Shown: positions 1-64,000 of the stretch, in pieces | Layout: each line of letters starts with the position of its first letter | Numbering within the stretch: the stretch's first letter is position 1 | Source: Natrinema mahii | GTDB lineage: Archaea; Halobacteriota; Halobacteria; Halobacteriales; Natrialbaceae | Direction: 5' to 3' | Assembly: GCA_000690595.2 (NCBI GenBank) | Contig: JHUT02000001.1 | Span: forward strand, 744,001-808,000 | DNA length: 64,000 bases | Notes under the pieces: generated by a model | What the model saw: the letters and a program-made list of their open reading frames with translations, nothing else | Databases searched by the model: none | What the model was told of the DNA's origin: nothing | Translations under genes and position numbers: made by a program

Positions 1-39
1 GAGTCCCACGCTTTTGTCGGTCGCGACGAAACGTCGCGT

Positions 40-363
40 ATGGACCCCGCCACGCTCGTCAGGCGCTACTACGACGCCCTCGACGATCACGACTACGAGG
101 CGCTCGAGTCGATCCTCGCCCCCGAGTTCGTCCAGCACCGCCCCGACCGTACCTTCGACGACCGGGCGGCGTTCATCGCGTTCATGCGCGACGAGCGGCC
201 GAATCCGGACACCGGGCACGAACTCGCAGCCGTAATCGCCGACGGCGATCGCGTCGCGGTGCAGGGCCGCGTCGTCGACGACGGTGCGACGCTCTTCGAG
301 TTCGCGGATGTCTTCGAACTCGCGGACGAGCGGATCGTCCGCCTCGAGACGTACTCTCGATAA
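40..363 (+). CDS. NTF2-like / SnoaL-like small protein
   Basis: This 107-residue protein has the layout of a SnoaL-like NTF2 fold. An N-terminal helix (LVRRYYDALDDHDYEALESI) is followed by a short segment with QHRP, then strands that include GDRVAVQGRV and a last strand before VRLETY. Proteins of this fold act as small hydrolases or isomerases, or only bind ligands; nothing here fixes the substrate. The start is the first Met of the open frame and sits close to the window edge, so any upstream operon partner is unseen. It is followed by a separate membrane protein gene after 92 bases. I am fairly sure of the fold and not of the role. Confidence 0.7.
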   Translation: MDPATLVRRYYDALDDHDYEALESILAPEFVQHRPDRTFDDRAAFIAFMRDERPNPDTGHELAAVIADGDRVAVQGRVVDDGATLFEFADVFELADERIVRLETYSR

Positions 364-455
364 CGCGAGCCGACCGGCGGCGGACCCTCGAGCCGCCGAC
401 TCTCCTCAACCGGCGAGAACGATCATTTAACTGAGACGCCCTCCAAACGAGGGCT

Positions 456-1985
456 ATGTCACTGTCCGACTACGTCGCTGCCGTCGTCGCCGTTCTCCGT
501 CGCCGGCCGGGCGATCTCCTGCCGGCCTATCTCGTCGGCGCGTCGATCCCCGCGATCGTCCGTACCGTCCCGTTCCTGGCCGTCGCCGTCGCGTACCTCT
601 TTCTCGCGACGACCGGCCGCCTCGAGACGATCCGGACCCACCTGGCCGATCTCGAGCAACCGCCGACGGACCCCAACGCCGACCCCGAGCAGTTCGAAGC
701 GTGGGCGTCCGGCCTCGAACCCGTCGTCGACCAGTTGATGACGCCGCCGCTGCTCGCGCTCGCCGCAGTGACGGTCCTCGTGAGTATCGCGCTGTTCGCG
801 CTCGCCTCGGCCGCCGTCGCCGCGGGCCAACTCGGGGCCTGTTACGGGCGGCTTCGGGACGAGCGCGGGCTCGTGGCCGCGCTCGCCGGCGCTCGTCGGT
901 ACTGGCCGCGCTTTCTCGGCCTGTTCATCCTCGAGCTCCTGTGCTGGGCGGCCGTCCTCGTCGCCGTCGGGACCGTGACTGCGGTGGTCGCCGGCGGCGT
1001 CTCGCTTCTGGGCGGGACGGGCCTGCTGGCCGTCCCCGTCGCGCTGCTGGCCGTCGGCGTCGCGATCGTCGCGCTGCTCGCGATTCGCGCCGTGTTCGCG
1101 TTCGCCCCGGTTGCGGTCGTCGTCGACGATGCGGGCGTGTTCGGCTCGCTGTCGGCGGCGGCCGGCTTCGTCCGCAGGCAGCCGGTCGACGCCGGCTTCT
1201 ACTACGTCATGGCCGTCGGAGCGTTCCTCGCGCTCTCGACCGTCTCCGGACTGCTCTCGCTCGTCGACGTCGTCGCGCTGGGCTCGCTGGCCACGTCGCT
1301 CGTTCTCTTCCCGGCCCTGGACCTGCTGAAGACGGCTGTCTACTGTGGCTATCGCGACCGGCTCGAGCCGCCCGCGTCGCCGACCCGCTCGCTCCGGGGG
1401 CAGCTCGGGGCCGGCCTGACACGGGGCTGGTCGGCACTGACCGCGTTCGTCCGCTCGCATCCGGGCACCCACGCGCTGGTCGTCGTTCTCGCCGGACTGA
1501 GTTTCTGGGCCGGCTGGCTCGTCGCCGACCCCTACGCCGGCACTGTCGAGGCCTCGATCGCCGCCCGCCTCGAGGGACATTTCCCGCCCGCGGCGGCCGT
1601 CGAACTATTCGGCAACAACTGGCTGGTCGCGCTCTCGACGGCCTACGGCGGGCTCGCGCTCGCCGTCCCGGCGATCGTCTCGCTGCTGTTCAACGGTCTC
1701 TTCATCGGAGCGATCGCCCGCCTCGAGGCCGATCCCACGCAACTGGCCGCGTTCGTGGCTCCGCACGGGATCTTCGAGATCCCGGCGATCCTCGTCGCGG
1801 CGGCGCTGGGGCTCTCCGTCGGGGCGGCCGGGTGGCGGACCCTCCGGGGACGGGCCGGCCGAGTCGAGTTGGCCGACACCCTCGAACGGGCGTTCTGGGT
1901 GCTGGTCGGGATCGGGGTGGTACTCGCCGTCGCCGCGCTCATCGAGGGGTTCGTCAGTCCGTACTACTACCGTCCGTTCCTGTGA
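456..1985 (+). CDS. SpoIIM/DUF95-like multi-pass membrane protein
   Basis: A 509-residue integral membrane protein with many hydrophobic segments across its length. The C-terminal third resembles the stage II sporulation protein M (DUF95) family. It has a FGNNW segment near residue 385, then a long membrane helix, the motif FNGLFIGAIA, and APHGIFEIPAILVAAALG, where the HG-x-x-E-x-P pattern is typical of the family. The N-terminal half looks like a separate membrane module of the DUF4013/DUF7544 kind often fused in haloarchaea; that is an inference. No function is established for archaeal members. The gene converges with the MFS gene on the other strand, with only 31 bases between them. Confidence 0.75.
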   Translation: MSLSDYVAAVVAVLRRRPGDLLPAYLVGASIPAIVRTVPFLAVAVAYLFLATTGRLETIRTHLADLEQPPTDPNADPEQFEAWASGLEPVVDQLMTPPLLALAAVTVLVSIALFALASAAVAAGQLGACYGRLRDERGLVAALAGARRYWPRFLGLFILELLCWAAVLVAVGTVTAVVAGGVSLLGGTGLLAVPVALLAVGVAIVALLAIRAVFAFAPVAVVVDDAGVFGSLSAAAGFVRRQPVDAGFYYVMAVGAFLALSTVSGLLSLVDVVALGSLATSLVLFPALDLLKTAVYCGYRDRLEPPASPTRSLRGQLGAGLTRGWSALTAFVRSHPGTHALVVVLAGLSFWAGWLVADPYAGTVEASIAARLEGHFPPAAAVELFGNNWLVALSTAYGGLALAVPAIVSLLFNGLFIGAIARLEADPTQLAAFVAPHGIFEIPAILVAAALGLSVGAAGWRTLRGRAGRVELADTLERAFWVLVGIGVVLAVAALIEGFVSPYYYRPFL

Positions 1986-2016
1986 TCGAGACCGGTCACG
2001 GGGTTCCTGCGTCCGC

Positions 2017-3390
2017 TCACCGATAGGCCTCGAACTCCGCGCCGAACAGGAGGAAATAGCCCGTCCCGACCAGTCCGATCGCGGTCGCGACGGTAAAAGC
2101 GACGACCGGGTCGCCGGCGAACAGTTCGGCACCGGTCAGCGGGTCGGAAAGCCCGTCCCAGAGCAGGCCGCCCAGCGCGGCGCTGGGGATCACGATCAGG
2201 TTCCGCAGCAGGTAGTACGCGCCCGTGACCCGACCGCCGGCACCACGTTCGGCGGGGCCGACGATCAACGCCTTGTGAGCCGGCAGCCCGGCGAATCTGA
2301 GCCCGGAGAAGGCGAAGAGAACGGCGAGGACGGCCGGCTCGGCGGGCGCGTTGATCAGCAGGATCGGGAAGACCGCGTAGACCGCGAACCCGAGCGCGAC
2401 GACCGGTTTGAGCCCGACGCGCTCGGCCGCCTTCGCGACCGGAATCATCGTCAGTAGGGCGACGAGCATCTCGAGCCCCATCAACACCCCGAAGTACGAC
2501 TGCGGCGAGAGCTCGAGCGTGCCGACCGTCGGCAGCGACACCGTGAGCCCGACCTCGAGAAAGCGCGTGACGACGATGACGAAGAAGACGTAGACCATCC
2601 CGTTGGCGAAGCGGACGAGCGTGTCGGCGACTAGCAGCGGGCGTAGTTCGGCCGGCAGCGCCCGGAGGTCGGCGAGCAACTGCGTGACACCCTCGAACGC
2701 CGAACCGATGTCGTCGCCTGCGGGGTCGTAGAGCCAGTGTTGGACCAGCGTTCCCAGCGCGCCGAAGGCGACTGCGACGACCAGGATCAACTGGAAGGCG
2801 GTGACGATCCCGCCGTCGCTCGAGCCGAACGGGTAAAAGAGCGCGGCGGCCAGCAGCGGGCCGACGAGGAAGGCCGTCCGGCGGAACGTCTCGGTGCTGG
2901 CGAAGCCGGCCGCCAGCCGCGACGGGGGAACGGCCTGCTTGACGATGGCGAACGTCGCCCCGAGCCCGAAGGACTTCCAGGCCTGCGCGAGGACGAGCCC
3001 GAGAAAGACCGCGATGACCGCAAGCGAGGTCGGGCCGACCGAGACGTCCGCCAGCGCCGGCGCGACGAGCCAGACGCCGAACCCGACCGTCGAACACAGC
3101 CCGAAGGCAGTCAACGCCGCCCGCGAGCCGATCCGGTCCGAGACCGCACCGCCGGGGTAGGGATACACCGCGCTGATCACGTTCCCGAACGAGCCGAACA
3201 ACCCCACGACCAGCCCCGAGGCCCCGAGCGCGTACAGGTACTCGCCCATGTACCGGCTCGTCATCTGAAACCCCAGACTGAAGGCGAACATCGCTACCGA
3301 GAGGACCAGCACGTCCCGCTCGAGCGAGACGAACTGCCGGAACGGATCGAGCGGATCGGCCTCTTCGGTCGACTCCCCCTCGAGGCTCAT
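2017..3390 (-). CDS. MFS transporter
   Basis: A roughly 457-residue major facilitator superfamily permease with about 12 hydrophobic segments. The loop 2-3 signature appears as GGAVSDRIGSRAAL near residue 75. The start was set at the Met beginning MSLEGESTEE because the longer frame adds a basic, non-halophilic stretch (PCRRSEPATPSSRPN) and would run into the divergent promoter. The N-terminus before the first helix is acidic. Substrate cannot be read from the sequence. It is divergent from the DUF502 gene, with about 147 bases holding both promoters. Confidence 0.85.
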   Translation of the reverse strand: MSLEGESTEEADPLDPFRQFVSLERDVLVLSVAMFAFSLGFQMTSRYMGEYLYALGASGLVVGLFGSFGNVISAVYPYPGGAVSDRIGSRAALTAFGLCSTVGFGVWLVAPALADVSVGPTSLAVIAVFLGLVLAQAWKSFGLGATFAIVKQAVPPSRLAAGFASTETFRRTAFLVGPLLAAALFYPFGSSDGGIVTAFQLILVVAVAFGALGTLVQHWLYDPAGDDIGSAFEGVTQLLADLRALPAELRPLLVADTLVRFANGMVYVFFVIVVTRFLEVGLTVSLPTVGTLELSPQSYFGVLMGLEMLVALLTMIPVAKAAERVGLKPVVALGFAVYAVFPILLINAPAEPAVLAVLFAFSGLRFAGLPAHKALIVGPAERGAGGRVTGAYYLLRNLIVIPSAALGGLLWDGLSDPLTGAELFAGDPVVAFTVATAIGLVGTGYFLLFGAEFEAYR

Positions 3391-3537
3391 GCCGCTCAGT
3401 AGTCGGGCTACTGGCTTGAAATTTGGCCGTGAGGAGGGCGTCGCCGGCTCGGACCGCCGGCACGGCACAGTCGCGTTCGACTGACAGTATCGACTGAAGG
3501 GAAGGGCTCATTAGCACGCAGTGTGAGGTAAGGGATA

Positions 3538-4227
3538 ATGGCTTCGTGGAAGCGGGACTTCGCGAGCGGGCTGATCGTTCTCGGCCCGATCTTGGTCACG
3601 CTCTATGCGCTCTACTGGCTCTACGGACTCGTCGCCGGACTGACGCCCGGGCTCATTCTCGACGCGGCCGCGCTCGAGGCGTTTATCCCCGGCGACGGTC
3701 AACAGGCGGTCCAGACCCGCGAGCAGCTCGCCCAGTTCCTCCGCGTGATCGTCGCCCTGACCGTCTTCGTCATTCTGACGTTCTCGGTCGGCTATCTCAT
3801 GCGGACGACCGTCGGCGGGCTCGTCGAACGACTCGTCGATAACATCGCGAACCGCGTGCCGGTGATGCGGGTGGTCTACAACGCCTCGAAGATGGCCGCC
3901 GAGACGGCCTTCGGCGAGCAGGAATCGCTGCAAAAGCCGGTCAAAATCGAGACCTGGGAAGGGCTCCGGATGACCGCGTTCAAGACCGGTAAGGTGACCG
4001 ACGACGGACGCGAGGTGCTGTTTTTGCCGACGTCGCCAAACATCACGACGGGCTACGTCGTCGAGGTCGAGTCCGACGAGATCACCGAACTCGAGGAAGA
4101 CGTCGAGGACGCCCTGACGCGGGTCCTCAGCGCCGGCTTCGGCGACGCGAACCACCGGGGGATGGACGCCGGCGTCTCGATCGACGTCATCGACGAGACG
4201 GGGCGGACCGGGTCCGACGACGACTAA
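3538..4227 (+). CDS. DUF502 family membrane protein
   Basis: A 229-residue protein of the DUF502 family. It has two N-terminal membrane helices (about residues 8-35 and 68-88), separated by an extracytoplasmic loop, then a soluble domain with the family segment RVPVMRVVYNASKMAAE and FLPTSPNITTGYVVEV. DUF502 proteins are widespread in bacteria and haloarchaea and have no firm biochemical role. The last 30 residues are acidic. The stop codon is followed at once by a 68-base nested palindrome, which probably ends or stabilises the transcript. Confidence 0.85.
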   Translation: MASWKRDFASGLIVLGPILVTLYALYWLYGLVAGLTPGLILDAAALEAFIPGDGQQAVQTREQLAQFLRVIVALTVFVILTFSVGYLMRTTVGGLVERLVDNIANRVPVMRVVYNASKMAAETAFGEQESLQKPVKIETWEGLRMTAFKTGKVTDDGREVLFLPTSPNITTGYVVEVESDEITELEEDVEDALTRVLSAGFGDANHRGMDAGVSIDVIDETGRTGSDDD

Positions 4228-4295
4228 CGAAATTTTACCCTGCGGTCTATCGCGGTCGCGATACCGCGACCGCGATGTCCCTCGGTAAAATTTCG
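4228..4295. repeat. Nested perfect palindrome after the DUF502 gene
   Basis: Two perfect inverted repeats are nested. The outer arms are 12 bases (4228-4239 and 4284-4295, cgaaattttacc against its complement). The inner arms are also 12 bases (4249-4260 and 4265-4276, atcgcggtcgcg against its complement) with a 4-base loop. The element begins at the base after the DUF502 stop codon. It could act as an RNA hairpin terminator or stabiliser, or be a copy of a dispersed haloarchaeal palindromic repeat. Confidence 0.75.
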
Positions 4296-4546
4296 ATCAA
4301 AAGCACTCCTCCCTCCGTTCCGTTCACTACGCTCACTCCACATCGGTCGTCGGCCCGCTCGTTCGCGCCTGCGGCGCTCACTCGCGGTCGGTGAGGGGAG
4401 CCGCCTGCCCTTCCCCGGGTCACGCGCCTCTCGCGATACTCGAGGCGCGCTCCCGGCCCGGAAATCGGGTTCTCGAGAAGTAAAACGGATCGGCAAATCC
4501 GGAGTGTCAATACGAAATCGCTCGTTCTAGATCGGTGTCAGAGCCG
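4296..4546. other. Non-coding stretch between DUF502 gene and ilvE
   Basis: With the palindrome before it, this makes 319 bases without a convincing gene. It holds a run of short repeats of the type cgttcactacgctcactcc, which I associate with decayed intergenic sequence in haloarchaea. The short open frames on the minus strand here are Arg/Ser rich and lack acidic bias. I see no conserved product. Both flanking genes end here, so no promoter is needed. Confidence 0.5.
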
Positions 4547-5485
4547 CTATTCGACGTCGACGAACTCGAACCACTCGTCGTACTCCTCGGAGCCCTGCTC
4601 GACGATGTCGAAGAACTGCTGTTGGATCTCCTCGGTGACGGGGCCGCGGGAGCCGTTTCCGATAGTGACGTTGTCGACTTTCCGGATCGGCGTCACTTCG
4701 GCGGCCGAGCCGGTGAAGAACAGTTCGTCGGCGGTGTTGAGTTCGCCCCGCGAGATCGAGACGTTGTCGTGGACGGTGTAGCCCAGTTCCTCGGCGATCC
4801 GAATGACCGCATCGCGGGTGATCCCGTCGAGGATCGACTCCGAGAGGCCGGGCGTGTAGATCTCGTCGTCGCGCACGAGGAAGACGTTCTCGCCGGGGCC
4901 TTCGGCGACGTTGCCCTCCTTGTTGAGGACGATCGCTTCCGCGAAGCCGTTGCGGCGGGCCTCCTCGCCCGCGAGCATGCTGTTGACGTACAGGCCCGTG
5001 GTCTTGGCGTTGGTCGGGATTTGGCTCGAGGCGTGTTTCCGCCACGAGGAGATCATCACGTCGATGCCGTTCTCGAGGGCGTCCTCGCCGAGGTAGGCAC
5101 CCCACGGCCAGGCGGCGATGGCGGTGCGGGTCGGACAGTCCTTCGGACTGACTCCCAGCGAGTTGTAGCCGTAGAAGGCGACCGGGCGGATGTAACACGA
5201 CCGCAGCTCCTGGCGCTGGATGAGTTCCTTCGTCGCGGCAGTGAGTTCTTCCTTCGAGTGTTCGATGTCCATCTCGTAGGGCTTGGCGGACTGGAAGAGC
5301 CGATCGAGGTGTTCCTCCCAGCGAAAGAGCGCGGGGCCGTTCGCGGTGTCGTAACAGCGCGCGCCCTCGAAGACGCCGCTGCCGTAGTGGAGCCCGTGCG
5401 TGAGAACGTGGACCTGCGCGTCGTCCCAGTCGACGAACTCGCCGTCCATCCAGATCGTGTCGACGTCCATCTCGTCGAATCCCAT
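4547..5485 (-). CDS. ilvE: Branched-chain amino acid aminotransferase
   Basis: IlvE is a PLP-dependent class IV aminotransferase that moves the amino group between glutamate and the 2-oxo acids of leucine, isoleucine and valine. The 312-residue length is normal. Visible family motifs are the GLHYGSGVFEGARCY segment near residue 31, the lysine of TNAKTTGLYVNSMLA that should carry PLP (near residue 160), EAIVLNKEGNVAEGPGENVF, and the phosphate-binding region near FFTGSAAEVTPI. It is the last step of the pathway whose other genes lie 37 kb away in the leu-ilv operon. An alternative start five codons downstream (MDVDTIW) is equally plausible. Confidence 0.95.
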   Translation of the reverse strand: MGFDEMDVDTIWMDGEFVDWDDAQVHVLTHGLHYGSGVFEGARCYDTANGPALFRWEEHLDRLFQSAKPYEMDIEHSKEELTAATKELIQRQELRSCYIRPVAFYGYNSLGVSPKDCPTRTAIAAWPWGAYLGEDALENGIDVMISSWRKHASSQIPTNAKTTGLYVNSMLAGEEARRNGFAEAIVLNKEGNVAEGPGENVFLVRDDEIYTPGLSESILDGITRDAVIRIAEELGYTVHDNVSISRGELNTADELFFTGSAAEVTPIRKVDNVTIGNGSRGPVTEEIQQQFFDIVEQGSEEYDEWFEFVDVE

Positions 5486-5625
5486 GAGCGAGAATGTTAC
5501 AAGCCACCGTACTAAGTGTTCGCGATTCGACCTGCGTGTGGTCCCGTCGGCGCTGCGTTGTCGTCGCTGCGTTGTCGGCAGCCAGCGGTCGGTGGCCGAC
5601 TCGAGACAGCGCTCGAATCGGCGGA

Positions 5626-6345
5626 CTATCGACAGCGCTCGAGGACCTCGCTGCCCTCGAGGTAGGCGAAGCCGTGGCGGTCGGCGTAGGCGCGGGCGTC
5701 GGCCGGCGAGAGCGCGTCGCCGGTCTCGTCGTCGAGCATCTCACAGACGACGACGGCGGGCGAGCGGCCGGCGGCGTCGGCCAGTGCGAGTCCGAGTTCG
5801 GTGTGGCCCTCGCGCTGGGCCAGCAGGTCCGGTGCGCCCTTGAGCAGGTGGACGTGGCCGGGGACGCGGAACTCGTCGGCGAACGCGACCGTCTCGGGGG
5901 TGGCGGCGGCCGCGCCCAGCTCCCGAATAGTCGTCGAGCGGTCGTCGTCGGTGATCCCGGTGTAGGTGTCGCGGTGGTTGACGGTCAGCGAGAACGACGA
6001 GCGGTCGTCGTAGCCCAGTTCGTGGTCGGCCGTCGCGGGGTGATCGACCGCGTCCGAGTAGAACGGGAGGTCGAACGCTTCGGCGATCTCGTAGCCCAGC
6101 GCGACGCAGATCAGCCCGCCGGCGTCGTTGCGCAGTCGGGCGACAGCCTCGGGTGTGACGGCGTCGGCGTGGTAGATCAGGTCCGTCTCGCCCTCGCGGT
6201 CAGCCGCATCGTGGACGAGGATCGGCTCGCCCGCCCGGAGCGACTCGAGAGCGCGGTCGAACGCCTCGGCGGCCGGGCCATCGGTACCCGAACCCGCCCC
6301 GGTGCCGTCGGCGTTGCACTGCGGGCCCGCGTGGTGGCCCGTCAT
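5626..6345 (-). CDS. ribB: 3,4-dihydroxy-2-butanone 4-phosphate synthase
   Basis: RibB converts ribulose 5-phosphate to 3,4-dihydroxy-2-butanone 4-phosphate plus formate for riboflavin synthesis. The 239-residue protein carries the acidic metal-binding signature [13 protein letters not shown] near residue 46, [13 protein letters not shown] near residue 124, and the [14 protein letters not shown] segment near residue 182, all typical of the family. It is a stand-alone RibB without a GTP cyclohydrolase II domain, as usual in archaea. The start overlaps the stop of ribK by four bases (ATGA), so the two are translated from one message, ribK first. Confidence 0.95.
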
Positions 6346-7049
6346 TCGCGATCACCCACGGAGACGGTGACGTGATCGCCGTCCTCGAGGTCGAGTTCGT
6401 CACGTAGCTTGGCGGGGGCGATCACCTCGAGCTGGTCGTCGTCGTGGTGGGTGCGTTCGGGAGCGATGGTGTAGGCGTCGTCGTAGGTCGCGCCGTCGGC
6501 GGTCTCGATCGTCGCGGGGTAACAGACGGCGGGGCCGTAGGTCCGGTCGTCGGACTCCCAGCCGTCGATCGGAACGGGCTCGAGGGAGGCCATCGCGCTG
6601 CGCCGGCGGACGCTGTCCTCGCGCAGGTCGACGTTGAGCGTTCCGGGGAACGGCTCGTAGCCGAGTCGGTCCTCGAACTGGCGCTGGTAGCCCGGCAGGG
6701 AGATGTAGTGGCGGCCCTCGCCCATCCCGCTCGTGATGGTCCCCTCGAGCGAGATCTGTGAGTCCGTCTCGAAGATTCGCCGGTAGTCCTCGTACTCGGC
6801 GTGGAGGGCGCGCTCGCCGTCGTCGGTGATCGCGACCCACTGGCCGTCGCTGACGGTGTCGCGCTCGAGTAAGTCGGCGCTCTCGAGCCGCTGGAGGCGG
6901 CGCGAGGCGGTCTGGTTCGAGGCGTCGAGCCGCTCGGCGAGGCGAGAACAGGAGATCTTGACGTCGCCCTCGAGTCCGCCCTCGAGCGCGAGGAGTTTGA
7001 GCACGGCGAGTTCGTCGTGCCCGACGGCGGACTCCGTGAGTACTGACAT
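6342..7049 (-). CDS. ribK: CTP-dependent riboflavin kinase with N-terminal HTH
   Basis: This 235-residue protein joins an N-terminal winged helix-turn-helix (about residues 12-80, with [15 protein letters not shown] as the recognition helix region) to a DUF120 domain, the archaeal CTP-dependent riboflavin kinase. The kinase core shows [20 protein letters not shown] near residue 104 and [10 protein letters not shown] near residue 135. RibK phosphorylates riboflavin to FMN using CTP. The HTH suggests that the enzyme also regulates riboflavin genes; RbkR proteins with this architecture are known archaeal regulators, so self-regulation of the ribK-ribB operon is likely but inferred. Confidence 0.93.
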
Positions 7050-7192
7050 ACCCGTCTCTATTGCCTATGCCGGTAAAAGCATACCGAATGTGGCATGCGT
7101 AACGAAACTGTGACGGAGTTCACGAGCGTTTATCTCGTATTCCGGAGTTGGGGACCGAACGGAAAAACCCACCGCCTCCCGCGATGGTCGGG

Positions 7193-7996
7193 CTACAGTT
7201 CCCGCGCGACGTAGTCCGCGATCCGCGAGATGCGGTCGGGGTCGGTCGTCCAGACGGCGTCCCAGACGCGGGGTTCGGTCTCGAGACAGACGAGTGCGGT
7301 GCCGACGGCGTCGGGTGGCGTACGATCGTCGGGGTCGTAGATGACGAACCAGCCGTCCCGATACTCCGGCCCCGTCCCGGTGTGAACCGTCGTCCCCAGT
7401 TCGGGCGGGCAGCCGTCGTCGATCCCGTAGACGTGAACGTCGACGTCGGTTTCGGCGAGTTGGGCGTAGGTCTCGTAGGTCCCGATTTCGTCGTCGATGC
7501 GCGAGAGCCGCTGGAACGCACTGTATAACGTGCCGCTACCGGCCGCCCAGGCCCGCTGTTCGATATACCGCGAGACGACGATCAACAGGAGCTTCTCCTT
7601 GTGCGCGAGCGGATACCCACGCAGTCGGAGCCGGATCCCTTCCAGCCCCGCCAGCACGTCGGGGAACTCGATCTCGCCCATGCCGCGCGCGCCGGTGACG
7701 AACAGGTCGGAGTTGATCGCGAGGATCGCGTCGTATAACTCGCCCATCGGGGAGGCCGCGATCGGCTCGCCGTCCTCGAGCAACACGGCCGTGTCGCCCG
7801 CGGCCGCGAGCGCCCCCTCGAGTTCGGGGTCGAGATCCGTGTCCAGCGAAACGGCCGCATCGGTGTCGACCGCGATCGACTGCCCGTCGAACGCGTCCGC
7901 GAGCATCTCCGCGAGCGGACCAGTGTCGCCGTCAGCGACGACTGCAATCGTCCGATCGGGTGAACCGACGTCGTCGATGAACGATCGGAGGGTCAC
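7193..7996 (-). CDS. DICT sensory-domain protein
   Basis: A 267-residue soluble protein that matches the haloarchaeal DICT (diguanylate cyclase and two-component associated) sensory domain as I remember it. It opens with MTLRSFIDDVG, has a central block LAHKEKLLLIVVSRYIEQRA, and ends with a strand-rich part (DGWFVIYDPDDRTPPDAVG). In this lineage such proteins stand alone and lack kinase or output domains, as here. The ligand is not known. It lies upstream of ribK on the same strand with a 143-base gap, so it is probably a separate unit. Confidence 0.7.
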   Translation of the reverse strand: MTLRSFIDDVGSPDRTIAVVADGDTGPLAEMLADAFDGQSIAVDTDAAVSLDTDLDPELEGALAAAGDTAVLLEDGEPIAASPMGELYDAILAINSDLFVTGARGMGEIEFPDVLAGLEGIRLRLRGYPLAHKEKLLLIVVSRYIEQRAWAAGSGTLYSAFQRLSRIDDEIGTYETYAQLAETDVDVHVYGIDDGCPPELGTTVHTGTGPEYRDGWFVIYDPDDRTPPDAVGTALVCLETEPRVWDAVWTTDPDRISRIADYVAREL

Positions 7997-8082
7997 TGAG
8001 GAAGCTTACTCCGTTCGGTACCTAAAGGTTCTCGCCGTCGTCTCGGTTCACCGGTCCCGTTCGCTCGACCCGTCGACGCCGG

Positions 8083-9117
8083 TCAGTCGCCGACGACCGG
8101 ATCGCGCTCCCAGAACTCGCTGCCTTTCTTCAGCTTGGGGACCCACGTGTCGCCGGTCTTGGCGAGCAAGGCGACGCGGGAGGCCGGAACCTGCTTCAGT
8201 TCGTCGAACTCGGGCATATGTTCGCCGACCTCCTCGGCGAATTTCACGACGTCCTCGTGGTCGGGCATCGCCGAGCGGTCGAGCCTGCCCTGCGAGTGGC
8301 CGACGTGCATGTACGCCTTCAGTTCGATGAAGTCCGGGTCGGCCTGCTGGTAGAACCCCGCGTACCAGTCCGGGTGGTGCATGTTCTCTCCCCCCACGAG
8401 CGTCGTTCGGAGGACGGTGCGGGTCTCGTCCTTTGCGGCGAGGACGTCCATCGTCTCGAGCAGCCGTTCCCAGGCGTCGTCCTCCATCGCGCCGACGACT
8501 TCGTCGAAGGTGTGGCGCTCGGGGGCGTCGACGCTGACGTACAGCTGCGTCGGGTCACACTCCCGAAGCACTTCGGGACGAGTGCCGTTCGAGACGAGGA
8601 AGGTGGTGATATCGCGGTCGTGGAAGGCCTCGATGAGTTCGGGCAGGTAGGGGTAGAGCGTGGGCTCGCCGTCGAGCGAGATGGCGACGTGGCGCGGCTC
8701 CATTGCCTGTTCGAACACCTCGCGGGGAACCTCGTCGTTGCCGCCGAAGCCCGAGAGCAGTTTTTTCTGGAGTCGGATCGAGGCGTCGACGACCGCCTCG
8801 GGGTCGTCCCACGCGACGTCGTCCATCTCGTAGGCGTGGCCCTGATGGTCGCGCCAGCAGAAGACACAGCGCTCGTTGCACTTGACCACCGGCGTCATCT
8901 GGATGCAGCGATGGGACTCGATGCCGTAGAAGATGTTCTTGTAACATTTCCCCTCGCCGCGGACGGCGTTGGCCGTCCAGCCGCAGGTCTGGGCGGCCGT
9001 GTGGTTCTCGCTGTGGTAGTCCGGGCTCGAGACCTGTGCCGGTCCGCCGTCGTCGCCGTCCCCGTCGTCGGCGTCGGCGCTCGCACCGTCGGCCCCGGGA
9101 GTCGCGGAGTCGCTCAT
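8083..9117 (-). CDS. taw1: 4-demethylwyosine synthase (radical SAM, TYW1)
   Basis: Taw1 condenses pyruvate with m1G37 of tRNA-Phe to make the tricyclic 4-demethylwyosine. The 344-residue protein has the radical SAM cluster motif as CNERCVFCW near residue 84, and the extra cysteines that hold the second cluster in TCGWTANAVRGEGKCYK and SHRC just before it. The motif SLDGEPTLYPYLPELIEAFH follows. The start was placed at MSDSATPGADG since the longer frame adds about 220 residues of Arg-rich sequence. The acidic, Asp/Gly-rich N-terminal 35 residues are a halophilic extension. Its substrate is made by Trm5, encoded at 57 kb. Confidence 0.93.
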   Translation of the reverse strand: MSDSATPGADGASADADDGDGDDGGPAQVSSPDYHSENHTAAQTCGWTANAVRGEGKCYKNIFYGIESHRCIQMTPVVKCNERCVFCWRDHQGHAYEMDDVAWDDPEAVVDASIRLQKKLLSGFGGNDEVPREVFEQAMEPRHVAISLDGEPTLYPYLPELIEAFHDRDITTFLVSNGTRPEVLRECDPTQLYVSVDAPERHTFDEVVGAMEDDAWERLLETMDVLAAKDETRTVLRTTLVGGENMHHPDWYAGFYQQADPDFIELKAYMHVGHSQGRLDRSAMPDHEDVVKFAEEVGEHMPEFDELKQVPASRVALLAKTGDTWVPKLKKGSEFWERDPVVGD

Positions 9118-9176
9118 GTTGGCGGTCGTTGGACGGGACCCGTCAAAAGGTGTGTGGTGTCGGGGGCGATCGGCGG

Positions 9177-9512
9177 CTACTCCTCGTCGGGGCGGTCGTT
9201 CGCGGAGTCCCCGCCCGGGCCGTCCGGCAGCGCGTGCGGATCGGCGGGTTCGTCGCCGTGTTTCACGTCGTCGCGCTCGAAGAGGTACAGCGCCGGGCCC
9301 GCGATCACCATCACGAGCAGGCCGGGGATCGGCACGTCCGGCGGTCCGAGGTACGTGACCAGCCCGCCCCCGCAGGTGACGGCCACGAACCCCGCCCACA
9401 GCGCCGGTCGCGAGATTTCGAGTCGGCTCGCGTCCCGGTAGACGGCGGCCGCAGCGGCGAGGACGATCGCGAACCCGACGACCGCGACGGCGATCGTCTG
9501 CAGCGAAACCAT
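9177..9512 (-). CDS. Small membrane protein, unknown function
   Basis: A 111-residue protein with three predicted membrane helices: one at the N-terminus after MVSLQTIA, one around AGFVAVTCGGGLVTYLG, and one around IPGLLVMVIAGPALYLF. An acidic cytoplasmic tail follows (DDVKHGDEPADPHALP). The start at MVSLQTIAV was chosen because the upstream extension is basic. I do not recognise a named family. It sits between taw1 and a divergent gene, about 60 bases from the taw1 start. Confidence 0.65.
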   Translation of the reverse strand: MVSLQTIAVAVVGFAIVLAAAAAVYRDASRLEISRPALWAGFVAVTCGGGLVTYLGPPDVPIPGLLVMVIAGPALYLFERDDVKHGDEPADPHALPDGPGGDSANDRPDEE

Positions 9513-9648
9513 ACCCGGACTTACGACAAGGAGGGGAAAAGCGTTCTGAGAGCCGGTTCTCGAGGACGGGTCCGTGCGTGCCCTCGGCCGGCGTCGGCTT
9601 CCGTACGAAAGCCGCGCGCTCTTTCGCCGTCCGACCCAACCGACGACC

Positions 9649-10011
9649 ATGATCGGGGCCTACACCATCGGCAAGAAAGCGGTCACGTTCGGCTACAAAC
9701 GCTACGGAGTCCCGGGAGCGATCGCCTCCGGCGGCGCGGCGCTCGCGGGCTATCTCGTCGTCCGCCGGGCGCTGCAATCGGCGACGAGCGACGGGAGCGT
9801 CGACTCGGCGATCGACGCGGGCGAGATCCAGTCCGCGGTCGAGGAGCAGGGACTGAGCGCGGTGACCGACACGGGGACCCTCGACCGGGCGATCGACGAG
9901 GACGCAATCGGCTCGGCGGTCGACATGGACGACGTCCAGTCGTCGGCCGCGGACGAGACCGACGAGTTCACCGAGGGGGCGGGCGAGGGCGACTCGAGCG
10001 GCGAGAATTGA
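9649..10011 (+). CDS. Haloarchaeal membrane-anchored hypothetical protein
   Basis: A 120-residue protein with an N-terminal segment MIGAYTIGKKAVTFGYKRYG, one membrane helix (about residues 25-42) and a long acidic tail of short repeats: SAIDAGEIQSAVEEQG, DRAIDEDAIGSAVDMDD. No known domain is recognised. The start was chosen at the Met before IGAYT since the upstream extension is Arg-rich. The next gene begins 26 bases after the stop, on the same strand, and also has a membrane helix plus a long acidic tail, so the two may form a unit. Confidence 0.6.
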   Translation: MIGAYTIGKKAVTFGYKRYGVPGAIASGGAALAGYLVVRRALQSATSDGSVDSAIDAGEIQSAVEEQGLSAVTDTGTLDRAIDEDAIGSAVDMDDVQSSAADETDEFTEGAGEGDSSGEN

Positions 10012-10037
10012 ACTGCGCGGACGCGGATCGGATCACC

Positions 10038-11039
10038 ATGAACCAGCGAAACACCACCGAGACCGACGAGGAGCCGGCGGACGAGCGACGCGTGGCGGGG
10101 ATCGACCGCGACTCCCTCACCGGAGCGCTGCGAACCGTCCGGGGCGGCGTTCGGTCGGGGATGCCGGCGGGCGTCGCCGGCTTCGCGAGCCTCCTGAGCG
10201 GCGTCCGGGCGCTGCGACGCGGCGACCGTGGGCACGGCTACCTGCGCCTCGGCGCGGGCGGACTCCTCCTCGCGATCGCGCTCGACCAGCGACGGGCGGC
10301 CCGCGATCGGCCCGACGTCGAGCCGACGGACGTCGTCAGTACGACGCCCGATATCGGGAGTCTCGAGGCGCGGGAGCGAGACGCCGGCAGCGGGGGCCAC
10401 GCCGGCGGCGACGCGGCCAGCGAGGTCGCCGGGACGTCGATCGACATCGGGGACGCGGCCTCGAGCCCCGAACGCAGTGGCGACGCCGACGCGGCGGATA
10501 TCGATGAAACTGACGTCGCCGGGTCCGGTCCCGACGCGGAGCGCCTCGACGACGCCGCGAGCGAGTCGGCCACCGTGGGCGACTCCGAGAGCGCCGAGGA
10601 CACCGGGAGCGAACCGAACACCGCCGAGGGCGACGAGCGCGAATCCTACGAGCAACTGGGCGCGGCGGCGTTCGACGAACACAGCAGCGAGGTGCCGGTC
10701 CCCCAGACCGCGTTCGATCGAACGATCCTGTCGCTGGGGTCGGAGGTCTTCTGGGGGATCCGCGAGGCCGACGACGCCGTCGTCGTCTCGGGGCAGTTCG
10801 ACCCGATTCGGGACGGCGACGGGAGCCGGTACGTCGCCAGTTCCGAGGTCGACGGCGAGCGATCGCTGACGGTGCCCGACGCCGTGTTGACCCACTGGGA
10901 CGCGGTCGCCGGCGGCGGGCTGGCCGTCGCCTCGGGTGACGACCTCGTCTTTCTCACGACCGACTCGCTGGGGGCGGACGACCAGATACGGGTCGTTCCC
11001 GAGCAGTGGCTCGAGGACGCCCTCGAGAACGGCGAGTAA
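10038..11039 (+). CDS. Haloarchaeal hypothetical protein with acidic linker
   Basis: A 333-residue protein in three parts. Residues 20-85 hold a small hydrophobic segment (AGFASLLSGVRALRRG, then GGLLLAIALDQRR). Residues 90-200 are an unstructured linker very rich in D, E, S, G and A. Residues 205-333 form a compact domain with EVFWGIREADDAVVVSG, DPIRDGDGSRYVASSEVD and DDQIRVVPEQWLEDALENGE. The last domain is a well-formed alpha/beta fold that I cannot name. The start at MNQRNTTETDE is the natural one; the upstream frame is an Arg-rich shadow. Confidence 0.65.
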   Translation: MNQRNTTETDEEPADERRVAGIDRDSLTGALRTVRGGVRSGMPAGVAGFASLLSGVRALRRGDRGHGYLRLGAGGLLLAIALDQRRAARDRPDVEPTDVVSTTPDIGSLEARERDAGSGGHAGGDAASEVAGTSIDIGDAASSPERSGDADAADIDETDVAGSGPDAERLDDAASESATVGDSESAEDTGSEPNTAEGDERESYEQLGAAAFDEHSSEVPVPQTAFDRTILSLGSEVFWGIREADDAVVVSGQFDPIRDGDGSRYVASSEVDGERSLTVPDAVLTHWDAVAGGGLAVASGDDLVFLTTDSLGADDQIRVVPEQWLEDALENGE

Positions 11040-11085
11040 CGATCGGCGGTCGCGGCGTGCGTCTTTCGACCCGCTCGAGGACGCG

Positions 11086-11766
11086 TTACGACCCGCGGAC
11101 CCGCTCGAGGACCGCGAGCGTCCCGTCGGCGTGGACGGCGTCGAGGACCTCGTCGGCGGCCGCTTTCGCCAGTTCGTCGGCGTTGCCGACGGCGAAACTC
11201 CGGCCGACGGCCTCGAACGTCGAGACGTCGTTGACGGAGTCGCCGACCGCTACGCAGTCGGCGAGGTCGATCCCGACGCGGTCGGCGATCGTCTCGAGTC
11301 CCTCGCCCTTGTTCGGATCGGTGTCCTTGACGTGGTAGGCGTAGCCGGTGTCGATCACCTCGAGGCCGTGGTCGGCCGCGATCTCGCGCAGGGGCTCGAA
11401 CGGCTGTTCCAAGTTGACCGCAATCTCGGTTTCGCGCCAGCGGTTGACGGTGTCTTCCGCGCCCCAGCCCAGATCGTAGCCGGCGGCGCGGTACTCCTCG
11501 GTGACGGCCCGAGCAGCCTCGCGGTCGGCGGTGAAGAAGACGTCGTCGCCGGTGTAGACGACGCCGCCGTTCTCGGCGACGACGAGTTCCGGAATTCCGA
11601 CGAAATGACAGAGGGCGACGGGATACGGAAACGCCTTCCCGGTGGCGATGACGACGGGCGCGTCCCACTCGCGGAGCGGATCGAAGACGCGGGGATCGAT
11701 TCCCCACCCCTCCGGGCGGGTGAGCGTCCCGTCGATGTCCAACACCAGCGGCGGATCGGCGGTCAT
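11086..11766 (-). CDS. pgp: Phosphoglycolate phosphatase (archaeal HAD type)
   Basis: A 226-residue HAD-superfamily phosphatase of the archaeal phosphoglycolate phosphatase (Cof/SPP-like) type. Motif I is DIDGTLT at residue 9, motif II is the T in VVIATGKAFPYPVAL, and motif IV appears as GEGLETIADRVGI followed by AVGDSVNDVSTFEAVG. The cap domain lies between about residues 80 and 150. It probably removes phosphate from 2-phosphoglycolate, but related sugar phosphates are possible. The gene stands alone between convergent and divergent neighbours. Confidence 0.88.
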   Translation of the reverse strand: MTADPPLVLDIDGTLTRPEGWGIDPRVFDPLREWDAPVVIATGKAFPYPVALCHFVGIPELVVAENGGVVYTGDDVFFTADREAARAVTEEYRAAGYDLGWGAEDTVNRWRETEIAVNLEQPFEPLREIAADHGLEVIDTGYAYHVKDTDPNKGEGLETIADRVGIDLADCVAVGDSVNDVSTFEAVGRSFAVGNADELAKAAADEVLDAVHADGTLAVLERVRGS

Positions 11767-11903
11767 ATCGAGGAATGAGCGAGCCGTCCCCTAAAGCGGT
11801 CGGATCGGTGGGACCGTCCGCCCCAACGGCGACTCGCGTATCGTCGTCCTCGTCCGAACGCGACGGAGACGACGCTCTTCGGGAAGGCGAACGCCCCGGC
11901 CGT

Positions 11904-12977
11904 TCAGAGAGCGAGATAGCCCGCGTTGGGGAGCAATCCGGCCAGATAGAGGACGCCGATGACGAGCATCAACGCCGCGATGGCCATCGCGGGCGGGTCG
12001 ACGTGGGTCCCCGAGTGCGAGTAGAACACCCGCTGGGACAGTTCGCCGACGAGGGCGCTGATCGCGCCGAACGCGCCGGCGACGAGCAACACAACCGGGT
12101 CGCTGCCGACGGCCGACGCCGCGATCACCGCGCCGGTCGATCCCAGCAGCGTGATGTGGTGGGTGACCGGAATCTTCTCCACGCCGAGATTCAGGAAGAG
12201 CAGGCTCATCGCGGAGATGGCATACCCCATGAAGACGCTCCCGGTCTCGAGCCAGATGTAGCCCCCGAGCAGCCCGCCGACGATCCCGATGGCGGTCACG
12301 CCCGTCCACTCGTACTGGTGGGGGAGCCAGGGCTCGGTCGCCAGCCGGTCGGTCTCGGTGCCGCCGTCGGCGGCCACGCGCGTTTCCTCGCGCTCGAACG
12401 GCGACATGTCGAGGACGCTCGAGCCGCCGACCTTGCCCACGATCGGGTACCCGAACGCGAGTCGGGCGAGAAACGCCGTGGCGACGACCGAGAGCGCGAT
12501 GTTATCCGTCGGGAATCCCAGGCTGTCCATCACCTGAGTGATGAGCATCCCGAGCGCCCCGAAGACGGCCCCGACTGCGAGGATATCGGGTTTGGTGCCG
12601 AACGCGTAGAGGATGTCCTTGCCGAAGTGGTAGTCCCAGTCGTTGGGTTCCATCTCGGGATACTTCCGGCCGGCGTAGGCCGTCGCGGCGACGCCGCCGG
12701 CGAAGGCGATGTGTGGGCCGGTGACTGCGCCGAAACCGATCGTCCCGGTGACGCCGGTCGCGATGTCACCGGCGGGAACGCCCTCAAGGCCGCCGAGCCG
12801 TCCCTCGAGAACGGCCAGCCCCTCGCCGAGGAAGACGACGAAGCCGGTGAAAACGAACGCGGGGAGGGCACCGAGGGCCGCACCGAACGCGCCGCCGGCG
12901 AGGGCAGCGATGAGCAGAACGGCAAAGGCCTCGAGTTCCATGCCGACGATTGGAACGGTAACGAGCGGCTGCAACAT
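11904..12977 (-). CDS. GlpK-linked multi-pass membrane protein, putative glycerol facilitator
   Basis: A 357-residue protein with about ten membrane helices and one central cytoplasmic loop (SPFEREETRVAADGGTETD, about residues 200-220). It starts two bases after the glpK stop, so it is almost certainly translated from the same message. It does not show the NPA boxes of the aquaporin/GlpF family. I recall that the equivalent gene beside glpK in Haloferax volcanii was proposed as a glycerol uptake facilitator and called glpX there; that assignment rests on context. In this window the context is the same: glpK plus divergent glpABC. The helices are rich in Gly and Ala. Confidence 0.75.
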   Translation of the reverse strand: MLQPLVTVPIVGMELEAFAVLLIAALAGGAFGAALGALPAFVFTGFVVFLGEGLAVLEGRLGGLEGVPAGDIATGVTGTIGFGAVTGPHIAFAGGVAATAYAGRKYPEMEPNDWDYHFGKDILYAFGTKPDILAVGAVFGALGMLITQVMDSLGFPTDNIALSVVATAFLARLAFGYPIVGKVGGSSVLDMSPFEREETRVAADGGTETDRLATEPWLPHQYEWTGVTAIGIVGGLLGGYIWLETGSVFMGYAISAMSLLFLNLGVEKIPVTHHITLLGSTGAVIAASAVGSDPVVLLVAGAFGAISALVGELSQRVFYSHSGTHVDPPAMAIAALMLVIGVLYLAGLLPNAGYLAL

Positions 12978-12979
12978 CG

Positions 12980-14521
12980 TTAGTCCTCCTCGTCACGCGC
13001 CCAGTCGCGCGAGCGCTCGACGGCGTCGTTCCAGCGTTCGTATCGTCGGTCCGCGCGGTCGGGATCCATCTCGGGCTCGAACTCGGCGTCGACCTGCCAG
13101 TTGCTCCGCAGCTCGTCGGGGTCGTCCCAGTAGCCGACGGCGAGGCCGGCCGCGTAGGCCGAGCCCAGCGCCGTCGTCTCGTCGACGACGGGGCGGACGA
13201 TCTCCGAGCCGATGATATCGGACTGGAGCTGGCAGAGGAAGTTGTTCTTGACCGCGCCGCCGTCGACTTTCAGCGAAGTCATCTCGATGCCGGAGTCGGC
13301 CTCCATCGCCTCCGCGACGTCGCGGGTCTGGTAGGCGATCGACTCGAGGGTTGCGCGGACGACATGTCCCTTCCGCGTGCCGCGGGTCATCCCGACGATG
13401 GTGCCGCGGGCCCGTTGGTCCCAGTGGGGTGCGCCCAGACCGGTAAAGGCGGGGACGACGTAGACGCCGTCAGTCGAGTCGACGCTGCGGGCCAGTTCCG
13501 CCGTCTCGGCGGGATCCTCGATCAGCGTCATGTCCTCGAGCCACTCGATGGCCGCGCCGGTGACGAAGATCGACCCCTCGAGCGCGTACTGGACCGGCTC
13601 GCCCGAGCGCTGGAACCCGATCGTCGTCAGCAGGCCGTGGTCGCTCTCGACGGCCTCGTCACCGGTGTTCATCAGGAAGAAGGATCCGGTGCCGTAGGTG
13701 TTCTTGGCGTCGCCGGCGTCGAAACAGGTCTGGCCGAACAGCGCGGCCTGCTGGTCGCCCAGCGCGCCCGCGACCGGCACCGCGGCCTCGAGGAACCCGT
13801 CGGGGTCGGTCGTCCCGTAGGTGTCGTCGTCGCTGGAGGGCCGGACTTCGGGTAACATCGCCTCGGGGATCGAGAACTCCTCGAGGAGGTCCTCGTCCCA
13901 TTCGAGGTCGTGGATGTCGTACAACATCGTCCGCGAGGCGTTCGTGACCTCGGTGACGTGGTTCCCGGTCAGGTTGTAGATCAGCCACGTGTCGATCGTC
14001 CCGAACAACACGTCGCCTTTCTCCGCGCGGTCGCGGATGTCCTCGGGCCGGGCGCGCTCGAGTTTGATCGGATCGGCGTTATCGAGCAGCCACTCTGCCT
14101 TCGTCGCCGAGAAGTAGGCGTCGGCCTCGAGGCCGGTCTTCTCGCGGATCGCCGCCACTTTCCCCTCCGCCTCGAGGGCCTCGACGCGATCGGTGGTTCG
14201 GCGGTCCTGCCAGACGATGGCGTTGTGGACCGGTTTCCCGCTGTCGGCGTCCCAGAGGACCGTCGTCTCCCGCTGGTTGGTCACGCCGATGGCCGTGAGC
14301 TGGGACGGGGCGATCCCTGCCTGTCCGAGCGCTTGCTGGATCACGGCTTTGGTGTTCTCCCAGATCTCCATCGGGTCGTGTTCGACCCAGCCGGGCTCGG
14401 GGTAGATCTGTTCGTGTGTCTCGTAGGCGTTCGCGACGACCTGGCCCTCGTGATCGAACACGATAAACCGGGTCCCGGTCGTTCCCTGGTCGACCGCTCC
14501 GACGTACGTTGTGTCTGTCAC
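12980..14521 (-). CDS. glpK: Glycerol kinase
   Basis: GlpK phosphorylates glycerol to sn-glycerol 3-phosphate with ATP, the main entry of glycerol carbon in halophiles. The 513-residue protein of the FGGY family opens with the phosphate motif VGAVDQGTTGTRFIVFDHEG and has GVTNQRETTVLWD near residue 82, WLLDN near 140, and the C-terminal FGGY signature region FTGLGAPHWDQRARGTIVGMTRG near residue 365. Length and motifs are complete. It diverges from glpABC, with a 241-base shared control region that carries an 8-base inverted repeat near the glpK start. Confidence 0.97.
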   Translation of the reverse strand: MTDTTYVGAVDQGTTGTRFIVFDHEGQVVANAYETHEQIYPEPGWVEHDPMEIWENTKAVIQQALGQAGIAPSQLTAIGVTNQRETTVLWDADSGKPVHNAIVWQDRRTTDRVEALEAEGKVAAIREKTGLEADAYFSATKAEWLLDNADPIKLERARPEDIRDRAEKGDVLFGTIDTWLIYNLTGNHVTEVTNASRTMLYDIHDLEWDEDLLEEFSIPEAMLPEVRPSSDDDTYGTTDPDGFLEAAVPVAGALGDQQAALFGQTCFDAGDAKNTYGTGSFFLMNTGDEAVESDHGLLTTIGFQRSGEPVQYALEGSIFVTGAAIEWLEDMTLIEDPAETAELARSVDSTDGVYVVPAFTGLGAPHWDQRARGTIVGMTRGTRKGHVVRATLESIAYQTRDVAEAMEADSGIEMTSLKVDGGAVKNNFLCQLQSDIIGSEIVRPVVDETTALGSAYAAGLAVGYWDDPDELRSNWQVDAEFEPEMDPDRADRRYERWNDAVERSRDWARDEED

Positions 14522-14551
14522 TGGTAGTCACCTCGTACCGCCACGCGATTC

Positions 14552-14582
14552 GTTTACTGCCGCTCGCGTGATACCAGTAAAC
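14552..14582. promoter_or_regulatory. Inverted repeat upstream of glpK, candidate operator
   Basis: Perfect 8-base arms, gtttactg at 14552-14559 and cagtaaac at 14575-14582, lie 31-61 bases ahead of the glpK start codon. The upstream gttataaat at 14596-14604 reads as a TATA box toward glpK, so the arms fall close to or just after its start site. A repressor dimer bound here would block glpK. This is a proposal from position and symmetry only. Confidence 0.4.
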
Positions 14583-14722
14583 AACACCGACTATCGTTAT
14601 AAATGTTACCAACGATTTCGCGAACGATGGGGAAACTGGGGGTTCGAGACGGCGGATACGGCGTCAGATCGCCGTCAGTGACGGCGTGGCAGGAGTGAGT
14701 TACGAGTGTTGAATCGGCGGCG

Positions 14723-14733
14723 ATAAAATAAAG
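14723..14733 (+). promoter_or_regulatory. TATA box for glpABC
   Basis: The A/T run ataaaataaag is 30-40 bases ahead of the glpA start codon, where an archaeal TATA box lies when the transcript is leaderless or nearly so. No Shine-Dalgarno sequence precedes glpA, which fits. Confidence 0.5.
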
Positions 14734-14762
14734 AGTGCCGTGGACGTAGATCCGACGAACGA

Positions 14763-16463
14763 ATGGCACGGGACACCGAGGTCCTCGTTCTCGGCGGCGG
14801 CTCGACCGGCTGTGGGATCGCCCGCGATCTGGCGACCCGCGGTCTCGAGGTCACGCTCGTCGAACGGGGGACCCTCACGGACGGAACCACCGGTCGGATG
14901 CACGGCCTGTTACACAGCGGCGGCCGCTATGCCGTCTCCGATCAGGCCAGCGCGACCGAATGTATCGAGGAGAACGAAACGCTCCGGGAGATCGCCGGGC
15001 ACTGTGTCGAGGAGACCGGCGGCCTGTTCGTAAAGCGGCCCGAGGACTCGGACGACTACTTCCGGGCAAAACTCGAGGGTTGTCGCGACTGCGGGATTCC
15101 GGCACGGGTCCGCTCGGGACGGGAGGCCCGCGAGATCGAACCGTACCTCGCCGAGGACGTCGAACGGGCGATCGAGGTCCCCGACGGCGCGGTCGACCCG
15201 TTCCGGCTCTGTGTCGCGAACGCCGTCGACGCCGAGGCCCACGGCGCGCGGATCGAGACCCACGCCGAGGTGATCGACCTCCTGCGCGAGGGCGACGACG
15301 TCTACGGGGTCGAGGTCCGCCACGGTGCCGGGCCCGGCAAGCGAAGCGACGCCGCTGCCGGGACCACCGAGGAGATCACCGCCGAGTACGTCGTCAACGC
15401 GACCGGCGCGTGGGCGGGGCAGATCGGCTCGATGGCCGATTTAGAGATCGAGGTCCGTCCGTCCAAGGGCGTCATGACGATCATGAACGTCCGGCAGGTC
15501 GACACCGTGATCAACCGCTGTCGGCCGAAAGGCGACGCGGACATCATCGTCCCCCACGAGACGACCGCAATCCTGGGGACGACCGACGAGGAGGTCGCGG
15601 ATCCGGACGACTACCCCGAGGAACAGTGGGAGGTCGAGGCGATGATCGACACGCTCTCGGAACTGGTGCCGATCCTCGCCGAATCGCGGACCATCCGCTC
15701 GTTCTGGGGCGTGCGCCCGCTCTACGAGCCGCCGGGGACCGGGACACAGGATCCGACCGACATCACGCGCGATTTCTTCCTGCTCGATCACGCCGATCGC
15801 GACGGCGTCGCCGGTATGTCAAGCATCGTCGGCGGCAAGTTCACCACCTACCGGGCGATGGCCGAGGAGATCGCCGACCACGTCTGCGAGCAACTGGGCG
15901 TCACGGCCTCGTGTTCGACCGCCGACGAACCCCTGCCCGGCAGCGAGAACCTCGCGCGGCTCGAGGCAGGGATGGACGACTTCGGGCTGCGCTCGCCGGT
16001 GGCCCGCCGGAGCAAGCAACGGCTGGGGAGCCGGGCGAACGAGGTCCTCGCGACCGACGAGCCGAACCCGGTGATCTGCCAGTGTGAGGGCGTGACCCGC
16101 GCGGAGGTCCGCGACGCGATCGAGGGGTCGGGGGCGGACCTGAACGCGGTCCGCATCCGGACGCGGGCCTCGATGGGGAACTGTCAGGGCGGGTTCTGCT
16201 GTCAGAACATGGCTCACGAACTCCACCCCGAGTACGACGAGGCGACGGTTCGGGCGGCACTGGACGAACTCGTCGCCGAGCGCTGGAAGGGGCAACGCCA
16301 CGCCCTGTGGGGCGAACAGCTCTCGCAGGCGATGCTCAACTACGCCCTGCACGCGACGACGATGAACCGCGATCGGGATCCCGCGGACGCGACCGGGGAC
16401 GTCGAGTTCGCGGCGTTCGACGGCGGCGGGACTCGAGGGGTCGAGTCCCGGGGGGACGACTGA
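14763..16463 (+). CDS. glpA: Anaerobic glycerol-3-phosphate dehydrogenase subunit A
   Basis: GlpA oxidises sn-glycerol 3-phosphate to dihydroxyacetone phosphate with FAD and passes electrons through GlpB and GlpC to quinone. The 566-residue protein begins with an FAD-binding Rossmann motif ([20 protein letters not shown]) and ends with a BFD-like [2Fe-2S] region with cysteines in [13 protein letters not shown] and [12 protein letters not shown], near residues 438 and 475. A Gly/Ala/Arg-rich insert (about residues 190-200) is typical of halophilic loops. glpB starts at the base right after its stop codon, which shows tight coupling. Confidence 0.96.
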
Positions 16464-17768
16464 ATGGCTATCGAAGACGACGTCCTCGTCGTCGGTGGCG
16501 GGCTGGCCGGCGCGACCGCCGCGCTGGCCGCGGCCGAGCGGGACGTTCGGGTCCGGCTCGTCTCCCACAAGCAGAGCACGCTCCGCCACGCCAGCGGCCT
16601 GATCGACGTGCTGGGCTATCCGCCGGCGGGCGAGGGGCCGCTCGCGGACCCGTTTCCCGCCCTCGCGGACCTCCCCGAGGGCCACCCCTACGAACGGGTC
16701 GGGGCCGAGGCGGTCCGCGACGCCCTCGCCTTCTTCGACGGGATCGCGGGCGACGCATACGCGGGCGCACACACCGACGCCAACGCGCTCGTGCCGACCC
16801 ACGGCGGCACCGTCAAACCGACCGCGCGGTACCCGGCCGCGACCGCCGCCGGGCTGGCGAGCGACGACCGCGACGCCCTGCTTGTCGGCTTCGGCACGCT
16901 GCCGGACTTCGAGGCCCCGCTTGCGGCGGCCCATCTCGAGGCTGCGGGCGTCCCCTTCGACGCCCGCGGAGTCACAGTCCGTTTTCCGGGTATCGAGCGC
17001 GACGACGCGAAAGTCACGCGCTATGCCCACCTGCTCGACCGCGACGAACCCGTCGAGACGGCGGCCGGCGAGTCCACCGCGCGCGCGGCGCTGGCCGAGA
17101 CGGTCCGTCCTCGCCTCGAGGGCGAGTCCCGGGTCGGCTTCCCGGCGATCCTCGGCGACGACAGCGCCGACGCGGTCAGGGCCGACCTCGCCGACCGGCT
17201 CGGCGTCGACGTCTTCGAGATTCCGATGGGGCCGCCGAGCCTACCCGGACTGCGCCTCGAGGACCTGCTGTTCGACGCGCTCGCGGACGCCGGCGTCCGC
17301 GTGACGACGGGGGTACCGGTCGTCGACTACGAGACCGGGGCCGACGGCGCGGGCTCGAGCGGCCCCGCGCGGATCGACCGCGTCACCGTCGACCGCAACG
17401 GGAGCGAGGTCCCCCACAGCGCGGACCAGTACGTCCTCGCGACCGGCGGACTCGTGGGGAAGGGCGTGGAGTCCGACCGCGAGCGCGTCTCGGAACCGGT
17501 CTTCGACTGTCACGTCCCGCATCCCGGCGACCGCTACGACTGGTTCGTCGACGACGTCTTCGGCGACCAGCCCTACGCCCGCTTCGGCCTGCCGGTCGAC
17601 CGCGACCTCCGCCCGCTCGATGCCGACGACGCCCTCGAGTTCGCGAACCTCCGTGCCGCGGGGGCGGTTCTGGGCGGCTACGACTTCGCGGCCGAGAAGT
17701 CCGGCAGCGGCGTCTCGCTCGCGACGGGCTACGTCGCGGGCCGGCGCGCCGCGGAGGGATGTCGATGA
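16464..17768 (+). CDS. glpB: Anaerobic glycerol-3-phosphate dehydrogenase subunit B
   Basis: GlpB is the second flavin-containing subunit, thought to relay electrons in the GlpABC complex. The 434-residue protein has an N-terminal Rossmann motif (DVLVVGGGLAGATAALAAAE) with the segment LRHASGLIDVLGYP that marks GlpB, and a C-terminal FAD-family block around GAVLGGYDFAAEKSGSGVSLATGY. It begins on the base following the glpA stop and ends 40 bases before glpC. The family and operon order are unambiguous. Confidence 0.95.
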   Translation: MAIEDDVLVVGGGLAGATAALAAAERDVRVRLVSHKQSTLRHASGLIDVLGYPPAGEGPLADPFPALADLPEGHPYERVGAEAVRDALAFFDGIAGDAYAGAHTDANALVPTHGGTVKPTARYPAATAAGLASDDRDALLVGFGTLPDFEAPLAAAHLEAAGVPFDARGVTVRFPGIERDDAKVTRYAHLLDRDEPVETAAGESTARAALAETVRPRLEGESRVGFPAILGDDSADAVRADLADRLGVDVFEIPMGPPSLPGLRLEDLLFDALADAGVRVTTGVPVVDYETGADGAGSSGPARIDRVTVDRNGSEVPHSADQYVLATGGLVGKGVESDRERVSEPVFDCHVPHPGDRYDWFVDDVFGDQPYARFGLPVDRDLRPLDADDALEFANLRAAGAVLGGYDFAAEKSGSGVSLATGYVAGRRAAEGCR

Positions 17769-17808
17769 CCGAGACGACGGATTTCGGACGACTGATTCAG
17801 GTGATCCA

Positions 17809-19158
17809 ATGAGCGACGCAGAACGACCGACCGACGACAGTGGCGACGAGTTCGAACCGATCGAGGTCTTTCCGGAGGCGGGGGAGACCGACCTCCGCCC
17901 GGGCGCGGACGACTGCTACAAGTGTTCGACCTGCGACACCGAGTGTCCGGTCGCCGAGGTCGACGACGAGTTCCCCGGTCCGAAGTTCCAGGGGCCCGAG
18001 CAGTGGCGGCTCAAACGACAGGACGACCACGACATCGACGAGTCGGTGATGAAGTGTTCGAACTGTATGCGGTGTGATAGCGCCTGTCCCTCGGACGTGC
18101 CGCTCTCGCAGATGCACAACACCGCCCGCGCCGAGTACGTCGAGGAGAACATGAGCAAGCTCTCCCGGGAGTACTGGCGCAATCGGATGCTCGCGAACTA
18201 CCGCCGACTCGCTCCCCTGGGGGCCATGTTCCCCCGGACGGCGAACTTCGTCACGGGGCTGTCGGCGACCCGGTGGCTCGGCGAGAAACTGCTCGGAATA
18301 GCCGGCGAGCGGGAGTTGCCCGAGTTCGCGACCGAGACGTTCCGCGAGTGGTGGACCGCCCGGGGCGGCCCACGGGTCGAGAACCCCGACAAGCGTATCG
18401 CGTACTTCCACGGCTGCTACTCGAACTACAACACCCCCGAGGTCGCGAAGGCACTCGTCCGCGTCTACGAACACTTCGGCTACGAGATCATGGTCCCCGA
18501 GCAGGACTGTTCGGGGACGCCGATGTTCGCCAACGGCATGCTCGAGGATGCCCGCCGCGCCGCCGAGACGAACGTCCGGGAACTCGCCGCGGCCATCGAC
18601 GACGGGGCCGATATCGTCGCCTCCTGTAGCTCGTGTTCGATGTCGCTGCGCCAGGAGTACCCCGAACTGTTCGACTTCGAAGACACCGAAACCGTCGCCG
18701 CAAACACCTGGGACGCCGTCGAGTACCTGCGGGTCCACGAGGACCTCGAGGCCGAACTCGAGGGGACGGCAGTCGGCGAGGAGTTCGACGACTTCGCCTA
18801 CCACGCGCCGTGTCACGCCCGCAATCAGGGCCTAGACGGTCAGGCGGTCGAACTGCTCGGCCTGATCGACGGCGTCGAGGCCCACGACGTCGGCGACTCC
18901 TGTTCGGGCATCTCCGGGACCTACGGCTGGAAGGAGGAGAACTACGAAAACTCCATGGCGATCGGGGCGGAGATGTTCGATCATATGGACGACGCGGACG
19001 CGACGGCGGGCCTGACGGAGTGTCCGACCTGCTCGATGCAGATGGAACACGGCACCGGCTACGAGATCACCCACACCCTCGAGGTGCTTGCGGCGGCGCT
19101 CGTCGGGGACGGGGCGGACGCGACAGGAGCGAACGCGACGGGGGCACGCGCGGAGTAA
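17809..19158 (+). CDS. glpC: Anaerobic glycerol-3-phosphate dehydrogenase subunit C
   Basis: GlpC carries the iron-sulfur clusters that link the dehydrogenase to the membrane quinone pool. Two ferredoxin-type motifs are visible: CYKCSTCDTECPVAE near residue 37 and CSNCMRCDSACPSDVP near residue 83. Two CCG-like domains follow, marked by FHGCYSNYNTPE, CSGTPM, CSSCSMSL, and later APCHARNQG, CSGISGTYGW and CPTCSMQMEHG. The protein is 449 residues. The start was set at MSDAERPTDDS, since the longer frame overlaps glpB and is Arg/Ser rich. Its stop overlaps the next gene by one base. Confidence 0.95.
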   Translation: MSDAERPTDDSGDEFEPIEVFPEAGETDLRPGADDCYKCSTCDTECPVAEVDDEFPGPKFQGPEQWRLKRQDDHDIDESVMKCSNCMRCDSACPSDVPLSQMHNTARAEYVEENMSKLSREYWRNRMLANYRRLAPLGAMFPRTANFVTGLSATRWLGEKLLGIAGERELPEFATETFREWWTARGGPRVENPDKRIAYFHGCYSNYNTPEVAKALVRVYEHFGYEIMVPEQDCSGTPMFANGMLEDARRAAETNVRELAAAIDDGADIVASCSSCSMSLRQEYPELFDFEDTETVAANTWDAVEYLRVHEDLEAELEGTAVGEEFDDFAYHAPCHARNQGLDGQAVELLGLIDGVEAHDVGDSCSGISGTYGWKEENYENSMAIGAEMFDHMDDADATAGLTECPTCSMQMEHGTGYEITHTLEVLAAALVGDGADATGANATGARAE

Positions 19159-20321
19159 TGGACCTGCAGGAACGGATCGCCAGACGGCGGTCGGCCCGAG
19201 AGGGGCGACGGCTCGTCGTCGACCGCAACGCCCTCAGCCCGGTCGTCCACCGGCCGGAGCCGATCGGCCGGGGCCCGGTCCTCGAGCAGTTGCTCGACGC
19301 CCTCGAGCCGGTTTTCGACGGCGAGTTGCCGCCCCCGGTCGCCGTCGTCGGCCCCGCCGGCTCGGGTACGTCGGCGATCGTGACGGCGCTGTTCGACGCC
19401 ATGAACGAGGGGTTCGGCGGCTCGAACCGGGCGATCGAGACGACGACCCGCGGCGGCACCACCGGCCCGGCGACCTGGTTCGTCACCGTCGACGGCCGTC
19501 GGGTCGGAAGCCCTTTCGCGTTCTACCGGGCGGTGCTGTCCGGGCTCTCGAGCGAGCGGGTCCCCGAGAGCGGCGTCGGGACCGACGACCTGCGCGACCG
19601 ACTCCGCGAGCGACTGACCCGCGGCGATCGGCGGGCGGTCGTCGCCGTCGATCACTACGACGAGCCCGAGGCGCTCGGGGCCGACCGGGCCCGGGAACTG
19701 CTCGCGCCCGTCGCCGACCGGGTCACCGTCGTCGCGGTCGGCGCGTCCGAACCGGCCGGCCACGAGGGAGCGACCGTCACCGTCCCGGCCTACCGCGATC
19801 ACGAACTCGTCGACGTGATCACCGATCGCGTCTCCACGGGGCTCGCAGCGGGCGCGCTCGATCACGACGCCGTCCGCGACCTCGCGGCCTGGGCCGACGG
19901 GAACGCCCACGACGCGCTGGCGGCGCTGTTCGGCGCGGCCGTCCTCGCCAGCGAAGACGACGCCGATCGGATCGAGCCGCCCCACCTCGAGCGGGCCCGC
20001 GCGGCCGTCCCCGACGACGGCGTCCACGTCGATCGGGCGCTGGCGCTCTCGGAAACCCGCCAGCGGGTGCTGTCGGCGCTGGTCGCGCTCGAGCCGGACG
20101 ACCGGCCGATCGACGAGATCGCGGCCGCCGTCGCCGACCGGTCGTCGCTGACCGCCGGGACCGTCGAGCGGTTTCTGTACGAACTCGCCGATCGGGGCGT
20201 CGTCGAACGCGTGCCGGTGGCTGCAGCGTCGAGCGGCAGCGGTCGCCGCCCGAGTACGGTCGAACCGCGGTTCCCGACGATCGCGTTCCGCGCGCTGACC
20301 GCAACCGAGAGCGGCGGCTGA
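19158..20321 (+). CDS. Degenerate Orc1/Cdc6-like AAA protein
   Basis: A 387-residue protein with the Orc1/Cdc6 layout: N-terminal basic stretch, AAA core, and a C-terminal winged-helix region (about residues 295-360, with TRQRVLSALVALEPDDRPID). The P-loop position reads GPAGSGTSAIV, with Thr where the nucleotide-binding Lys should be, and the Walker B region reads RRAVVAVDHYDEPE, with His in place of the catalytic Glu. ATP hydrolysis is therefore doubtful. The start codon overlaps the glpC stop (TAATG), so it is co-translated with the glp genes. It is not likely an origin initiator. Its role is unknown; a regulatory role for glycerol use is only a guess. Confidence 0.7.
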   Translation: MDLQERIARRRSAREGRRLVVDRNALSPVVHRPEPIGRGPVLEQLLDALEPVFDGELPPPVAVVGPAGSGTSAIVTALFDAMNEGFGGSNRAIETTTRGGTTGPATWFVTVDGRRVGSPFAFYRAVLSGLSSERVPESGVGTDDLRDRLRERLTRGDRRAVVAVDHYDEPEALGADRARELLAPVADRVTVVAVGASEPAGHEGATVTVPAYRDHELVDVITDRVSTGLAAGALDHDAVRDLAAWADGNAHDALAALFGAAVLASEDDADRIEPPHLERARAAVPDDGVHVDRALALSETRQRVLSALVALEPDDRPIDEIAAAVADRSSLTAGTVERFLYELADRGVVERVPVAAASSGSGRRPSTVEPRFPTIAFRALTATESGG

Positions 20322-20393
20322 TCTAGACTCAGCTACTGCAAGTTACTACACACCCGATCGCACGACGGCGTTGCGACCAGCGTCTCAATCGGT

Positions 20394-21347
20394 TCAGTGA
20401 CTTCGATCGCCGGCGGGGTCGTCGTACTCGAGCCCACTGGTGTATCGGTTCGCCAGCAGGACGGCGACGACACCGACGACCCCCGCCGCCACCGCGATCG
20501 GCGGCGTCGCAGTCGGTTCCGACCCGACGTTGGTCGCAATCTCGGTCGCTGGCAGGCGCAACGCCCCGACCATCAGACTCACCAGACCGGCGAGCGTCGT
20601 CGCCCGGTGGCGCTCGAGCGCGCGTCGAACGATATGCGCCATCGTAAACAGGCCGATCACCGTCCCGAGCAAGTACAGCGCGATGACGGTCCCCGACTCG
20701 ACGACCGACCCGGCGGTCCCGCCGCCGGCCAGCCCGAGCAGGCCGTCGACGAACGCGGTCAACGTCGCAGTCATGAACTCGTACTGACCCAGTAGCAGCA
20801 GGAAGAAGGCCCCGGAGATTCCCGGGAGGATCATCGCACAGACCGCGACCGCGCCCGCGAGGACGACCATCGCCGGCCCGTGTGAGACGCCGGTCGCCGT
20901 CACACCCGTGATCGCGGCTGCGATCGCGACCCCCGCGATCGAGACGGCAAGTCGCCGGCCGGTCCAGCGATCGATCTCGCCGTACAACACGATCGCCGAC
21001 GCACCGATCAACCCGAAGAAGAAGCCGTAGGTCGGCACCGGATACTCGGTTACCGCGGTGTGTAACACCCGCGACAACACCACGATCGCCGTCGCGATCC
21101 CCAGTCCGAGCGCCGCCAGAAAGCCGGCATCGATCCGCTCGAGTTCGGCCCGCAGGGCCGCCCGCTGGGCCGGCTCGTGGAGCCGCCACGCCGATCGAAA
21201 TTTTCGGGGATCGATCGTCGTGATCGCCCGAATCAACCGATCGTAGATCCCGAGAATCAGTGCGATCGTCGCGCCCGAAACGCCGGGGACGACGTCGGCA
21301 GACCCCATGGAGAACCCCTTCAAGTAGACGGCGAAAAGCTCCCGCAT
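20394..21347 (-). CDS. DUF368 membrane protein, putative polyprenyl-phosphate translocase (PopT-like)
   Basis: A 317-residue polytopic membrane protein of the DUF368 family. The N-terminal signature MGSADVVPGVSGATIALILG near residue 15 and the repeat CAMILPGISGAFFLLLLGQY near residue 175 show the two PGxSG half-repeats that define the family. Bacterial DUF368 proteins (PopT) have been reported as undecaprenyl-phosphate translocases that recycle the lipid carrier. Here the gene lies 68 bases after aglB on the same strand, which suits recycling of dolichyl phosphate after glycan transfer. The start at MRELFAVYLKG was chosen over an upstream Met nine codons earlier. Confidence 0.85.
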   Translation of the reverse strand: MRELFAVYLKGFSMGSADVVPGVSGATIALILGIYDRLIRAITTIDPRKFRSAWRLHEPAQRAALRAELERIDAGFLAALGLGIATAIVVLSRVLHTAVTEYPVPTYGFFFGLIGASAIVLYGEIDRWTGRRLAVSIAGVAIAAAITGVTATGVSHGPAMVVLAGAVAVCAMILPGISGAFFLLLLGQYEFMTATLTAFVDGLLGLAGGGTAGSVVESGTVIALYLLGTVIGLFTMAHIVRRALERHRATTLAGLVSLMVGALRLPATEIATNVGSEPTATPPIAVAAGVVGVVAVLLANRYTSGLEYDDPAGDRSH

Positions 21348-21415
21348 CGTCGGTATTTGGGGCGGATCTCGCAAAAGCCTTCTTCCCGCTGGGTGTCCGA
21401 TCGGCGAGCGACCGA

Positions 21416-24355
21416 TCAGCTCGCCGGCTCGGCGGCGATCGGCGCGACGGCCGCCGCCGTCTCGTTGTCCGTCGATCCGTCGCCGGCCGTGCCGTCGTCG
21501 GTCGACCCACCGTCGTCCGTCTCGTTGCCGGTCGTTTCGTTCCCAGCAGTTTCGTTGCTCTCGTTACCCGTGTCGGTCTCGATCTCCTCGAGGGTGACGT
21601 CGACCGACTCGCCGTCGACGACGGCAGGTTCCGGAACCGTCGTTTCGCCGCCGTACTGGACGGTCTCGTTGCCGGACGGCGCGATGGCCCGAACGGTGTA
21701 GTTGCCCAGCGCCTCGACGCTGCTGTCGGTGTAACCGTCCTCGACGCCGAGTTCGTCGTTCGTCGCGTACGGGACGGTCACCTCGAAGCTGCCGTCCGCG
21801 TCCACGTCGGCGGTCTGTCTGTAGGCGAACGTCCGTCCGGTGCCGGTCTCGAGCGGGACGCTGACTACGGCCGTGGCGTTGTCGGCGTCGATCGACTCGG
21901 CGTCGACGCTACCGGTGATCGTCGCGCCCGCGACGCGTTCGTAGGTCTTGACTCTCGACTCGACGTGGGCATCCCACATCGGAACGCCGAGTTGCTGATA
22001 CACCTGGTCGTTGCTTCGGGCCTGTGCGAGCTGTTGTTGAATCGCTGCCGTCTGGTTACTCCAGCCGGTGTCGAGGTCCTGTCCGGTCGCCCGGTTGTAC
22101 CGGCTAATCGGCAGGGAGTAGTGGGGGAGTCGCTGATTGCCCACCTGCATCCCGCCGACGATCGCGTAGTCGTCGCTCTCGTGAACCAGCCGGTAGTGTT
22201 CCATGCCGGCCGCGTCCTGCCGATACAGCGACGCGGTCGTCGTGTTCTCGTAGACCTCATTTCCGCTCGGAAGCTGGATCGAGCTGTTTCCAGCTTGGAA
22301 CTGTTCGCTCTGAACGTACGCGCTGTAATCGGGCCCGGACCACGCCGTGATCGCACTGAACTTCCCGCCGGCCATCTGGTCGTCGATCATCACGTATCGG
22401 ATCCCTTCGCCCTCCTGAGAGTCGTTGCCGACGGCTCCCTCGAGTTCCTCGGTCGATCGATCCACGACGGGTTCACCGGCGGCGATCCCATCGAGGATCA
22501 GTTCCGCTTCCGCCTCGGACTGGGCAGTCAGGAACTCGGAAGACGACCGCGCGTTCTGCTGGAACGGGTTCGAATGGGGGATCCGTTCGCCCTGGGTCGT
22601 TATCAGATGGCCGTAGTCCCACCACGACATGACGCCGTAGGCCCCGTCGGGATACTCGTAATCACCGTCCTCTGGGGTGTAGCTCCCGTAGTAGTCGAGC
22701 GTATCGGCGTTGTTCGCACCGCCGTAGTTACCCGGTGCCGGCGTGTTCTCCGCGAGCCACTCGTTGGACTCCTCCCAGGCCATCGCGTCGGGGTGCGGTC
22801 GAGCGCCCTCGGCGTTCCCCCAGGCCGTTCCCGATGCCAGCGGCGGTAACAACGGCGCAAACAGTAACAAGACCACGAGGATGACGACGACCACCTGGTA
22901 GGTCTCGATCGACCTGAGCGATTCGATGCCGCCCCTGATATCGAGATCGAACAGCCGAACCACGTCCGCGACGAACACGGCGTTAACGACCGCGACAGCG
23001 AGAACGAGGTAGTACGCAAACCGAAGCTGTGTGGCCGCCATACTGGTCAGGAACAGTGACCAGACGATCACCAGCGTATACTCGGCGCGATACTCGCGGC
23101 CGAGAAGTGGCCGCACGACGAGCAACACGAGCCCCGCGACCATCGTGTAGAACGCGGCACCGAACTCGTCGAAGACGTGAGAGAGGAACTGATCCGGTGG
23201 CTTGGCCTCGCCGATCGTGAGGTCCGTTGCCGTCCCGCCGATCGGGAGAACCCGGCGCACCGCGTTGCCGACGATCGTATCGAACAGGCCGGGCAGGACG
23301 AGCCACGCCCCCACTCCGATCGCACCGAGGAGGCCGGCGATGGCGACGGGGTAGTACTGGCGCTCGAGATCACGGTTGTTCCACTCACGGGCGAGCCACG
23401 CCATGAACACGCAGCCGGCGGCCACGAGGAAAGCGGTGAGTGGCTGGAGGAGACCTAACGACGTCGACCCCGTACTGCCGGGCCGTTCGATCAACAGGAT
23501 CGACAGCAGCCCCGTGACGCCAAGGCTTACTGCCCCGACGAAGGCGACGTGGTCGGGCGAAACGCCCCGGAGATAATCGACACAGAGCTGTACGGTAAAG
23601 AAGAGGCCGAAGATTCCGATCAGAAGAATCGCCGACGGCCAGACCCAGATATACAAGGTCATCGCAATCCCCGCGAGTGTGCTGTAGACGAGTGGGGACC
23701 GGAGGGTGTCCCAGTCGCGGTCGACGACGAGTTCGTAGATCGGCTTATCCCGTTCGGCCACGCGCAACGCGACCATCATCGCCAGGACTGCGATCGCCAT
23801 GAACAGCACCTCGCCGACGTGGTGGTCGAGCTGCCCCACCAACGAGCGCCGAAGGAAGGTCCCGGGCGCGAGCGCGAGGACGAGAATCGAAACGATGCCG
23901 CCGATCGTCCCGCCGAGTCGCCGCCCGGCGTAGAAGACCGGGATCGCGACGAGCGCGGCCATGACCGGAATCGCAAGCAGCGAAACCGTATACAGGGTCT
24001 CGGGCGACGGATCACCGAGGCCGACGATCATCGCTACCGTGACGATGAGTTGGTCGAACAGCGTCCCGAACTGGCCCACGTAGTTGCCGGACGGGAATCC
24101 GGTCCAGACCTCGTAGGGCATCGTATGCGGGTAGTTTTCGGCAGTCCAGTTGATCGTTCGCCAGTGATACCACGAGTCGATACCGGACAGCGCGGGCTGT
24201 CCGCCGTCCGTGACGAACCGGTCGTACATCTGGGTTCGGACCCAGACCATAAACAGCATCACGACCCCGACGATGGGGATATGATACCAGTCTCGCCACG
24301 CCTCGAGGGTGGAGGTTTCTGCTCCCTCGTCGACGTGTTCGGTGTCCGTACTCAT
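21416..24355 (-). CDS. aglB: Dolichyl-phosphooligosaccharide-protein glycosyltransferase
   Basis: AglB is the oligosaccharyltransferase that moves the lipid-linked glycan onto Asn-X-Ser/Thr of S-layer and other surface proteins, on the outer face of the membrane. The 979-residue protein has about 13 membrane helices, an acidic motif after helix 1 (SGIDSWYHWRTINW, near residue 55), and the catalytic WWDYG motif in MSWWDYGHLITTQGERIPHS near residue 575. A long extracellular C-terminal domain ends in a Thr/Asn/Gly-rich acidic tail. The start at MSTDTEHVDEG was preferred because it sits 24 bases from a TATA-like promoter arm. It shares a divergent control region with the aglG-like gene. Confidence 0.95.
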   Translation of the reverse strand: MSTDTEHVDEGAETSTLEAWRDWYHIPIVGVVMLFMVWVRTQMYDRFVTDGGQPALSGIDSWYHWRTINWTAENYPHTMPYEVWTGFPSGNYVGQFGTLFDQLIVTVAMIVGLGDPSPETLYTVSLLAIPVMAALVAIPVFYAGRRLGGTIGGIVSILVLALAPGTFLRRSLVGQLDHHVGEVLFMAIAVLAMMVALRVAERDKPIYELVVDRDWDTLRSPLVYSTLAGIAMTLYIWVWPSAILLIGIFGLFFTVQLCVDYLRGVSPDHVAFVGAVSLGVTGLLSILLIERPGSTGSTSLGLLQPLTAFLVAAGCVFMAWLAREWNNRDLERQYYPVAIAGLLGAIGVGAWLVLPGLFDTIVGNAVRRVLPIGGTATDLTIGEAKPPDQFLSHVFDEFGAAFYTMVAGLVLLVVRPLLGREYRAEYTLVIVWSLFLTSMAATQLRFAYYLVLAVAVVNAVFVADVVRLFDLDIRGGIESLRSIETYQVVVVILVVLLLFAPLLPPLASGTAWGNAEGARPHPDAMAWEESNEWLAENTPAPGNYGGANNADTLDYYGSYTPEDGDYEYPDGAYGVMSWWDYGHLITTQGERIPHSNPFQQNARSSSEFLTAQSEAEAELILDGIAAGEPVVDRSTEELEGAVGNDSQEGEGIRYVMIDDQMAGGKFSAITAWSGPDYSAYVQSEQFQAGNSSIQLPSGNEVYENTTTASLYRQDAAGMEHYRLVHESDDYAIVGGMQVGNQRLPHYSLPISRYNRATGQDLDTGWSNQTAAIQQQLAQARSNDQVYQQLGVPMWDAHVESRVKTYERVAGATITGSVDAESIDADNATAVVSVPLETGTGRTFAYRQTADVDADGSFEVTVPYATNDELGVEDGYTDSSVEALGNYTVRAIAPSGNETVQYGGETTVPEPAVVDGESVDVTLEEIETDTGNESNETAGNETTGNETDDGGSTDDGTAGDGSTDNETAAAVAPIAAEPAS

Positions 24356-24378
24356 TAGGTTCCACCAGACCCAAGCCA

Positions 24379-24390
24379 AGAATAAGCCTT
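24379..24390 (-). promoter_or_regulatory. Core promoter arm of aglB, mirror copy of the aglG-like promoter
   Basis: The sequence agaataagcctt (plus-strand reading) is the exact reverse complement of aaggcttattct at 24494-24505. Each copy is separated from its gene's start codon by the same distance (24 bases between the near end and the ATG). Each reads as a BRE/TATA element for a leaderless message. Confidence 0.55.
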
Positions 24391-24493
24391 GTCATATACG
24401 CGTCGCCGTTTGATACCCCGTCTAACGACGGAGTCGGAGCGACGATACTCCGGTTTTCGGACCGTTCCTCCGCCGAGCGGGTCACTGAAGGAA

Positions 24494-24505
24494 AAGGCTT
24501 ATTCT
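24494..24505 (+). promoter_or_regulatory. Core promoter arm of the aglG-like gene
   Basis: The sequence aaggcttattct is the mirror copy of the element ahead of aglB, at the same spacing from the start codon. It contains the TATA-like cttatt. The equality suggests one TFB/TBP pair or one regulator drives both genes. Confidence 0.55.
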
Positions 24506-24528
24506 CGCCTCTCCGAAATCGAGTCCCG

Positions 24529-25488
24529 ATGAAGGTCTCCGTCGTCATCTGTACGTACGCGATGGACCGCTACGACGTCTTCTCGGAGTGCGTCGACAGC
24601 GTCCTCGCACAGACCTACGACCCCCTCGAGATCGTCCTCGTCGTCGACGGCAACGAGCCGGTCTTCGACCGCGTGAGAGATGACTACGGGGGCCTCGAGG
24701 ACGTCGTCCTCCACTGTAACGACGAGAATCACGGCATCTCCTACAGCCGGACCCGCGGAGCCGAAATCGCGACCGGCGACGTGGTCGCGTTCATCGACGA
24801 TGATGCCGTCGCCGAGGACGATTGGGTCGAGGAACTGGCCCGCGTCTACAAAGAGACCGACGCCATCGCGGTCGGTGGCCACGTCGCCCCCGATTGGGTG
24901 ACCGAAAAGCCCGACTTCTTCCCCGCGGAGTTTTACTGGCTCGTCGGCTGTGACGAGCGCGGGATGGGCGATCACATGGAGGAACTTCGCAACACCTACG
25001 GGTCGAACATCTCCTACCGGCGCGATGTCTTTCTTGCCGTCGGCGGCTACGACGAAAATACGGGCCGGAAAGGCGACCGTCACATTCAGGCCCACGAAGC
25101 ACCGGTCTGTATTCGGATGGCGAATACGTACGGAAAAGGCGTGATCTACAACACCGACGCCGTCGTCCATCACAAGTTGTTCGACTACCGAGGCGACTTC
25201 CGGTGGCTCGTCTTCCGGTCGTTCTGGCAGGGTTACTCGAAACGGATCATGGACCTGCTGTTACCCGAGGCTTCGGGGGACAAGAACGAGTATCTGAAGG
25301 AACTCATGCTCGAGTTCGTTCCGAGCCGATTGTCGGAACTCGTGCGACGGCCCTCGAGTGCGAAGGTCCAACAGCTCGTGACTATCTTCGTGTTCACCGC
25401 TGCGGTCGGCTTCGGCTACCTGTACGGACTGACCGACGTGGACCGGGCGGAGCTGACCGCCGAACGCGACGCGCCGAGCGGCGCGTGA
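24529..25488 (+). CDS. aglG: AglG-like glycosyltransferase family 2
   Basis: A 319-residue GT2 enzyme with the nucleotide-sugar binding start MKVSVVICTYAMDRYDVFSE, a DDD motif in VVAFIDDDAVAEDDWV near residue 88, and a C-terminal hydrophobic helix LVTIFVFTAAVGFGYLYGL near residue 290. The pattern CNDENHGISYSRTRGAEIATGD and the ending match Haloferax AglG (glucosyl-dolichyl-phosphate glucuronosyltransferase) as I remember it. It would add the second sugar, a hexuronic acid, to the dolichyl-phosphate glycan on the cytoplasmic side. It faces away from aglB across a shared control region. Sugar specificity is inferred. Confidence 0.75.
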   Translation: MKVSVVICTYAMDRYDVFSECVDSVLAQTYDPLEIVLVVDGNEPVFDRVRDDYGGLEDVVLHCNDENHGISYSRTRGAEIATGDVVAFIDDDAVAEDDWVEELARVYKETDAIAVGGHVAPDWVTEKPDFFPAEFYWLVGCDERGMGDHMEELRNTYGSNISYRRDVFLAVGGYDENTGRKGDRHIQAHEAPVCIRMANTYGKGVIYNTDAVVHHKLFDYRGDFRWLVFRSFWQGYSKRIMDLLLPEASGDKNEYLKELMLEFVPSRLSELVRRPSSAKVQQLVTIFVFTAAVGFGYLYGLTDVDRAELTAERDAPSGA

Positions 25489-25503
25489 CTGTCCGCGGTC
25501 GAC

Positions 25504-26670
25504 TCACTCGCCGGCTTCGTAGGCCTCGTACCAATCGGGCGTGATATCGGCGCTCGTAACCGCGGTATCGACCGCCTCCCGCATCCCCTCGTGGAACGCG
25601 TCCACGGAGAACCGCTCGGCGAAGGAAGCGATCTCTGAGGGCGACCACTCGACCCCCTCCGCCTCGAACTGTCGGATCGTCTCGGCCAGCGAGGGCCCGG
25701 CTTCGTCCGCTCGCGTGTGGCTGTAGCCGTTCTTCCCGTCGACGACTTGGAACTGTGTCATCCCCTCCTCGACGCCGAGCAGCGGCGTGCCGGCCGCCAG
25801 CGCCTCGACCGGGGCGATCCCGAAATCCTCGTCGCGACCGTTGAACACGAAGGCCTTCGCGCCCGACAGCAGACGTCGTTTCTCGGCCTCGTCGACGTAA
25901 CCCAGGAACTCGACGTTGTCGGCTGCCAGCCGCTCGAGGCGCTCGCGTTCGGGACCGTCTCCGGCGACGAGCAGTCGTCGATCGAGGTCGTTGAACGCTC
26001 TGACGATCCCGTCGACGTCCTTGTGCCAGTCCAGCCGCGAGAGTGTCGCGTAGTACTCGCCGGTCTCCTCGTCGTCCGGGTCGTACTCGTGGGTATCGAC
26101 GGGCGGATAGACGACGCTGATTTTCTCGCTCGGCACACCCCAGTAGCGTTCGAGGCGGCGCTTGACGAGTTCGGAGTTGACGACGTAGCGATCGGGTCGG
26201 TAGGTGTTGTGATCGAACAGGACACGGATCGCGTAATGAAGGAGCAATCTGAGCCGAGGGAACCGAGCGGATTCGACCGCAGTGATCTGGTCGGACTGTC
26301 TGCGGTTTGTGTGATGGATGTAGGCGACCCAGGTCTGCTCGGTCGGGGCGACGTAAAACAGCGGCTCGTTCCCGCTGGTGACGAGGACGTCGTACTCCCG
26401 GAGCGGCTCGGCGAGCTGCCATCCCACGAGATGCGCGAGCTGTCGCGCCAGCCCGCCCCGCTCGAGGGCCCGGTTCAGTAACCGGCCCTGGATGAGCTGT
26501 TCGGCCTCGATATCGGTCGGCTCGATCGACTCGTCACGCCAGCCGACATAAAAGGGTGCGTCCGCGAAGACGCGGGCGAGTTCCCAGGCGAGGCGATCAC
26601 CGCCACCGTTGGCGTGTTCGCCCCAGTGTGCGACCGCCAGTCCTCGGCCGCCAGGTCCGAAATCGATCAT
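25504..26670 (-). CDS. Glycosyltransferase family 4
   Basis: A 388-residue GT-B fold glycosyltransferase. The N-terminal domain has the donor-side loop HWGEHANGGGDRLAWELARV. The C-terminal GT4 domain has ATLSRLDWHKDVDGIVRAF, GDGPERERLERLAADNV and the family E-x7-E motif within DEDFGIAPVEALAAGTPLLG near residue 290. It probably extends the lipid-linked S-layer glycan. It is convergent with the aglG-like gene (16 bases apart), and the next GT4 gene lies upstream on the same strand. The exact sugar cannot be read. Confidence 0.88.
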   Translation of the reverse strand: MIDFGPGGRGLAVAHWGEHANGGGDRLAWELARVFADAPFYVGWRDESIEPTDIEAEQLIQGRLLNRALERGGLARQLAHLVGWQLAEPLREYDVLVTSGNEPLFYVAPTEQTWVAYIHHTNRRQSDQITAVESARFPRLRLLLHYAIRVLFDHNTYRPDRYVVNSELVKRRLERYWGVPSEKISVVYPPVDTHEYDPDDEETGEYYATLSRLDWHKDVDGIVRAFNDLDRRLLVAGDGPERERLERLAADNVEFLGYVDEAEKRRLLSGAKAFVFNGRDEDFGIAPVEALAAGTPLLGVEEGMTQFQVVDGKNGYSHTRADEAGPSLAETIRQFEAEGVEWSPSEIASFAERFSVDAFHEGMREAVDTAVTSADITPDWYEAYEAGE

Positions 26671-26742
26671 TACGTCCGTCTTCTAAACCGACGGCCATAT
26701 CCTTCACGGGTTGATCGGCGGCTGCGAGGGCGGCGTTTGCCG

Positions 26743-27873
26743 TCAGTCACGCAGGACTCGCTCGTAGACTTCGTGAAACTGTGGCACGACGACATCGGGG
26801 TGATACCGGTCGTCGACGAACTGCCGATTTTCCCGGCCAATCCGGTCGCGGTTTGCAGCGGCGTATTCGATGCTCTCGCTCAGACTTGCCGGATCACCGG
26901 GCGTCGCCAGTAGTTCCGACTGCGGGACGGTGTCGGCCGGGCCGCCGATATCGGTCGCGACGACGGGCAACCCGGCCTGCATCGCCTCGAGGATGGTCCG
27001 GCCGAACGGCTCCGGCCAGACGCCGGGGTGGACGAACACGTCCGCGTCGGCGTACGCTCGCGTGACCTCCTCGTAGGGGACCGAACCGGTGAACTCGATT
27101 CTGTCGGCCGCGGCGGTCCCCGCGGCCCGCTCCGTCAGGGCGTCCCGCTCCGGGCCGTCGCCGACGACCGTCAGTTCGACCCGCTCGGGGAGCCGGTCCA
27201 TCGAATCGATCAGATACCGAACGCCTTTCGTGTCCCGAAGATAACCGACGTACAGCAACCGGACCCGGTCCGTCTCTTCGGAGCCGCCGTCCGGGACGGA
27301 AAACGACGGATCGAGCATGTTCGGGATTACCTCGTAATTGGCGCTCTCGAGGCCGTTGTTCCGGTAGACTCGCTCGACAGCGCTGCTGAGCGGCAGGAAT
27401 AGGTCGATGTTCGACAGCTGTCCCAGCAGACGGGGCCGTTCGAGACGCAACAGCGTCCGCTCGTACAGTCGACGCTTGAACGAGGGGGTCACGTTCACCT
27501 CGGCCCAGTCGACGAGTGGGTACGCGTTCAGCGTCGCCACCGCGGGAACGTCGAGCGTCGCGGAGAGCCGTCCCACGGCAGGATGAAGGTGCATGTTGTA
27601 CGCGTGAATTACGTCGGGGTCCGGCCCGACCGCCCTGAGCTTCCGGTAGGCGATCTCGTTCGGCAGGCTGTAGGGATACTGGGGAACGTCCGCGAGCCGG
27701 AAGACCGGAACCCCTCCAACCGTCTCCGTCGATTTGCCGTCGAACGAGTAGACGACGACTTCGTCGACGGCGTCTCGAGCGTGGAGTTGTTCGGCGAGCA
27801 AGCGAGCGCTGATCTCGCCGCCGCCGGCGTGGGTCGGCGGGTATCGTGGGGTGACGAGGGCGATTCGCGTCAT
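26743..27873 (-). CDS. Glycosyltransferase family 4
   Basis: A 376-residue GT4 enzyme. The N-terminal domain starts MTRIALVTPRYPPTHAGGGE, where the GGGE loop contacts the donor in many GT4 members. The C-terminal domain has LLYVGYLRDTKGVRYLIDSM, GDGPERDALTERAAG, and the E-x7-E motif in EPFGRTILEAMQAGLPVVAT near residue 298. The start at MTRIALV was chosen over a Met eight codons upstream that adds an unrelated stretch. It is on the same strand as the preceding GT4 gene with a 72-base gap, so the two may be one unit. Likely part of glycan assembly. Confidence 0.88.
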   Translation of the reverse strand: MTRIALVTPRYPPTHAGGGEISARLLAEQLHARDAVDEVVVYSFDGKSTETVGGVPVFRLADVPQYPYSLPNEIAYRKLRAVGPDPDVIHAYNMHLHPAVGRLSATLDVPAVATLNAYPLVDWAEVNVTPSFKRRLYERTLLRLERPRLLGQLSNIDLFLPLSSAVERVYRNNGLESANYEVIPNMLDPSFSVPDGGSEETDRVRLLYVGYLRDTKGVRYLIDSMDRLPERVELTVVGDGPERDALTERAAGTAAADRIEFTGSVPYEEVTRAYADADVFVHPGVWPEPFGRTILEAMQAGLPVVATDIGGPADTVPQSELLATPGDPASLSESIEYAAANRDRIGRENRQFVDDRYHPDVVVPQFHEVYERVLRD

Positions 27874-27974
27874 TAGTACCGTTCCGTCGCCGTCCAACAG
27901 GACGAAGCGAGTTGAAAAGCAGTTCTGCTGCCGTATCCTTCAGACCACCGTTTCGCCGTCGGCCGAGACGAAAA

Positions 27975-28991
27975 TCACATCTTGTAGCCGAGCGCCTCAA
28001 GTTGCTCGGCGAGATCGTTGTCAGCGTCCTCTATCGCTGGCGCTTCGAACTCCGGCGTGTACGAGCCGGTGTCCGTTGCGGACGTCTCCACCCACGGAAC
28101 GTTGCGAACCTTCGGGTGCATACTTCCTGTTTTGTGGCCGAATTCCCAGAACTCGCCGAACGCTTCGCCGTGATCGGATGAGATAACGACCTGATCGGCG
28201 TCCACGTTCTCCAAGACGATTTCCACTTCGTCGAGTACGAATCGCAGTTCGTCCAGATACGTCTCCCAGATCGTTCCTCTGTCGCCGGTATCGCCCATGT
28301 ATCCCCACCAATCCCGCTCGTGTTTGTACAATGGGCGGTCTTCCTCGAGCGCTCGCGACATGTAGGGCGGATGTGGCTGAAGATAGTGGAGGATAAGACG
28401 ATCGAAGTTCTCGTTGCGGGCGACATCGATACCCCTGTCAGTTACGTATCGAGGCGGCGTTCCTCCTTCAGTGTGGCCAAGTGGTCCCGATTCGCCAACT
28501 GGTTCGTATTCGAACAGGTACTCGCACTTCCCCAGCGTCTCTACGTCGACGGTCGAGATTCTGTCCAGTAGATCGTACGTGAAGCTTTTATCAGCTAACG
28601 ATCCGGCGTCGGGGCTTGCAGTGTCGAGGATCGGCTCTGTGAAGACGTTCGTAGTGAGGTACGCCGTTTCTCGGATCGCCTCCTCGTATTTGTCGACGAA
28701 CGTCTTGGCGATCCACTCGGGGGACCGACCGCCGACCGAACGGATGCTATCGACTGATGAGATGAAGTTGTATTCGTCCGCGACCGCGCGAAGCGCGTCG
28801 ACACGACAGGTATCCAGCAGAATCAATACGTCCCACTCGCGTGTGAAGACGTTCGTCCCGATGGTCGTTACCGTATTTGCATACGTCATTGGGATCCGAT
28901 AGAAGAGTTCGTAGAGGGTCTCGTCAACGGCCTGATCGGGGTTCTTCAAAGCCTTCTTAATATTGTTGACGCTCACTTCGTGCCGCAGCAT
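27975..28991 (-). CDS. Alkaline-phosphatase-fold (sulfatase-like) protein, paralog 1
   Basis: A 338-residue soluble protein, one of four paralogs in this island. The metal site Asp is in VLILLDTCRVDALRAVADEY near residue 56; a likely nucleophile Ser sits in SVGGRSPEWIAKTF near residue 88. Further ligand motifs are LILHYLQPHPPYMS near residue 203, VVISSDHGEAFGEFWEFGHK near 275 and a final LAEQLEALGYKM. The other three paralogs share LDACRYD, HFMQPH, ADHG and the LxxLGY tail, so this copy is the most divergent. No signal peptide or membrane helix is seen, so it should act in the cytoplasm. Phosphotransferase, phosphodiesterase or sulfatase activity are all possible. Confidence 0.75.
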   Translation of the reverse strand: MLRHEVSVNNIKKALKNPDQAVDETLYELFYRIPMTYANTVTTIGTNVFTREWDVLILLDTCRVDALRAVADEYNFISSVDSIRSVGGRSPEWIAKTFVDKYEEAIRETAYLTTNVFTEPILDTASPDAGSLADKSFTYDLLDRISTVDVETLGKCEYLFEYEPVGESGPLGHTEGGTPPRYVTDRGIDVARNENFDRLILHYLQPHPPYMSRALEEDRPLYKHERDWWGYMGDTGDRGTIWETYLDELRFVLDEVEIVLENVDADQVVISSDHGEAFGEFWEFGHKTGSMHPKVRNVPWVETSATDTGSYTPEFEAPAIEDADNDLAEQLEALGYKM

Positions 28992-29128
28992 TGGTCTGAA
29001 GTAGCAGACAGCAGGGATAATATTTGCGATGAAACCTGCTGATTCCGGGAGAGAACTCGACTAATGTATTATTTATTGACATAAATCTATTTATACTAAT
29101 GTGTATTCGTAACCAGCTATGTAGGAGC

Positions 29129-30067
29129 TTATCGATACCCAAGTGATCGTAGTCGATCCTCAACCTCCGCTTCGCTTCCCCGGTTGATCTCAGTGGGACT
29201 ATCAGCTGTAATGTTTCTTCGATCGTCTGTCTCAATCTCGAGCCACGGTACGACGTACAATTCCTTGTTCTTTAGATGTTCCCATGAATGTCCATATTTT
29301 GGTTTTGTAAACCTCGTAAACTGATCGCCGAGTAGTTCGCCGTGATCGGCACTCACAACGGTCTTTCCAGAGAGCGCGTTCGATACCTTCTCTGCATATT
29401 CAACCGCGGTCGCTACGTTTTCCCGATACGCTTCACGTATCCGTGGGAGAGAAAGTTCGCCCCGTTCAACGCGTGCAGTGAAGTCCGTCTCCTCTCGCTC
29501 ACCATTCGATTCCTCGTAGGCCAACGTTCTATTATATCCCCCTAGGTTGTACTCTCCCCTCAATTCTTGTCCTGTTGGCCCGATAAATGGCCGGTGTGGT
29601 TGCATGAAATGGATAATCAATCGTTTGTTCGGATATTCCTCGTGGGCGTCTATCGCTGCAGAGAGTACATCTTCGGGAAGGACAGTTTCGTATTCATCAT
29701 TCCACGCTTCGAGATGAAGCATTTTCACGGCATGGAACACGTCATCGGAGAGTTTTCCCGTATGAGGGTTCGCCGTGACGTAGACGGTGTCGTGGAGATC
29801 TCGGTTGGCGAAGTTTGCCTGCATGAACGGCCAACTCGACCCTCCTTTTGAGACAACTGATGTTAGCTCCCCGTCTATCGTGTTTTCCATTTTGAACGAG
29901 TCATAACGGCACGCATCAAGGAGAACAAGATTGTCCCAGTCTTTCGACATTACATCGATTCCGTCCCCAAATCGGAACTGAAATATTTTCCGTTGAAGCT
30001 CCCAGAGAACGTACTCCGGTTCGTGCAATAGCTTCCGAAGGTTCTCGAGAGTATATCGTTCTGGCAT
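29129..30067 (-). CDS. Alkaline-phosphatase-fold (sulfatase-like) protein, paralog 2
   Basis: A 312-residue paralog with the whole set of ALP-superfamily ligand motifs: DNLVLLDACRYDSFKMENT near residue 46, the candidate nucleophile Ser in SKGGSSWPFMQANF near residue 75, LIIHFMQPHRPFIGP near 152, VVSADHGELLGDQF near 243 and YGHSWEHLKNKELYVVPW near 262. The N-terminal MPERYTLENLRKLLHEPEYV is a short amphipathic region shared by paralogs 1, 2 and 4. GC content is visibly lower than in the flanking agl genes, with a very AT-rich 137-base gap after it. It is divergent from paralog 3, 97 bases apart. Confidence 0.78.
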   Translation of the reverse strand: MPERYTLENLRKLLHEPEYVLWELQRKIFQFRFGDGIDVMSKDWDNLVLLDACRYDSFKMENTIDGELTSVVSKGGSSWPFMQANFANRDLHDTVYVTANPHTGKLSDDVFHAVKMLHLEAWNDEYETVLPEDVLSAAIDAHEEYPNKRLIIHFMQPHRPFIGPTGQELRGEYNLGGYNRTLAYEESNGEREETDFTARVERGELSLPRIREAYRENVATAVEYAEKVSNALSGKTVVSADHGELLGDQFTRFTKPKYGHSWEHLKNKELYVVPWLEIETDDRRNITADSPTEINRGSEAEVEDRLRSLGYR

Positions 30068-30164
30068 TGTCTGAAAACACCAATTCCAATTGCTTGATTG
30101 TACCGCTCACCGGTTCGCTTGCTGAACCGAAACGTTATTTCCCCAGAAGAAAGTCCCACATCGT

Positions 30165-31106
30165 ATGCGTCACCATCTCCGCAAAGCAAAGGAACTCTAC
30201 GCCAGCGGAGGGTTACTTCAAACCTCTACGAGCGTGTTACGGTACGTTCCTATTGAACTCAATAATCTCATCTTCCGCCTTCAACACGGAAACGGAACCC
30301 ATATTATGTCTGAAGATTGGGACAATTTGTTAATTCTAGACGCCTGTCGCTATGATATGTTCGAAAATCGGATTAATCTCGATGGCGAACTCGAGTCACG
30401 GATCTCGCTGGGATCGAGTAGCGAGGAGTTCTTAGAACAGAATTTCACGTCGGGAACGTTCCACGATACCGTCTACGTTAACGCGAACCCGTACGTTCCG
30501 CGTCTGAATCTCGATGAAGACACGTTTCATGCCGTCATCGATTGTCTGGGTGACTGGGATACGGAGTTACAGACCGTAACCCCGGAAACCGTCGCACGAG
30601 CGGCGGCAGACGCCCACGAAACCTACCCTGATAAACGGCTGATCGTCCACTTCATGCAACCACACACGCCATTCATCGGGGAACTCGGTCGGAACATGGC
30701 TGGCGGCGGATGGACGATGGATCTCGACGTAGAGGAAGAACCGGGTATTTGGAAGCACCTCCGAGACGGCACCGCTGATTTAGACGTAGCGACAGTCTGG
30801 GAGGCGTATCTGGAGAACCTCGACGTCGTCCTCGAAGAGGTCGCCGACCTGCTCGAGACGCTCGACGACAAGACGGTGATCACGGCCGACCACGGCAACC
30901 TCGTCGGAGAGCGGTTGTCGCCGATTCCGAGTCGCCGGAAATACGGACATCCGTACGGCGTTCACGCCGAGGAACTGGTCAAGGTCCCCTGGTTCGTCGT
31001 CGAGGGCGACGGCCGCAGGGAGGTCCGACCGGAACCGCCTGTCGAGCAGGAAAGCGTCGATGAGGAAACCGTCGACGAGCGCCTCGAGGCGCTGGGGTAT
31101 CGATGA
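30165..31106 (+). CDS. Alkaline-phosphatase-fold (sulfatase-like) protein, paralog 3
   Basis: A 313-residue paralog with DNLLILDACRYDMFENRINL near residue 50, the likely nucleophile Ser in SLGSSSEEFLEQNF near 80, LIVHFMQPHTPFIGE near 159, VITADHGNLVGERL near 242 and YGHPYGVHAEELVKVPWF near 262, and the tail VDERLEALGYR. The N-terminus differs from the other paralogs (MRHHLRKAKELYASGG), so this copy may pair with another partner. The 5' part has lower GC than the 3' part. It runs into the GT61 gene after 55 bases on the same strand, which suggests joint action. Confidence 0.78.
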   Translation: MRHHLRKAKELYASGGLLQTSTSVLRYVPIELNNLIFRLQHGNGTHIMSEDWDNLLILDACRYDMFENRINLDGELESRISLGSSSEEFLEQNFTSGTFHDTVYVNANPYVPRLNLDEDTFHAVIDCLGDWDTELQTVTPETVARAAADAHETYPDKRLIVHFMQPHTPFIGELGRNMAGGGWTMDLDVEEEPGIWKHLRDGTADLDVATVWEAYLENLDVVLEEVADLLETLDDKTVITADHGNLVGERLSPIPSRRKYGHPYGVHAEELVKVPWFVVEGDGRREVRPEPPVEQESVDEETVDERLEALGYR

Positions 31107-31161
31107 CTGGGTGTCTCGCCCCGCACCGACGGCGATCGATACCGCATTCGCTCACCGGAAC

Positions 31162-32313
31162 ATGATACCGACTGAGTTCAGCCCTCGAAAGCTAACGCGA
31201 AAGCTCGCGGCCGACGGGGCCGAGGAGTCGCTCGTCGCGGCCGGCGATTTGCTGACCCGGAAACGACTCGGTCGGCCCGTCTTCGATCCGCTCGTCGAAC
31301 GCGGCGTCGTTCGGACCGTCTCCCGGAACGCCCTCGAGTCGATCGCGAGTGAAACCATCACGGTTCCGGGAGACGACGGTGAGCAATCACCCCCGTTCGT
31401 CGCGCTCGTCGAGAACGGATGCGTCCTCTCGGAAACCGGACTGGCACTGACCCCGCAACGCGAGATTGTCGAGGAAAGTGCCGCCGCGCCGGACCAAGCT
31501 CAGCAGGCGATGATGGCGATGCTCTCCAGACAGTTGTTCTACGGCGACGCCCCGCTCCGTGGCCTGCTATCGGGATATCGCCGTCGCGACTTCCGCGGGG
31601 CCGACTCGCTGGACACCGCGGCGCCGCTTATCCCACGGTATCCGAACTACTACCACTGGATCGTCGAGACGGTTCCGAAGCTCCGCTATATCCGAGCGTT
31701 CGAGGACGCGACCGGCGAGCGCGTGACACTGCTGATACCACCGGGCGCGCCGCCGTTCGTTGACGAGACGCTCGAACTACTCGAGTGGCCCCAGTCGCGG
31801 ATCCAGACTGCGACGAAACCGGCATACAACATCTCGCGCCTCGTCGTTCCGTCGTTCCCGGAGCGGCGTACCGACGACTTCGCGTGGCTCCGCGGAGAGA
31901 TACTCGACCGCGCACCCGAGACGACGCCGGAGAGCGGCGACAACGTCTATGTCTCGCGTGCCACTGCCGTCGAACGTCGCGTGGTAAATGAAGCGGAGGT
32001 CATGGATGTCCTGTCGCAGTTCGGCTTTTCGTGCTATCGGCTGGAGGAACGGTCACTCGAGCGGAACGCGCGGCTGTTCGCCGACGCGGACGTGGTCGTC
32101 GGTCCCCACGGGGCCGGCCTCACCGACATTGTCTTCGCCGATGACTGTACGCTCGTAGAACTGTTCGGCGACAAGGTCAAACAGCCCTACCGGTTGCTGG
32201 CGGCGACGCTCGGCGTCTCGTACGAACCGATGTACTGTCGGGCGGCGTCGACCGACATCGTCGTCGACACCACGGCGCTGGAAGAAACGATTCGAGAAAT
32301 ACGGTGCCAGTAG
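31162..32313 (+). CDS. Glycosyltransferase family 61 (DUF563)
   Basis: A 383-residue protein of the GT61/DUF563 family. It carries the family block YPNYYHWIVETVPKLRYIRAF near residue 162 and the C-terminal VSRATAVERRVVNEAEVMDVL followed by DADVVVGPHGAGLTDIVFAD near residue 310, where GPHGAG is the signature of the clan. The start was placed at MIPTEFSPRKL, 55 bases after the preceding stop; the longer frame overlaps the paralog 3 gene out of frame. GT61 enzymes usually transfer pentoses or GlcNAc. Flanked on both sides by ALP-fold paralogs, it probably decorates the S-layer glycan. Confidence 0.82.
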   Translation: MIPTEFSPRKLTRKLAADGAEESLVAAGDLLTRKRLGRPVFDPLVERGVVRTVSRNALESIASETITVPGDDGEQSPPFVALVENGCVLSETGLALTPQREIVEESAAAPDQAQQAMMAMLSRQLFYGDAPLRGLLSGYRRRDFRGADSLDTAAPLIPRYPNYYHWIVETVPKLRYIRAFEDATGERVTLLIPPGAPPFVDETLELLEWPQSRIQTATKPAYNISRLVVPSFPERRTDDFAWLRGEILDRAPETTPESGDNVYVSRATAVERRVVNEAEVMDVLSQFGFSCYRLEERSLERNARLFADADVVVGPHGAGLTDIVFADDCTLVELFGDKVKQPYRLLAATLGVSYEPMYCRAASTDIVVDTTALEETIREIRCQ

Positions 32314-32416
32314 CGTCTTCCTATCGGCTGTCGGCCGCAAAGGGGACGATGTTGGAACGACGAAAGTGCCTTGAACAGGGGCAGCATCCATTCAGACATC
32401 CGTATACACCAGTAGC

Positions 32417-33364
32417 ATGAATAATCACTACACACTCGAGAATTTGAAGCGGGCGATACGAAACCCGGTTCTGATCGGCCGAGAGGCCGTTCGATTGGCT
32501 AGCTGGCCGGTACACGAGGGCTACGGTAAATACACCGACCGAAAATACGGGGAAGGGCTCGACGTGATGGCAGAGGACTGGGATAACCTGCTCATTCTCG
32601 ACGCCTGTCGGTACGACTATTTCGAGCGTCTCAACACGATCGACGGGACGCTTTACAAGGCGTCGTCGAAAGGGAAGAAAAGTTGGGATTTCATGCGGGA
32701 AAACTTCGCAGTCGGGGCGTTTCACGATACCGTCTACGTGACGGCGAATCCGTTTTCGACCGATCTCGACGAGGACACGTTCTATCACATCGATCACCTG
32801 CACGCCGATCGATGGGACGAAGACATCGGAACGGTCCAGCCGGACGATGTCGTCAGCGCGGCGATCGAAGCCCACGAACAGTACCCCAACAAGCGGCTCA
32901 TCGTTCACTTCATGCAACCTCATCGGCCGTATCTCGGGGAGACGGCTGATGAACTACGGCGTCGATTGGACCTGCAAGGGTACGGCCGACACGACGAGGG
33001 AATTCAGATCTGGGGCGCAGTCAAACAACGAGACGTGACGTTTCAGGAGATCCGTGACGCGTACACGGAGAGCCTCGAGATAGCGCTCGATCACGTCGAA
33101 GAACTGCTCGAGAAGGTTTCCGGAAAGTCCGTTGTCACCGCTGATCACGGGGAGATGCTCGGCGAACGGGTCTTCCCGTTCACGAGCCGTGTCTGGGGTC
33201 ACATGGAAGGGTTCAGTACGACGACGCTCCGCGAGGTCCCGTGGCTGGTCATCGAGGCGGACGACCGCCGCGAGATCCGCAGTTCGGACCCCATCGAATC
33301 CGAGAGGGATCTCGACGACGACGAGATAGCGGACCGGTTGGAAGCCTTAGGGTACGCTGATTAG
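32417..33364 (+). CDS. Alkaline-phosphatase-fold (sulfatase-like) protein, paralog 4
   Basis: A 315-residue paralog with MNNHYTLENLKRAIRNPVLI as its N-terminal region, DNLLILDACRYDYFERLNTI near residue 56, the candidate Ser in SKGKKSWDFMRENF near 85, LIVHFMQPHRPYLGE near 161, VVTADHGEMLGERVFPFTSR near 237 and the tail IADRLEALGYAD. All metal-ligand motifs are intact. It is the same orientation as the GT61 gene and lies 103 bases after it. The closest copy within the set is paralog 2, judged by eye from shared HDTVYVTANP. Confidence 0.78.
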   Translation: MNNHYTLENLKRAIRNPVLIGREAVRLASWPVHEGYGKYTDRKYGEGLDVMAEDWDNLLILDACRYDYFERLNTIDGTLYKASSKGKKSWDFMRENFAVGAFHDTVYVTANPFSTDLDEDTFYHIDHLHADRWDEDIGTVQPDDVVSAAIEAHEQYPNKRLIVHFMQPHRPYLGETADELRRRLDLQGYGRHDEGIQIWGAVKQRDVTFQEIRDAYTESLEIALDHVEELLEKVSGKSVVTADHGEMLGERVFPFTSRVWGHMEGFSTTTLREVPWLVIEADDRREIRSSDPIESERDLDDDEIADRLEALGYAD

Positions 33365-33533
33365 CGGCGCGGGTTCGATAGCGGCGACGGCACACCACCA
33401 GAGCGGTCCCGGTCCGGTCGGCGGTCGGGTCCGTCACGACGGCCTCGTGAGAACTCATCAGTTCGGCTCGAATCGACGGATCGAAGAACCCATGGGCGGA
33501 TAGATCGAATCAACGCCCCCTCAGTGACCACAT

Positions 33534-34988
33534 ATGCGTCTCGGCCAAACCTCCATCATATATTTTATTTCGAAATTCTTCGCATCGGGACTCGGATTTC
33601 TGGCAACCATCTATATCGCCAGAATGCTCGGTGCGGGTCCGCTCGGCATTTATAGCGTTGCCATCGGCCTCGTGTCGTGGCTCGCTATCGCGGGGAAAGT
33701 CGGACTGTCCGGAGCGGTCTCGAAGCGGGTTTCGGAGGGACAAGATCGGGGCGAGTACGCACTCGCGGGAGCGACGATTATCTTCAGTCTGTTCGTGCTT
33801 ATTGCGTGTGTACTTGTGTTGTTCCGAACGCAGATTGTCGACTACGTCGGGTATCCGGCCACGGGATACATCGCGTTGATCCTGCTGGTAGTTCTCCTCA
33901 ATAGTCTTATAAACTCACTCCTCGTCGGGTTGCATTTAGTACACGTAAGTGGCGTTCTATCCCCGGTGCGGACGGGAAGCCGAGCGCTGTTTCAAATCGC
34001 ACTCATCGCCGCCGGTGCGGGCACGGCCGGCCTGTTTGTGGGGCACATCGTCGGGTACTGTCTCGTCATTGGTGTCGGCGGTTACTTCATTGCACGAAAC
34101 GTACCGGACCTCTCCCGACCCAAACGCCGACATTTCGAACAGCTCGTCGACTTCGCGAAGTTCTCTTGGCTCGGGAGCCTCCAGTCACAGATGTTTAGCT
34201 ACACCGACATCATCGTCCTCGGGGCGTTCGTGTCCTCGGGGCTGATCGGCGTCTACGCGGCAGCCTGGAACATCGCGGAGTTTCTCATCCTGTTTAGCGG
34301 CGCGCTCAGCTCGACCCTGTTTCCCGAAATGAGTTCGCTCTCAGCGAAGGAGGATCCACAGGCCGTCGCACGAATCGTCGAACAGTCGCTCTCGTTCGGC
34401 GGGCTCTTTCTGATCCCCGGGTTGTTCGGCGGGACGTTGCTCAGTGAGCGTATTCTCCGGATCTACGGCCCTGAGTTCCCGAAGGGAGCGACCGTCCTGA
34501 TAGTGCTGATCGTCGCGAACCTCTTCATGGGGTATCAAAACCAGTTGTTGAACACCCTCAACGCGATCGACCGTCCCGACCTCGCTTTCAGGGTCAACGT
34601 CGTGTTCGTCGGCCTCAACGTCACGCTCAACGTCGTGTTGATCTCCCTGTATGGCTGGCTCGGCGCGGCGGCTGCGACGACGGTATCGGTTGCGGCCAGC
34701 CTCGTACTGGCGTACTACCACGTGGACGCGATCATCGACTTCGCAGTCCCGACGGGTGAGATCGCCAAACAGTGGTTCGCTGCCGTCCTCATGGCCGGCG
34801 TGGTACACGCCGGACTCCGGACGGAGGCGACCTATGGCCTACTCAACCACAACGTCGCGACCGTCGTGTTGCTCGTCGGGCTCGGTGCCGGCGTCTACTT
34901 CGCTGTGCTACTGGCAATCTCGGCGGAGTTCCGGACGGTCGTCGACCAGAACGTCCCGTTCAACCTCCCAGTCCTTTCGAGCGGCTAG
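33534..34988 (+). CDS. Polysaccharide flippase (Wzx/AglR-like, MATE/MOP superfamily)
   Basis: A 484-residue protein with 12-14 membrane helices. The N-terminal segment LGQTSIIYFISKFFASGLGFLATI and GLSGAVSKRVSEGQD are typical of the RfbX/Wzx branch. In Haloferax, AglR is the related protein that helps translocate the dolichol-phosphate mannose. This gene sits between the ALP/GT61 block and aglF, so it is likely to move the finished lipid-linked glycan to the outer face. A short putative leaderless start (MRLGQTS) begins after a 169-base gap. Sequence does not say which lipid-linked sugar is moved. Confidence 0.85.
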   Translation: MRLGQTSIIYFISKFFASGLGFLATIYIARMLGAGPLGIYSVAIGLVSWLAIAGKVGLSGAVSKRVSEGQDRGEYALAGATIIFSLFVLIACVLVLFRTQIVDYVGYPATGYIALILLVVLLNSLINSLLVGLHLVHVSGVLSPVRTGSRALFQIALIAAGAGTAGLFVGHIVGYCLVIGVGGYFIARNVPDLSRPKRRHFEQLVDFAKFSWLGSLQSQMFSYTDIIVLGAFVSSGLIGVYAAAWNIAEFLILFSGALSSTLFPEMSSLSAKEDPQAVARIVEQSLSFGGLFLIPGLFGGTLLSERILRIYGPEFPKGATVLIVLIVANLFMGYQNQLLNTLNAIDRPDLAFRVNVVFVGLNVTLNVVLISLYGWLGAAAATTVSVAASLVLAYYHVDAIIDFAVPTGEIAKQWFAAVLMAGVVHAGLRTEATYGLLNHNVATVVLLVGLGAGVYFAVLLAISAEFRTVVDQNVPFNLPVLSSG

Positions 34989-35063
34989 TCGGACGTAGTT
35001 GCCACCGGCCACGACTGCTGCTATCTCCCAAAGTATTTGTCCCGCTCTTTCGACCCATTCGGT

Positions 35064-35795
35064 ATGCAAGCAGTCGTTCTGGCCGCGGGCAAGGGCACCC
35101 GCCTCCGGCCGCTTACCGAAGACAAGCCGAAGGTCCTCGTGGAAGTTGACGGTAAACCCCTCCTCGAGGATGTCATGGACAACCTCATCGAGATCGGTGC
35201 GACCGAGTTCGTCCTCGTCGTCGGCTACATGAAAGAGAAGATCATCGAGCGCTACGGCGACGAGTACCGCGGCGTTCCCATCACGTACGCCCACCAGCGC
35301 GAGCAACTCGGACTCGCCCACGCGATCCTGCAGGCGGAACCCCACGTCGACGACGACTTCATGCTCATGCTCGGAGACAACGTCTTCCGAGCGAACCTCG
35401 GGGACGTGATCAACCGTCAACGGGAGGAACGGGCCGACGCCGCCTTCCTCGTCGAAGAGGTCCCGTACGACGAGGCCTCCCGCTACGGCGTTCTCGATAC
35501 CAACGAGTACGGCGAGATCGTCGAAGTGATGGAGAAGCCGGACGATCCGCCGTCGAACCTCGTCATGACTGGCTTCTATACGTTCACGCCGGAAATCTTC
35601 CACGCCTGCCATCTCGTTCAGCCCTCCGACCGCGGTGAGTACGAACTACCGGACGCGATCGACCTGCTCATCCAGTCGGGACGGACGATCGATGCGATCC
35701 GGATGGACGGCTGGCGTATCGACGTCGGTTATCCGGAGGACCGAGAGAGAGCAGAAAAACGACTCGCGGAACCCGGGGACGAAGACGACCAGTAA
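35064..35795 (+). CDS. aglF: UTP-glucose-1-phosphate uridylyltransferase
   Basis: This 243-residue nucleotidyltransferase makes UDP-glucose from UTP and glucose 1-phosphate, the donor for both glucose and, after AglM, glucuronate. The N-terminal signature is MQAVVLAAGKGTRLRPLTED, followed by KPKVLVEVDGKPLLEDVMDN, and the metal Asp lies in FMLMLGDNVFRANLGD near residue 107. The start at MQAVVL was chosen over a Met nine codons upstream because it begins the fold. aglM follows 75 bases later on the same strand, and the pair is the usual agl arrangement. Confidence 0.88.
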   Translation: MQAVVLAAGKGTRLRPLTEDKPKVLVEVDGKPLLEDVMDNLIEIGATEFVLVVGYMKEKIIERYGDEYRGVPITYAHQREQLGLAHAILQAEPHVDDDFMLMLGDNVFRANLGDVINRQREERADAAFLVEEVPYDEASRYGVLDTNEYGEIVEVMEKPDDPPSNLVMTGFYTFTPEIFHACHLVQPSDRGEYELPDAIDLLIQSGRTIDAIRMDGWRIDVGYPEDRERAEKRLAEPGDEDDQ

Positions 35796-35870
35796 CGGGA
35801 CGACCGAACGATCGATCGACCGTCGTCTCGAACCCAAAACCACTAATCGATACTGCTCGACACTCCGTTC

Positions 35871-37211
35871 ATGCACGTCTCTATCGTCGGCAGCGGCTAC
35901 GTCGGGACGACCGTCGCCGCCTGTCTCGCGGATCTCGGCCACGACGTGATCAACATCGAAATCGACGAGGACATCGTCGCCGCGATCAACGCCGGCGAGG
36001 CACCGATCCACGAGTCCGGACTCGAGGAGCGGATCGCCGCCCACGCCGGCACCCGCCTCCGTGCGACGACCGACTACGATGCCGTCCGTGAAACCGACGT
36101 CACCTTCCTCTGTCTCCCGACGCCCCAGTCCGATGACGGGAGCCTCGATCTCGCGATCATGGAGGCCGGGGCGGAATCGCTCGGCCGCGCCCTCGCGGGC
36201 AAGGCCGACGATCACCTCGTGGTCGTCAAGAGTACGGTTCTGCCCGGGACTACCGACGACGTCGTCGCGCCGATCCTCGAGGCCGAGTCCGGAACCCCCA
36301 TCGGCGAGGGGATCGAGGTCGCGATGAACCCCGAGTTCCTCCGGATGGGAACCGCGGTACAGGACTTCCTCGAGCCGGACAAGGTCGTCTTCGGCACGGC
36401 GAGCGACGACGCGGCTGCCACCCTCCGCGAGCTGTACGCCCCGATCCTCGAGGGCGAGGCGCGTAGCGCCTCGAATAACGCGAGCGGTGGTGAACCGCAA
36501 GCGCGCGACGGGACCGATCTGGTCGAGACCGACATCCGCGAGGCCGAACTCATCAAGTACGCGAACAACGCCTTTCTCGCGTCGAAGGTCTCGCTGGTCA
36601 ACGAACTGGGCAACGTCGCCAAGGCCTACGGCGCGGACGCCTACGAGGTCCTCGAGGCGGTCGGGCTCGACGACCGGATCTCCGAGCGGTTCATGCGCTC
36701 CGGCCTGGGCTGGGGCGGCTCCTGTTTCCCCAAGGACGTCAACGCCCTGCGGGCCGGCGCTCGCGAACAGGGCTACGAACCGGAACTGCTCGACGCTGCC
36801 GTCGCGGTCAACGATGGCCAGCCGCGGCGGCTCGTCGACCTCCTCGCGGACCACGTCCCCCTCGAGGGGGCCCGGATCGCGGTACTTGGACTGTCGTTCA
36901 AGCCCGGCACCGACGACGTGCGCAAGTCCCGTGCGCTCGACGTGATCGACGCCTTGACGGCACGGGGCGCGGACGTCGTCGCCTACGACCCGGTCGCGAT
37001 CGAGAACGTCCGCCCCGACTACTCCGACATCGAGTACGCCGACTCGGCGGAGGGCGCGCTCGCGGACGCGGACGGCGCGGTCGTCGCCACCGGCTGGCCG
37101 GAGTTCGACGGGCTCTCGTTCGATGGCATGGCTCGCAGAGTCGTGGTCGACGGCCGCCGGATCGATGTCGACGAGGACGCACTCGAGGGTTACGAGGGGT
37201 TGACCTGGTAG
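35871..37211 (+). CDS. aglM: UDP-glucose 6-dehydrogenase
   Basis: AglM oxidises UDP-glucose twice with NAD to UDP-glucuronate. The 446-residue protein has an N-terminal Rossmann motif MHVSIVGSGYVGTTVAACLA, the segment VTFLCLPTPQSDDGSLDL, a central helix with ELIKYANNAFLASKVSLVNE, and the catalytic Cys in SGLGWGGSCFPKDVNALRAG near residue 285. An extra loop of about 18 residues (EARSASNNASGGEPQARDG, near residue 196) is absent from ordinary members and is encoded by a palindrome. The enzyme should still fold, because the insert is before the central helix. Part of the hexuronic acid branch of S-layer glycosylation. Confidence 0.93.
   Translation: MHVSIVGSGYVGTTVAACLADLGHDVINIEIDEDIVAAINAGEAPIHESGLEERIAAHAGTRLRATTDYDAVRETDVTFLCLPTPQSDDGSLDLAIMEAGAESLGRALAGKADDHLVVVKSTVLPGTTDDVVAPILEAESGTPIGEGIEVAMNPEFLRMGTAVQDFLEPDKVVFGTASDDAAATLRELYAPILEGEARSASNNASGGEPQARDGTDLVETDIREAELIKYANNAFLASKVSLVNELGNVAKAYGADAYEVLEAVGLDDRISERFMRSGLGWGGSCFPKDVNALRAGAREQGYEPELLDAAVAVNDGQPRRLVDLLADHVPLEGARIAVLGLSFKPGTDDVRKSRALDVIDALTARGADVVAYDPVAIENVRPDYSDIEYADSAEGALADADGAVVATGWPEFDGLSFDGMARRVVVDGRRIDVDEDALEGYEGLTW
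36455..36510. repeat. Palindromic insertion inside aglM
   Basis: Within the aglM reading frame, 36455-36473 is a perfect 8-base palindrome (cgaggcgc, 3-base loop, its complement), followed by a second small hairpin gcggt/accgc. The insert keeps the frame and adds about 18 residues (RSASNNASGGEPQA core). Its Ser/Asn/Gly-rich product is unlike the surrounding enzyme. Confidence 0.55.
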
Positions 37212-37340
37212 CCCGCGACTCGCGGTCCCGACAGTGTCGATCCGTTCGCGCCGACGGCGACGTCGATCGGCGGATCAATATAAAAGCCTGCCAGTGATCA
37301 ATCAGCAACCTTTTGCAGTTACGCGGGGGAGTAGTCGTCG

Positions 37341-38348
37341 ATGGAGGATGACGTGGTACGTGCGGGTTCGGACCCCCAGCCGGACGGCGGGGAGGTCATC
37401 GCGATGACCGACGACTCCCGCGAGATCACCCCCGACGAGGTCTGTATCCTCATTCCCACGCTCAACGAGGCCGCCACGATCGGCGACGTGATCGAGGGTT
37501 TTTACGACGAGGGATACACGAACGTCGTCGTCATCGACGGCGACTCGAGCGACGAGACCCGCGAGATCGCCCGCGATCGCGGTGCCGAGGTGATCGTCCA
37601 GTCGGGCAGCGGGAAGGGCCAGGCCGTCCGCGAGGCCCTCGAGTACATCACCGTTCCCTACGTGGTGATGCTCGACGGTGACGGGACCTACGATCCGGCC
37701 GACGCCGACCGGATGATCGAGCCGCTCTCGCGGGGCTACGAACACGTCATCGGCAACCGCTTTGCCGACATGGACGACGACGCGATGCGGGCGCTGAACG
37801 GGTTCGGCAACCGAGTGATAAACCGCGCGTTCGGGTTCGTTCACGGCGCGAACTACGAGGATATCCTGTCGGGGTATCGGGCCTTTACCGTCGATTCCTT
37901 CGAGCGCCTGTCGCTCGACTCGGACGGCTTTACGATCGAGACCGAGCTCGCCGTCGAGTGCGTCAAACACGGGGTCGAAACGACCGTCGTTCCGATCAGT
38001 TACAGCGCCCGTCCCGAGGAGTCCGAAACCAACCTCCACCCGATCAAGGACGGCGGTACCATCCTGCTCGCGCTGTACTCGCTCGCCAAGACGAACAACC
38101 CGCTGTTTTACTTCGGGAGTCTCGGCATTACCGGCATCGTCTCGGGCGGTCTCATCGCGATGTACGTCCTCTGGGAGTGGATCCAGTACCAGCAGGGCCA
38201 CGAGATCATGGCGCTTGTCTCTGCGGCCGCCATCCTGCTGGGCGTACAACTGCTCATGTTCGGCGTCCTCTCGGACATGCTCGTGACGCTGCACCGCGAG
38301 CAACGTCGCCGCCTCGAGCGGATCGCCCGGGACGAACCCGAGGAGTAA
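37341..38348 (+). CDS. aglJ: Dolichyl-phosphate hexosyltransferase AglJ-like
   Basis: AglJ adds the first sugar to dolichyl phosphate in haloarchaeal N-glycosylation. The 335-residue GT2 protein has VCILIPTLNEAATIGDVIEG near residue 34, the DxD region MLDGDGTYDPADADRMIEP near residue 110, and the motif EDILSGYRAFTVDSFERL. Two C-terminal membrane helices (YFGSLGITGIVSGGLIAMYV and AAAILLGVQLLMFGVLSDML) fit the DPM1/AglJ type. Upstream, atataaaag at 37278-37286 is a good TATA box. An alternative start at 37404 (MTDDSREI), with GGAGGT before it, would match AglJ homologs better at the N-terminus; I cannot decide. Confidence 0.85.
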   Translation: MEDDVVRAGSDPQPDGGEVIAMTDDSREITPDEVCILIPTLNEAATIGDVIEGFYDEGYTNVVVIDGDSSDETREIARDRGAEVIVQSGSGKGQAVREALEYITVPYVVMLDGDGTYDPADADRMIEPLSRGYEHVIGNRFADMDDDAMRALNGFGNRVINRAFGFVHGANYEDILSGYRAFTVDSFERLSLDSDGFTIETELAVECVKHGVETTVVPISYSARPEESETNLHPIKDGGTILLALYSLAKTNNPLFYFGSLGITGIVSGGLIAMYVLWEWIQYQQGHEIMALVSAAAILLGVQLLMFGVLSDMLVTLHREQRRRLERIARDEPEE

Positions 38349-38367
38349 CGGCCGCTCGCGACGCCGC

Positions 38368-38388
38368 CGAGCGGACGATCCGCTCGGG
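38368..38388 (+). terminator. Hairpin after aglJ
   Basis: A perfect 9-base stem (ccgagcgga and its complement) with a 3-base loop lies about 20 bases after the aglJ stop. There is no T-run, so it may be an RNA stabiliser or a release site rather than a classic terminator. Confidence 0.35.
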
Positions 38389-38451
38389 GCGCTACCCGGG
38401 TATCGCTTTCGCGGCCGACACAGCGCCGCGACGACTCGTGAGCGAGCGCGT

Positions 38452-38781
38452 TCAGAAGGGCAACAGCGAGCGGACCTGTGCGACGACCCCGCCCGAGCGG
38501 TTCCGCCGATACTCCTCGAAGGGCTCGTGGAGCGCGTTCAGCAGTTCCTGCCGGGAGTCGAACTCTTGGGCCGGGACCCGCTCGAGCATCTCCGATAGCG
38601 CGACGTCGTTGCCGTGGACGTCGTAGGGGATGCGTTCGTGGCCGAGTGCCGCGTTGACGTCGTCTTTCGTGGCCGGAAAGCGCAACTCGGCGTCCGTGAG
38701 GCGGGCGTCGACGGCCGCGATGCCGAATTCGATGCTGTCGGGTTCCTCGTCGTCGCCGCTCGATGGTGGCCGTACTCCCAT
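38452..38781 (-). CDS. DUF5789-like haloarchaeal small protein
   Basis: A 109-residue acidic protein. The core SIEFGIAAVDARLTDAELRFPATKDDVNAALG, then VALSEMLERVPAQEFDSRQELLNAL, matches what I recall of the DUF5789 family, a halophile-specific small domain of unknown role often found in one or more copies per genome. Nothing here suggests an enzyme. It stands on the minus strand between aglJ and a divergent CopG-like gene. Confidence 0.6.
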   Translation of the reverse strand: MGVRPPSSGDDEEPDSIEFGIAAVDARLTDAELRFPATKDDVNAALGHERIPYDVHGNDVALSEMLERVPAQEFDSRQELLNALHEPFEEYRRNRSGGVVAQVRSLLPF

Positions 38782-38928
38782 GCCTTACCCCTCGGTACGG
38801 AGCCGGATATAAAAATGGCTGTGGAGACGGTCGAGGGCGACGGCGGGCGGCCGCGGACGATCCGGGCGAGGTACCGACGAGCGTCGCCGCGTCGACACGC
38901 CTTTGGGGACCGCGACGGAGTATGGCGT

Positions 38929-39138
38929 ATGACCGAATACACCACGGTGTCGATCCCGAAGGACCTCGCGGACCGCGTCGAAGACACCATCGAAGGGACG
39001 AGCTTTCAGAGTACGAGCGATCTCGTCCGGTTCCTGCTTCGCAGCATCGTGATCCAACACCAGAAGGAGGGCGAACTCACCGAAGCGGAGTTCGAGGAGA
39101 TCACCGAACAGCTCCGCGGGCTGGGCTACCTCGAGTAG
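38929..39138 (+). CDS. Ribbon-helix-helix (CopG-like) DNA-binding protein
   Basis: A 69-residue protein. The ribbon is TEYTTVSIPKDLADRVE and the helix-turn-helix segment is SFQSTSDLVRFLLRSIVIQHQ, as in CopG/Arc proteins. A C-terminal helix ELTEAEFEEITEQLRGLGYLE follows. The start was chosen at MTEYTTVS because it begins the ribbon strand; the frame upstream has no halophilic bias. Such proteins act as dimers on palindromic operators. No partner toxin is seen beside it, so a general regulator is more likely than an antitoxin. Confidence 0.75.
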   Translation: MTEYTTVSIPKDLADRVEDTIEGTSFQSTSDLVRFLLRSIVIQHQKEGELTEAEFEEITEQLRGLGYLE

Positions 39139-39245
39139 ACCGCGTTCTCCCAGTCGCGCCGGGCCGATCGAGGCTGTACCGACCCGGCGTCGACGGGAGA
39201 GCGTTTTTGCCGCTCGAGGGCGTAGCGCCGCCCGGAGCGAGACGG

Positions 39246-39377
39246 ATGCCACACGTTCCGAACTTCCCGTCCGAGGACACCGACGAGTCCGACGACGAAC
39301 GGCGCGATCGGAATCCGGGGAGTATCATCGACCGAATCATCGGTGACGGCGAGTTGCCGGTCACGACCGGAAGCTGA
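39246..39377 (+). CDS. Short acidic hypothetical protein
   Basis: A 43-residue open frame starting MPHVPNFPSEDTDESDDERR and ending IIDRIIGDGELPVTTGS. The strong acidic bias and G/C in third positions look like real haloarchaeal coding sequence. It follows the CopG-like gene by 107 bases on the same strand. No family is recognised, and it could still be chance. Confidence 0.4.
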   Translation: MPHVPNFPSEDTDESDDERRDRNPGSIIDRIIGDGELPVTTGS

Positions 39378-39448
39378 CACCCGGCCTCCCGTCGCTCCGT
39401 TTTTTCGCCCGCCGGCGTCGACGGTCGCTCGAGCCGACGGCGGAGCTG

Positions 39449-39871
39449 TTAGTCCGTCAGTGACTTCCCCGGCGGCGTGGCGTCGACGATCTCGAGGGGT
39501 TTGCGGCGGCCGCTGCGGTCGAACGCCGCGAACGAGTTCTCGTCGGGCTGCCACGGGGGGACGGCGACGAAGACGATCTCCGCGAGATCGTCGCGGCGGG
39601 TCACTGCGAGTTCGCCGACGGGATGGGAGACGAACTGCCCCTGTGTCTGGCGGGCGGGTGTCGACAGATTCACGCCGAAGACGGCGTTGACGGCGTTGCC
39701 GGGGTCCGGCAGGAAGAAGTCGGTAAAAACCGGCGTCTCCGGGGGGAGATCGGCCGCTCCCTCGAGGTCGCCGGCCGGCGAGACCGAGACGCCGGTCGTC
39801 AGCTCGTCGGGGTCCGCATCGCTGGCCAGATCCAGCAGGACATCGACGAGACCGCGAGTGACGTAGACCAC
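39449..39871 (-). CDS. JAMM/MPN-like protein with altered metal site
   Basis: A 140-residue protein with the layout of the JAB1/MPN (JAMM) fold. The opening VTRGLVDVLLDLASDADPDEL mirrors the usual start of the fold, LPPETPVFTDFFLP is a likely strand, and FVSHPVGELAVTRRDDL occupies the place of HxHPx(n)SxxD. Here the first His of the motif is Val and the Ser is Thr, while the second His, Pro and Asp remain. The enzyme may therefore not bind zinc in the usual way. Haloarchaeal JAMM proteins act in SAMP/ubiquitin-like removal, but that cannot be claimed for this copy. Confidence 0.5.
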   Translation of the reverse strand: MVYVTRGLVDVLLDLASDADPDELTTGVSVSPAGDLEGAADLPPETPVFTDFFLPDPGNAVNAVFGVNLSTPARQTQGQFVSHPVGELAVTRRDDLAEIVFVAVPPWQPDENSFAAFDRSGRRKPLEIVDATPPGKSLTD

Positions 39872-39924
39872 AGGCGTCCTATGAGGGGCTGCTAGTTAGA
39901 TGTATTCCCCGGCGTGACCCTCGT

Positions 39925-40608
39925 TCAGAACGGCAGCATCTCCCAGGCGGTCCCCGCGTACAGCCGCGGTGCCCGTTTTCGGGACCGAGAGAGCGCGGCC
40001 TCGAGGACGGCCGCCGCGTTCTCCATCACGCCGGCACCGTGGCCGACGAGGACGCGTTCGGGAGCGACGCCGCGAAGCGCCGACCGGGGTGGTTTCAGCC
40101 GTAACGCCGGATGGACGCCGAGTGTCTCGTCGCCGGCCAGGAAGTAGTCGACGGTCCCGACCGATTCGGGGATCACGAACGTGCCGTCGGTCGGATTGTA
40201 GAGGGCGACCTCCTGCCAGAAGCGGTTGTCGACGACGGTGATCGCCCGGAGCCCGGTGTCGGAGAGTTCGTCGTCGAACCGGGCGACCGCGGCGTCGATA
40301 TCGCCGGTGACGCCCTCGAACCACTCGGGGAGATAGACCGGGACGTCGTGGCGGTTCGCGACCGCGGCGGCGTCGCGTTTGTGCCGGTCGAGCCCGACCA
40401 CGACGCCGGCCACGTCGCCGAACTCGGCCAAGAGGTCGTCGAGCCCCTCGGCGTCGACCGGATCGATCACCCAGACCTCGCCGTCGATCTCGAGAGCGTG
40501 GCTGGCTCGTTGCATTCGTTCGTCGGGGTGGGCGATCCAGCCGACGCCACCGTCGAAGCGATCGATCTCTCGGAACTCCGTCGCTCGTTCGTCGGCGCGA
40601 AAACTCAT
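39925..40608 (-). CDS. MBL-fold-like protein, reduced metal site
   Basis: A 227-residue protein whose order of segments recalls a small metallo-beta-lactamase fold: GGVGWIAHPDERMQRASHAL, then HALEIDGEVWVIDPVDAEGL (the start of the fold), VVGLDRHKRDAAAVANRHDV where a HxHxDH motif would stand, and VLVGHGAGVMENAA near the end. The HxHxDH site reads DRHKRD, so metal binding is doubtful. The start at MSFRADERATEFR was chosen because the longer frame has a Met-Arg-rich lead. Role unknown. Confidence 0.55.
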   Translation of the reverse strand: MSFRADERATEFREIDRFDGGVGWIAHPDERMQRASHALEIDGEVWVIDPVDAEGLDDLLAEFGDVAGVVVGLDRHKRDAAAVANRHDVPVYLPEWFEGVTGDIDAAVARFDDELSDTGLRAITVVDNRFWQEVALYNPTDGTFVIPESVGTVDYFLAGDETLGVHPALRLKPPRSALRGVAPERVLVGHGAGVMENAAAVLEAALSRSRKRAPRLYAGTAWEMLPF

Positions 40609-40749
40609 GTCGTGTGTTATGAGCCACCGACGCATAAACGTAGGTAAACCCCGCTTCACGCGGGCGTCGTTGTCGACGGCCGACGGTCGCCGGTTCGGTC
40701 GCTGGAGCGCAGCGACGCTTCTATGCGCCCGTCGCCCGTACGGTCGGAC

Positions 40750-41436
40750 ATGCTATCCGGGCTGGCTTGGCTGGCGCTCGAGGCCAAGTACCTCGAGCCG
40801 GCGGCGGCGTTCTACGAAGACGAACTGGAACTGACCGTCCGCGAGCGCGGCCCCCGCGAGGTCGTCTTCGCGGCCGGCGACACTGACCTCGTCGTCCGCC
40901 GTCCCGACGGCGTCCCGCGGGGCGGGCTCCACACCCATTTCGCGTTCTCGATCCCCGACGCCGAGTACGACGACTGGTGGGCTCGACTGAGCGACGGCCA
41001 CGACCTCGAGGAGGCGCAGTTCGGGCCCGCTCGATCGCTGTATCTGTACGATCCCGACGGCAACTGCGTCGAACTCGGCCAGCAAGACGTGGCCGGCCCG
41101 GGTATCGACGGACTCTTCGAGGTCGTCCTCGAGGTCCGCGACCTCGATCGCGCACAGGCGTTCTACGAGGCGCTGGGATTCGAGACGGTCGATGAGGGCG
41201 ACGACCGCAAGCGCGTACGCCTGCAGGGCCCGATGGCACTGGAACTGTGGGAGCCCCACCTCGGCCTCGCCGACGCCCGCGGCGGCGTCCACGTCGACCT
41301 CGGGTTCGAGACCGACGAGCCGGCCGCGGCGCTTGCTGCGGTGCGGGATCGGATCGACTCCCTCGAGTCCGAAGCGGACGACGAGGTCGTCGTCCGGGAT
41401 CCGGACGGGCACGTCCTGACGTTCACCAGCGGCTGA
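40750..41436 (+). CDS. VOC-family (glyoxalase-like) protein
   Basis: A 228-residue protein with two vicinal-oxygen-chelate repeats. The first is at residues 3-110 (LAWLALEAKYLEPAAAFYED to GNCVELGQQD) and the second is at 115-228 (GLFEVVLEVRDLDRAQAFYEA to DPDGHVLTFTSG). Each has the beta-alpha-beta-beta-beta layout and a DPDG loop. The first repeat has His in LHTHFAFSI and Glu in CVEL; metal ligands are less clear in the second. Substrate is not known; catechol-type dioxygenases and glyoxalases are relatives. Confidence 0.8.
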   Translation: MLSGLAWLALEAKYLEPAAAFYEDELELTVRERGPREVVFAAGDTDLVVRRPDGVPRGGLHTHFAFSIPDAEYDDWWARLSDGHDLEEAQFGPARSLYLYDPDGNCVELGQQDVAGPGIDGLFEVVLEVRDLDRAQAFYEALGFETVDEGDDRKRVRLQGPMALELWEPHLGLADARGGVHVDLGFETDEPAAALAAVRDRIDSLESEADDEVVVRDPDGHVLTFTSG

Positions 41437-41467
41437 GTGGGCCGACGACGTGGTCTCGAGAACAGTC

Positions 41468-41758
41468 TCAGAGTCGCTCGGTACTCACGTCCACGCCCGG
41501 CGGCGTCACCAGCAGGAATCCACGGAAGTGAACGAGGTTGCCGCCCTCTTCCCTGACGTCCCGTGCGAACCCCGAGGCCAGCTCGTTGACATCGCCCTCA
41601 ACGTTCAACACGAGGACGTTCCCCTTGGAGATCGTCTCGAGCCACTCCTCGGCCGGGGTGTCCCCGTCGAGGACGCCCAGTACGATGCTGCCCTCGATCT
41701 CGAGTTCGTCGTCGATGTGCTCCTCGACGGTCCGGAGGTCGAGGTCGAAATCGCTCAT
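41468..41758 (-). CDS. DUF5779-like haloarchaeal protein
   Basis: A 96-residue protein with MSDFDLDLRTVEEHIDDELEIE, DTPAEEWLETISKGNVLVLNVEGD, and GGNLVHFRGFLLVTPPGVDVSTERL. I recall this pattern as DUF5779, a short conserved halophile protein with no known role. It is convergent with the VOC gene. Confidence 0.6.
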   Translation of the reverse strand: MSDFDLDLRTVEEHIDDELEIEGSIVLGVLDGDTPAEEWLETISKGNVLVLNVEGDVNELASGFARDVREEGGNLVHFRGFLLVTPPGVDVSTERL

Positions 41759-41895
41759 GCGCCGTGGATGGCAGCGCGACGAGAAAAACGTTCGCCATCG
41801 ATGTTTGCTCTGCGGGCGCGCGGAGGCGCGCCCTCGGCAAAATGTCGATCAAACACCGTCGTCAGCCGTTCGCGGTGGCTATCACGTCGGGTAGA

Positions 41896-42351
41896 TCAGT
41901 CCATCGGGAACTCCTTCTGGAATCCGCGGAACTCCGTCCGGTGGGCCTCCTCGTCGGCGAGGATCGTCACCGCCACGTCCTCCGTAACGGGATCGTTGGC
42001 CTCGGTCGCGGCCTCGATCAGCGACCGGTAGGTCTCGATGGCGTCTTCCTCTGCCTCGAGGACCCCCTCGATGACCGACTGGACGTCGGTCGTATCCTCG
42101 GGGGGCTGGAGGCTGTGCTGGTTGGCCTCGAACTCTTCGGATCCCGGCGGGGATTCGTCGAGCTGTTTCAGCCGTTCGCCGAGTATCCGGGCGTGATCGA
42201 GTTCCTCCTGAATGTCCTCCTCGAGGCTCGTCTTGACTTCCTCGGCGTGGATGCCATCGAGGACGATCGCGTTGGTCTGGTAGTTCATCACCGTCTCGAG
42301 TTCGTCGATGTACGCGCCGGTCAGCAGGGCGGTGATCTCGTCGGTCGTCAT
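41896..42351 (-). CDS. Ferritin-like / bacterioferritin-type protein
   Basis: A 151-residue four-helix protein. The two ExxH-type motifs of a ferritin-like di-iron site are visible as QEELDHARILGERLKQLDE near residue 51 and ILADEEAHRTEFRGFQKEFP near residue 133, with Glu residues in the first helix (AYIDELETVMNYQ) and the third (GVLEAEEDAIETY). It could be a DNA-protection or iron-storage protein of the Dps/bacterioferritin type. The start at MTTDEITALLTG begins the first helix; the longer frame is an Arg-rich lead. Confidence 0.75.
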   Translation of the reverse strand: MTTDEITALLTGAYIDELETVMNYQTNAIVLDGIHAEEVKTSLEEDIQEELDHARILGERLKQLDESPPGSEEFEANQHSLQPPEDTTDVQSVIEGVLEAEEDAIETYRSLIEAATEANDPVTEDVAVTILADEEAHRTEFRGFQKEFPMD

Positions 42352-42746
42352 GCCGTCGGTCCTACGACGAGGCGACATAAAAATACGCACGTCTACCCGT
42401 CGCGGCGACCGCCCTCGAGGGACGGCCGACGAGCCGAATAGAACTGAACGATCAATCACTTATAACGGAGAATATGGCTTTAGATCTATCGTTCCGTGAC
42501 GAACTCGGCACTGGCTGCCCGAACGTTCACTGCGAAGCGCGCGCCAGCGCTCGCGAACGACGAACCGGCCCCGATCGGCCACGAAACGGGGGCGATCGCG
42601 GTTCGTTCGCACCGATCGCGCCGAATTCCCCATACAGTACTAGGTCATATATGACGATAATAGGTCGCCGCAGTCGTGCGGTTTTCCGGAATATCACGAT
42701 CGATCGGGAGAGTCCAGTTCGCCGACGACTCCGTTCGCAGCGGTAG
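42352..42746. other. Non-coding stretch ahead of leuA
   Basis: About 395 bases between the ferritin-like gene and the leuA promoter with no convincing gene. An open frame from 42474 (MALDLSFRDELGTG) has a GGAG before its ATG but is Arg-rich and lacks the acidic bias of this genome. The region contains cgatcgg-type short inverted repeats near 42575-42620. A control region for the leu-ilv operon could lie here. Confidence 0.4.
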
Positions 42747-42755
42747 TTTTATATA
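42747..42755 (+). promoter_or_regulatory. TATA box for leuA
   Basis: The sequence ttttatata ends 27 bases before the ATG at 42783. This is the normal spacing for a leaderless archaeal message and argues that translation starts at 42783, not at the ATG at 42676, which lies upstream of the promoter. Confidence 0.6.
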
Positions 42756-42782
42756 CCTCGTCGCACCTCGGGTTCAGATACA

Positions 42783-44016
42783 ATGTCTTCACAAGACAGC
42801 CCATCCTCTGACAACAGTCAGGGGGGTCGAGTTCTTCCAGGGCACGTTAGATTCCACTGACGAAATAGAGTCAGCACGTGTCTTCGATACGACCCTCCGG
42901 GACGGCGAACAGTCGCCCGGCACATCGTTTTCCTACGACGACAAACGGCAGATCGCGTCCATCTTGGACGAGATGGGAACCCACGTCATCGAGGCCGGGT
43001 TCCCCGTCAACTCCGACGCGGAGTTCGAAGCCGTTCGTGATATCGCTTCGGCAACCAGTTCGACGACCTGTGGCTTAGCCCGCGTCGTCGACGGTGACAT
43101 CGAAGCGGCCCTCGATTCCGGCGTCGAGATGGTGCATACGTTCGTGTCCACCAGCGACGTCCAGATCGAGGACTCGATGCATGCCACCCGGGAGGAAGTC
43201 GTACAGCAAGCAGTCGAGTCGGTCGAACGCATCAAAGAGGCAGGCGCGACCTGCATGTTCTCGCCGATGGATGCGACTCGGACCGACGAGGAGTACCTGA
43301 TCGACGTGATCGAAGCGGTCACCGAGGCGGGCACCGACTGGATCAACATCCCCGACACCTGCGGGGTCGCGACGCCGACCCGGTTCCGGGCCATGATCGA
43401 GAAGGTCTGTGCCCACACGGACGCGCGGGTCGACGTCCACACCCACGACGACTTCGGGCTGGCCACCGCCAACGCGCTGGCCGGCATCGAAGCCGGCGCG
43501 GCACAGGCGCAGGTCTCGGTCAACTCGATCGGCGAGCGAGCCGGCAACGCCGCCTACGAGGAGTACGTGATGGCCGTCGAGTCGCTCTACCAGTGTGACA
43601 CCGGGATCGACACGACGCGCATCACCGAACTCTCGAGCGTCGTCGAGGAGAAAAGCGGGATGGACACGCCGGGCAACAAGCCCGTCGTCGGTGCCAACGC
43701 CTTCTCCCACGAGAGCGGCATCCACGCCGCCGGCGTCATCGAGAACTCCGACACCTTCGAGCCCGGCGTCATGACCCCCGAGATGGTCGGCGCCGAGCGT
43801 CGACTGGTCATGGGGAAACACACCGGGACCCACTCGGTCCGGGAGCGACTCGTCGAGCGCGGCTTCGAGCCCACCGACGACCAGGTCAAGGCGGTCACCC
43901 GCCGCGTCAAAGACTACGGGGCCGAGAAGCGCCGAGTCACCGTCGACGACCTAGAGCGCTTCGCCGAAGAGGCCGGCGTCGAGCGCCGGAACGAGGAGGA
44001 GGAGGTGCGGATTTGA
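42783..44016 (+). CDS. leuA: 2-isopropylmalate synthase, apparent frameshift near the start
   Basis: LeuA condenses acetyl-CoA with 2-oxoisovalerate, the first step of leucine synthesis. The catalytic domain begins with RVFDTTLRDGEQSPGTSFSY, followed by the metal ligands in VDVHTHDDFGLATANALAG, and ends with NAFSHESGIHAAGV and a mixed C-terminal part. The expected start ATG (42783, MSSQDSPSSDNSQ) is out of frame with GVEFFQGTLDST, as a run of six G at 42821-42826 adds one base. Removing one G gives a continuous protein of about 410 residues. The ORF that is open in this window runs from 42676 with an unnatural lead. The catalytic domain could also be citramalate synthase. Confidence 0.85.
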
Positions 44017-44096
44017 GGGATGTCCTCCCCGTTTGCCACCGGCCGCGAGCAGCGGCTGTCGCGCTCGAGCGATCGGACCCGGGTCACTCGTAAGGG

Positions 44097-44342
44097 TTAT
44101 ATCCCTCGAGGGAGCTACGTAGACAGTAATGACGGTCCGCGCTTCCCTGTCGACGTCCGCCAACGCGGTCGACAGCAGCGCGTTCGATTCGATTCGTATT
44201 GTAGGGGCAGTATAGCCCCTCATATAGTACTTCGTCGCTTCAGACCCGACTTCGCCGCATCGTTCTTCGAGCGATCAGCGACCCACCAGATGACACACTA
44301 CCGTACACCACTCGATCGCCAGCAAACGGCGGGAGACAACCG
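44097..44342 (+). promoter_or_regulatory. ilvB leader with upstream ORF and hairpin
   Basis: A TATA box (ttatat, 44097-44102) predicts a transcript start near 44126. A 28-codon upstream ORF begins at 44129 (MTVRASLSTSANAVDSSAFD, then SIRIVGAV and stop at 44213-44215), leaderless in type. Its last codons overlap a perfect 6-base hairpin, aggggc/gcccct, at 44203-44220 with loop agtata. The ilvB ATG lies 216 bases downstream. The uORF C-terminus is rich in Ile and Val (IRIVGAV), the products of this pathway, so translation-linked control is a possibility. This is a proposal. Confidence 0.4.
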
Positions 44343-46157
44343 ATGAGCGAACGCGCAGCAAAGGTCACACCGACCGACGAGGAACAGGACGACGAGCAGA
44401 TCACCGACAGCGCCGCGCCCGACGCGGCGGCCGAGGAGCCGGCGGCCGACACCGAGACGACGACCGATCCCGTTACCTCGGGTGCCGAGGCCGTCGTCCG
44501 CGCGTTGGAGAACGCGGGCGTCGAGTACGCCTTCGGCGTGCAGGGCGGGGCGATCATGCCCGTCTACGACGCGCTCTATGACTCCGACATTCGCCACGTG
44601 ACGATGGCCCACGAGCAGGGCGCGGCCCACGCGGCCGACGCCTACGGCATCGTCTCGGGCGAGCCGGGCGTCTGTCTGGCCACGTCGGGGCCGGGCGCGA
44701 CCAACCTCGTGACCGGCATCGCCGACGCCGACATGGACTCGGACCCGATGCTCGCGCTGACCGGGCAGGTCCCGACGGAGTTCGTCGGCAACGACGCCTT
44801 CCAAGAGACCGACACGACCGGTGTCACGACGCCGATCACCAAGGACAACACCTTCGCGAGCGGCTCCGACACCGTCGGTAACGACGTCAGCGAAGCCTTC
44901 GCGCTGGCCCGCGAGGGCCGGCCGGGGCCGACCCTGGTCGACCTGCCCAAAGACGTCACCAACGGGGAGACCGACCGCGAGCCCGACGCGCCGACGGTGC
45001 CCGATACCTACGAGGTCCAAGAGCGGGCCGACGAGGAAATCGTCGCGGCCGCGGCCGAGCGGATCGAGACCGCCGACCGCCCCGTCATGCTGCTGGGCGG
45101 CGGCGTCATCAAGGGCGAGGCCAGCGAGGCCTGCCGCGAGTTCGCTATCGAACACGAGATCCCGGTCATCACCACGATGCCCGGCATCGGCGCGTTCCCC
45201 GAGGATCACGAACTCTCGCTCGAGATGGCGGGGATGCACGGCACCGGCTACGCCAACATGGCGATCACCCACTGTGACACCCTGATCGGGATCGGTACCC
45301 GGTTCGACGACCGCCTGACCGGCGGTATCGAGACCTTCGCGCCCGACGCGGAGGTCATCCACGTCGACATCGATCCCGCGGAGATCTCGAAGAACATCCA
45401 CGCGGACTATCCGCTGATCGGCGACGCCGAAACGGTCGTCGAGCAGCTAGGCGAGGCGGTCGACGACTCGCCGGAAGCGAAGAAGTGGCGCGCCCAGTGC
45501 CAGCAGTGGAAGTCCGACTACTCGATGGCCTACGACGCGCCGAAGGACAAGCCGGTCCAGCCGGAGTTCGTCGTCGAGGCCCTGGACGAGGCCACCGACG
45601 ACGACACCATCGTCACGACCGGCGTCGGCCAACACCAGATGTGGGCCTGTCAGTACTGGACCTACACCGAGCCCCGCACCTGGGTCTCGAGTCACGGGCT
45701 CGGCGCGATGGGCTATGGCCTGCCGTCGGCGATCGGCGCGCGACTGGCGGCCGACGACGACCAAGACGTCGTCTGTATCGACGGCGACGGCTCCTTCCTG
45801 ATGACGATGCAGGGGCTGTCGGTCGCGGTCCGCGAGGACCTCGATATCACGGTCGCCGTCCTCAACAACGAGTACATCGGGATGGTCCGACAGTGGCAGG
45901 ACGCCTTCTTCGAGGGCCGACACGCCGCCTCGGACTACGGCTGGATGCCCGAGTTCGACAAGCTCGCCGAGGCCTTCGGCGCACAGGGGTACCGGATCGA
46001 CGACTACGACGACGTCGCCGACACCGTCGCGGACGCCGTCGCGTACGACGGCCCCTCGGTGATCGACGTCCACATCGATCCCGACGCCAACGTCTACCCG
46101 ATGGTGCCTTCTGGCGGCGACAACGGCCAGTTCGCACTCACGGAGGACCAGCTATGA
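44343..46157 (+). CDS. ilvB: Acetolactate synthase large subunit
   Basis: IlvB joins two pyruvate, or pyruvate and 2-oxobutyrate, with thiamine diphosphate as cofactor, the first shared step of valine and isoleucine synthesis. The 604-residue protein has an acidic Ala/Glu-rich N-terminal tail (about 45 residues), the conserved catalytic Glu in AHEQGAAHAADAYGI near residue 96, and the ThDP motif in CIDGDGSFLMTMQGLSVA to VLNNEYIGMVRQWQ near residue 480. The stop overlaps the ilvN start by four bases (ATGA), so the subunits are translated together. Confidence 0.97.
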   Translation: MSERAAKVTPTDEEQDDEQITDSAAPDAAAEEPAADTETTTDPVTSGAEAVVRALENAGVEYAFGVQGGAIMPVYDALYDSDIRHVTMAHEQGAAHAADAYGIVSGEPGVCLATSGPGATNLVTGIADADMDSDPMLALTGQVPTEFVGNDAFQETDTTGVTTPITKDNTFASGSDTVGNDVSEAFALAREGRPGPTLVDLPKDVTNGETDREPDAPTVPDTYEVQERADEEIVAAAAERIETADRPVMLLGGGVIKGEASEACREFAIEHEIPVITTMPGIGAFPEDHELSLEMAGMHGTGYANMAITHCDTLIGIGTRFDDRLTGGIETFAPDAEVIHVDIDPAEISKNIHADYPLIGDAETVVEQLGEAVDDSPEAKKWRAQCQQWKSDYSMAYDAPKDKPVQPEFVVEALDEATDDDTIVTTGVGQHQMWACQYWTYTEPRTWVSSHGLGAMGYGLPSAIGARLAADDDQDVVCIDGDGSFLMTMQGLSVAVREDLDITVAVLNNEYIGMVRQWQDAFFEGRHAASDYGWMPEFDKLAEAFGAQGYRIDDYDDVADTVADAVAYDGPSVIDVHIDPDANVYPMVPSGGDNGQFALTEDQL

Positions 46158-46813
46158 AGAAGGGACTCGAGGGCCCACCACCGGAAGAGCGACCGACACC
46201 CGCGGGACGGCGCAACAAGCAGGGCATCCGCATCGACCCCGAGGTCGAAGCGACCCACGACCCGCGCCGGACCGTCATCTCGGCGCTGGTCGAACACGAG
46301 CCGGGCGTCCTCTCGGACGTCTCGGGCCTGTTCTCGCGCCGCCAGTTCAACATCGAGAGCCTCACCGTCGGGCCGACCGAGGACGACGATCGCGCGCGGA
46401 TGACGATCGTCGTCGAGGAGCCCGATCCGGGCATCGATCAGGTCAAGAAGCAACTGCGCAAGCTCGTGCCCGTCATCGCGGTGCGCGAACTCGAGCCCGA
46501 CGCCATGCGTCGGGAACTCGCGCTGATCAAGGTCGCCGCCGACGACCCCGCACAGATCGCCGCCGTCGCGGAGATGTACGGCGGCAAGACCGTCGACTCG
46601 AGCCCGGAGACGGCGACGGTCGAGGTCACCGGCGCGCGCCAGAAGATCGAGGCCGCGGTCGAGACGTTCAGTCAGTTCGGGATCCGGGAGATCTCCCGGA
46701 CCGGGACGACGGCGCTGGCCCGCGGAACCGACCCGACGGGGACGGCCAGTGCAACGGCACAGCCCGCCGACGAGGCGAACCACGACGAACCCTACACAGC
46801 AGACGATGACTGA
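46154..46813 (+). CDS. ilvN: Acetolactate synthase small (regulatory) subunit
   Basis: The 219-residue regulatory subunit of acetolactate synthase. An ACT domain spans about residues 38-112 ([20 protein letters not shown] to ELEPD), and a C-terminal domain carries [20 protein letters not shown] and the SEK-like [22 protein letters not shown] domains bind valine and give feedback inhibition. A halophilic N-terminal tail (about 37 residues) and an acidic C-terminal tail (about 35 residues) extend the core. It overlaps ilvC by eight bases. Confidence 0.95.
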
Positions 46814-47852
46814 CGACTTCACCACCGACATCTACTACGACGACGATGCAGACGTATCGACGCTCGACGACGAGACCGTGGCCGTGCTGGGCTACGGAAG
46901 CCAGGGCCACGCCCACGCGCTGAACCTCCACGACAGCGGGGTCGACGTGATCGTCGGCCTGCGCGAGGGGTCGTCCTCCCGGTCGGCCGCCGAGGCCGAC
47001 GGGCTGACGGTCGAGGCCCCAGCTGACGCGGTCGCTGCGGCCTCCTACGTCTCCGTACTGGTGCCCGACACCGTTCAGGCGGACGTCTACGAGAACGCCA
47101 TCGCGCCGAACCTCGAGGCCGGCGACACGCTGCAGTTCGCCCACGGGCTGAACATTCACTACGCCCAGATCGAGCCGCCGGAAGACGTCGACGTGACGAT
47201 GGTCGCGCCCAAGAGCCCGGGTCATCTCGTCCGTCGCAACTACGAGAACGACGAGGGGACGCCCGGTCTGCTCGCGGTCTATCAGGACACGACCGGCGAC
47301 GCACAGGAGCGCGCCCTCGCGTACGCGAAGGGGATCGGCTGTACCCGCGCCGGCGTCATCGAGACGACGTTCCAGGAAGAGGTCGAGTCGGACCTCTTCG
47401 GCGAGCAGGCCGTCCTCTGTGGCGGCGTCACCTCGCTGGTCAAACACGGCTACGAGACGCTGGTCGACGCCGGCTACTCGCCGGAGATTGCCTACTTCGA
47501 GTGTCTCAACGAGCTCAAACTGATCGTCGATCTGATGTACGAGGGCGGCCACGCCGAGATGTGGGATTCCGTCTCCGACACCGCCGAGTACGGCGGTCTC
47601 TCCCGGGGCGACCGCATCGTCGACGAGACCGTTCGCGAGAACATGGAGGAGACCTTAGCGGAGATTCAAAACGGCGAGTTCACTCGCGAGTGGATCCTCG
47701 AGAACCAGGCCGGTCGCCCGAGCTACAACCAGCTCCGGGAGGCCGAGAAGAACCACGAGATCGAAGAAGTCGGCGAGCGACTGCGCGACCTGTTCGCGTG
47801 GGCCGAGGAAGACACCGAAGACGAGTCCGTCCAGGTGCAGGCGGACGACTGA
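46806..47852 (+). CDS. ilvC: Ketol-acid reductoisomerase
   Basis: IlvC isomerises and reduces acetolactate and acetohydroxybutyrate with NAD(P)H. The 348-residue protein starts with [20 protein letters not shown], has the Rossmann motif [20 protein letters not shown] near residue 28, then the cofactor-specificity loop [27 protein letters not shown], and the C-terminal knotted domain with [19 protein letters not shown] and [18 protein letters not shown], which holds metal-binding residues. It is a class I enzyme. The start overlaps the end of ilvN. Confidence 0.97.
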
Positions 47853-47862
47853 GAGCGAACCC

Positions 47863-48141
47863 ATGACAGCAAACGACAACACGGACACGATAGCCGAGAT
47901 CAGCCACACCAACCCCTACACCGGGGAGACGGCCGGTCGCCTGTTCAGCCGCGGCCCGATCGTCGCAACCGACGGCGGCACGCCCGATGCGACCGAGCCC
48001 ACCGACGCTGACGAGGCCGACGAACGGACCGACGCGAACGAAACGATGCGCGACGTCGACCACACGCCGCCAGGGGACGCCGCGGACGCGAACCGCGTCT
48101 TCGAGCGTGGCCGAACACAGCCCGTAGAGGACGAGGAATGA
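47863..48141 (+). CDS. Small acidic protein in the leu-ilv operon
   Basis: A 92-residue protein between ilvC and leuC: an ordered N-terminal half ([31 protein letters not shown]), an acidic disordered middle, and a C-terminal [20 protein letters not shown]. It ends with a four-base ATGA overlap with leuC, so it is co-translated with it. As I recall, similar small genes occur at this place in other haloarchaea. The function is unknown; the conserved ends and the coupling suggest a partner for IlvC or LeuC. Confidence 0.7.
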
Positions 48142-49562
48142 GCGAGGGCACACTGTACGACAAGGTCTGGGATCGACACAAGGTCACCACGCTGCCGACC
48201 GGACAGGATCAGCTGTTCGTCGGGCTCCACCTCATCCACGAGGTCACGAGCCCGCAAGCGTTCGGCATGCTCCGCGAACGGGACCTCGAGGTCGCCTACC
48301 CCGAACTGACCCACGCGACGGTCGACCACATCGTCCCGACGGCCGACCAGTCCCGCCCCTACGAGGAGGACGCGGCCGAGGAGATGATGGCCGAACTCGA
48401 GGCGAACGTCCGCGAGGCGGGCATCGAGTTCTCGGACCCGACGACGGGCGATCAGGGGATCGTCCACGTCATTGGACCGGAGCAGGGACTGACCCAGCCC
48501 GGCAAGACGATCGTCTGTGGCGACAGCCACACCTCGACCCACGGTGCCTTCGGCGCGCTCGCGTTCGGCATCGGGACCTCCCAGATCCGCGACGTGCTCG
48601 CGACGGGCACCGTCGCCATGGAGAAGCAGAAAGTGCGGAAGATCCAGGTCGACGGCGAACTCGGCGAGGGCGTCGAGGCCAAGGACATCATCCTCGAGAT
48701 CATCCGTCGCCTGGGCACCGAGGGCGGCGTCGGCTACGTCTACGAGTACGCCGGCGAGGCCATCGAGAGCCTCGGGATGGAAGGCCGGATGTCGATCTGT
48801 AACATGTCCATCGAGGGCGGCGCTCGCGCGGGCTATGTCAACCCCGACGAGACCACCTACGAGTGGCTGGAAGAGACTGACTACTTCCAGGAGAACCCCG
48901 AGAAGTTCGAGGAACTCAAACCCTACTGGGAGTCGATCCGCTCCGACGCGGACGCGGAGTACGACGACGTCGTCCACATCGACGCCGACGACCTCGAGCC
49001 GGTCGTCACCTGGGGGACCACGCCCGGCCAGGGGATCGGCATCACGGATCCGATCCCGGAGCCGGAGTCACTGCCGGCGGAGAAACAGGATACCGCCCGA
49101 CGCGCACAGGAACACATGCGCGTCGCGCCCGGCGAGACGATGGAGGGGTACAACATCGACGTGGCCTTCCTCGGCTCCTGTACGAACGCCCGCCTGCCCG
49201 ACCTGCGACGCGCCGCCCGGATCGTCGAGGGACGGGCAGTCGCCGACGACGTCCGCGCGATGGTCGTCCCCGGCAGCCAGCGCGTCCAGAAAGCCGCCGA
49301 GGAGGAAGGGCTCAAAGACACCTTCGAGGAGGCCGGCTTCGAGTGGCGCAACGCCGGCTGCTCGATGTGTCTGGGCATGAACGAGGACCAACTCGAGGGC
49401 GACGAGGCCTGTGCCTCCTCCTCGAACCGGAACTTCGTCGGCCGACAGGGCTCGAAGGACGGCCGGACCGTCCTGATGAACCCGCAGATGGTCGCCACGG
49501 CGGCGATCACCGGCGAAGTGACCGACGTTCGAGAGCTGCCGGAAACGGAGGTGACCGCCTGA
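48138..49562 (+). CDS. leuC: 3-isopropylmalate dehydratase large subunit
   Basis: LeuC is the aconitase-like [4Fe-4S] subunit that isomerises 2- to 3-isopropylmalate with LeuD. The 474-residue protein has [20 protein letters not shown] near residue 125, a cluster Cys in [20 protein letters not shown] near residue 350, and [20 protein letters not shown] near residue 408, which carries the other two cluster cysteines. All are intact. The stop overlaps the leuD start by one base (TGATG). Confidence 0.96.
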
Positions 49563-50197
49563 TGGGCGACGAAATCGAGATTCCGGAGGTCGACTACGTC
49601 TCGGGGTCGGGCGTCCCGATCCGGGGCAACGACATCGACACCGACCAGATCATCCCCGCCCGCTTCATGAAGGTCGTCACCTTCGACGGCCTCGGCGAGT
49701 TCGCGTTCTTCGACCTGCGGTTCGACGACGACGACAACCAGAAGGACCACCCGTTCAACGAGGACCGGTTCCAGGACTCCTCGGTGATGGTCGTCAACTC
49801 GAACTTCGGCTGTGGCTCCTCGAGAGAGCACGCGCCCCAGGCCCTGATGCGCTGGGGTATCGACGCGATCATCGGCGAGAGCTTCGCCGAAATCTTCGCT
49901 GGCAACTGTCTCGCGCTCGGCATCCCGACCGTCACGGCCGACAGCGAGACGATCGAGGCCCTGCAGGACTGGGTCGACGAGAACCCCGACGGCGAGATCG
50001 ACATCGACGTCGAGGCCGAGGAAGTCACCTACGACGACGAGACGATCGACGTCACCGTCGACGACGCCCAGCGCAAAGCCCTCGTCGAGGGCGTCTGGGA
50101 CACGACGGCGCTGATGAAGTCAAACGCCGGCGCGGTCCGCGAGACGGCTCGCGAACTGCCCTACGTCGACGACGCGGCGATCCCGGACGCCGAATAG
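49562..50197 (+). CDS. leuD: 3-isopropylmalate dehydratase small subunit
   Basis: LeuD is the swivel subunit of isopropylmalate isomerase. The 211-residue protein has GNDIDTDQIIPARFMK near residue 21 and NSNFGCGSSREHAPQALMRW near residue 80, both typical of LeuD. The acidic C-terminal 60 residues fit a halophilic form. Unlike in many haloarchaea, where leuB follows directly, here leuB lies 2.9 kb further on after unrelated genes. Confidence 0.95.
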   Translation: MGDEIEIPEVDYVSGSGVPIRGNDIDTDQIIPARFMKVVTFDGLGEFAFFDLRFDDDDNQKDHPFNEDRFQDSSVMVVNSNFGCGSSREHAPQALMRWGIDAIIGESFAEIFAGNCLALGIPTVTADSETIEALQDWVDENPDGEIDIDVEAEEVTYDDETIDVTVDDAQRKALVEGVWDTTALMKSNAGAVRETARELPYVDDAAIPDAE

Positions 50198-50472
50198 TCT
50201 CAGTCCTCGAGGCGCTCGAGTGCGATTTTTGATCGAGACACACGGTAGCTGACTCGGGTGACCTGGAGTCGTCTCTTTTCGGGGTGGCTCGAGTTCCGTA
50301 ATCCGGGTCCGTGTGGCTGTATCAAAGCTTACCTGCGAGAGTGCTATCGGAAGAAATATGCGAATTTCCGCGGTGAGTTCCCTGCATCCGTACCGCGAAC
50401 ACTCCTAATGTGGACGGCACAGCCCTATCGGAAACGACGCCTGGAACTTCATTCAAAACAATAGGAGTGTGC

Positions 50473-50985
50473 TTACCGCGAACTGTTTGTAAAACGGCTG
50501 ACCTCCGCTCGATATTCTGGAACGTTTTCGGCATCGATCCGCTCAACCGACCAGATCAGTGACTCACCACTAGGATCGACGTGCCCATATAGTCCGATAT
50601 AATTGCTTTCTTCGGTTGCCTCACCAACTGTAGAGAACTGTTCGGTTACTCCACTGAGTTCTCCCGTCACTTCGAAATACTCTGCTTTCTCCTCCCAAAT
50701 AGCAGGGACGTACTCTTGATACGGTGGGAGCGGTGTCTCATCCATGCCCTGTCCGCGTTGAGCCGACTCAAGCGTTATCGTTTCAGTCACCGGTTCTGAC
50801 TCGGCGGCACGGATCGTTACTGTTACATCTACACGTTCATCGTGCATGTTTACTACTGATATATGAATCAGGTGAACATCTTCGGAGATTAGTCGCGAGA
50901 GACAACCAGCAGTACTCGATACAAGTCCGACAGCGACTGTTCCGAGGAGTTTTCGTCGGCTGAAATTCATTTGATTAGAGAACAT
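50473..50985 (-). CDS. Tat-exported lipoprotein, unknown function
   Basis: A 170-residue protein with a Tat signal (FSRRKLLGTVAVGLVSSTAG) and a lipobox SSTAGC near residue 28, so it should be anchored to the outside of the membrane by a lipid on that Cys. The mature part is a beta-rich domain of about 140 residues (HLIHISVVNMHDERVDVTVT, EYVPAIWEEKAEYFEVTGEL). Such domains are common among haloarchaeal secreted proteins and have no assigned role. A start at the second Met (MNFSRRKLL) would give a normal signal as well. Confidence 0.7.
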   Translation of the reverse strand: MFSNQMNFSRRKLLGTVAVGLVSSTAGCLSRLISEDVHLIHISVVNMHDERVDVTVTIRAAESEPVTETITLESAQRGQGMDETPLPPYQEYVPAIWEEKAEYFEVTGELSGVTEQFSTVGEATEESNYIGLYGHVDPSGESLIWSVERIDAENVPEYRAEVSRFTNSSR

Positions 50986-51300
50986 ATTTGACTCAAGCTA
51001 CAATAATGAACCAGACACTAATGAAATACCGGGTTTAATGGTGAAATAATCCCGTACCGAACTGCTGCACAAATTTTGGCCCCGTTCAGAGCCGTTCTCA
51101 GTGGACGTTCTCTTTCCTTGTCCAGTCGATAGGTGTCGCTCAAGCATCGTCTCGTTTTGCCCCCGAAGTTGACTCGAGAAAGTAGAGATCGAGTGGTTAG
51201 GGGAGGATATCCGTCGTAGGCACACTGTGCGGTCCGCTCCGGAAACTCACGGTCCGGACGACAACCCCGGCCCAACCAGTCAACATCCTAACGTTCTTTA
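50986..51300. other. Non-coding stretch before the structured RNA candidate
   Basis: About 315 bases. The minus-strand open frames here (for example 51018-51275) are Arg-rich and start at odd places; I see no known product. A run near 51060-51150 has the composition of old, decayed coding sequence, but I could not identify it. The TATA-like tttata at 51297-51302 sits at the end. Confidence 0.4.
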
Positions 51301-51426
51301 TAGTTGGTTGCGTAACGCACGGATGCGCACGAAAGTGCGCCGAGTCGGAGTGTCCAGGACCAACTACACACTCCGACTCAACTGAGGCCCCCGCGTAGCG
51401 GGAGCAATCCACCATTGACGGTGGCG
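51301..51426 (+). ncRNA. Candidate structured RNA with five hairpins
   Basis: Five stem-loops follow in a row. (1) tgcg/cgca at 51309-51319. (2) gcgcac/gtgcgc with a GAAA tetraloop at 51325-51340. (3) a perfect 12-base stem gagtcggagtgt/acactccgactc at 51342-51379 with a 14-base loop. (4) cccgc/gcggg at 51390-51402. (5) ccacc/ggtgg at 51409-51424. The loop of hairpin 3 contains ccaacta (51360-51366), the exact complement of tagttgg at 51301-51307, which could form a pseudoknot. No tnpB lies nearby. Strand is assumed from the GNRA tetraloop. It could be a stand-alone RNA or a remnant IS200/IS605 right end with an omega-RNA. Confidence 0.5.
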
Positions 51427-51526
51427 AAATAAAGATGTGCCGACGTCCCGCCACCCAGTCGTAGCTGTGACCGGCGGGCTCGCTGGATTGTGTTTCGCTG
51501 TGTCGGGGCCTGCAACCGAACGACAC

Positions 51527-51706
51527 ATGGTCTCGAGAATCACCATCCACTGCGACTGTGGTACCGACGTCCATCTCGCGACGACCGACGATCCGGCGAC
51601 GTGTCCGGACTGTAGAACGGCGTTTGCGACGACGGTCTTCGAACTCACCAACTATCACCATGCATCCAGCACTCGCCACGGCACTGTCACGTATCGCGGC
51701 CCGTGA
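51527..51706 (+). CDS. Small zinc-ribbon protein
   Basis: A 59-residue frame starting MVSRITIHCDCGTDVHLATT with a CxC...CxxC pattern (HCDCG, then ATCPDCRTAF), spaced like a zinc ribbon. The C-terminal part overlaps the next gene by 47 bases. Zinc-ribbon micro-proteins are frequent in haloarchaea. Its start was chosen at the Met just before the ribbon. The gene could be chance, but the paired cysteines argue against it. Confidence 0.5.
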   Translation: MVSRITIHCDCGTDVHLATTDDPATCPDCRTAFATTVFELTNYHHASSTRHGTVTYRGP

Positions 51707-51878
51707 GGGCTGTGATCGATCGGCCTTGCCACCGCTGTACGAGGCCGTCGATCCCGAGGCACTGGCCGCGGTACTCGAGTCGAACGGAGACGTCGCCGTT
51801 CGCTTCACGTACGGCGACTACCGCGTCGTACTCGGCCCCGATCCCGACGAAGTGACGGTGATCGACGGGGCGCAGTAA
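51660..51878 (+). CDS. HalOD1-like output-domain protein
   Basis: A 72-residue protein with the pattern IAAREGCDRSALPPLYEAVD near residue 11, followed by DVAVRFTYGDYRVVLGPDPDEV. This is the halobacterial output domain HalOD1 as I recall it, found fused to response regulators or alone. Here it stands alone. It overlaps the zinc-ribbon frame by 47 bases. Confidence 0.65.
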   Translation: MHPALATALSRIAAREGCDRSALPPLYEAVDPEALAAVLESNGDVAVRFTYGDYRVVLGPDPDEVTVIDGAQ

Positions 51879-52090
51879 CGGGTCGTCAGTCGGACCCGGT
51901 CGACGATCACCTGTCTCCCTCGAGTCGGGGTTTCACCGCGTGTTGACGCCCGTCCGGCGTGATTCGTCGGTCCAGTGACCGACATCCGTGTCCGTGATAT
52001 GCGTTTCGGCCGGGTCGTCCACTTCCCCGCGTCGGCCGCGAGGTGGCTCGAAACCGCGAGATACTTCGGAGCCAGTGCCCAACTACGGGT

Positions 52091-53005
52091 ATGTCTCGTT
52101 TCCTCGACGGGGGACTTTTCCTGTTGCTCGCCGTCCTGTGGGGGTTTTCCTTTCCCGCGATCTCGGTCGGCCTCGAGTATCTCCCGCCGCTGCTCTTTGC
52201 GGCCGCCCGGTACGACATCGCGGCGGTCCTGTTGCTGACTGCGGCCGTCGTCCGGGCCGAGAAGTGGCGACCGACCGAGCGGAACGATCTGGCGGCCGTC
52301 GCGGGCGGCGGCGTCTTTCTCATCGCCGGCAACGGCCTGCTCTTTCTGGGTCAACAGACGGTTCCCAGCGGCGTCGCTGCGATCTTACAGGGGCTGGTGC
52401 CGATCATCACCGCACTGTGGGCGATCCCGCTGCTGGGCGAACGGCTCTCGCCGCTCGGGGCCGTCGGCGCGGCGATCGGCTTTCTGGGCGTCGGCCTCGT
52501 GATCCAGCCCGACCCGGCTAACCTGCTCGCCGGCGACACCGCCTCGCAGTTGCTCATCGTCGGGCAGGTCTGTAGCGTCGCGCTCGGTGGCGTGTTGATC
52601 CAGCGGGCCGGCCCGACCCTCGAGCAACTGCCGCTGGTCGGCTGGTCGATGCTCGTCGGCGGGCTCGTCTTGCACGCGGTCAGCCTCGCGGCCGGCGAGG
52701 TGCCGAGCGTCGACGTGGTCGGCCCCGTCTCGATGGGCGCACTGCTCTATCTCGGCGTCTTCGCGACCGCGATCGCGTTCATGATCTACTTCCGCGTCCT
52801 CGCGGAATACGGCGCGTTCGAGGCGGCGCTGATCGGCTATCTGGTGCCGATCGTCGCGACCGTGGCCAGCGTCGTCCTGCTGGGCGAGGAGATCGGCGTC
52901 CTGACCGTCGCCGGTTTCGGGCTGGTGGCGGTCGGCTTCGCCCTGCTCAAGCGGCGCGCGATCGCCGACGCGGTGGGGTTCTCGACGGGCGTCGAGAGTC
53001 CCTGA
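52091..53005 (+). CDS. EamA/DMT-family transporter
   Basis: A 304-residue permease with ten membrane helices in two EamA repeats, each about 140 residues. The first starts with FLDGGLFLLLAVLWGFSFPA and has GQQTVPSGVAAILQGLVPII; the second has LLIVGQVCSVALGGVLIQRA and ALIGYLVPIVATVASVVLLG. DMT transporters export amino acids or metabolites. It lies just before leuB, which hints at branched-chain substrates, but the gap and separate promoter make that speculative. The start was set at MSRFLDGGL, since the upstream extension is not hydrophobic. Confidence 0.82.
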   Translation: MSRFLDGGLFLLLAVLWGFSFPAISVGLEYLPPLLFAAARYDIAAVLLLTAAVVRAEKWRPTERNDLAAVAGGGVFLIAGNGLLFLGQQTVPSGVAAILQGLVPIITALWAIPLLGERLSPLGAVGAAIGFLGVGLVIQPDPANLLAGDTASQLLIVGQVCSVALGGVLIQRAGPTLEQLPLVGWSMLVGGLVLHAVSLAAGEVPSVDVVGPVSMGALLYLGVFATAIAFMIYFRVLAEYGAFEAALIGYLVPIVATVASVVLLGEEIGVLTVAGFGLVAVGFALLKRRAIADAVGFSTGVESP

Positions 53006-53095
53006 CGGGCGAGCGGGTCGGGACAGTCGGTTCGACGTCAGTGACGGGATGACGGTATCGATACCCTCTTTTCGGCCCCGCGACGATGATTGGGC

Positions 53096-54076
53096 ATGAC
53101 TCACGAGATCGCCGTCATCCCGGGCGACGGAATCGGACAGGAAGTAACGCCGGCCGCCGTCGAGGTGCTGGAGGCCCTCGAACCCGACTTCGAGTTCGTC
53201 GACGCCGACGCCGGCGACGCGGTAAAGGACGAAACCGGCGAGGCGCTGCCTCAGGAGACCTACGACCTGGCGGCGTCGGCCGACGCGACGCTGTTCGGCG
53301 CGGCCGGCGACACGGCTGCGGACGTCATCCTGCCGCTCCGAGAGGCGGTCGATTCGTTCGTCAACGTCCGCCCGGCGAAGGCCTATCCCGGCGTCGACGC
53401 CGTCCGCCCCGAGACGGATCTCGTCTTCCTCCGGGAGAACACCGAGGGCGTCTACGCGGGCCACGAGGATCGACTGAGCCAGGACGTCTCGACGCTGACT
53501 CGCGTCGTCACGGAGTCCGCCTCGGAGCGACTCGCCGAGTTCGCCTGTGACTACGTCGCCGGCGACGACCACGACGGCTTCTCGATCGTCCACAAGGCGA
53601 ACGTCATGCGCGAGACGGACGGACTCTTCCGCGACACGGTCAAAGGCGTCGCCGACGAGCACGGCGTCGAGACCGATCAGGTGCTGATGGACGCCTTCGC
53701 GACGCGGGTCTGTCTCGACCCCGAGCAGTTCGACGTCGTCGTCTGTCCGAACCTCGCGGGCGACGTCCTCTCCGACCTCGCCGCGGGACTGGTCGGCGGG
53801 CTGGGCCTGCTGCCCTCGGCCAACATCGGTCCCGACCGCGCCCTCTTCGAGCCCGTCCACGGCACCGCGCCCGACATCGCGGGCGAGGGCGTCGCCAACC
53901 CCGCAGCGACGATCATCTCGGCGGCGATGCTGCTCGAGTACCTGGGCTACGACGACGAGAGCGACCGGGTCCATGCAGCCGTCGAAGCGACGCTGGAAGA
54001 CGGCCCGCGTACCCCGGACCTGGGCGGCGACGCCTCCACCGAGGATGTGACCGCGGCGATCATCGATCGCCTGTAA
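53096..54076 (+). CDS. leuB: 3-isopropylmalate dehydrogenase
   Basis: LeuB oxidises and decarboxylates 3-isopropylmalate to 2-oxoisocaproate. The 326-residue protein has the family start [20 protein letters not shown], substrate contacts in [20 protein letters not shown] near residue 113, [15 protein letters not shown] near residue 168, and the metal/NAD region [20 protein letters not shown] followed by [17 protein letters not shown] near residue 256. The 2.9 kb between leuD and leuB carry unrelated genes, though leuB has its own promoter (gtatcgataccctc and more). Confidence 0.93.
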
Positions 54077-54123
54077 CGCGGCCACTCGCCGTCTTTTAGT
54101 AGCGCGGCGTCGCCGAACACCGC

Positions 54124-54450
54124 ATGGATCGGAACGACAGGGCCGTGACGGCCTTCGCCATGCTCGGTCACGCCACGTTTCACACCTACGAGCTGGTGAT
54201 GCCGATCTTCGTCGCCATCTGGCTCGAGGCCTTCGCGACGACGCCGGCGGTGCTGGGGGCCGTCGTCGGCGCGAGCTACGCCCTGGTCGGGGTCGGCGCG
54301 CTCCCGAGCGGCCTGCTCGCCGACCGGGTCAGTTCCAAGGCGCTCGTGCTGGCTTGCTCGGCATGGGCGCAGCGTTCGCGGTCGTCGCCGTCGCGCCGAC
54401 GCTCGCGGCCCTGACGGTCGGCCTGCTGCTGTGGGGCGTCGCAGCGAGGC
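54124..54450 (+). pseudogene. MFS transporter remnant
   Basis: Positions 54124-54350 encode an MFS start (MDRNDRAVTAFAMLGHATFH, then GVGALPSGLLADRVSSKALV with a loop 2-3 signature). Near 54350 the frame shifts, and the next transmembrane helix (LLGMGAAFAVVAVAPTLAAL) continues in a different frame to about 54445. After that the transporter sequence stops. The missing part is about 300 codons of a normal MFS. A TATA-like cttttag at about 54094 still stands in front. This is a broken gene. Confidence 0.65.
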
Positions 54451-54681
54451 GTTCGAGACGATCTGGGGACGCTCGGTCGGATGGAGAAACTCCCCGACCG
54501 GCCCGGCGAGGACGTCTTCCCGCCCCAGCCGATGGTCGACCAGACCCGCGCCGTCTGCGAGTGCTATGCCGACCGCGGCGGCGAGTTCGAGGAGATCGTC
54601 TTCGGCAACACCGGCCACGCGCCGCATCTCGAGGTCCCGGGGGACTTTCGCGACCGGCTCGAGTCCGTGCTGCGGGGCTGA
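54446..54681 (+). pseudogene. Alpha/beta-hydrolase C-terminal remnant
   Basis: In the frame ending at 54681 the sequence reads MEKLPDRPGEDVFPPQPMVD, then ADRGGEFEEIVFGNTGHAPH and LEVPGDFRDRLESVL. The pattern EEIVFGNTGHAPHLEVPGDF, with the late catalytic His in a GHAPH context, fits the C-terminal third of an alpha/beta hydrolase. The rest of the enzyme (nucleophile elbow, acid residue) is absent. It joins the MFS remnant with no proper start, so a deletion fused two neighbouring genes. Confidence 0.6.
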
Positions 54682-54704
54682 GATCGTGGCTGCGGTGTGA
54701 CGGA

Positions 54705-55541
54705 TCAGGACTTCGAGTCCCGCTTCGAAATCGCGTCGGCATCGGCCGCCGCTTCCTCCCGTTCGTCGGTCGCGCCCTCGCTGCGCATCGTTCGCAGCGT
54801 CGAGAGGCCGCGCTTGCGGGTGACGCCCTTCGAGATCCTGACGCCGTCGAAGGTGCCTTCCCAGCTGTCGTCGTTCGCACCAAGGTGGTCCATGTAGTAC
54901 GCGAACGCGCCGAGCCACAGCAAGACGGCCGTCAGGGCGAGGAAGGCAAGCGCCGAGACGAGCGCCGACGGGTCGAGGACGCCGACCGGAATCCCGGCGA
55001 CGGCGTAGACGAACGCGGCGACCACCATGAGGACGGTGACCGTCGCGAACATGTCGTTGACCGCGGTCACCCGGGCGTTGTACTCGATCCACCGGCCGTA
55101 GCTGCGCAACAGTCGCACCTCGAAGCGGTCGGCGTCGGTGTCCGGATCGGCCTGCGCCGTCGCGAGCGCGGCCGCGACCGCGTCGCCGTCGATCCCGCCT
55201 CGGAGGTTCGAGGCGGTGTAGGTCACACCCGCGAGGCCCGTCGAGGCCAAAAGCAAGAGCGTGCTGGCGATCGTAAAGGCGTTGACGAACGGCGCGATAT
55301 CGACCGTCGTCTGGACGACGATCGACCCGCCGGTGACGACCAGTCCGATCAACAGGAGGTTCGCTTTGAGGATCTCGATCGCCTTCTCGTCGATCTCTTG
55401 GACGCGTGCGACCTGATAGTCGAACGTCGACCGGAGTTCCTCCCGAGCCAACTCGAGGGTCTCCCGATCGAGGTCGTCCCGGTCGCCGGCCGCCGACTCC
55501 TCGGCGTCGCGCCCGTCGTCCGTGGCCACCGGACCGCTCAT
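54705..55541 (-). CDS. Four-helix membrane protein, unknown (Pycsar-effector-like layout)
   Basis: A 278-residue protein with an acidic N-terminal 40 residues, then RVQEIDEKAIEILKANLLLI leading into helix 1 (near residue 60), helix 2 around ASTLLLLASTGLAGVTYTAS, and two later helices (ATVTVLMVVAAFVYAVAGIP and LVSALAFLALTAVLLWLGAF). The pattern of E-x-D-x-K-A before the first helix and the four helices recall the PycTM-like membrane effectors that carry out cell killing in anti-phage systems; this is a resemblance by eye. No cyclase gene is beside it. A housekeeping membrane protein is as likely. Confidence 0.5.
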   Translation of the reverse strand: MSGPVATDDGRDAEESAAGDRDDLDRETLELAREELRSTFDYQVARVQEIDEKAIEILKANLLLIGLVVTGGSIVVQTTVDIAPFVNAFTIASTLLLLASTGLAGVTYTASNLRGGIDGDAVAAALATAQADPDTDADRFEVRLLRSYGRWIEYNARVTAVNDMFATVTVLMVVAAFVYAVAGIPVGVLDPSALVSALAFLALTAVLLWLGAFAYYMDHLGANDDSWEGTFDGVRISKGVTRKRGLSTLRTMRSEGATDEREEAAADADAISKRDSKS

Positions 55542-55642
55542 GGGCCATGCTTACCCGCACCGACCGTAAATCTCCCGGCGTCGATTTCCGATCGAGACTG
55601 GTCAGCCGGCGACAGCTATTGGCCGGCCCGTCGCCCACCCGG

Positions 55643-56431
55643 TCAGGCGATCTCGAGGGCGTCACGATCGGCCCCGGCCAGTTCCTCGAGCGCGTCGGCC
55701 TCGAGCAGGTGACACTCGCCGGGGACGACGAGCAGATGCAGCGGGTCGCCGAACTCCCGATCGGCGAGGTCGGTCATGGTGCCGGCCTCGACGAGCGGGT
55801 CGGGGCTCCCCGCACGGGCGACGACGACGCCGACGAGATCGGGGTATTCCTCGGCGAGCAACTCGGCGCCGACGTCGGCGGTCATGTACTCGTCTTCCTC
55901 GGTCCGCTCGTGGCCGATTTTAATGTCGAGGTAGACGACCGTATGGAGCCCGTCCGCCCGGTTCGCGTCGATCGTCTCGGTCACGCTCGCGGGAAGCCCG
56001 TCGGCCCCGTGGGCGTAGGGAAAGGGCAGCGTCGTCGCCTTCCCGAACCGGTAGTTCTGGAGTCCGGTCAGCGCGCTGGTGGCCGTCTGGGCCGTGATGC
56101 CGTGGATCACCCGCGTCTCGATCCCGCGGTCGTGGGCCCGCAGGCGCAGGTCGACGTGGGTCGTCGAGATCATCGTATCGCCCGCGGTCAGGAAGGCCAC
56201 GTCCTCGGTCGCCGCCGCCTCGAGCATGTCTTCGGGATGCTGTTCGACGCCCGCGCGGTCCCGGACTTCGATCTCGACGTCGTGGTGGGACTCGAGGTCC
56301 GCGATCGTCGTCCCGATCAGTTCGCTGGTGTAGAACTCGGCGTAGGCGCGGTCGGCCGCACGGAGGGCCTCCTGCCCCTCGACGGTGATCGAGCGCTCGT
56401 CGTAGAGGCCAAGGCCGATGAACGTGAGCAT
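55643..56431 (-). CDS. dphB: Diphthine synthase
   Basis: DphB methylates the modified histidine of elongation factor 2 using SAM to form diphthine. The 262-residue tetrapyrrole-methylase-fold protein opens with MLTFIGLGLYDERSITVEG and has VAFLTAGDTMISTTHVDLRL near residue 78, VIHGITAQTATSALTGLQNY near residue 110, and LPFPYAHGADGLPASV. The length and all three motifs match archaeal DphB. Confidence 0.93.
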   Translation of the reverse strand: MLTFIGLGLYDERSITVEGQEALRAADRAYAEFYTSELIGTTIADLESHHDVEIEVRDRAGVEQHPEDMLEAAATEDVAFLTAGDTMISTTHVDLRLRAHDRGIETRVIHGITAQTATSALTGLQNYRFGKATTLPFPYAHGADGLPASVTETIDANRADGLHTVVYLDIKIGHERTEEDEYMTADVGAELLAEEYPDLVGVVVARAGSPDPLVEAGTMTDLADREFGDPLHLLVVPGECHLLEADALEELAGADRDALEIA

Positions 56432-56507
56432 ACGAGGCCGTAGTCGTAGCGCGCGGAATACGTTTTCGAGACGACGGCTTCCCCGGTCGCGGGCCAGTAC
56501 GAACCGA

Positions 56508-56927
56508 TTAGAACCCGATGTGTGAGGTCGACGACGGACCGTCGTCCTCGTCGTCTTCGTCGTCGATCCCGCCCTCGTGGGCGAAGGTGAAATCGTCGTC
56601 GGTCAGGTAGACGACGCCGTCCTCGACGGTCACGCCGACGGACGGCAAGGTCGTATCGGCCGCCTCGCCGTTGTCGCAGTAACCCGAGCAGCTGTCGAAC
56701 ATCGAGCCGTGTTTCGGGCAGATGATCTGTCCGTCCCGAACCGCTGCCCCCCGGCCCGTGTCGAATCGCTGGGCCTCGTGGGTGCAGCGATTGATCCATG
56801 CGTCGACCCCCGCTTCACAGGGGACCAGGATCGCCTCGTCGGGTTCGCCGTACTGATCGCGAACCGTAAACAGCCACGACCGGTTCTCGTGGACCGTCTC
56901 GACGGTCGTGAGTCGCGTTCCGTTCAT
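56508..56927 (-). CDS. Rieske-type [2Fe-2S] protein
   Basis: A 139-residue soluble protein with both Rieske motifs: NRCTHEAQRF (CxH) near residue 47 and ICPKHGSMFDSCSGYC (CxxH) near residue 69. The N-terminus WLFTVRDQYGEPDEAILVPC and the acidic C-terminal tail are typical of haloarchaeal small Rieske ferredoxins. It lacks a membrane anchor or oxygenase domain, so it is an electron carrier. A TTG start 24 bases upstream is possible. A TATA-like element near 56982-56988 lies upstream. Confidence 0.85.
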   Translation of the reverse strand: MNGTRLTTVETVHENRSWLFTVRDQYGEPDEAILVPCEAGVDAWINRCTHEAQRFDTGRGAAVRDGQIICPKHGSMFDSCSGYCDNGEAADTTLPSVGVTVEDGVVYLTDDDFTFAHEGGIDDEDDEDDGPSSTSHIGF

Positions 56928-57071
56928 CTCGAGGACCGGTTCGTGCGTCAAGCGGAAAACGTTCCCGTCGGCCGAGACATTCTATATATCGGTAATTGAT
57001 TTATTCCGACGGTTCGTCGCGATCGTCGGCGAAAACGTCAGCGTTACGGCGGCCGACCGGCCAGTTCAGGT

Positions 57072-58061
57072 ATGGAAGTCCCGTGCGTTCGCGTCGCCCG
57101 CGAGGAGGGAGAAGCGACGCGATCGGCGCTTGCCGACGCGGACCTGATCGACGACGACTACGAGATCGCCGTCGCGGACGGGTGGCTCTACATCCCCGTC
57201 GCCGACTCCGACGCCGCCGCTGCCCTGCTCGAGGGCGGCGAGATCGTCTCGCGGACGGTCAGCGAGCGCGACCAGCAGACGACGCCCGCGGACCTGCTCG
57301 CGTTCGACCCCACCTACGAACGGCTCGGGCGGGCCGCGCTCATCGACGAGGACGATCCCGAGCGCGCGCGGGCGATCGCGGACGCGATCCTCGAGTCGGA
57401 CCTCCCCGTCGAGACGGTGCTGAACAAGGCCTCGAAGGTCAAAGGCGAGACCCGAGTCCGAGACTGGGAACTGCTCGCGGGCGAGGACACCGAGGTCGTC
57501 CACCGCGAGTACGGCTGTGAGTTCCTGCTTGATCTCGCCGAGGTCTACTTCTCGCCGCGGCTCGCGACCGAGCGCCACCGCGTGGCAAAACAGGTGGACA
57601 GCGGCGAACGAGCCTTCGACATGTTCGCCGGCGTCGGCCCCTTCGTGATCCCGTTTGCCAAACGCGGCGCGACCTGTGTCGGCGTCGATCTCAACCCCGA
57701 CGCGATCGAGTATCTCCGCGAGAACGCCGCCCGGAACGGCGTCGAAGAGCGGGTGACCGCCATCAATGAGGACGTTCGTGAGGTCGCCACGGAGTACGCG
57801 GACTGGGCCGACCGCCTCGTGATGAACCTCCCCCACAGCGCCGACGAGTTCCTCGAGTCGGCCGTCACCGTCGCCGGCGACGACTGCGTCCTCCACTACT
57901 ACGACATCCAGCACGAGGACGACCCGTTCGGGCCGGGCGAGCGGGCGATCCGCGCGGCCGCCGAACCCGAGTACGACGTCACCATCGAGACCCGCCACAC
58001 CGTCCGCTCGTATGCCCCCCACGAGCTGAACGTCTGTCTGGACGTGCGCCTCGAGCGCTGA
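57072..58061 (+). CDS. trm5: tRNA (guanine37-N1)-methyltransferase Trm5
   Basis: Trm5 methylates G37 of tRNA to m1G37, the substrate of Taw1. The 329-residue protein has the Trm5/TYW2 order: an N-terminal D1 domain with TTPADLLAFDPTYERLGRAA, LNKASKVKGETRVRDWELLA near residue 118, then the SAM-binding DMFAGVGPFVIPFAKRGATC near residue 183 and the catalytic motif NLPHSADEFLESA near residue 252. The domain make-up fits Trm5 rather than TYW2, but the families are close. Confidence 0.9.
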   Translation: MEVPCVRVAREEGEATRSALADADLIDDDYEIAVADGWLYIPVADSDAAAALLEGGEIVSRTVSERDQQTTPADLLAFDPTYERLGRAALIDEDDPERARAIADAILESDLPVETVLNKASKVKGETRVRDWELLAGEDTEVVHREYGCEFLLDLAEVYFSPRLATERHRVAKQVDSGERAFDMFAGVGPFVIPFAKRGATCVGVDLNPDAIEYLRENAARNGVEERVTAINEDVREVATEYADWADRLVMNLPHSADEFLESAVTVAGDDCVLHYYDIQHEDDPFGPGERAIRAAAEPEYDVTIETRHTVRSYAPHELNVCLDVRLER

Positions 58062-58154
58062 CTCGAATAACGGGCTCGAGACGCGGAACCGATCCACACG
58101 ACCGGATCGATTCGCAACCCTTATGATCGGTATCGGTCCTATAACTGAGTGCGC

Positions 58155-58228
58155 GCCGGAGTAGCTCAGACTGGCAGAGCGAATCCTTCGTAAGGATTAG
58201 GTCGAGGGTTCAAATCCCTCCTCCGGCT
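58155..58228 (+). tRNA. tRNA-Thr (anticodon CGU)
   Basis: A full cloverleaf can be drawn: acceptor gccggag (58155-58161) with ctccggc (58221-58227) and a discriminator T at 58228; D-arm gctc/gagc; anticodon stem aatcc/ggatt with the loop ttcgtaa, so the anticodon is CGU, which reads the Thr codon ACG; T-arm gaggg-ttcaaat-ccctc. No CCA is encoded and no intron is present. An A/T element (ttatga) lies about 30 bases upstream. Confidence 0.95.
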
Positions 58229-58316
58229 CTTTCTGCGACGAACGTCACGTGTGGAGCGAAGCGAGCCGTATCGGATTCGAGTCGACGAGGCGGCTGAGCC
58301 GCCGTGGTTCACGTTT
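58229..58316. other. Flank between tRNA-Thr and the palindromic element
   Basis: A short sequence with a gagcgaagcgagc-type motif often seen after haloarchaeal tRNA genes. I see no gene in it. With the palindrome and the bases after it, the gap up to the next gene is about 305 bases. Confidence 0.4.
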
Positions 58317-58448
58317 CCGATAGTAGCCGCTGCAACGATTCACACATTGATCGCACTGTCCGCGGTTCTCGCTCACGTCGCTCACTTCGAACCGCGCTCC
58401 TGTCGTGCGATCAGGTGTGCAATGACTGTCAGCGGCTACTATAGTCGG
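58317..58448. repeat. 132-base imperfect palindromic element (MITE-like)
   Basis: Left arm 58317-58356 and right arm 58405-58448 are near-complements over about 40 bases: ccgatagtagccgctg on the left matches cagcggctactatagtcgg on the right, and ttgatcgcac matches gtgcgatcagg. An inner pair cgcggttc/gaaccgcg sits near 58362-58396. The whole could fold into one long hairpin. No protein is coded. It lies after the tRNA-Thr gene and looks like a mobile palindromic element or a non-autonomous IS. Confidence 0.65.
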
Positions 58449-58533
58449 TTCCGCTTGGAGCGAGCACCGCAACTGACTCACCCCCGTCTTGTCGGGCGAG
58501 TCCGGAGCGACCCGCTGACCGACGACGGCCCGG

Positions 58534-59823
58534 CTACCTGTAGGGAGCGGGCGACTCCCCGGCGACCAGCCGCGACTCGAACTCCGCGACTGAACACACC
58601 TCGAGGGCCCCCTTGCGCTCTTTCTCGTGGACGTAGTCGACGATCGCCTCGAAATCGTCGACGTGGGAGTCGGCGTCGGCGAGGACCCACATCGAGTGAA
58701 AGAGCAGTGTGAGGACGCCGTCGTGGCGGACCGTCAGATCGATCAGTCGCCTGGCGTCGGCCGGGTCGGGGTCGCCGCGCCGCGGGGCCAGCAGCCGGTT
58801 GGGGACCCGGCCGGTCGCCGGCCACCCCGCGGCGAACGCGAGCCGATGGTACTCGGCGACGAGCTCGAGCGTGGTGGCATCGTAGTCGCTGAACGGATAG
58901 GCGAAGTACTCGGCGCCGGCCTCGAACCCGTGGTCGACGAGCCACTCCTTGCCCTCGCGGATGCGCGCGTCCTGGGTCGCCGGATCGAGGCTCGAGAGCG
59001 AGTCGTGGCTGTAGGCGTGGCTCCCGACCGTCCATCCGTTGGCCTGTAACTCGCTGAGTTGGTCGAGGTCGATCGCGTCGCGTCCCCCGACGGCGTCCGG
59101 ATTGACGAACGTCGTCGCGGGGTAGCCGTGGGCCTCGAGGATCGGCGCGGCCTGCGTGTAGTCGGTGACGCTGCCGTCGTCGAACTGGAAGAGGACGACG
59201 GGGGTGTCGGGACGAGGCGTCCGCGCGAGGTGGTCACACCAGAGCGACAGCGACTCGCCGCCACCGGTGTAGGTGAGGATCCGGATTTCGCTGACGGCCG
59301 AGCGGTCACAGCCGCCGTCGTGCTCGATCCCGAAGGGGTACGACTGGAACGGCAACCCCGCGCGGACCGGCGCGCGGAGGTCGAGCCGGTCGCCGTCGGT
59401 GTCGAACAGCTGAATTCGCGGGTAGAGTGAGTCAGTGGCACGGAGCGCCAACGAGAGTCCGCTCCCAGCCAGATCGACCGGCTCCGCGAACGTCCTGCGG
59501 ATCGCTCCGCGCCTGTCCCCCGGTCGGATATCGATCCGCGCGGCCTGTGACCCGCTGTAGTAGGTCGCGTCGTCCGCGGTGAGGGTCCCGCCGTCGCTTG
59601 TCCACGGCGACAGGTCCTCGAAGTCCTCGAGCCGGGCCGGATCGCTGTCGTCTGGCTCCGCGTCCGCGGCGGGATCGTCGGCGTCCGGTTTCACATCGTT
59701 CGGTCCGTCCCCGTTCGGTTCGACTCCCGTCGAGTCGTTCCGCGGGGCACTCGTCGATTCACGCGAGAGACACCCCGCGACGTAGCTGCCGAGTCCGGCG
59801 ACCAGGAGATCACGACGGCGCAT
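58534..59823 (-). CDS. Tat-lipoprotein polysaccharide deacetylase
   Basis: A 429-residue protein with a Tat signal (MRRRDLLVAGLGSYVAGC) and a lipobox VAGC at residue 18. An acidic linker follows (about residues 20-65), then a beta-sandwich-like domain (about 70-200) and a polysaccharide-deacetylase (NodB) domain (about 210-425). The NodB domain has VVLFQFDDGSVTDYTQAAPI with the catalytic Asp and metal Asp near residue 214, and SHAYSHDSLSSL with the two metal His near residue 269. It would remove acetyl groups from surface polysaccharide. Confidence 0.85.
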   Translation of the reverse strand: MRRRDLLVAGLGSYVAGCLSRESTSAPRNDSTGVEPNGDGPNDVKPDADDPAADAEPDDSDPARLEDFEDLSPWTSDGGTLTADDATYYSGSQAARIDIRPGDRRGAIRRTFAEPVDLAGSGLSLALRATDSLYPRIQLFDTDGDRLDLRAPVRAGLPFQSYPFGIEHDGGCDRSAVSEIRILTYTGGGESLSLWCDHLARTPRPDTPVVLFQFDDGSVTDYTQAAPILEAHGYPATTFVNPDAVGGRDAIDLDQLSELQANGWTVGSHAYSHDSLSSLDPATQDARIREGKEWLVDHGFEAGAEYFAYPFSDYDATTLELVAEYHRLAFAAGWPATGRVPNRLLAPRRGDPDPADARRLIDLTVRHDGVLTLLFHSMWVLADADSHVDDFEAIVDYVHEKERKGALEVCSVAEFESRLVAGESPAPYR

Positions 59824-60149
59824 ACCGTCTCGAGTGCGCCGGCGACTATTCGTTAAGAACGATGAATATCACCGTAACTGGAGCCTACCGACGTGGTACG
59901 TGTCGGCTGTGGTCGGCGGCCGGGGTTCCGAGTCGCGGCTCGGCGGTGAGTCGTGGTTCCGGCACCACGAACCGGTCGCTGTCTGGAGCATAAACGAATT
60001 ACGGCGATATCAAATCGAGGATAGTGAGTCGGAGACGGTTCGAACCCGCCACTGGAGAACGAGCGGCTCGAGGACGACGGTTCGACCGCAAACGACGGCT
60101 CGAGAGTGGGCCGAGAGACATTCCGCGTCTCGAGGACTCGAGCACGGAA
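59824..60149. other. Non-coding stretch between deacetylase and bioN
   Basis: About 326 bases. The open frame 59834-60319 has an Arg/Ser-rich product with no acidic bias and overlaps bioN. A short palindrome, ggttcgaacc, near 60037-60050 resembles a tRNA T-arm but has no matching acceptor or anticodon arms. The promoter for the minus-strand deacetylase should lie in the first 50 bases. Confidence 0.4.
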
Positions 60150-60854
60150 TCAATAGAGCGCGGACAGCACGAGACAGAGGGCAACGGCGAGGACGGGGTA
60201 GTCGACGCGGGAGAACGCCAGTTGTGGCAGCGTCGGGTTCCACGCAAAACACCGTGCGCGGAGCGCGAGCGAGAGGCGGTCGGCCCGGTCGAAGGCCCGC
60301 GTCAGTCCGAGCATGCTGACCGTGCTGATCCGGTCGATCGTGCCGCGTTCGGTCCCCAGCCGGGCTGCCATCGCCTCGCGGATCGTCCGGAGATCGCCCT
60401 GCAGGACGGGGAGGAACCGGAAGACGAGCGCGATTCCGATCCCGAGCAGCTGGCCGGGTTTACCGGGGATCGTCCGTTGGATCGCTGCCCGGGAGTCCCG
60501 GACCGGCGTCGACCGGACGTACGCCGCGCTGACCAGCAGAATGAGGAGGACCCGATAACTCGCCAGCCCCGACGTGAGGGCGTCCGCGCGGTCGAACCAC
60601 GGGGTGCCGATCGTGACGCCGGCCAGCACCGGTGCGATCGCGAGGACGACGAGCGCGTACCGGTAGGCGACCACGGTCCGACGGATCGAGACGCGCGCCG
60701 CTGTCAGGACGACGACGGTCACCACCGACAGCGCCAGCAACGCCCGAGGCGTCGGATGGGCCAGTGCAGTCGCCGCGAACCCGATCTGGACCGCCAGCTT
60801 GCTCCGGGGATCGAGCCGGTGGGCCAGCGTCTCGTCCGGTTCGTAGGTCAGCAT
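60150..60854 (-). CDS. bioN: Energy-coupling factor transmembrane protein (EcfT/BioN-like)
   Basis: The 234-residue T-component of an ECF transporter. It has about five membrane helices; the start MLTYEPDETLAHRLDPRSKL holds the segment HRLDPRSKL typical of EcfT. The coupling helices carry the Ala-Arg-containing motifs (ALRARCFAW, and RAFDRADRL), which contact the ATPase. With the ATPase and BioY genes upstream on the same strand, it completes a biotin importer. A few archaea share T-components among several S-proteins, so it may serve more than BioY. Confidence 0.87.
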   Translation of the reverse strand: MLTYEPDETLAHRLDPRSKLAVQIGFAATALAHPTPRALLALSVVTVVVLTAARVSIRRTVVAYRYALVVLAIAPVLAGVTIGTPWFDRADALTSGLASYRVLLILLVSAAYVRSTPVRDSRAAIQRTIPGKPGQLLGIGIALVFRFLPVLQGDLRTIREAMAARLGTERGTIDRISTVSMLGLTRAFDRADRLSLALRARCFAWNPTLPQLAFSRVDYPVLAVALCLVLSALY

Positions 60855-60903
60855 CGGCAGCCCCCGAACGCGCGTGGTGGGAGTGACAGTTCGATCATCG
60901 TGA

Positions 60904-61608
60904 TCACCGGTCCGGAACGCGGACCTCGAGGCCCGCGAGGTCTCCGAGCGCGTCGTCGGGCGAGCCGTCGACGGCCACCCGCCCGTCCCGCATCGCGATC
61001 ACCCGGTCGGCCAGTCCCAGCACGTCCCGCAGGTCGTGGGTGGCGAGCAAGACCCCGGTGCCGTCGGCCGACAGCGCCGCGAGTCGCTCGAGGACCGAGC
61101 GGCGCGCGGGCTCGTCGAGGCCGGTGAAGGGTTCGTCGAGGACGAGGTGGGTCGGATCCATCGCGAGCGCGCCCGCGATAGCGACGCGGGACTGCTCGCC
61201 GCCCGAGAGGGCCTCGATTCGGTCGTCTTCCCGGCCGGCCATGTTGACCGCCTCGAGGGCGGCGTCGACGCGGCGGTCGATCTCGGCCCGCTCGAGGCCG
61301 AGGTTTTCGGGTCCGAAGGCGACGTCCGCGCCGACGGTCGCCGAGACGAACTGGTCGCGCGGGTGCTGGAAGACCATCCCGACGCGCGAGCGGGCGGCGA
61401 TCAGGTCGTCGGAAACGGGCGTGCCGTCGACCAGCACCGTTCCGCTGTCGGGCGTCAGAAGGCCGTTGCAGTGTCTGAGCAGCGTCGTCTTCCCGCTGCC
61501 GTTTGCCCCCGCCAGCAGGCAGAACTCGCCGTCCTCGATCGTCAGCGAGACGTCCTCGAGGACCGAAACGTCGTCGAACGCGTAGGAAACCGACCGAAAC
61601 TCGATCAT
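60904..61608 (-). CDS. bioM: ECF transporter ATP-binding protein (BioM-like)
   Basis: A 234-residue ABC ATPase with Walker A GANGSGKTTLLRHCNG near residue 34, Q-loop FQHPRDQFVSATVGADVAFG near residue 80, signature LSGGEQSRVAIAGALA near residue 134, Walker B THLVLDEPFTGLDEPAR near residue 153 and the switch His in LLATHDLRDV. All catalytic motifs are intact. It lies between bioY and bioN with short gaps. It powers uptake through the T-component; a single ATPase gene would form a homodimer. Confidence 0.92.
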   Translation of the reverse strand: MIEFRSVSYAFDDVSVLEDVSLTIEDGEFCLLAGANGSGKTTLLRHCNGLLTPDSGTVLVDGTPVSDDLIAARSRVGMVFQHPRDQFVSATVGADVAFGPENLGLERAEIDRRVDAALEAVNMAGREDDRIEALSGGEQSRVAIAGALAMDPTHLVLDEPFTGLDEPARRSVLERLAALSADGTGVLLATHDLRDVLGLADRVIAMRDGRVAVDGSPDDALGDLAGLEVRVPDR

Positions 61609-61630
61609 CGGATCGTCACCCGAACGGCCA

Positions 61631-62215
61631 TCATGTCGGATCGATGCGGCCGGCCTTGACGATCGCGATCGCGGCGACGATCTTCAGCAGGTCGCCCGGG
61701 ACGAACGGGACGACGGCGAGCTGGAGCGCTTCGACCGCGCCGAGTTCCAGGACGTACGCGAACCACGCGGTCCCGAGCCCGTAGATGACGATCAGCGCCG
61801 CGAGCAACACTGCGACGAGGACCGGTGTCGACGTGTCGGCGGGATCCGCGAGGTCGTCGGTTCCGTGAACCACGGCCCCGATCAGTAGTACGGCGAGCGG
61901 GTAGGCGACGAGATAGCCGCCGGTTTGGCCCAGCAAGACGCCCACGCCTGCCGTTCCGTTGGCGAACACCGGGATTCCGATCGCGCCGGCGGTCAGATAG
62001 AGCCCGATCGACACCGTTCCCCAGTACGGGCCGAGGTACAGTCCCATCAGGTAGACGACGAGGACCCCGAGCGATATCGGGACCGGCGAGAACGGGATCG
62101 GAATCGATCCCACCACGGCCGCGGCCCCCATCAGCGCCGCGAGGACGGCCGCCCGCGCGAACGAGCGGACGGCGTCGTCGTCGACTAACTCGACCGAATT
62201 CCGTTCCGTTGCCAT
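61631..62215 (-). CDS. bioY: Biotin transporter S-component BioY
   Basis: BioY binds biotin and brings it through the membrane with BioMN. The 194-residue protein has about six helices and the family segments PIPFSPVPISLGVLVVYLMG, GTVSIGLYLTAGAIGIPVFA and LLGQTGGYLVAYPLAVLLI. The start at MATERNSVELVDDD was chosen because the longer frame is Arg/Ser rich and not membrane-like. Many haloarchaea lack full biotin synthesis, so import is likely important. Confidence 0.9.
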   Translation of the reverse strand: MATERNSVELVDDDAVRSFARAAVLAALMGAAAVVGSIPIPFSPVPISLGVLVVYLMGLYLGPYWGTVSIGLYLTAGAIGIPVFANGTAGVGVLLGQTGGYLVAYPLAVLLIGAVVHGTDDLADPADTSTPVLVAVLLAALIVIYGLGTAWFAYVLELGAVEALQLAVVPFVPGDLLKIVAAIAIVKAGRIDPT

Positions 62216-62509
62216 ACCCCCGCTCTCTCGTAAACTCGGATCAATACTTCGGTTTCCGAAACAGCCGGTCGATGGGATGACAGAACGGCTCGAGCGGCGG
62301 TTCGATACCGAGACGACCCGGCCGAAACAGGGCGCTTCGTTCCAGTTCGCGTGACGGTCCCGGTCGCCGCTTGAGGCCGTCGAGAGCGGACCTACCGGCC
62401 ATCTACAGCGGGTTCGCACGGGCCGGGATGCGGTAATCATCGATTGTCTCGCCGCGCTAACCGAAACGACCGGTCGTGCTTATGGCTCGATTCGACCCCC
62501 TGATGGGGG
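62216..62509. other. Non-coding stretch ahead of the repeat-protein gene
   Basis: About 294 bases with the bioY promoter at one end. The frames here are Arg/Ser rich. A small palindrome, ccccctgatggggg, lies near 62496-62509, just before the short ORF. I see nothing else. Confidence 0.35.
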
Positions 62510-62629
62510 ATGGGAGTCCGTACTGCGAGCGCCGAGCGGGGCCGTAACGGGTGGTGGGCAACCGAACGCGTCGCCGACGGACCGGCGGCGACGGCTGTGG
62601 AGTCGGTGATCGACGGGGGCAACCGATGA
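62510..62629 (+). CDS. Short ORF coupled to the repeat-protein gene
   Basis: A 39-residue frame, MGVRTASAERGRNGWWATER followed by VADGPAATAVESVIDGGNR. Its stop overlaps the next start by four bases (ATGA at 62626-62629), as is usual for coupled genes in this genome. No family is recognised. The product is close to neutral, not acidic, so it is uncertain. Confidence 0.3.
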   Translation: MGVRTASAERGRNGWWATERVADGPAATAVESVIDGGNR

Positions 62630-64000
62630 GCCGCCGGATTGCCGTGGTCGTCGTGATCGCCGCCGCGATGATCGCCAGCGTCGTCGCCGTGCCGCTGCTC
62701 GGGGGGCTCGAGGGGGTCGGCGGGAACGACGCGGGAACGGAGACCGACGCTGCATCGCCTCCCAGTCCCGGGGCGCAGGCACAGTTTCAGAACGAGAGCG
62801 AGGGTGACGCGGCGGGCGGAGACGGGTTCGATCCGATACGGCTGCCACCGCCCGGAGCGACCGAGGAGACGGGAACCGACGCGGACGCCGGCGGGACGAC
62901 CGCGGAGGCGGCCCAGAACGACCGCGAGGACGCCGTCGAGGAGGGCGTCAGCGAGGGGATCGCGCTCGTCCAGTCACAGGGGATCGAGGTGACCCAGGAA
63001 CAGCGAGCGGCGGCGCTCGAGGGCGCGAGCCAGTCGGTGTCGCAGTCCCGGACCGTCGACGCCGAGCAGGTGCAGGCGGCGACGGCGGGGGCCGTTCACG
63101 GCACGTTGCTACAGCAACAGTCGGTCAACGTCACGCAGGTCCAGTACGCCGTCGGCGGGGCGACCGGCGGGGCGCTCTCGCAGTCACAGTCGGTCAACGC
63201 GACCCAACTCCAGAGCGCGAGCTGGGGGGCCGCACACGGCGCGGTCGCCCGGAGCCAGCGCGTCAGCGTCGAGCAGTTGCAGGTGGCCACCAGCGGCGCG
63301 GCCGCCGGAGCCGCCAGCGAGGCGGGCGCGAAAGACATCGGCGCGGTACCGAAGATCCAGGAGGCCGCACAGGGGGCCGCCTACGGTGTCCTGACGCAGT
63401 ATCAGTCGATCTCGGTCGAGCAGCGCCAGCGAGTGACCCTCGACCACGTCCAGCACGCCGCGGCCGGGGCTGCCGCCGGCGCGCTCGAGGGAAGTACGAC
63501 CGCCGCCCTCGAGCAGCGCCAGCGGGCGACGATCAAGCAGATCCAGAAGGCCGCGGCGGGCGCGGCAAAGGGCGCGCTCGTCCAGAAACAGCGCGTGTCG
63601 GTCGAGGGGACGCAGGCCGCGGCCCGGGGCGCGAGCCGCGGCTCGCTGAAACGGGTCCAGTCGATCCGGCTCGAGCAGGTCCAGCGAGTCTCGATCACGC
63701 AGGTACAGGAGGCCTCCTTCGGCGCGGCCACGGGTGCGATCTCCCAGGGTCAGGACGCGAGCGCCGAGGCAATCCAGGCGGCCGCCGACGGCAGCGCCGG
63801 CGGGGTCTTGGTCCAGCGACAGTCGGTGTCGGTCACGCAGATTCAGGCCGCGGCCGTCGGGGCCGCGGAGGGCGCGGTCACGGCGGCCGTGCAGCGACAG
63901 GACGTGACGGTCGAGGGGGTTCAGGCCGCCGCGTTCGGTGCCGGCCAGGGATCGGTTACCCAGACGCAACTCGTCGACGTGACGCAGGTCCAGCGGCTCG
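62626..64000 (+). CDS. Secreted 23-residue-repeat protein, runs off the window
   Basis: An open frame from 62626 to the window end, at least 458 residues with no stop. An N-terminal membrane segment or signal (MSRRIAVVVVIAAAMIASVV) is followed by an acidic linker to about residue 115. From there come about a dozen repeats of about 23 residues with the consensus QSVSVTQIQAAAVGAAEGAV plus a short xQx spacer, for example QSVNVTQVQYAVGGATGGAL and QRVSVEQLQVATSGAAAGAA. Each repeat joins a Gln/Val strand to a Gly/Ala helix with GxxxG. No known family is recognised. It could be a surface, matrix or adhesion protein. Confidence 0.65.
   Translation, partial: MSRRIAVVVVIAAAMIASVVAVPLLGGLEGVGGNDAGTETDAASPPSPGAQAQFQNESEGDAAGGDGFDPIRLPPPGATEETGTDADAGGTTAEAAQNDREDAVEEGVSEGIALVQSQGIEVTQEQRAAALEGASQSVSQSRTVDAEQVQAATAGAVHGTLLQQQSVNVTQVQYAVGGATGGALSQSQSVNATQLQSASWGAAHGAVARSQRVSVEQLQVATSGAAAGAASEAGAKDIGAVPKIQEAAQGAAYGVLTQYQSISVEQRQRVTLDHVQHAAAGAAAGALEGSTTAALEQRQRATIKQIQKAAAGAAKGALVQKQRVSVEGTQAAARGASRGSLKRVQSIRLEQVQRVSITQVQEASFGAATGAISQGQDASAEAIQAAADGSAGGVLVQRQSVSVTQIQAAAVGAAEGAVTAAVQRQDVTVEGVQAAAFGAGQGSVTQTQLVDVTQVQRL

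Follow-up and report, generated by a model that had tools for sequence, protein, structure and literature searches.

Structured, possibly switch-like RNAs form a conserved family at the predicted 5' leaders of zinc-ribbon/HalOD1 gene pairs in haloarchaea

The window we analyzed, a 64,000-nucleotide stretch of the Natrinema mahii genome, contains a compact cluster of hairpins followed on the same strand by two small overlapping genes, one for a zinc-ribbon protein and one for a HalOD1 protein (Table 1). These genes and the hairpins before them sit between leuC-leuD and EamA-leuB, within a branched-chain amino-acid cluster (window 48138-54076). Related copies (L035, L042, L043, L073-L075 and L091) occupy a similar place in several species, and the second copy of the window's own genome (L092) is found near pabA/pabC-like genes. 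Between leuD and the hairpins there is also a small lipoprotein-like ORF on the minus strand (50473-50985, start MFSNQMNFSRRKLLGTVAVGLVSSTAGCLS), for which we found no family match above the cut-off.

Table 1. Features of the locus, in positions of the window
Feature	Position	Strand	Description
Promoter-like block CCAACCAGTCAACATCCTAACGTTCTTTATA	51272..51302	+	TATA-like box at ~51296-51302, ~25 nt before P1
Predicted 5' leader RNA	51322..51526	+	~205 nt to the start codon; putative start ~51322
P1 hairpin	51325..51340	+	GCGCAC-GAAA-GTGCGC; 6-bp stem, GNRA tetraloop
P2 hairpin	51342..51379	+	Perfect 12-bp stem (51342-51353/51368-51379); variable apical loop 51354-51367
X segment	51387..51411	+	Both P3 arms and the following GCAATCCA; forms P3 or pairs with Y
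P3 local hairpin	51390-51402	+	CCCGC-GTA-GCGGG, inside the X segment
P4 candidate	51417..51447	+	Tentative; 9-bp stem (51417-51425/51439-51447), near-invariant loop GAAATAAAGA..T
Y segment	51484..51509	+	Complementary to X (alternative long helix B); lies 17 nt before the start codon
Zinc-ribbon protein gene	51527..51706	+	59 aa; CxCGT..CPDC..RGP; weak zinc-ribbon profile matches
HalOD1 protein gene	51660..51878	+	72 aa; Pfam HalOD1, E 3.7e-14; overlaps the zinc-ribbon ORF
EamA-family transporter gene	52091..53005	+	Pfam EamA; context only
leuB-like gene	53096-54073		After the EamA gene; Iso_dh

The first-pass annotation of this DNA had described a perfect 12-base stem and a 6-base stem closed by GAAA, both of which are present where it placed them, and had judged the longer stem unlikely to arise by chance. 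Our counts agree, in that perfect 12-bp hairpins with loops of 3 to 20 nt occur twice in the 64-kb window and in none of five dinucleotide-preserving shuffles; the sole other one, starting at 4249, has a 4-nt loop. The segment 51280-51450 has a folding energy of -67.5 kcal/mol (z = -4.7), which none of 200 shuffles equalled. Two further features held only in part. The last hairpin described, CCACC..GGTGG (51409-51424), exists in the window but is mostly particular to this copy, and the family-wide candidates near that place are the P4 stem with its loop and a long-range pairing. Similarly, the complementarity noted between the P2 loop and tagttgg at 51301-51307 is real, extending over 8 nt when one flanking base is included, but it is not conserved, with a mean longest match between loop and upstream sequence of 4.30 nt within a copy versus 4.23 nt between copies. 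Because 51301-51307 falls between the TATA-like box and the point where the transcript is predicted to start, this segment is probably outside the RNA, and we rejected the pseudoknot that had been proposed on both grounds.

A DNA search recovered one further copy in the window's own genome, at 80% identity, along with copies in 32 of the 125 genomes of the window's family, the Natrialbaceae. Searching with a covariance model built from homologs, a check that had been suggested at the outset, gave about 90 copies in 31 of these 125 genomes, with as many as roughly ten per genome. Applied to 392 genomes sampled across the order, the model also identified diverged copies, in six genomes that belong to two further haloarchaeal families. 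The genera carrying the RNA in a scan of named genomes were Natrinema, Natrialba, Natrarchaeobius, Halopiger and Halobiforma. No Rfam 15 family matched at the gathering threshold, and a permissive threshold (E 5) returned nothing except a chance microRNA match; plasmid, phage and viral collections contained no match to the RNA, and we found no description of it in the literature searched, which lies mostly outside subscription journals. Draft assemblies break or duplicate at copies L051, L067, L188, L189, L191 and L192 (single N joints, or runs of N over ORFs), as expected for a multicopy sequence. At L051, L067 and L189 a single N connects what look like tandem copies, which we took as assembly artefacts, and L191 and L192, seemingly without genes, are covered by runs of N with the HalOD1 end still visible.

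When only close relatives are compared, the stems show almost no variation and no clear covariation, which speaks neither for nor against structure; the diverged copies were needed. When these were included, 93.6% of the aligned cells in P1 to P3 were paired and 12 of the 24 pairs had changed on both sides. Double-changed cells numbered 48 versus 9.8 in shuffles, with none of 500 shuffles and no slid register coming close, counts that are not independent tests since the copies are kin. Because this alignment had been fitted to the covariance model, we made a second count on a MAFFT alignment built from sequence alone and obtained 93.1% paired cells and 38 double changes. P1 was paired in 97% of cells across 44 diverse sequences, with an A-U to G-C change in two. 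In P2, changes on both sides affected 7 of 11 modelled pairs (GAGCCGG/CCGGCTC, GAGAGGG/CCCTCTC, GAGAAGG/CCTTCTC), and in P3 they affected 4 of 7 (CCCGC/GCGGG, CTCCC/GGGAG, CCTCC/GGAGG). The P4 candidate was paired in 86.8% of cells, with covariation no better than that of shuffles. Compensatory changes in homologs thus support the three helices P1, P2 and P3, and together with the wide, sequence-conserved family they bear out the earlier suggestion of a structured regulatory RNA. The hairpin cluster is almost certainly a real, conserved RNA, and it is a member of an undescribed, evolutionarily conserved family without a match in Rfam.

Conservation sets in sharply about 50 nt upstream of P1 (CCAAC..GTCA.TATCCTAACGTTCTTTA). 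The promoter-like block forms this upstream edge in 66 copies, at a near-constant spacing to P1, and diverged homologs have TATAAAT, TTTAAA or TTATAAA in place of its TATA-like box. Since these variants stand at the equivalent place, we read the block as a promoter, and from the TATA spacing and the conservation we infer that transcription would start at P1, near position 51322. In many copies the block contains an inverted repeat, TATCCTAA-CGTTCT-TTAGGATA, of which the left half alone is strictly conserved; the window's copy lacks the right half (51272-51309).

It had initially been thought that no adjacent protein explained the hairpins and that the RNA might stand alone, and the gene neighborhood contradicts both ideas. 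The zinc-ribbon ORF begins on the same strand 73 nt past position 51454, a zinc-ribbon ORF overlapping a HalOD1 ORF lies downstream of nearly every RNA copy, and the order of promoter, RNA, zinc ribbon and HalOD1 is fixed in the Natrialbaceae. Across species, the RNA keeps its position 5' of this one gene pair, on the same strand, and is not independent of the neighboring ORF. A search of 16 genomes gave 26 strong zinc-ribbon matches, spread over 12 genomes, and each of them lies closely downstream of a copy of the RNA; the remaining four genomes, from relatives in which the RNA is absent, gave no strong match. Among the diverged copies, L176-L178 have the zinc ribbon only, L194 has HalOD1 only, L174, L179 and L180 have both, and L173 and L175 have a decayed version of the pair; given this variation in gene content, the RNA is the constant part. 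No single partner besides the zinc ribbon and HalOD1 emerged from the flanking genes that the copies share. A structure model of the zinc-ribbon protein had a mean pLDDT of 65 and no significant PDB match. From this arrangement in the genomes, we conclude that the RNA is very probably the leader of the zinc-ribbon/HalOD1 genes.

P2 has an apical loop that can face either way, with about 60 copies carrying a CNCCAA-type loop, as in the window, and about 18 an inverted UUGGNG-type loop. Over stretches of 10-16 nt, the inverted loops can be matched to loops of other copies read as the reverse complement, and template switching within the perfect inverted repeat is probably the source of the inversion. 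Because the two types are complementary, leaders of different copies could pair, and the mean longest pairing between P2 loops is 4.74 within genomes versus 4.22 between them, a value reached in 4 of 1000 label permutations. Paralogous operons might thereby cross-regulate a zinc-ribbon/HalOD1 network through leaders that kiss at their P2 loops, an idea that we regard as a long shot, and the complementarity within genomes could come from shared ancestry and local inversion.

Two readings that would remove the hairpins from leader function can be weighed against these observations. The first-pass annotation had offered an orphan omega-RNA, or right end of an IS200/IS605 element, a notion with which the compact hairpins and the GNRA loop are consistent. 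However, the TnpB domains of this genome are remote, the nearest on the contig about 274 kb away, the genes that accompany the copies are those of the zinc ribbon and HalOD1, and the Rfam search gave no match beyond the chance microRNA even at its permissive threshold, so this reading fails and we assign it virtually no probability. Alternatively, the palindromes could belong to a multicopy cassette that is mobile or recombining and could have no role as RNA. The many sites, the high copy number in some genomes and the two orientations of the P2 loop would suit such a DNA-level element, as would the integrase-like genes near some diverged copies; tyrosine-integrase-like ORFs occur within a few kb of L179, L180, L183 and L194, suggesting that some copies may travel on mobile elements. 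Nevertheless, the near-constant promoter distance, the fixed orientation to the ORFs, the compensatory changes and the tolerance of G-U pairs in the X-Y helix described below all argue against it, no transposase partner was seen among the copies' flanking genes, no match turned up in the plasmid, phage and viral collections, and the leuD-leuB copy stays in place in several species. We therefore consider a purely DNA-level element highly improbable.

Folding of whole leaders revealed that the X segment, which contains both arms of P3, is complementary to the Y segment over about 24 bp. Over 78 copies, the energy of the X-Y duplex had a mean z of -3.6 against shuffles, and in 64 of them it fell within the best 2% of 200 shuffles. 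The aligned helix, which we call B, comprises 24 pairs with 88.5% of cells paired and a covariation score of 0.173 versus 0.148 (0 of 500 shuffles), dropping to 0.089 or less when the register was slid; Natrialba copies, for example, replace CAAT/ATTG with CACT/GGTG. Five of nine diverged copies have a visible X-Y match of their own, modestly above shuffles (such as GGAGCAAU/AUUGCUCC in L174 and UCCCACAGAG/CUCUGUGGGA in L173), and in the other four (L176-L178 and L194) the pairing is no better than in shuffles. The mutually exclusive helix before the start codon is thus found in the Natrialbaceae and is weak or absent in diverged copies. The end of Y falls 11-26 nt ahead of the AUG in each of the 59 aligned leaders, although insertions make the stretch from the core to Y vary by tens of nucleotides, and this steady distance links Y to the start codon. 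P3 and the X-Y helix exclude each other, and compensatory changes are found in both. In fold calculations, X-Y pairing prevails in the minimum-energy fold of 54 of the 59 copies, P3 re-forms in 52 of 59 when Y is held open, and helix B exceeds the Y-open state in stability by about 22 kcal/mol. We saw no Shine-Dalgarno sequence or U-rich terminator masked by helix B.

The RNA family, the hairpins P1 to P3, the X-Y complementarity and the close gene partnership were all computed here, and our best reading of them is an archaeal leader RNA, structured and switch-like, that constitutes a new family. Under this proposal, transcription would start just before P1, and P1, P2 and P3 would fold first, once made. 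The later Y segment, beside the start codon, could then invade P3 to give the 24-bp helix B, which would end 17 nt upstream of the AUG. Y would be free in the P3 state and sequestered near the start codon in the long helix, and since the two folds are mutually exclusive, whatever favors one would set the level of zinc-ribbon and HalOD1 translation. Candidate factors include a ligand or protein acting on the conserved P1-P2-P4 part, for which near-invariant P1 and the loop GAAATAAAGA are likely contact points, or transcription speed, salt or temperature. We lean toward the leader being a two-state switch in the cell. That it acts on translation of the gene pair is a more tentative suggestion, which may or may not hold, and for the full proposal of a 5' leader that switches folds to control translation of the operon, we see the chances as evenly balanced.

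The great stability of helix B means that a switch may need kinetic control or may not operate, and helix B could instead be a permanent structure. In that case P1 to P3 and the long helix would stabilize the mRNA or fix a low translation rate as a constitutive leader, without switching. Stabilizing hairpins sit at the 5' end of an RNA, which is where P1 is predicted to lie, and the calculated preference for helix B over its alternative also fits. However, a single fixed fold would not require P3 to have compensatory changes of its own, given that both of its arms are also needed for B, and we consider a constitutive leader rather unlikely. It is also possible that cleavage of the mRNA, for instance at the X-Y helix, releases the structured part, which then acts in trans through the P2 loop as a processed sRNA; such cutting would also leave a nearly leaderless mRNA, a form that haloarchaea translate well. 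The P2 loop is indeed variable and single-stranded with its CNCCAA/UUGGNG motif, the RNA core is more conserved than both proteins (mean column identity of 81% versus 67-72%), and the RNA persists in diverged copies that lack the zinc ribbon or HalOD1 or carry it in degraded form. Yet the link of Y to the start codon speaks against this reading, as does the presence of the ORF in intact copies of the family, and we think a processed sRNA unlikely.

The switch-like leader can be compared with several known systems. The only experimentally determined archaeal riboswitch named in a 2021 paper (PMC8241225) is the fluoride riboswitch of Thermococcus kodakarensis. Like riboswitches and protein-bound leader switches, our RNA is a conserved, structured 5' leader with mutually exclusive helices, a downstream element near the start codon and several unlinked copies; unlike riboswitches, it matches no Rfam class, has no visible masked Shine-Dalgarno sequence or terminator, and is found, among the genomes searched here, in haloarchaea only. 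Intergenic haloarchaeal sRNAs such as sRNA132 and s479 of Haloferax volcanii resemble it as short RNAs located between genes, but this RNA differs in being multicopy and fixed upstream of one gene pair. It likewise shares a compact multi-hairpin form with the omega-RNA of TnpB but has neither the TnpB association nor the family match. HalOD1 (PF18545) is characterized in the accessible text of PMC5847659 as a halobacterial output domain that almost every haloarchaeon has in stand-alone form, with as many as 49 copies in one genome, and that of PMC10869688 reports that Haloferax volcanii needs the HalOD1 member DdfA for its disk shape; a leader RNA for HalOD1 is mentioned in neither accessible text. 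The operon also encodes a short, stand-alone HalOD1 protein, although HalOD1 genes far outnumber copies of the RNA. The unusual traits of the leader RNA are its very long alternative helix, a zinc-ribbon partner that was seen solely beside the RNA in the genomes searched, and the two-way P2 loop.

Few natural cases of riboswitch-like control are on record for archaea, and this leader RNA would be a rare natural candidate. With about 90 copies, clear covariation, a proposed two-state design and hosts related to genetic model species, it would give a direct way to ask how haloarchaea, whose mRNAs are mostly leaderless, regulate translation through RNA structure. It also provides a first handle on the function of the RNA-associated zinc-ribbon family and on part of the very large set of HalOD1 proteins.
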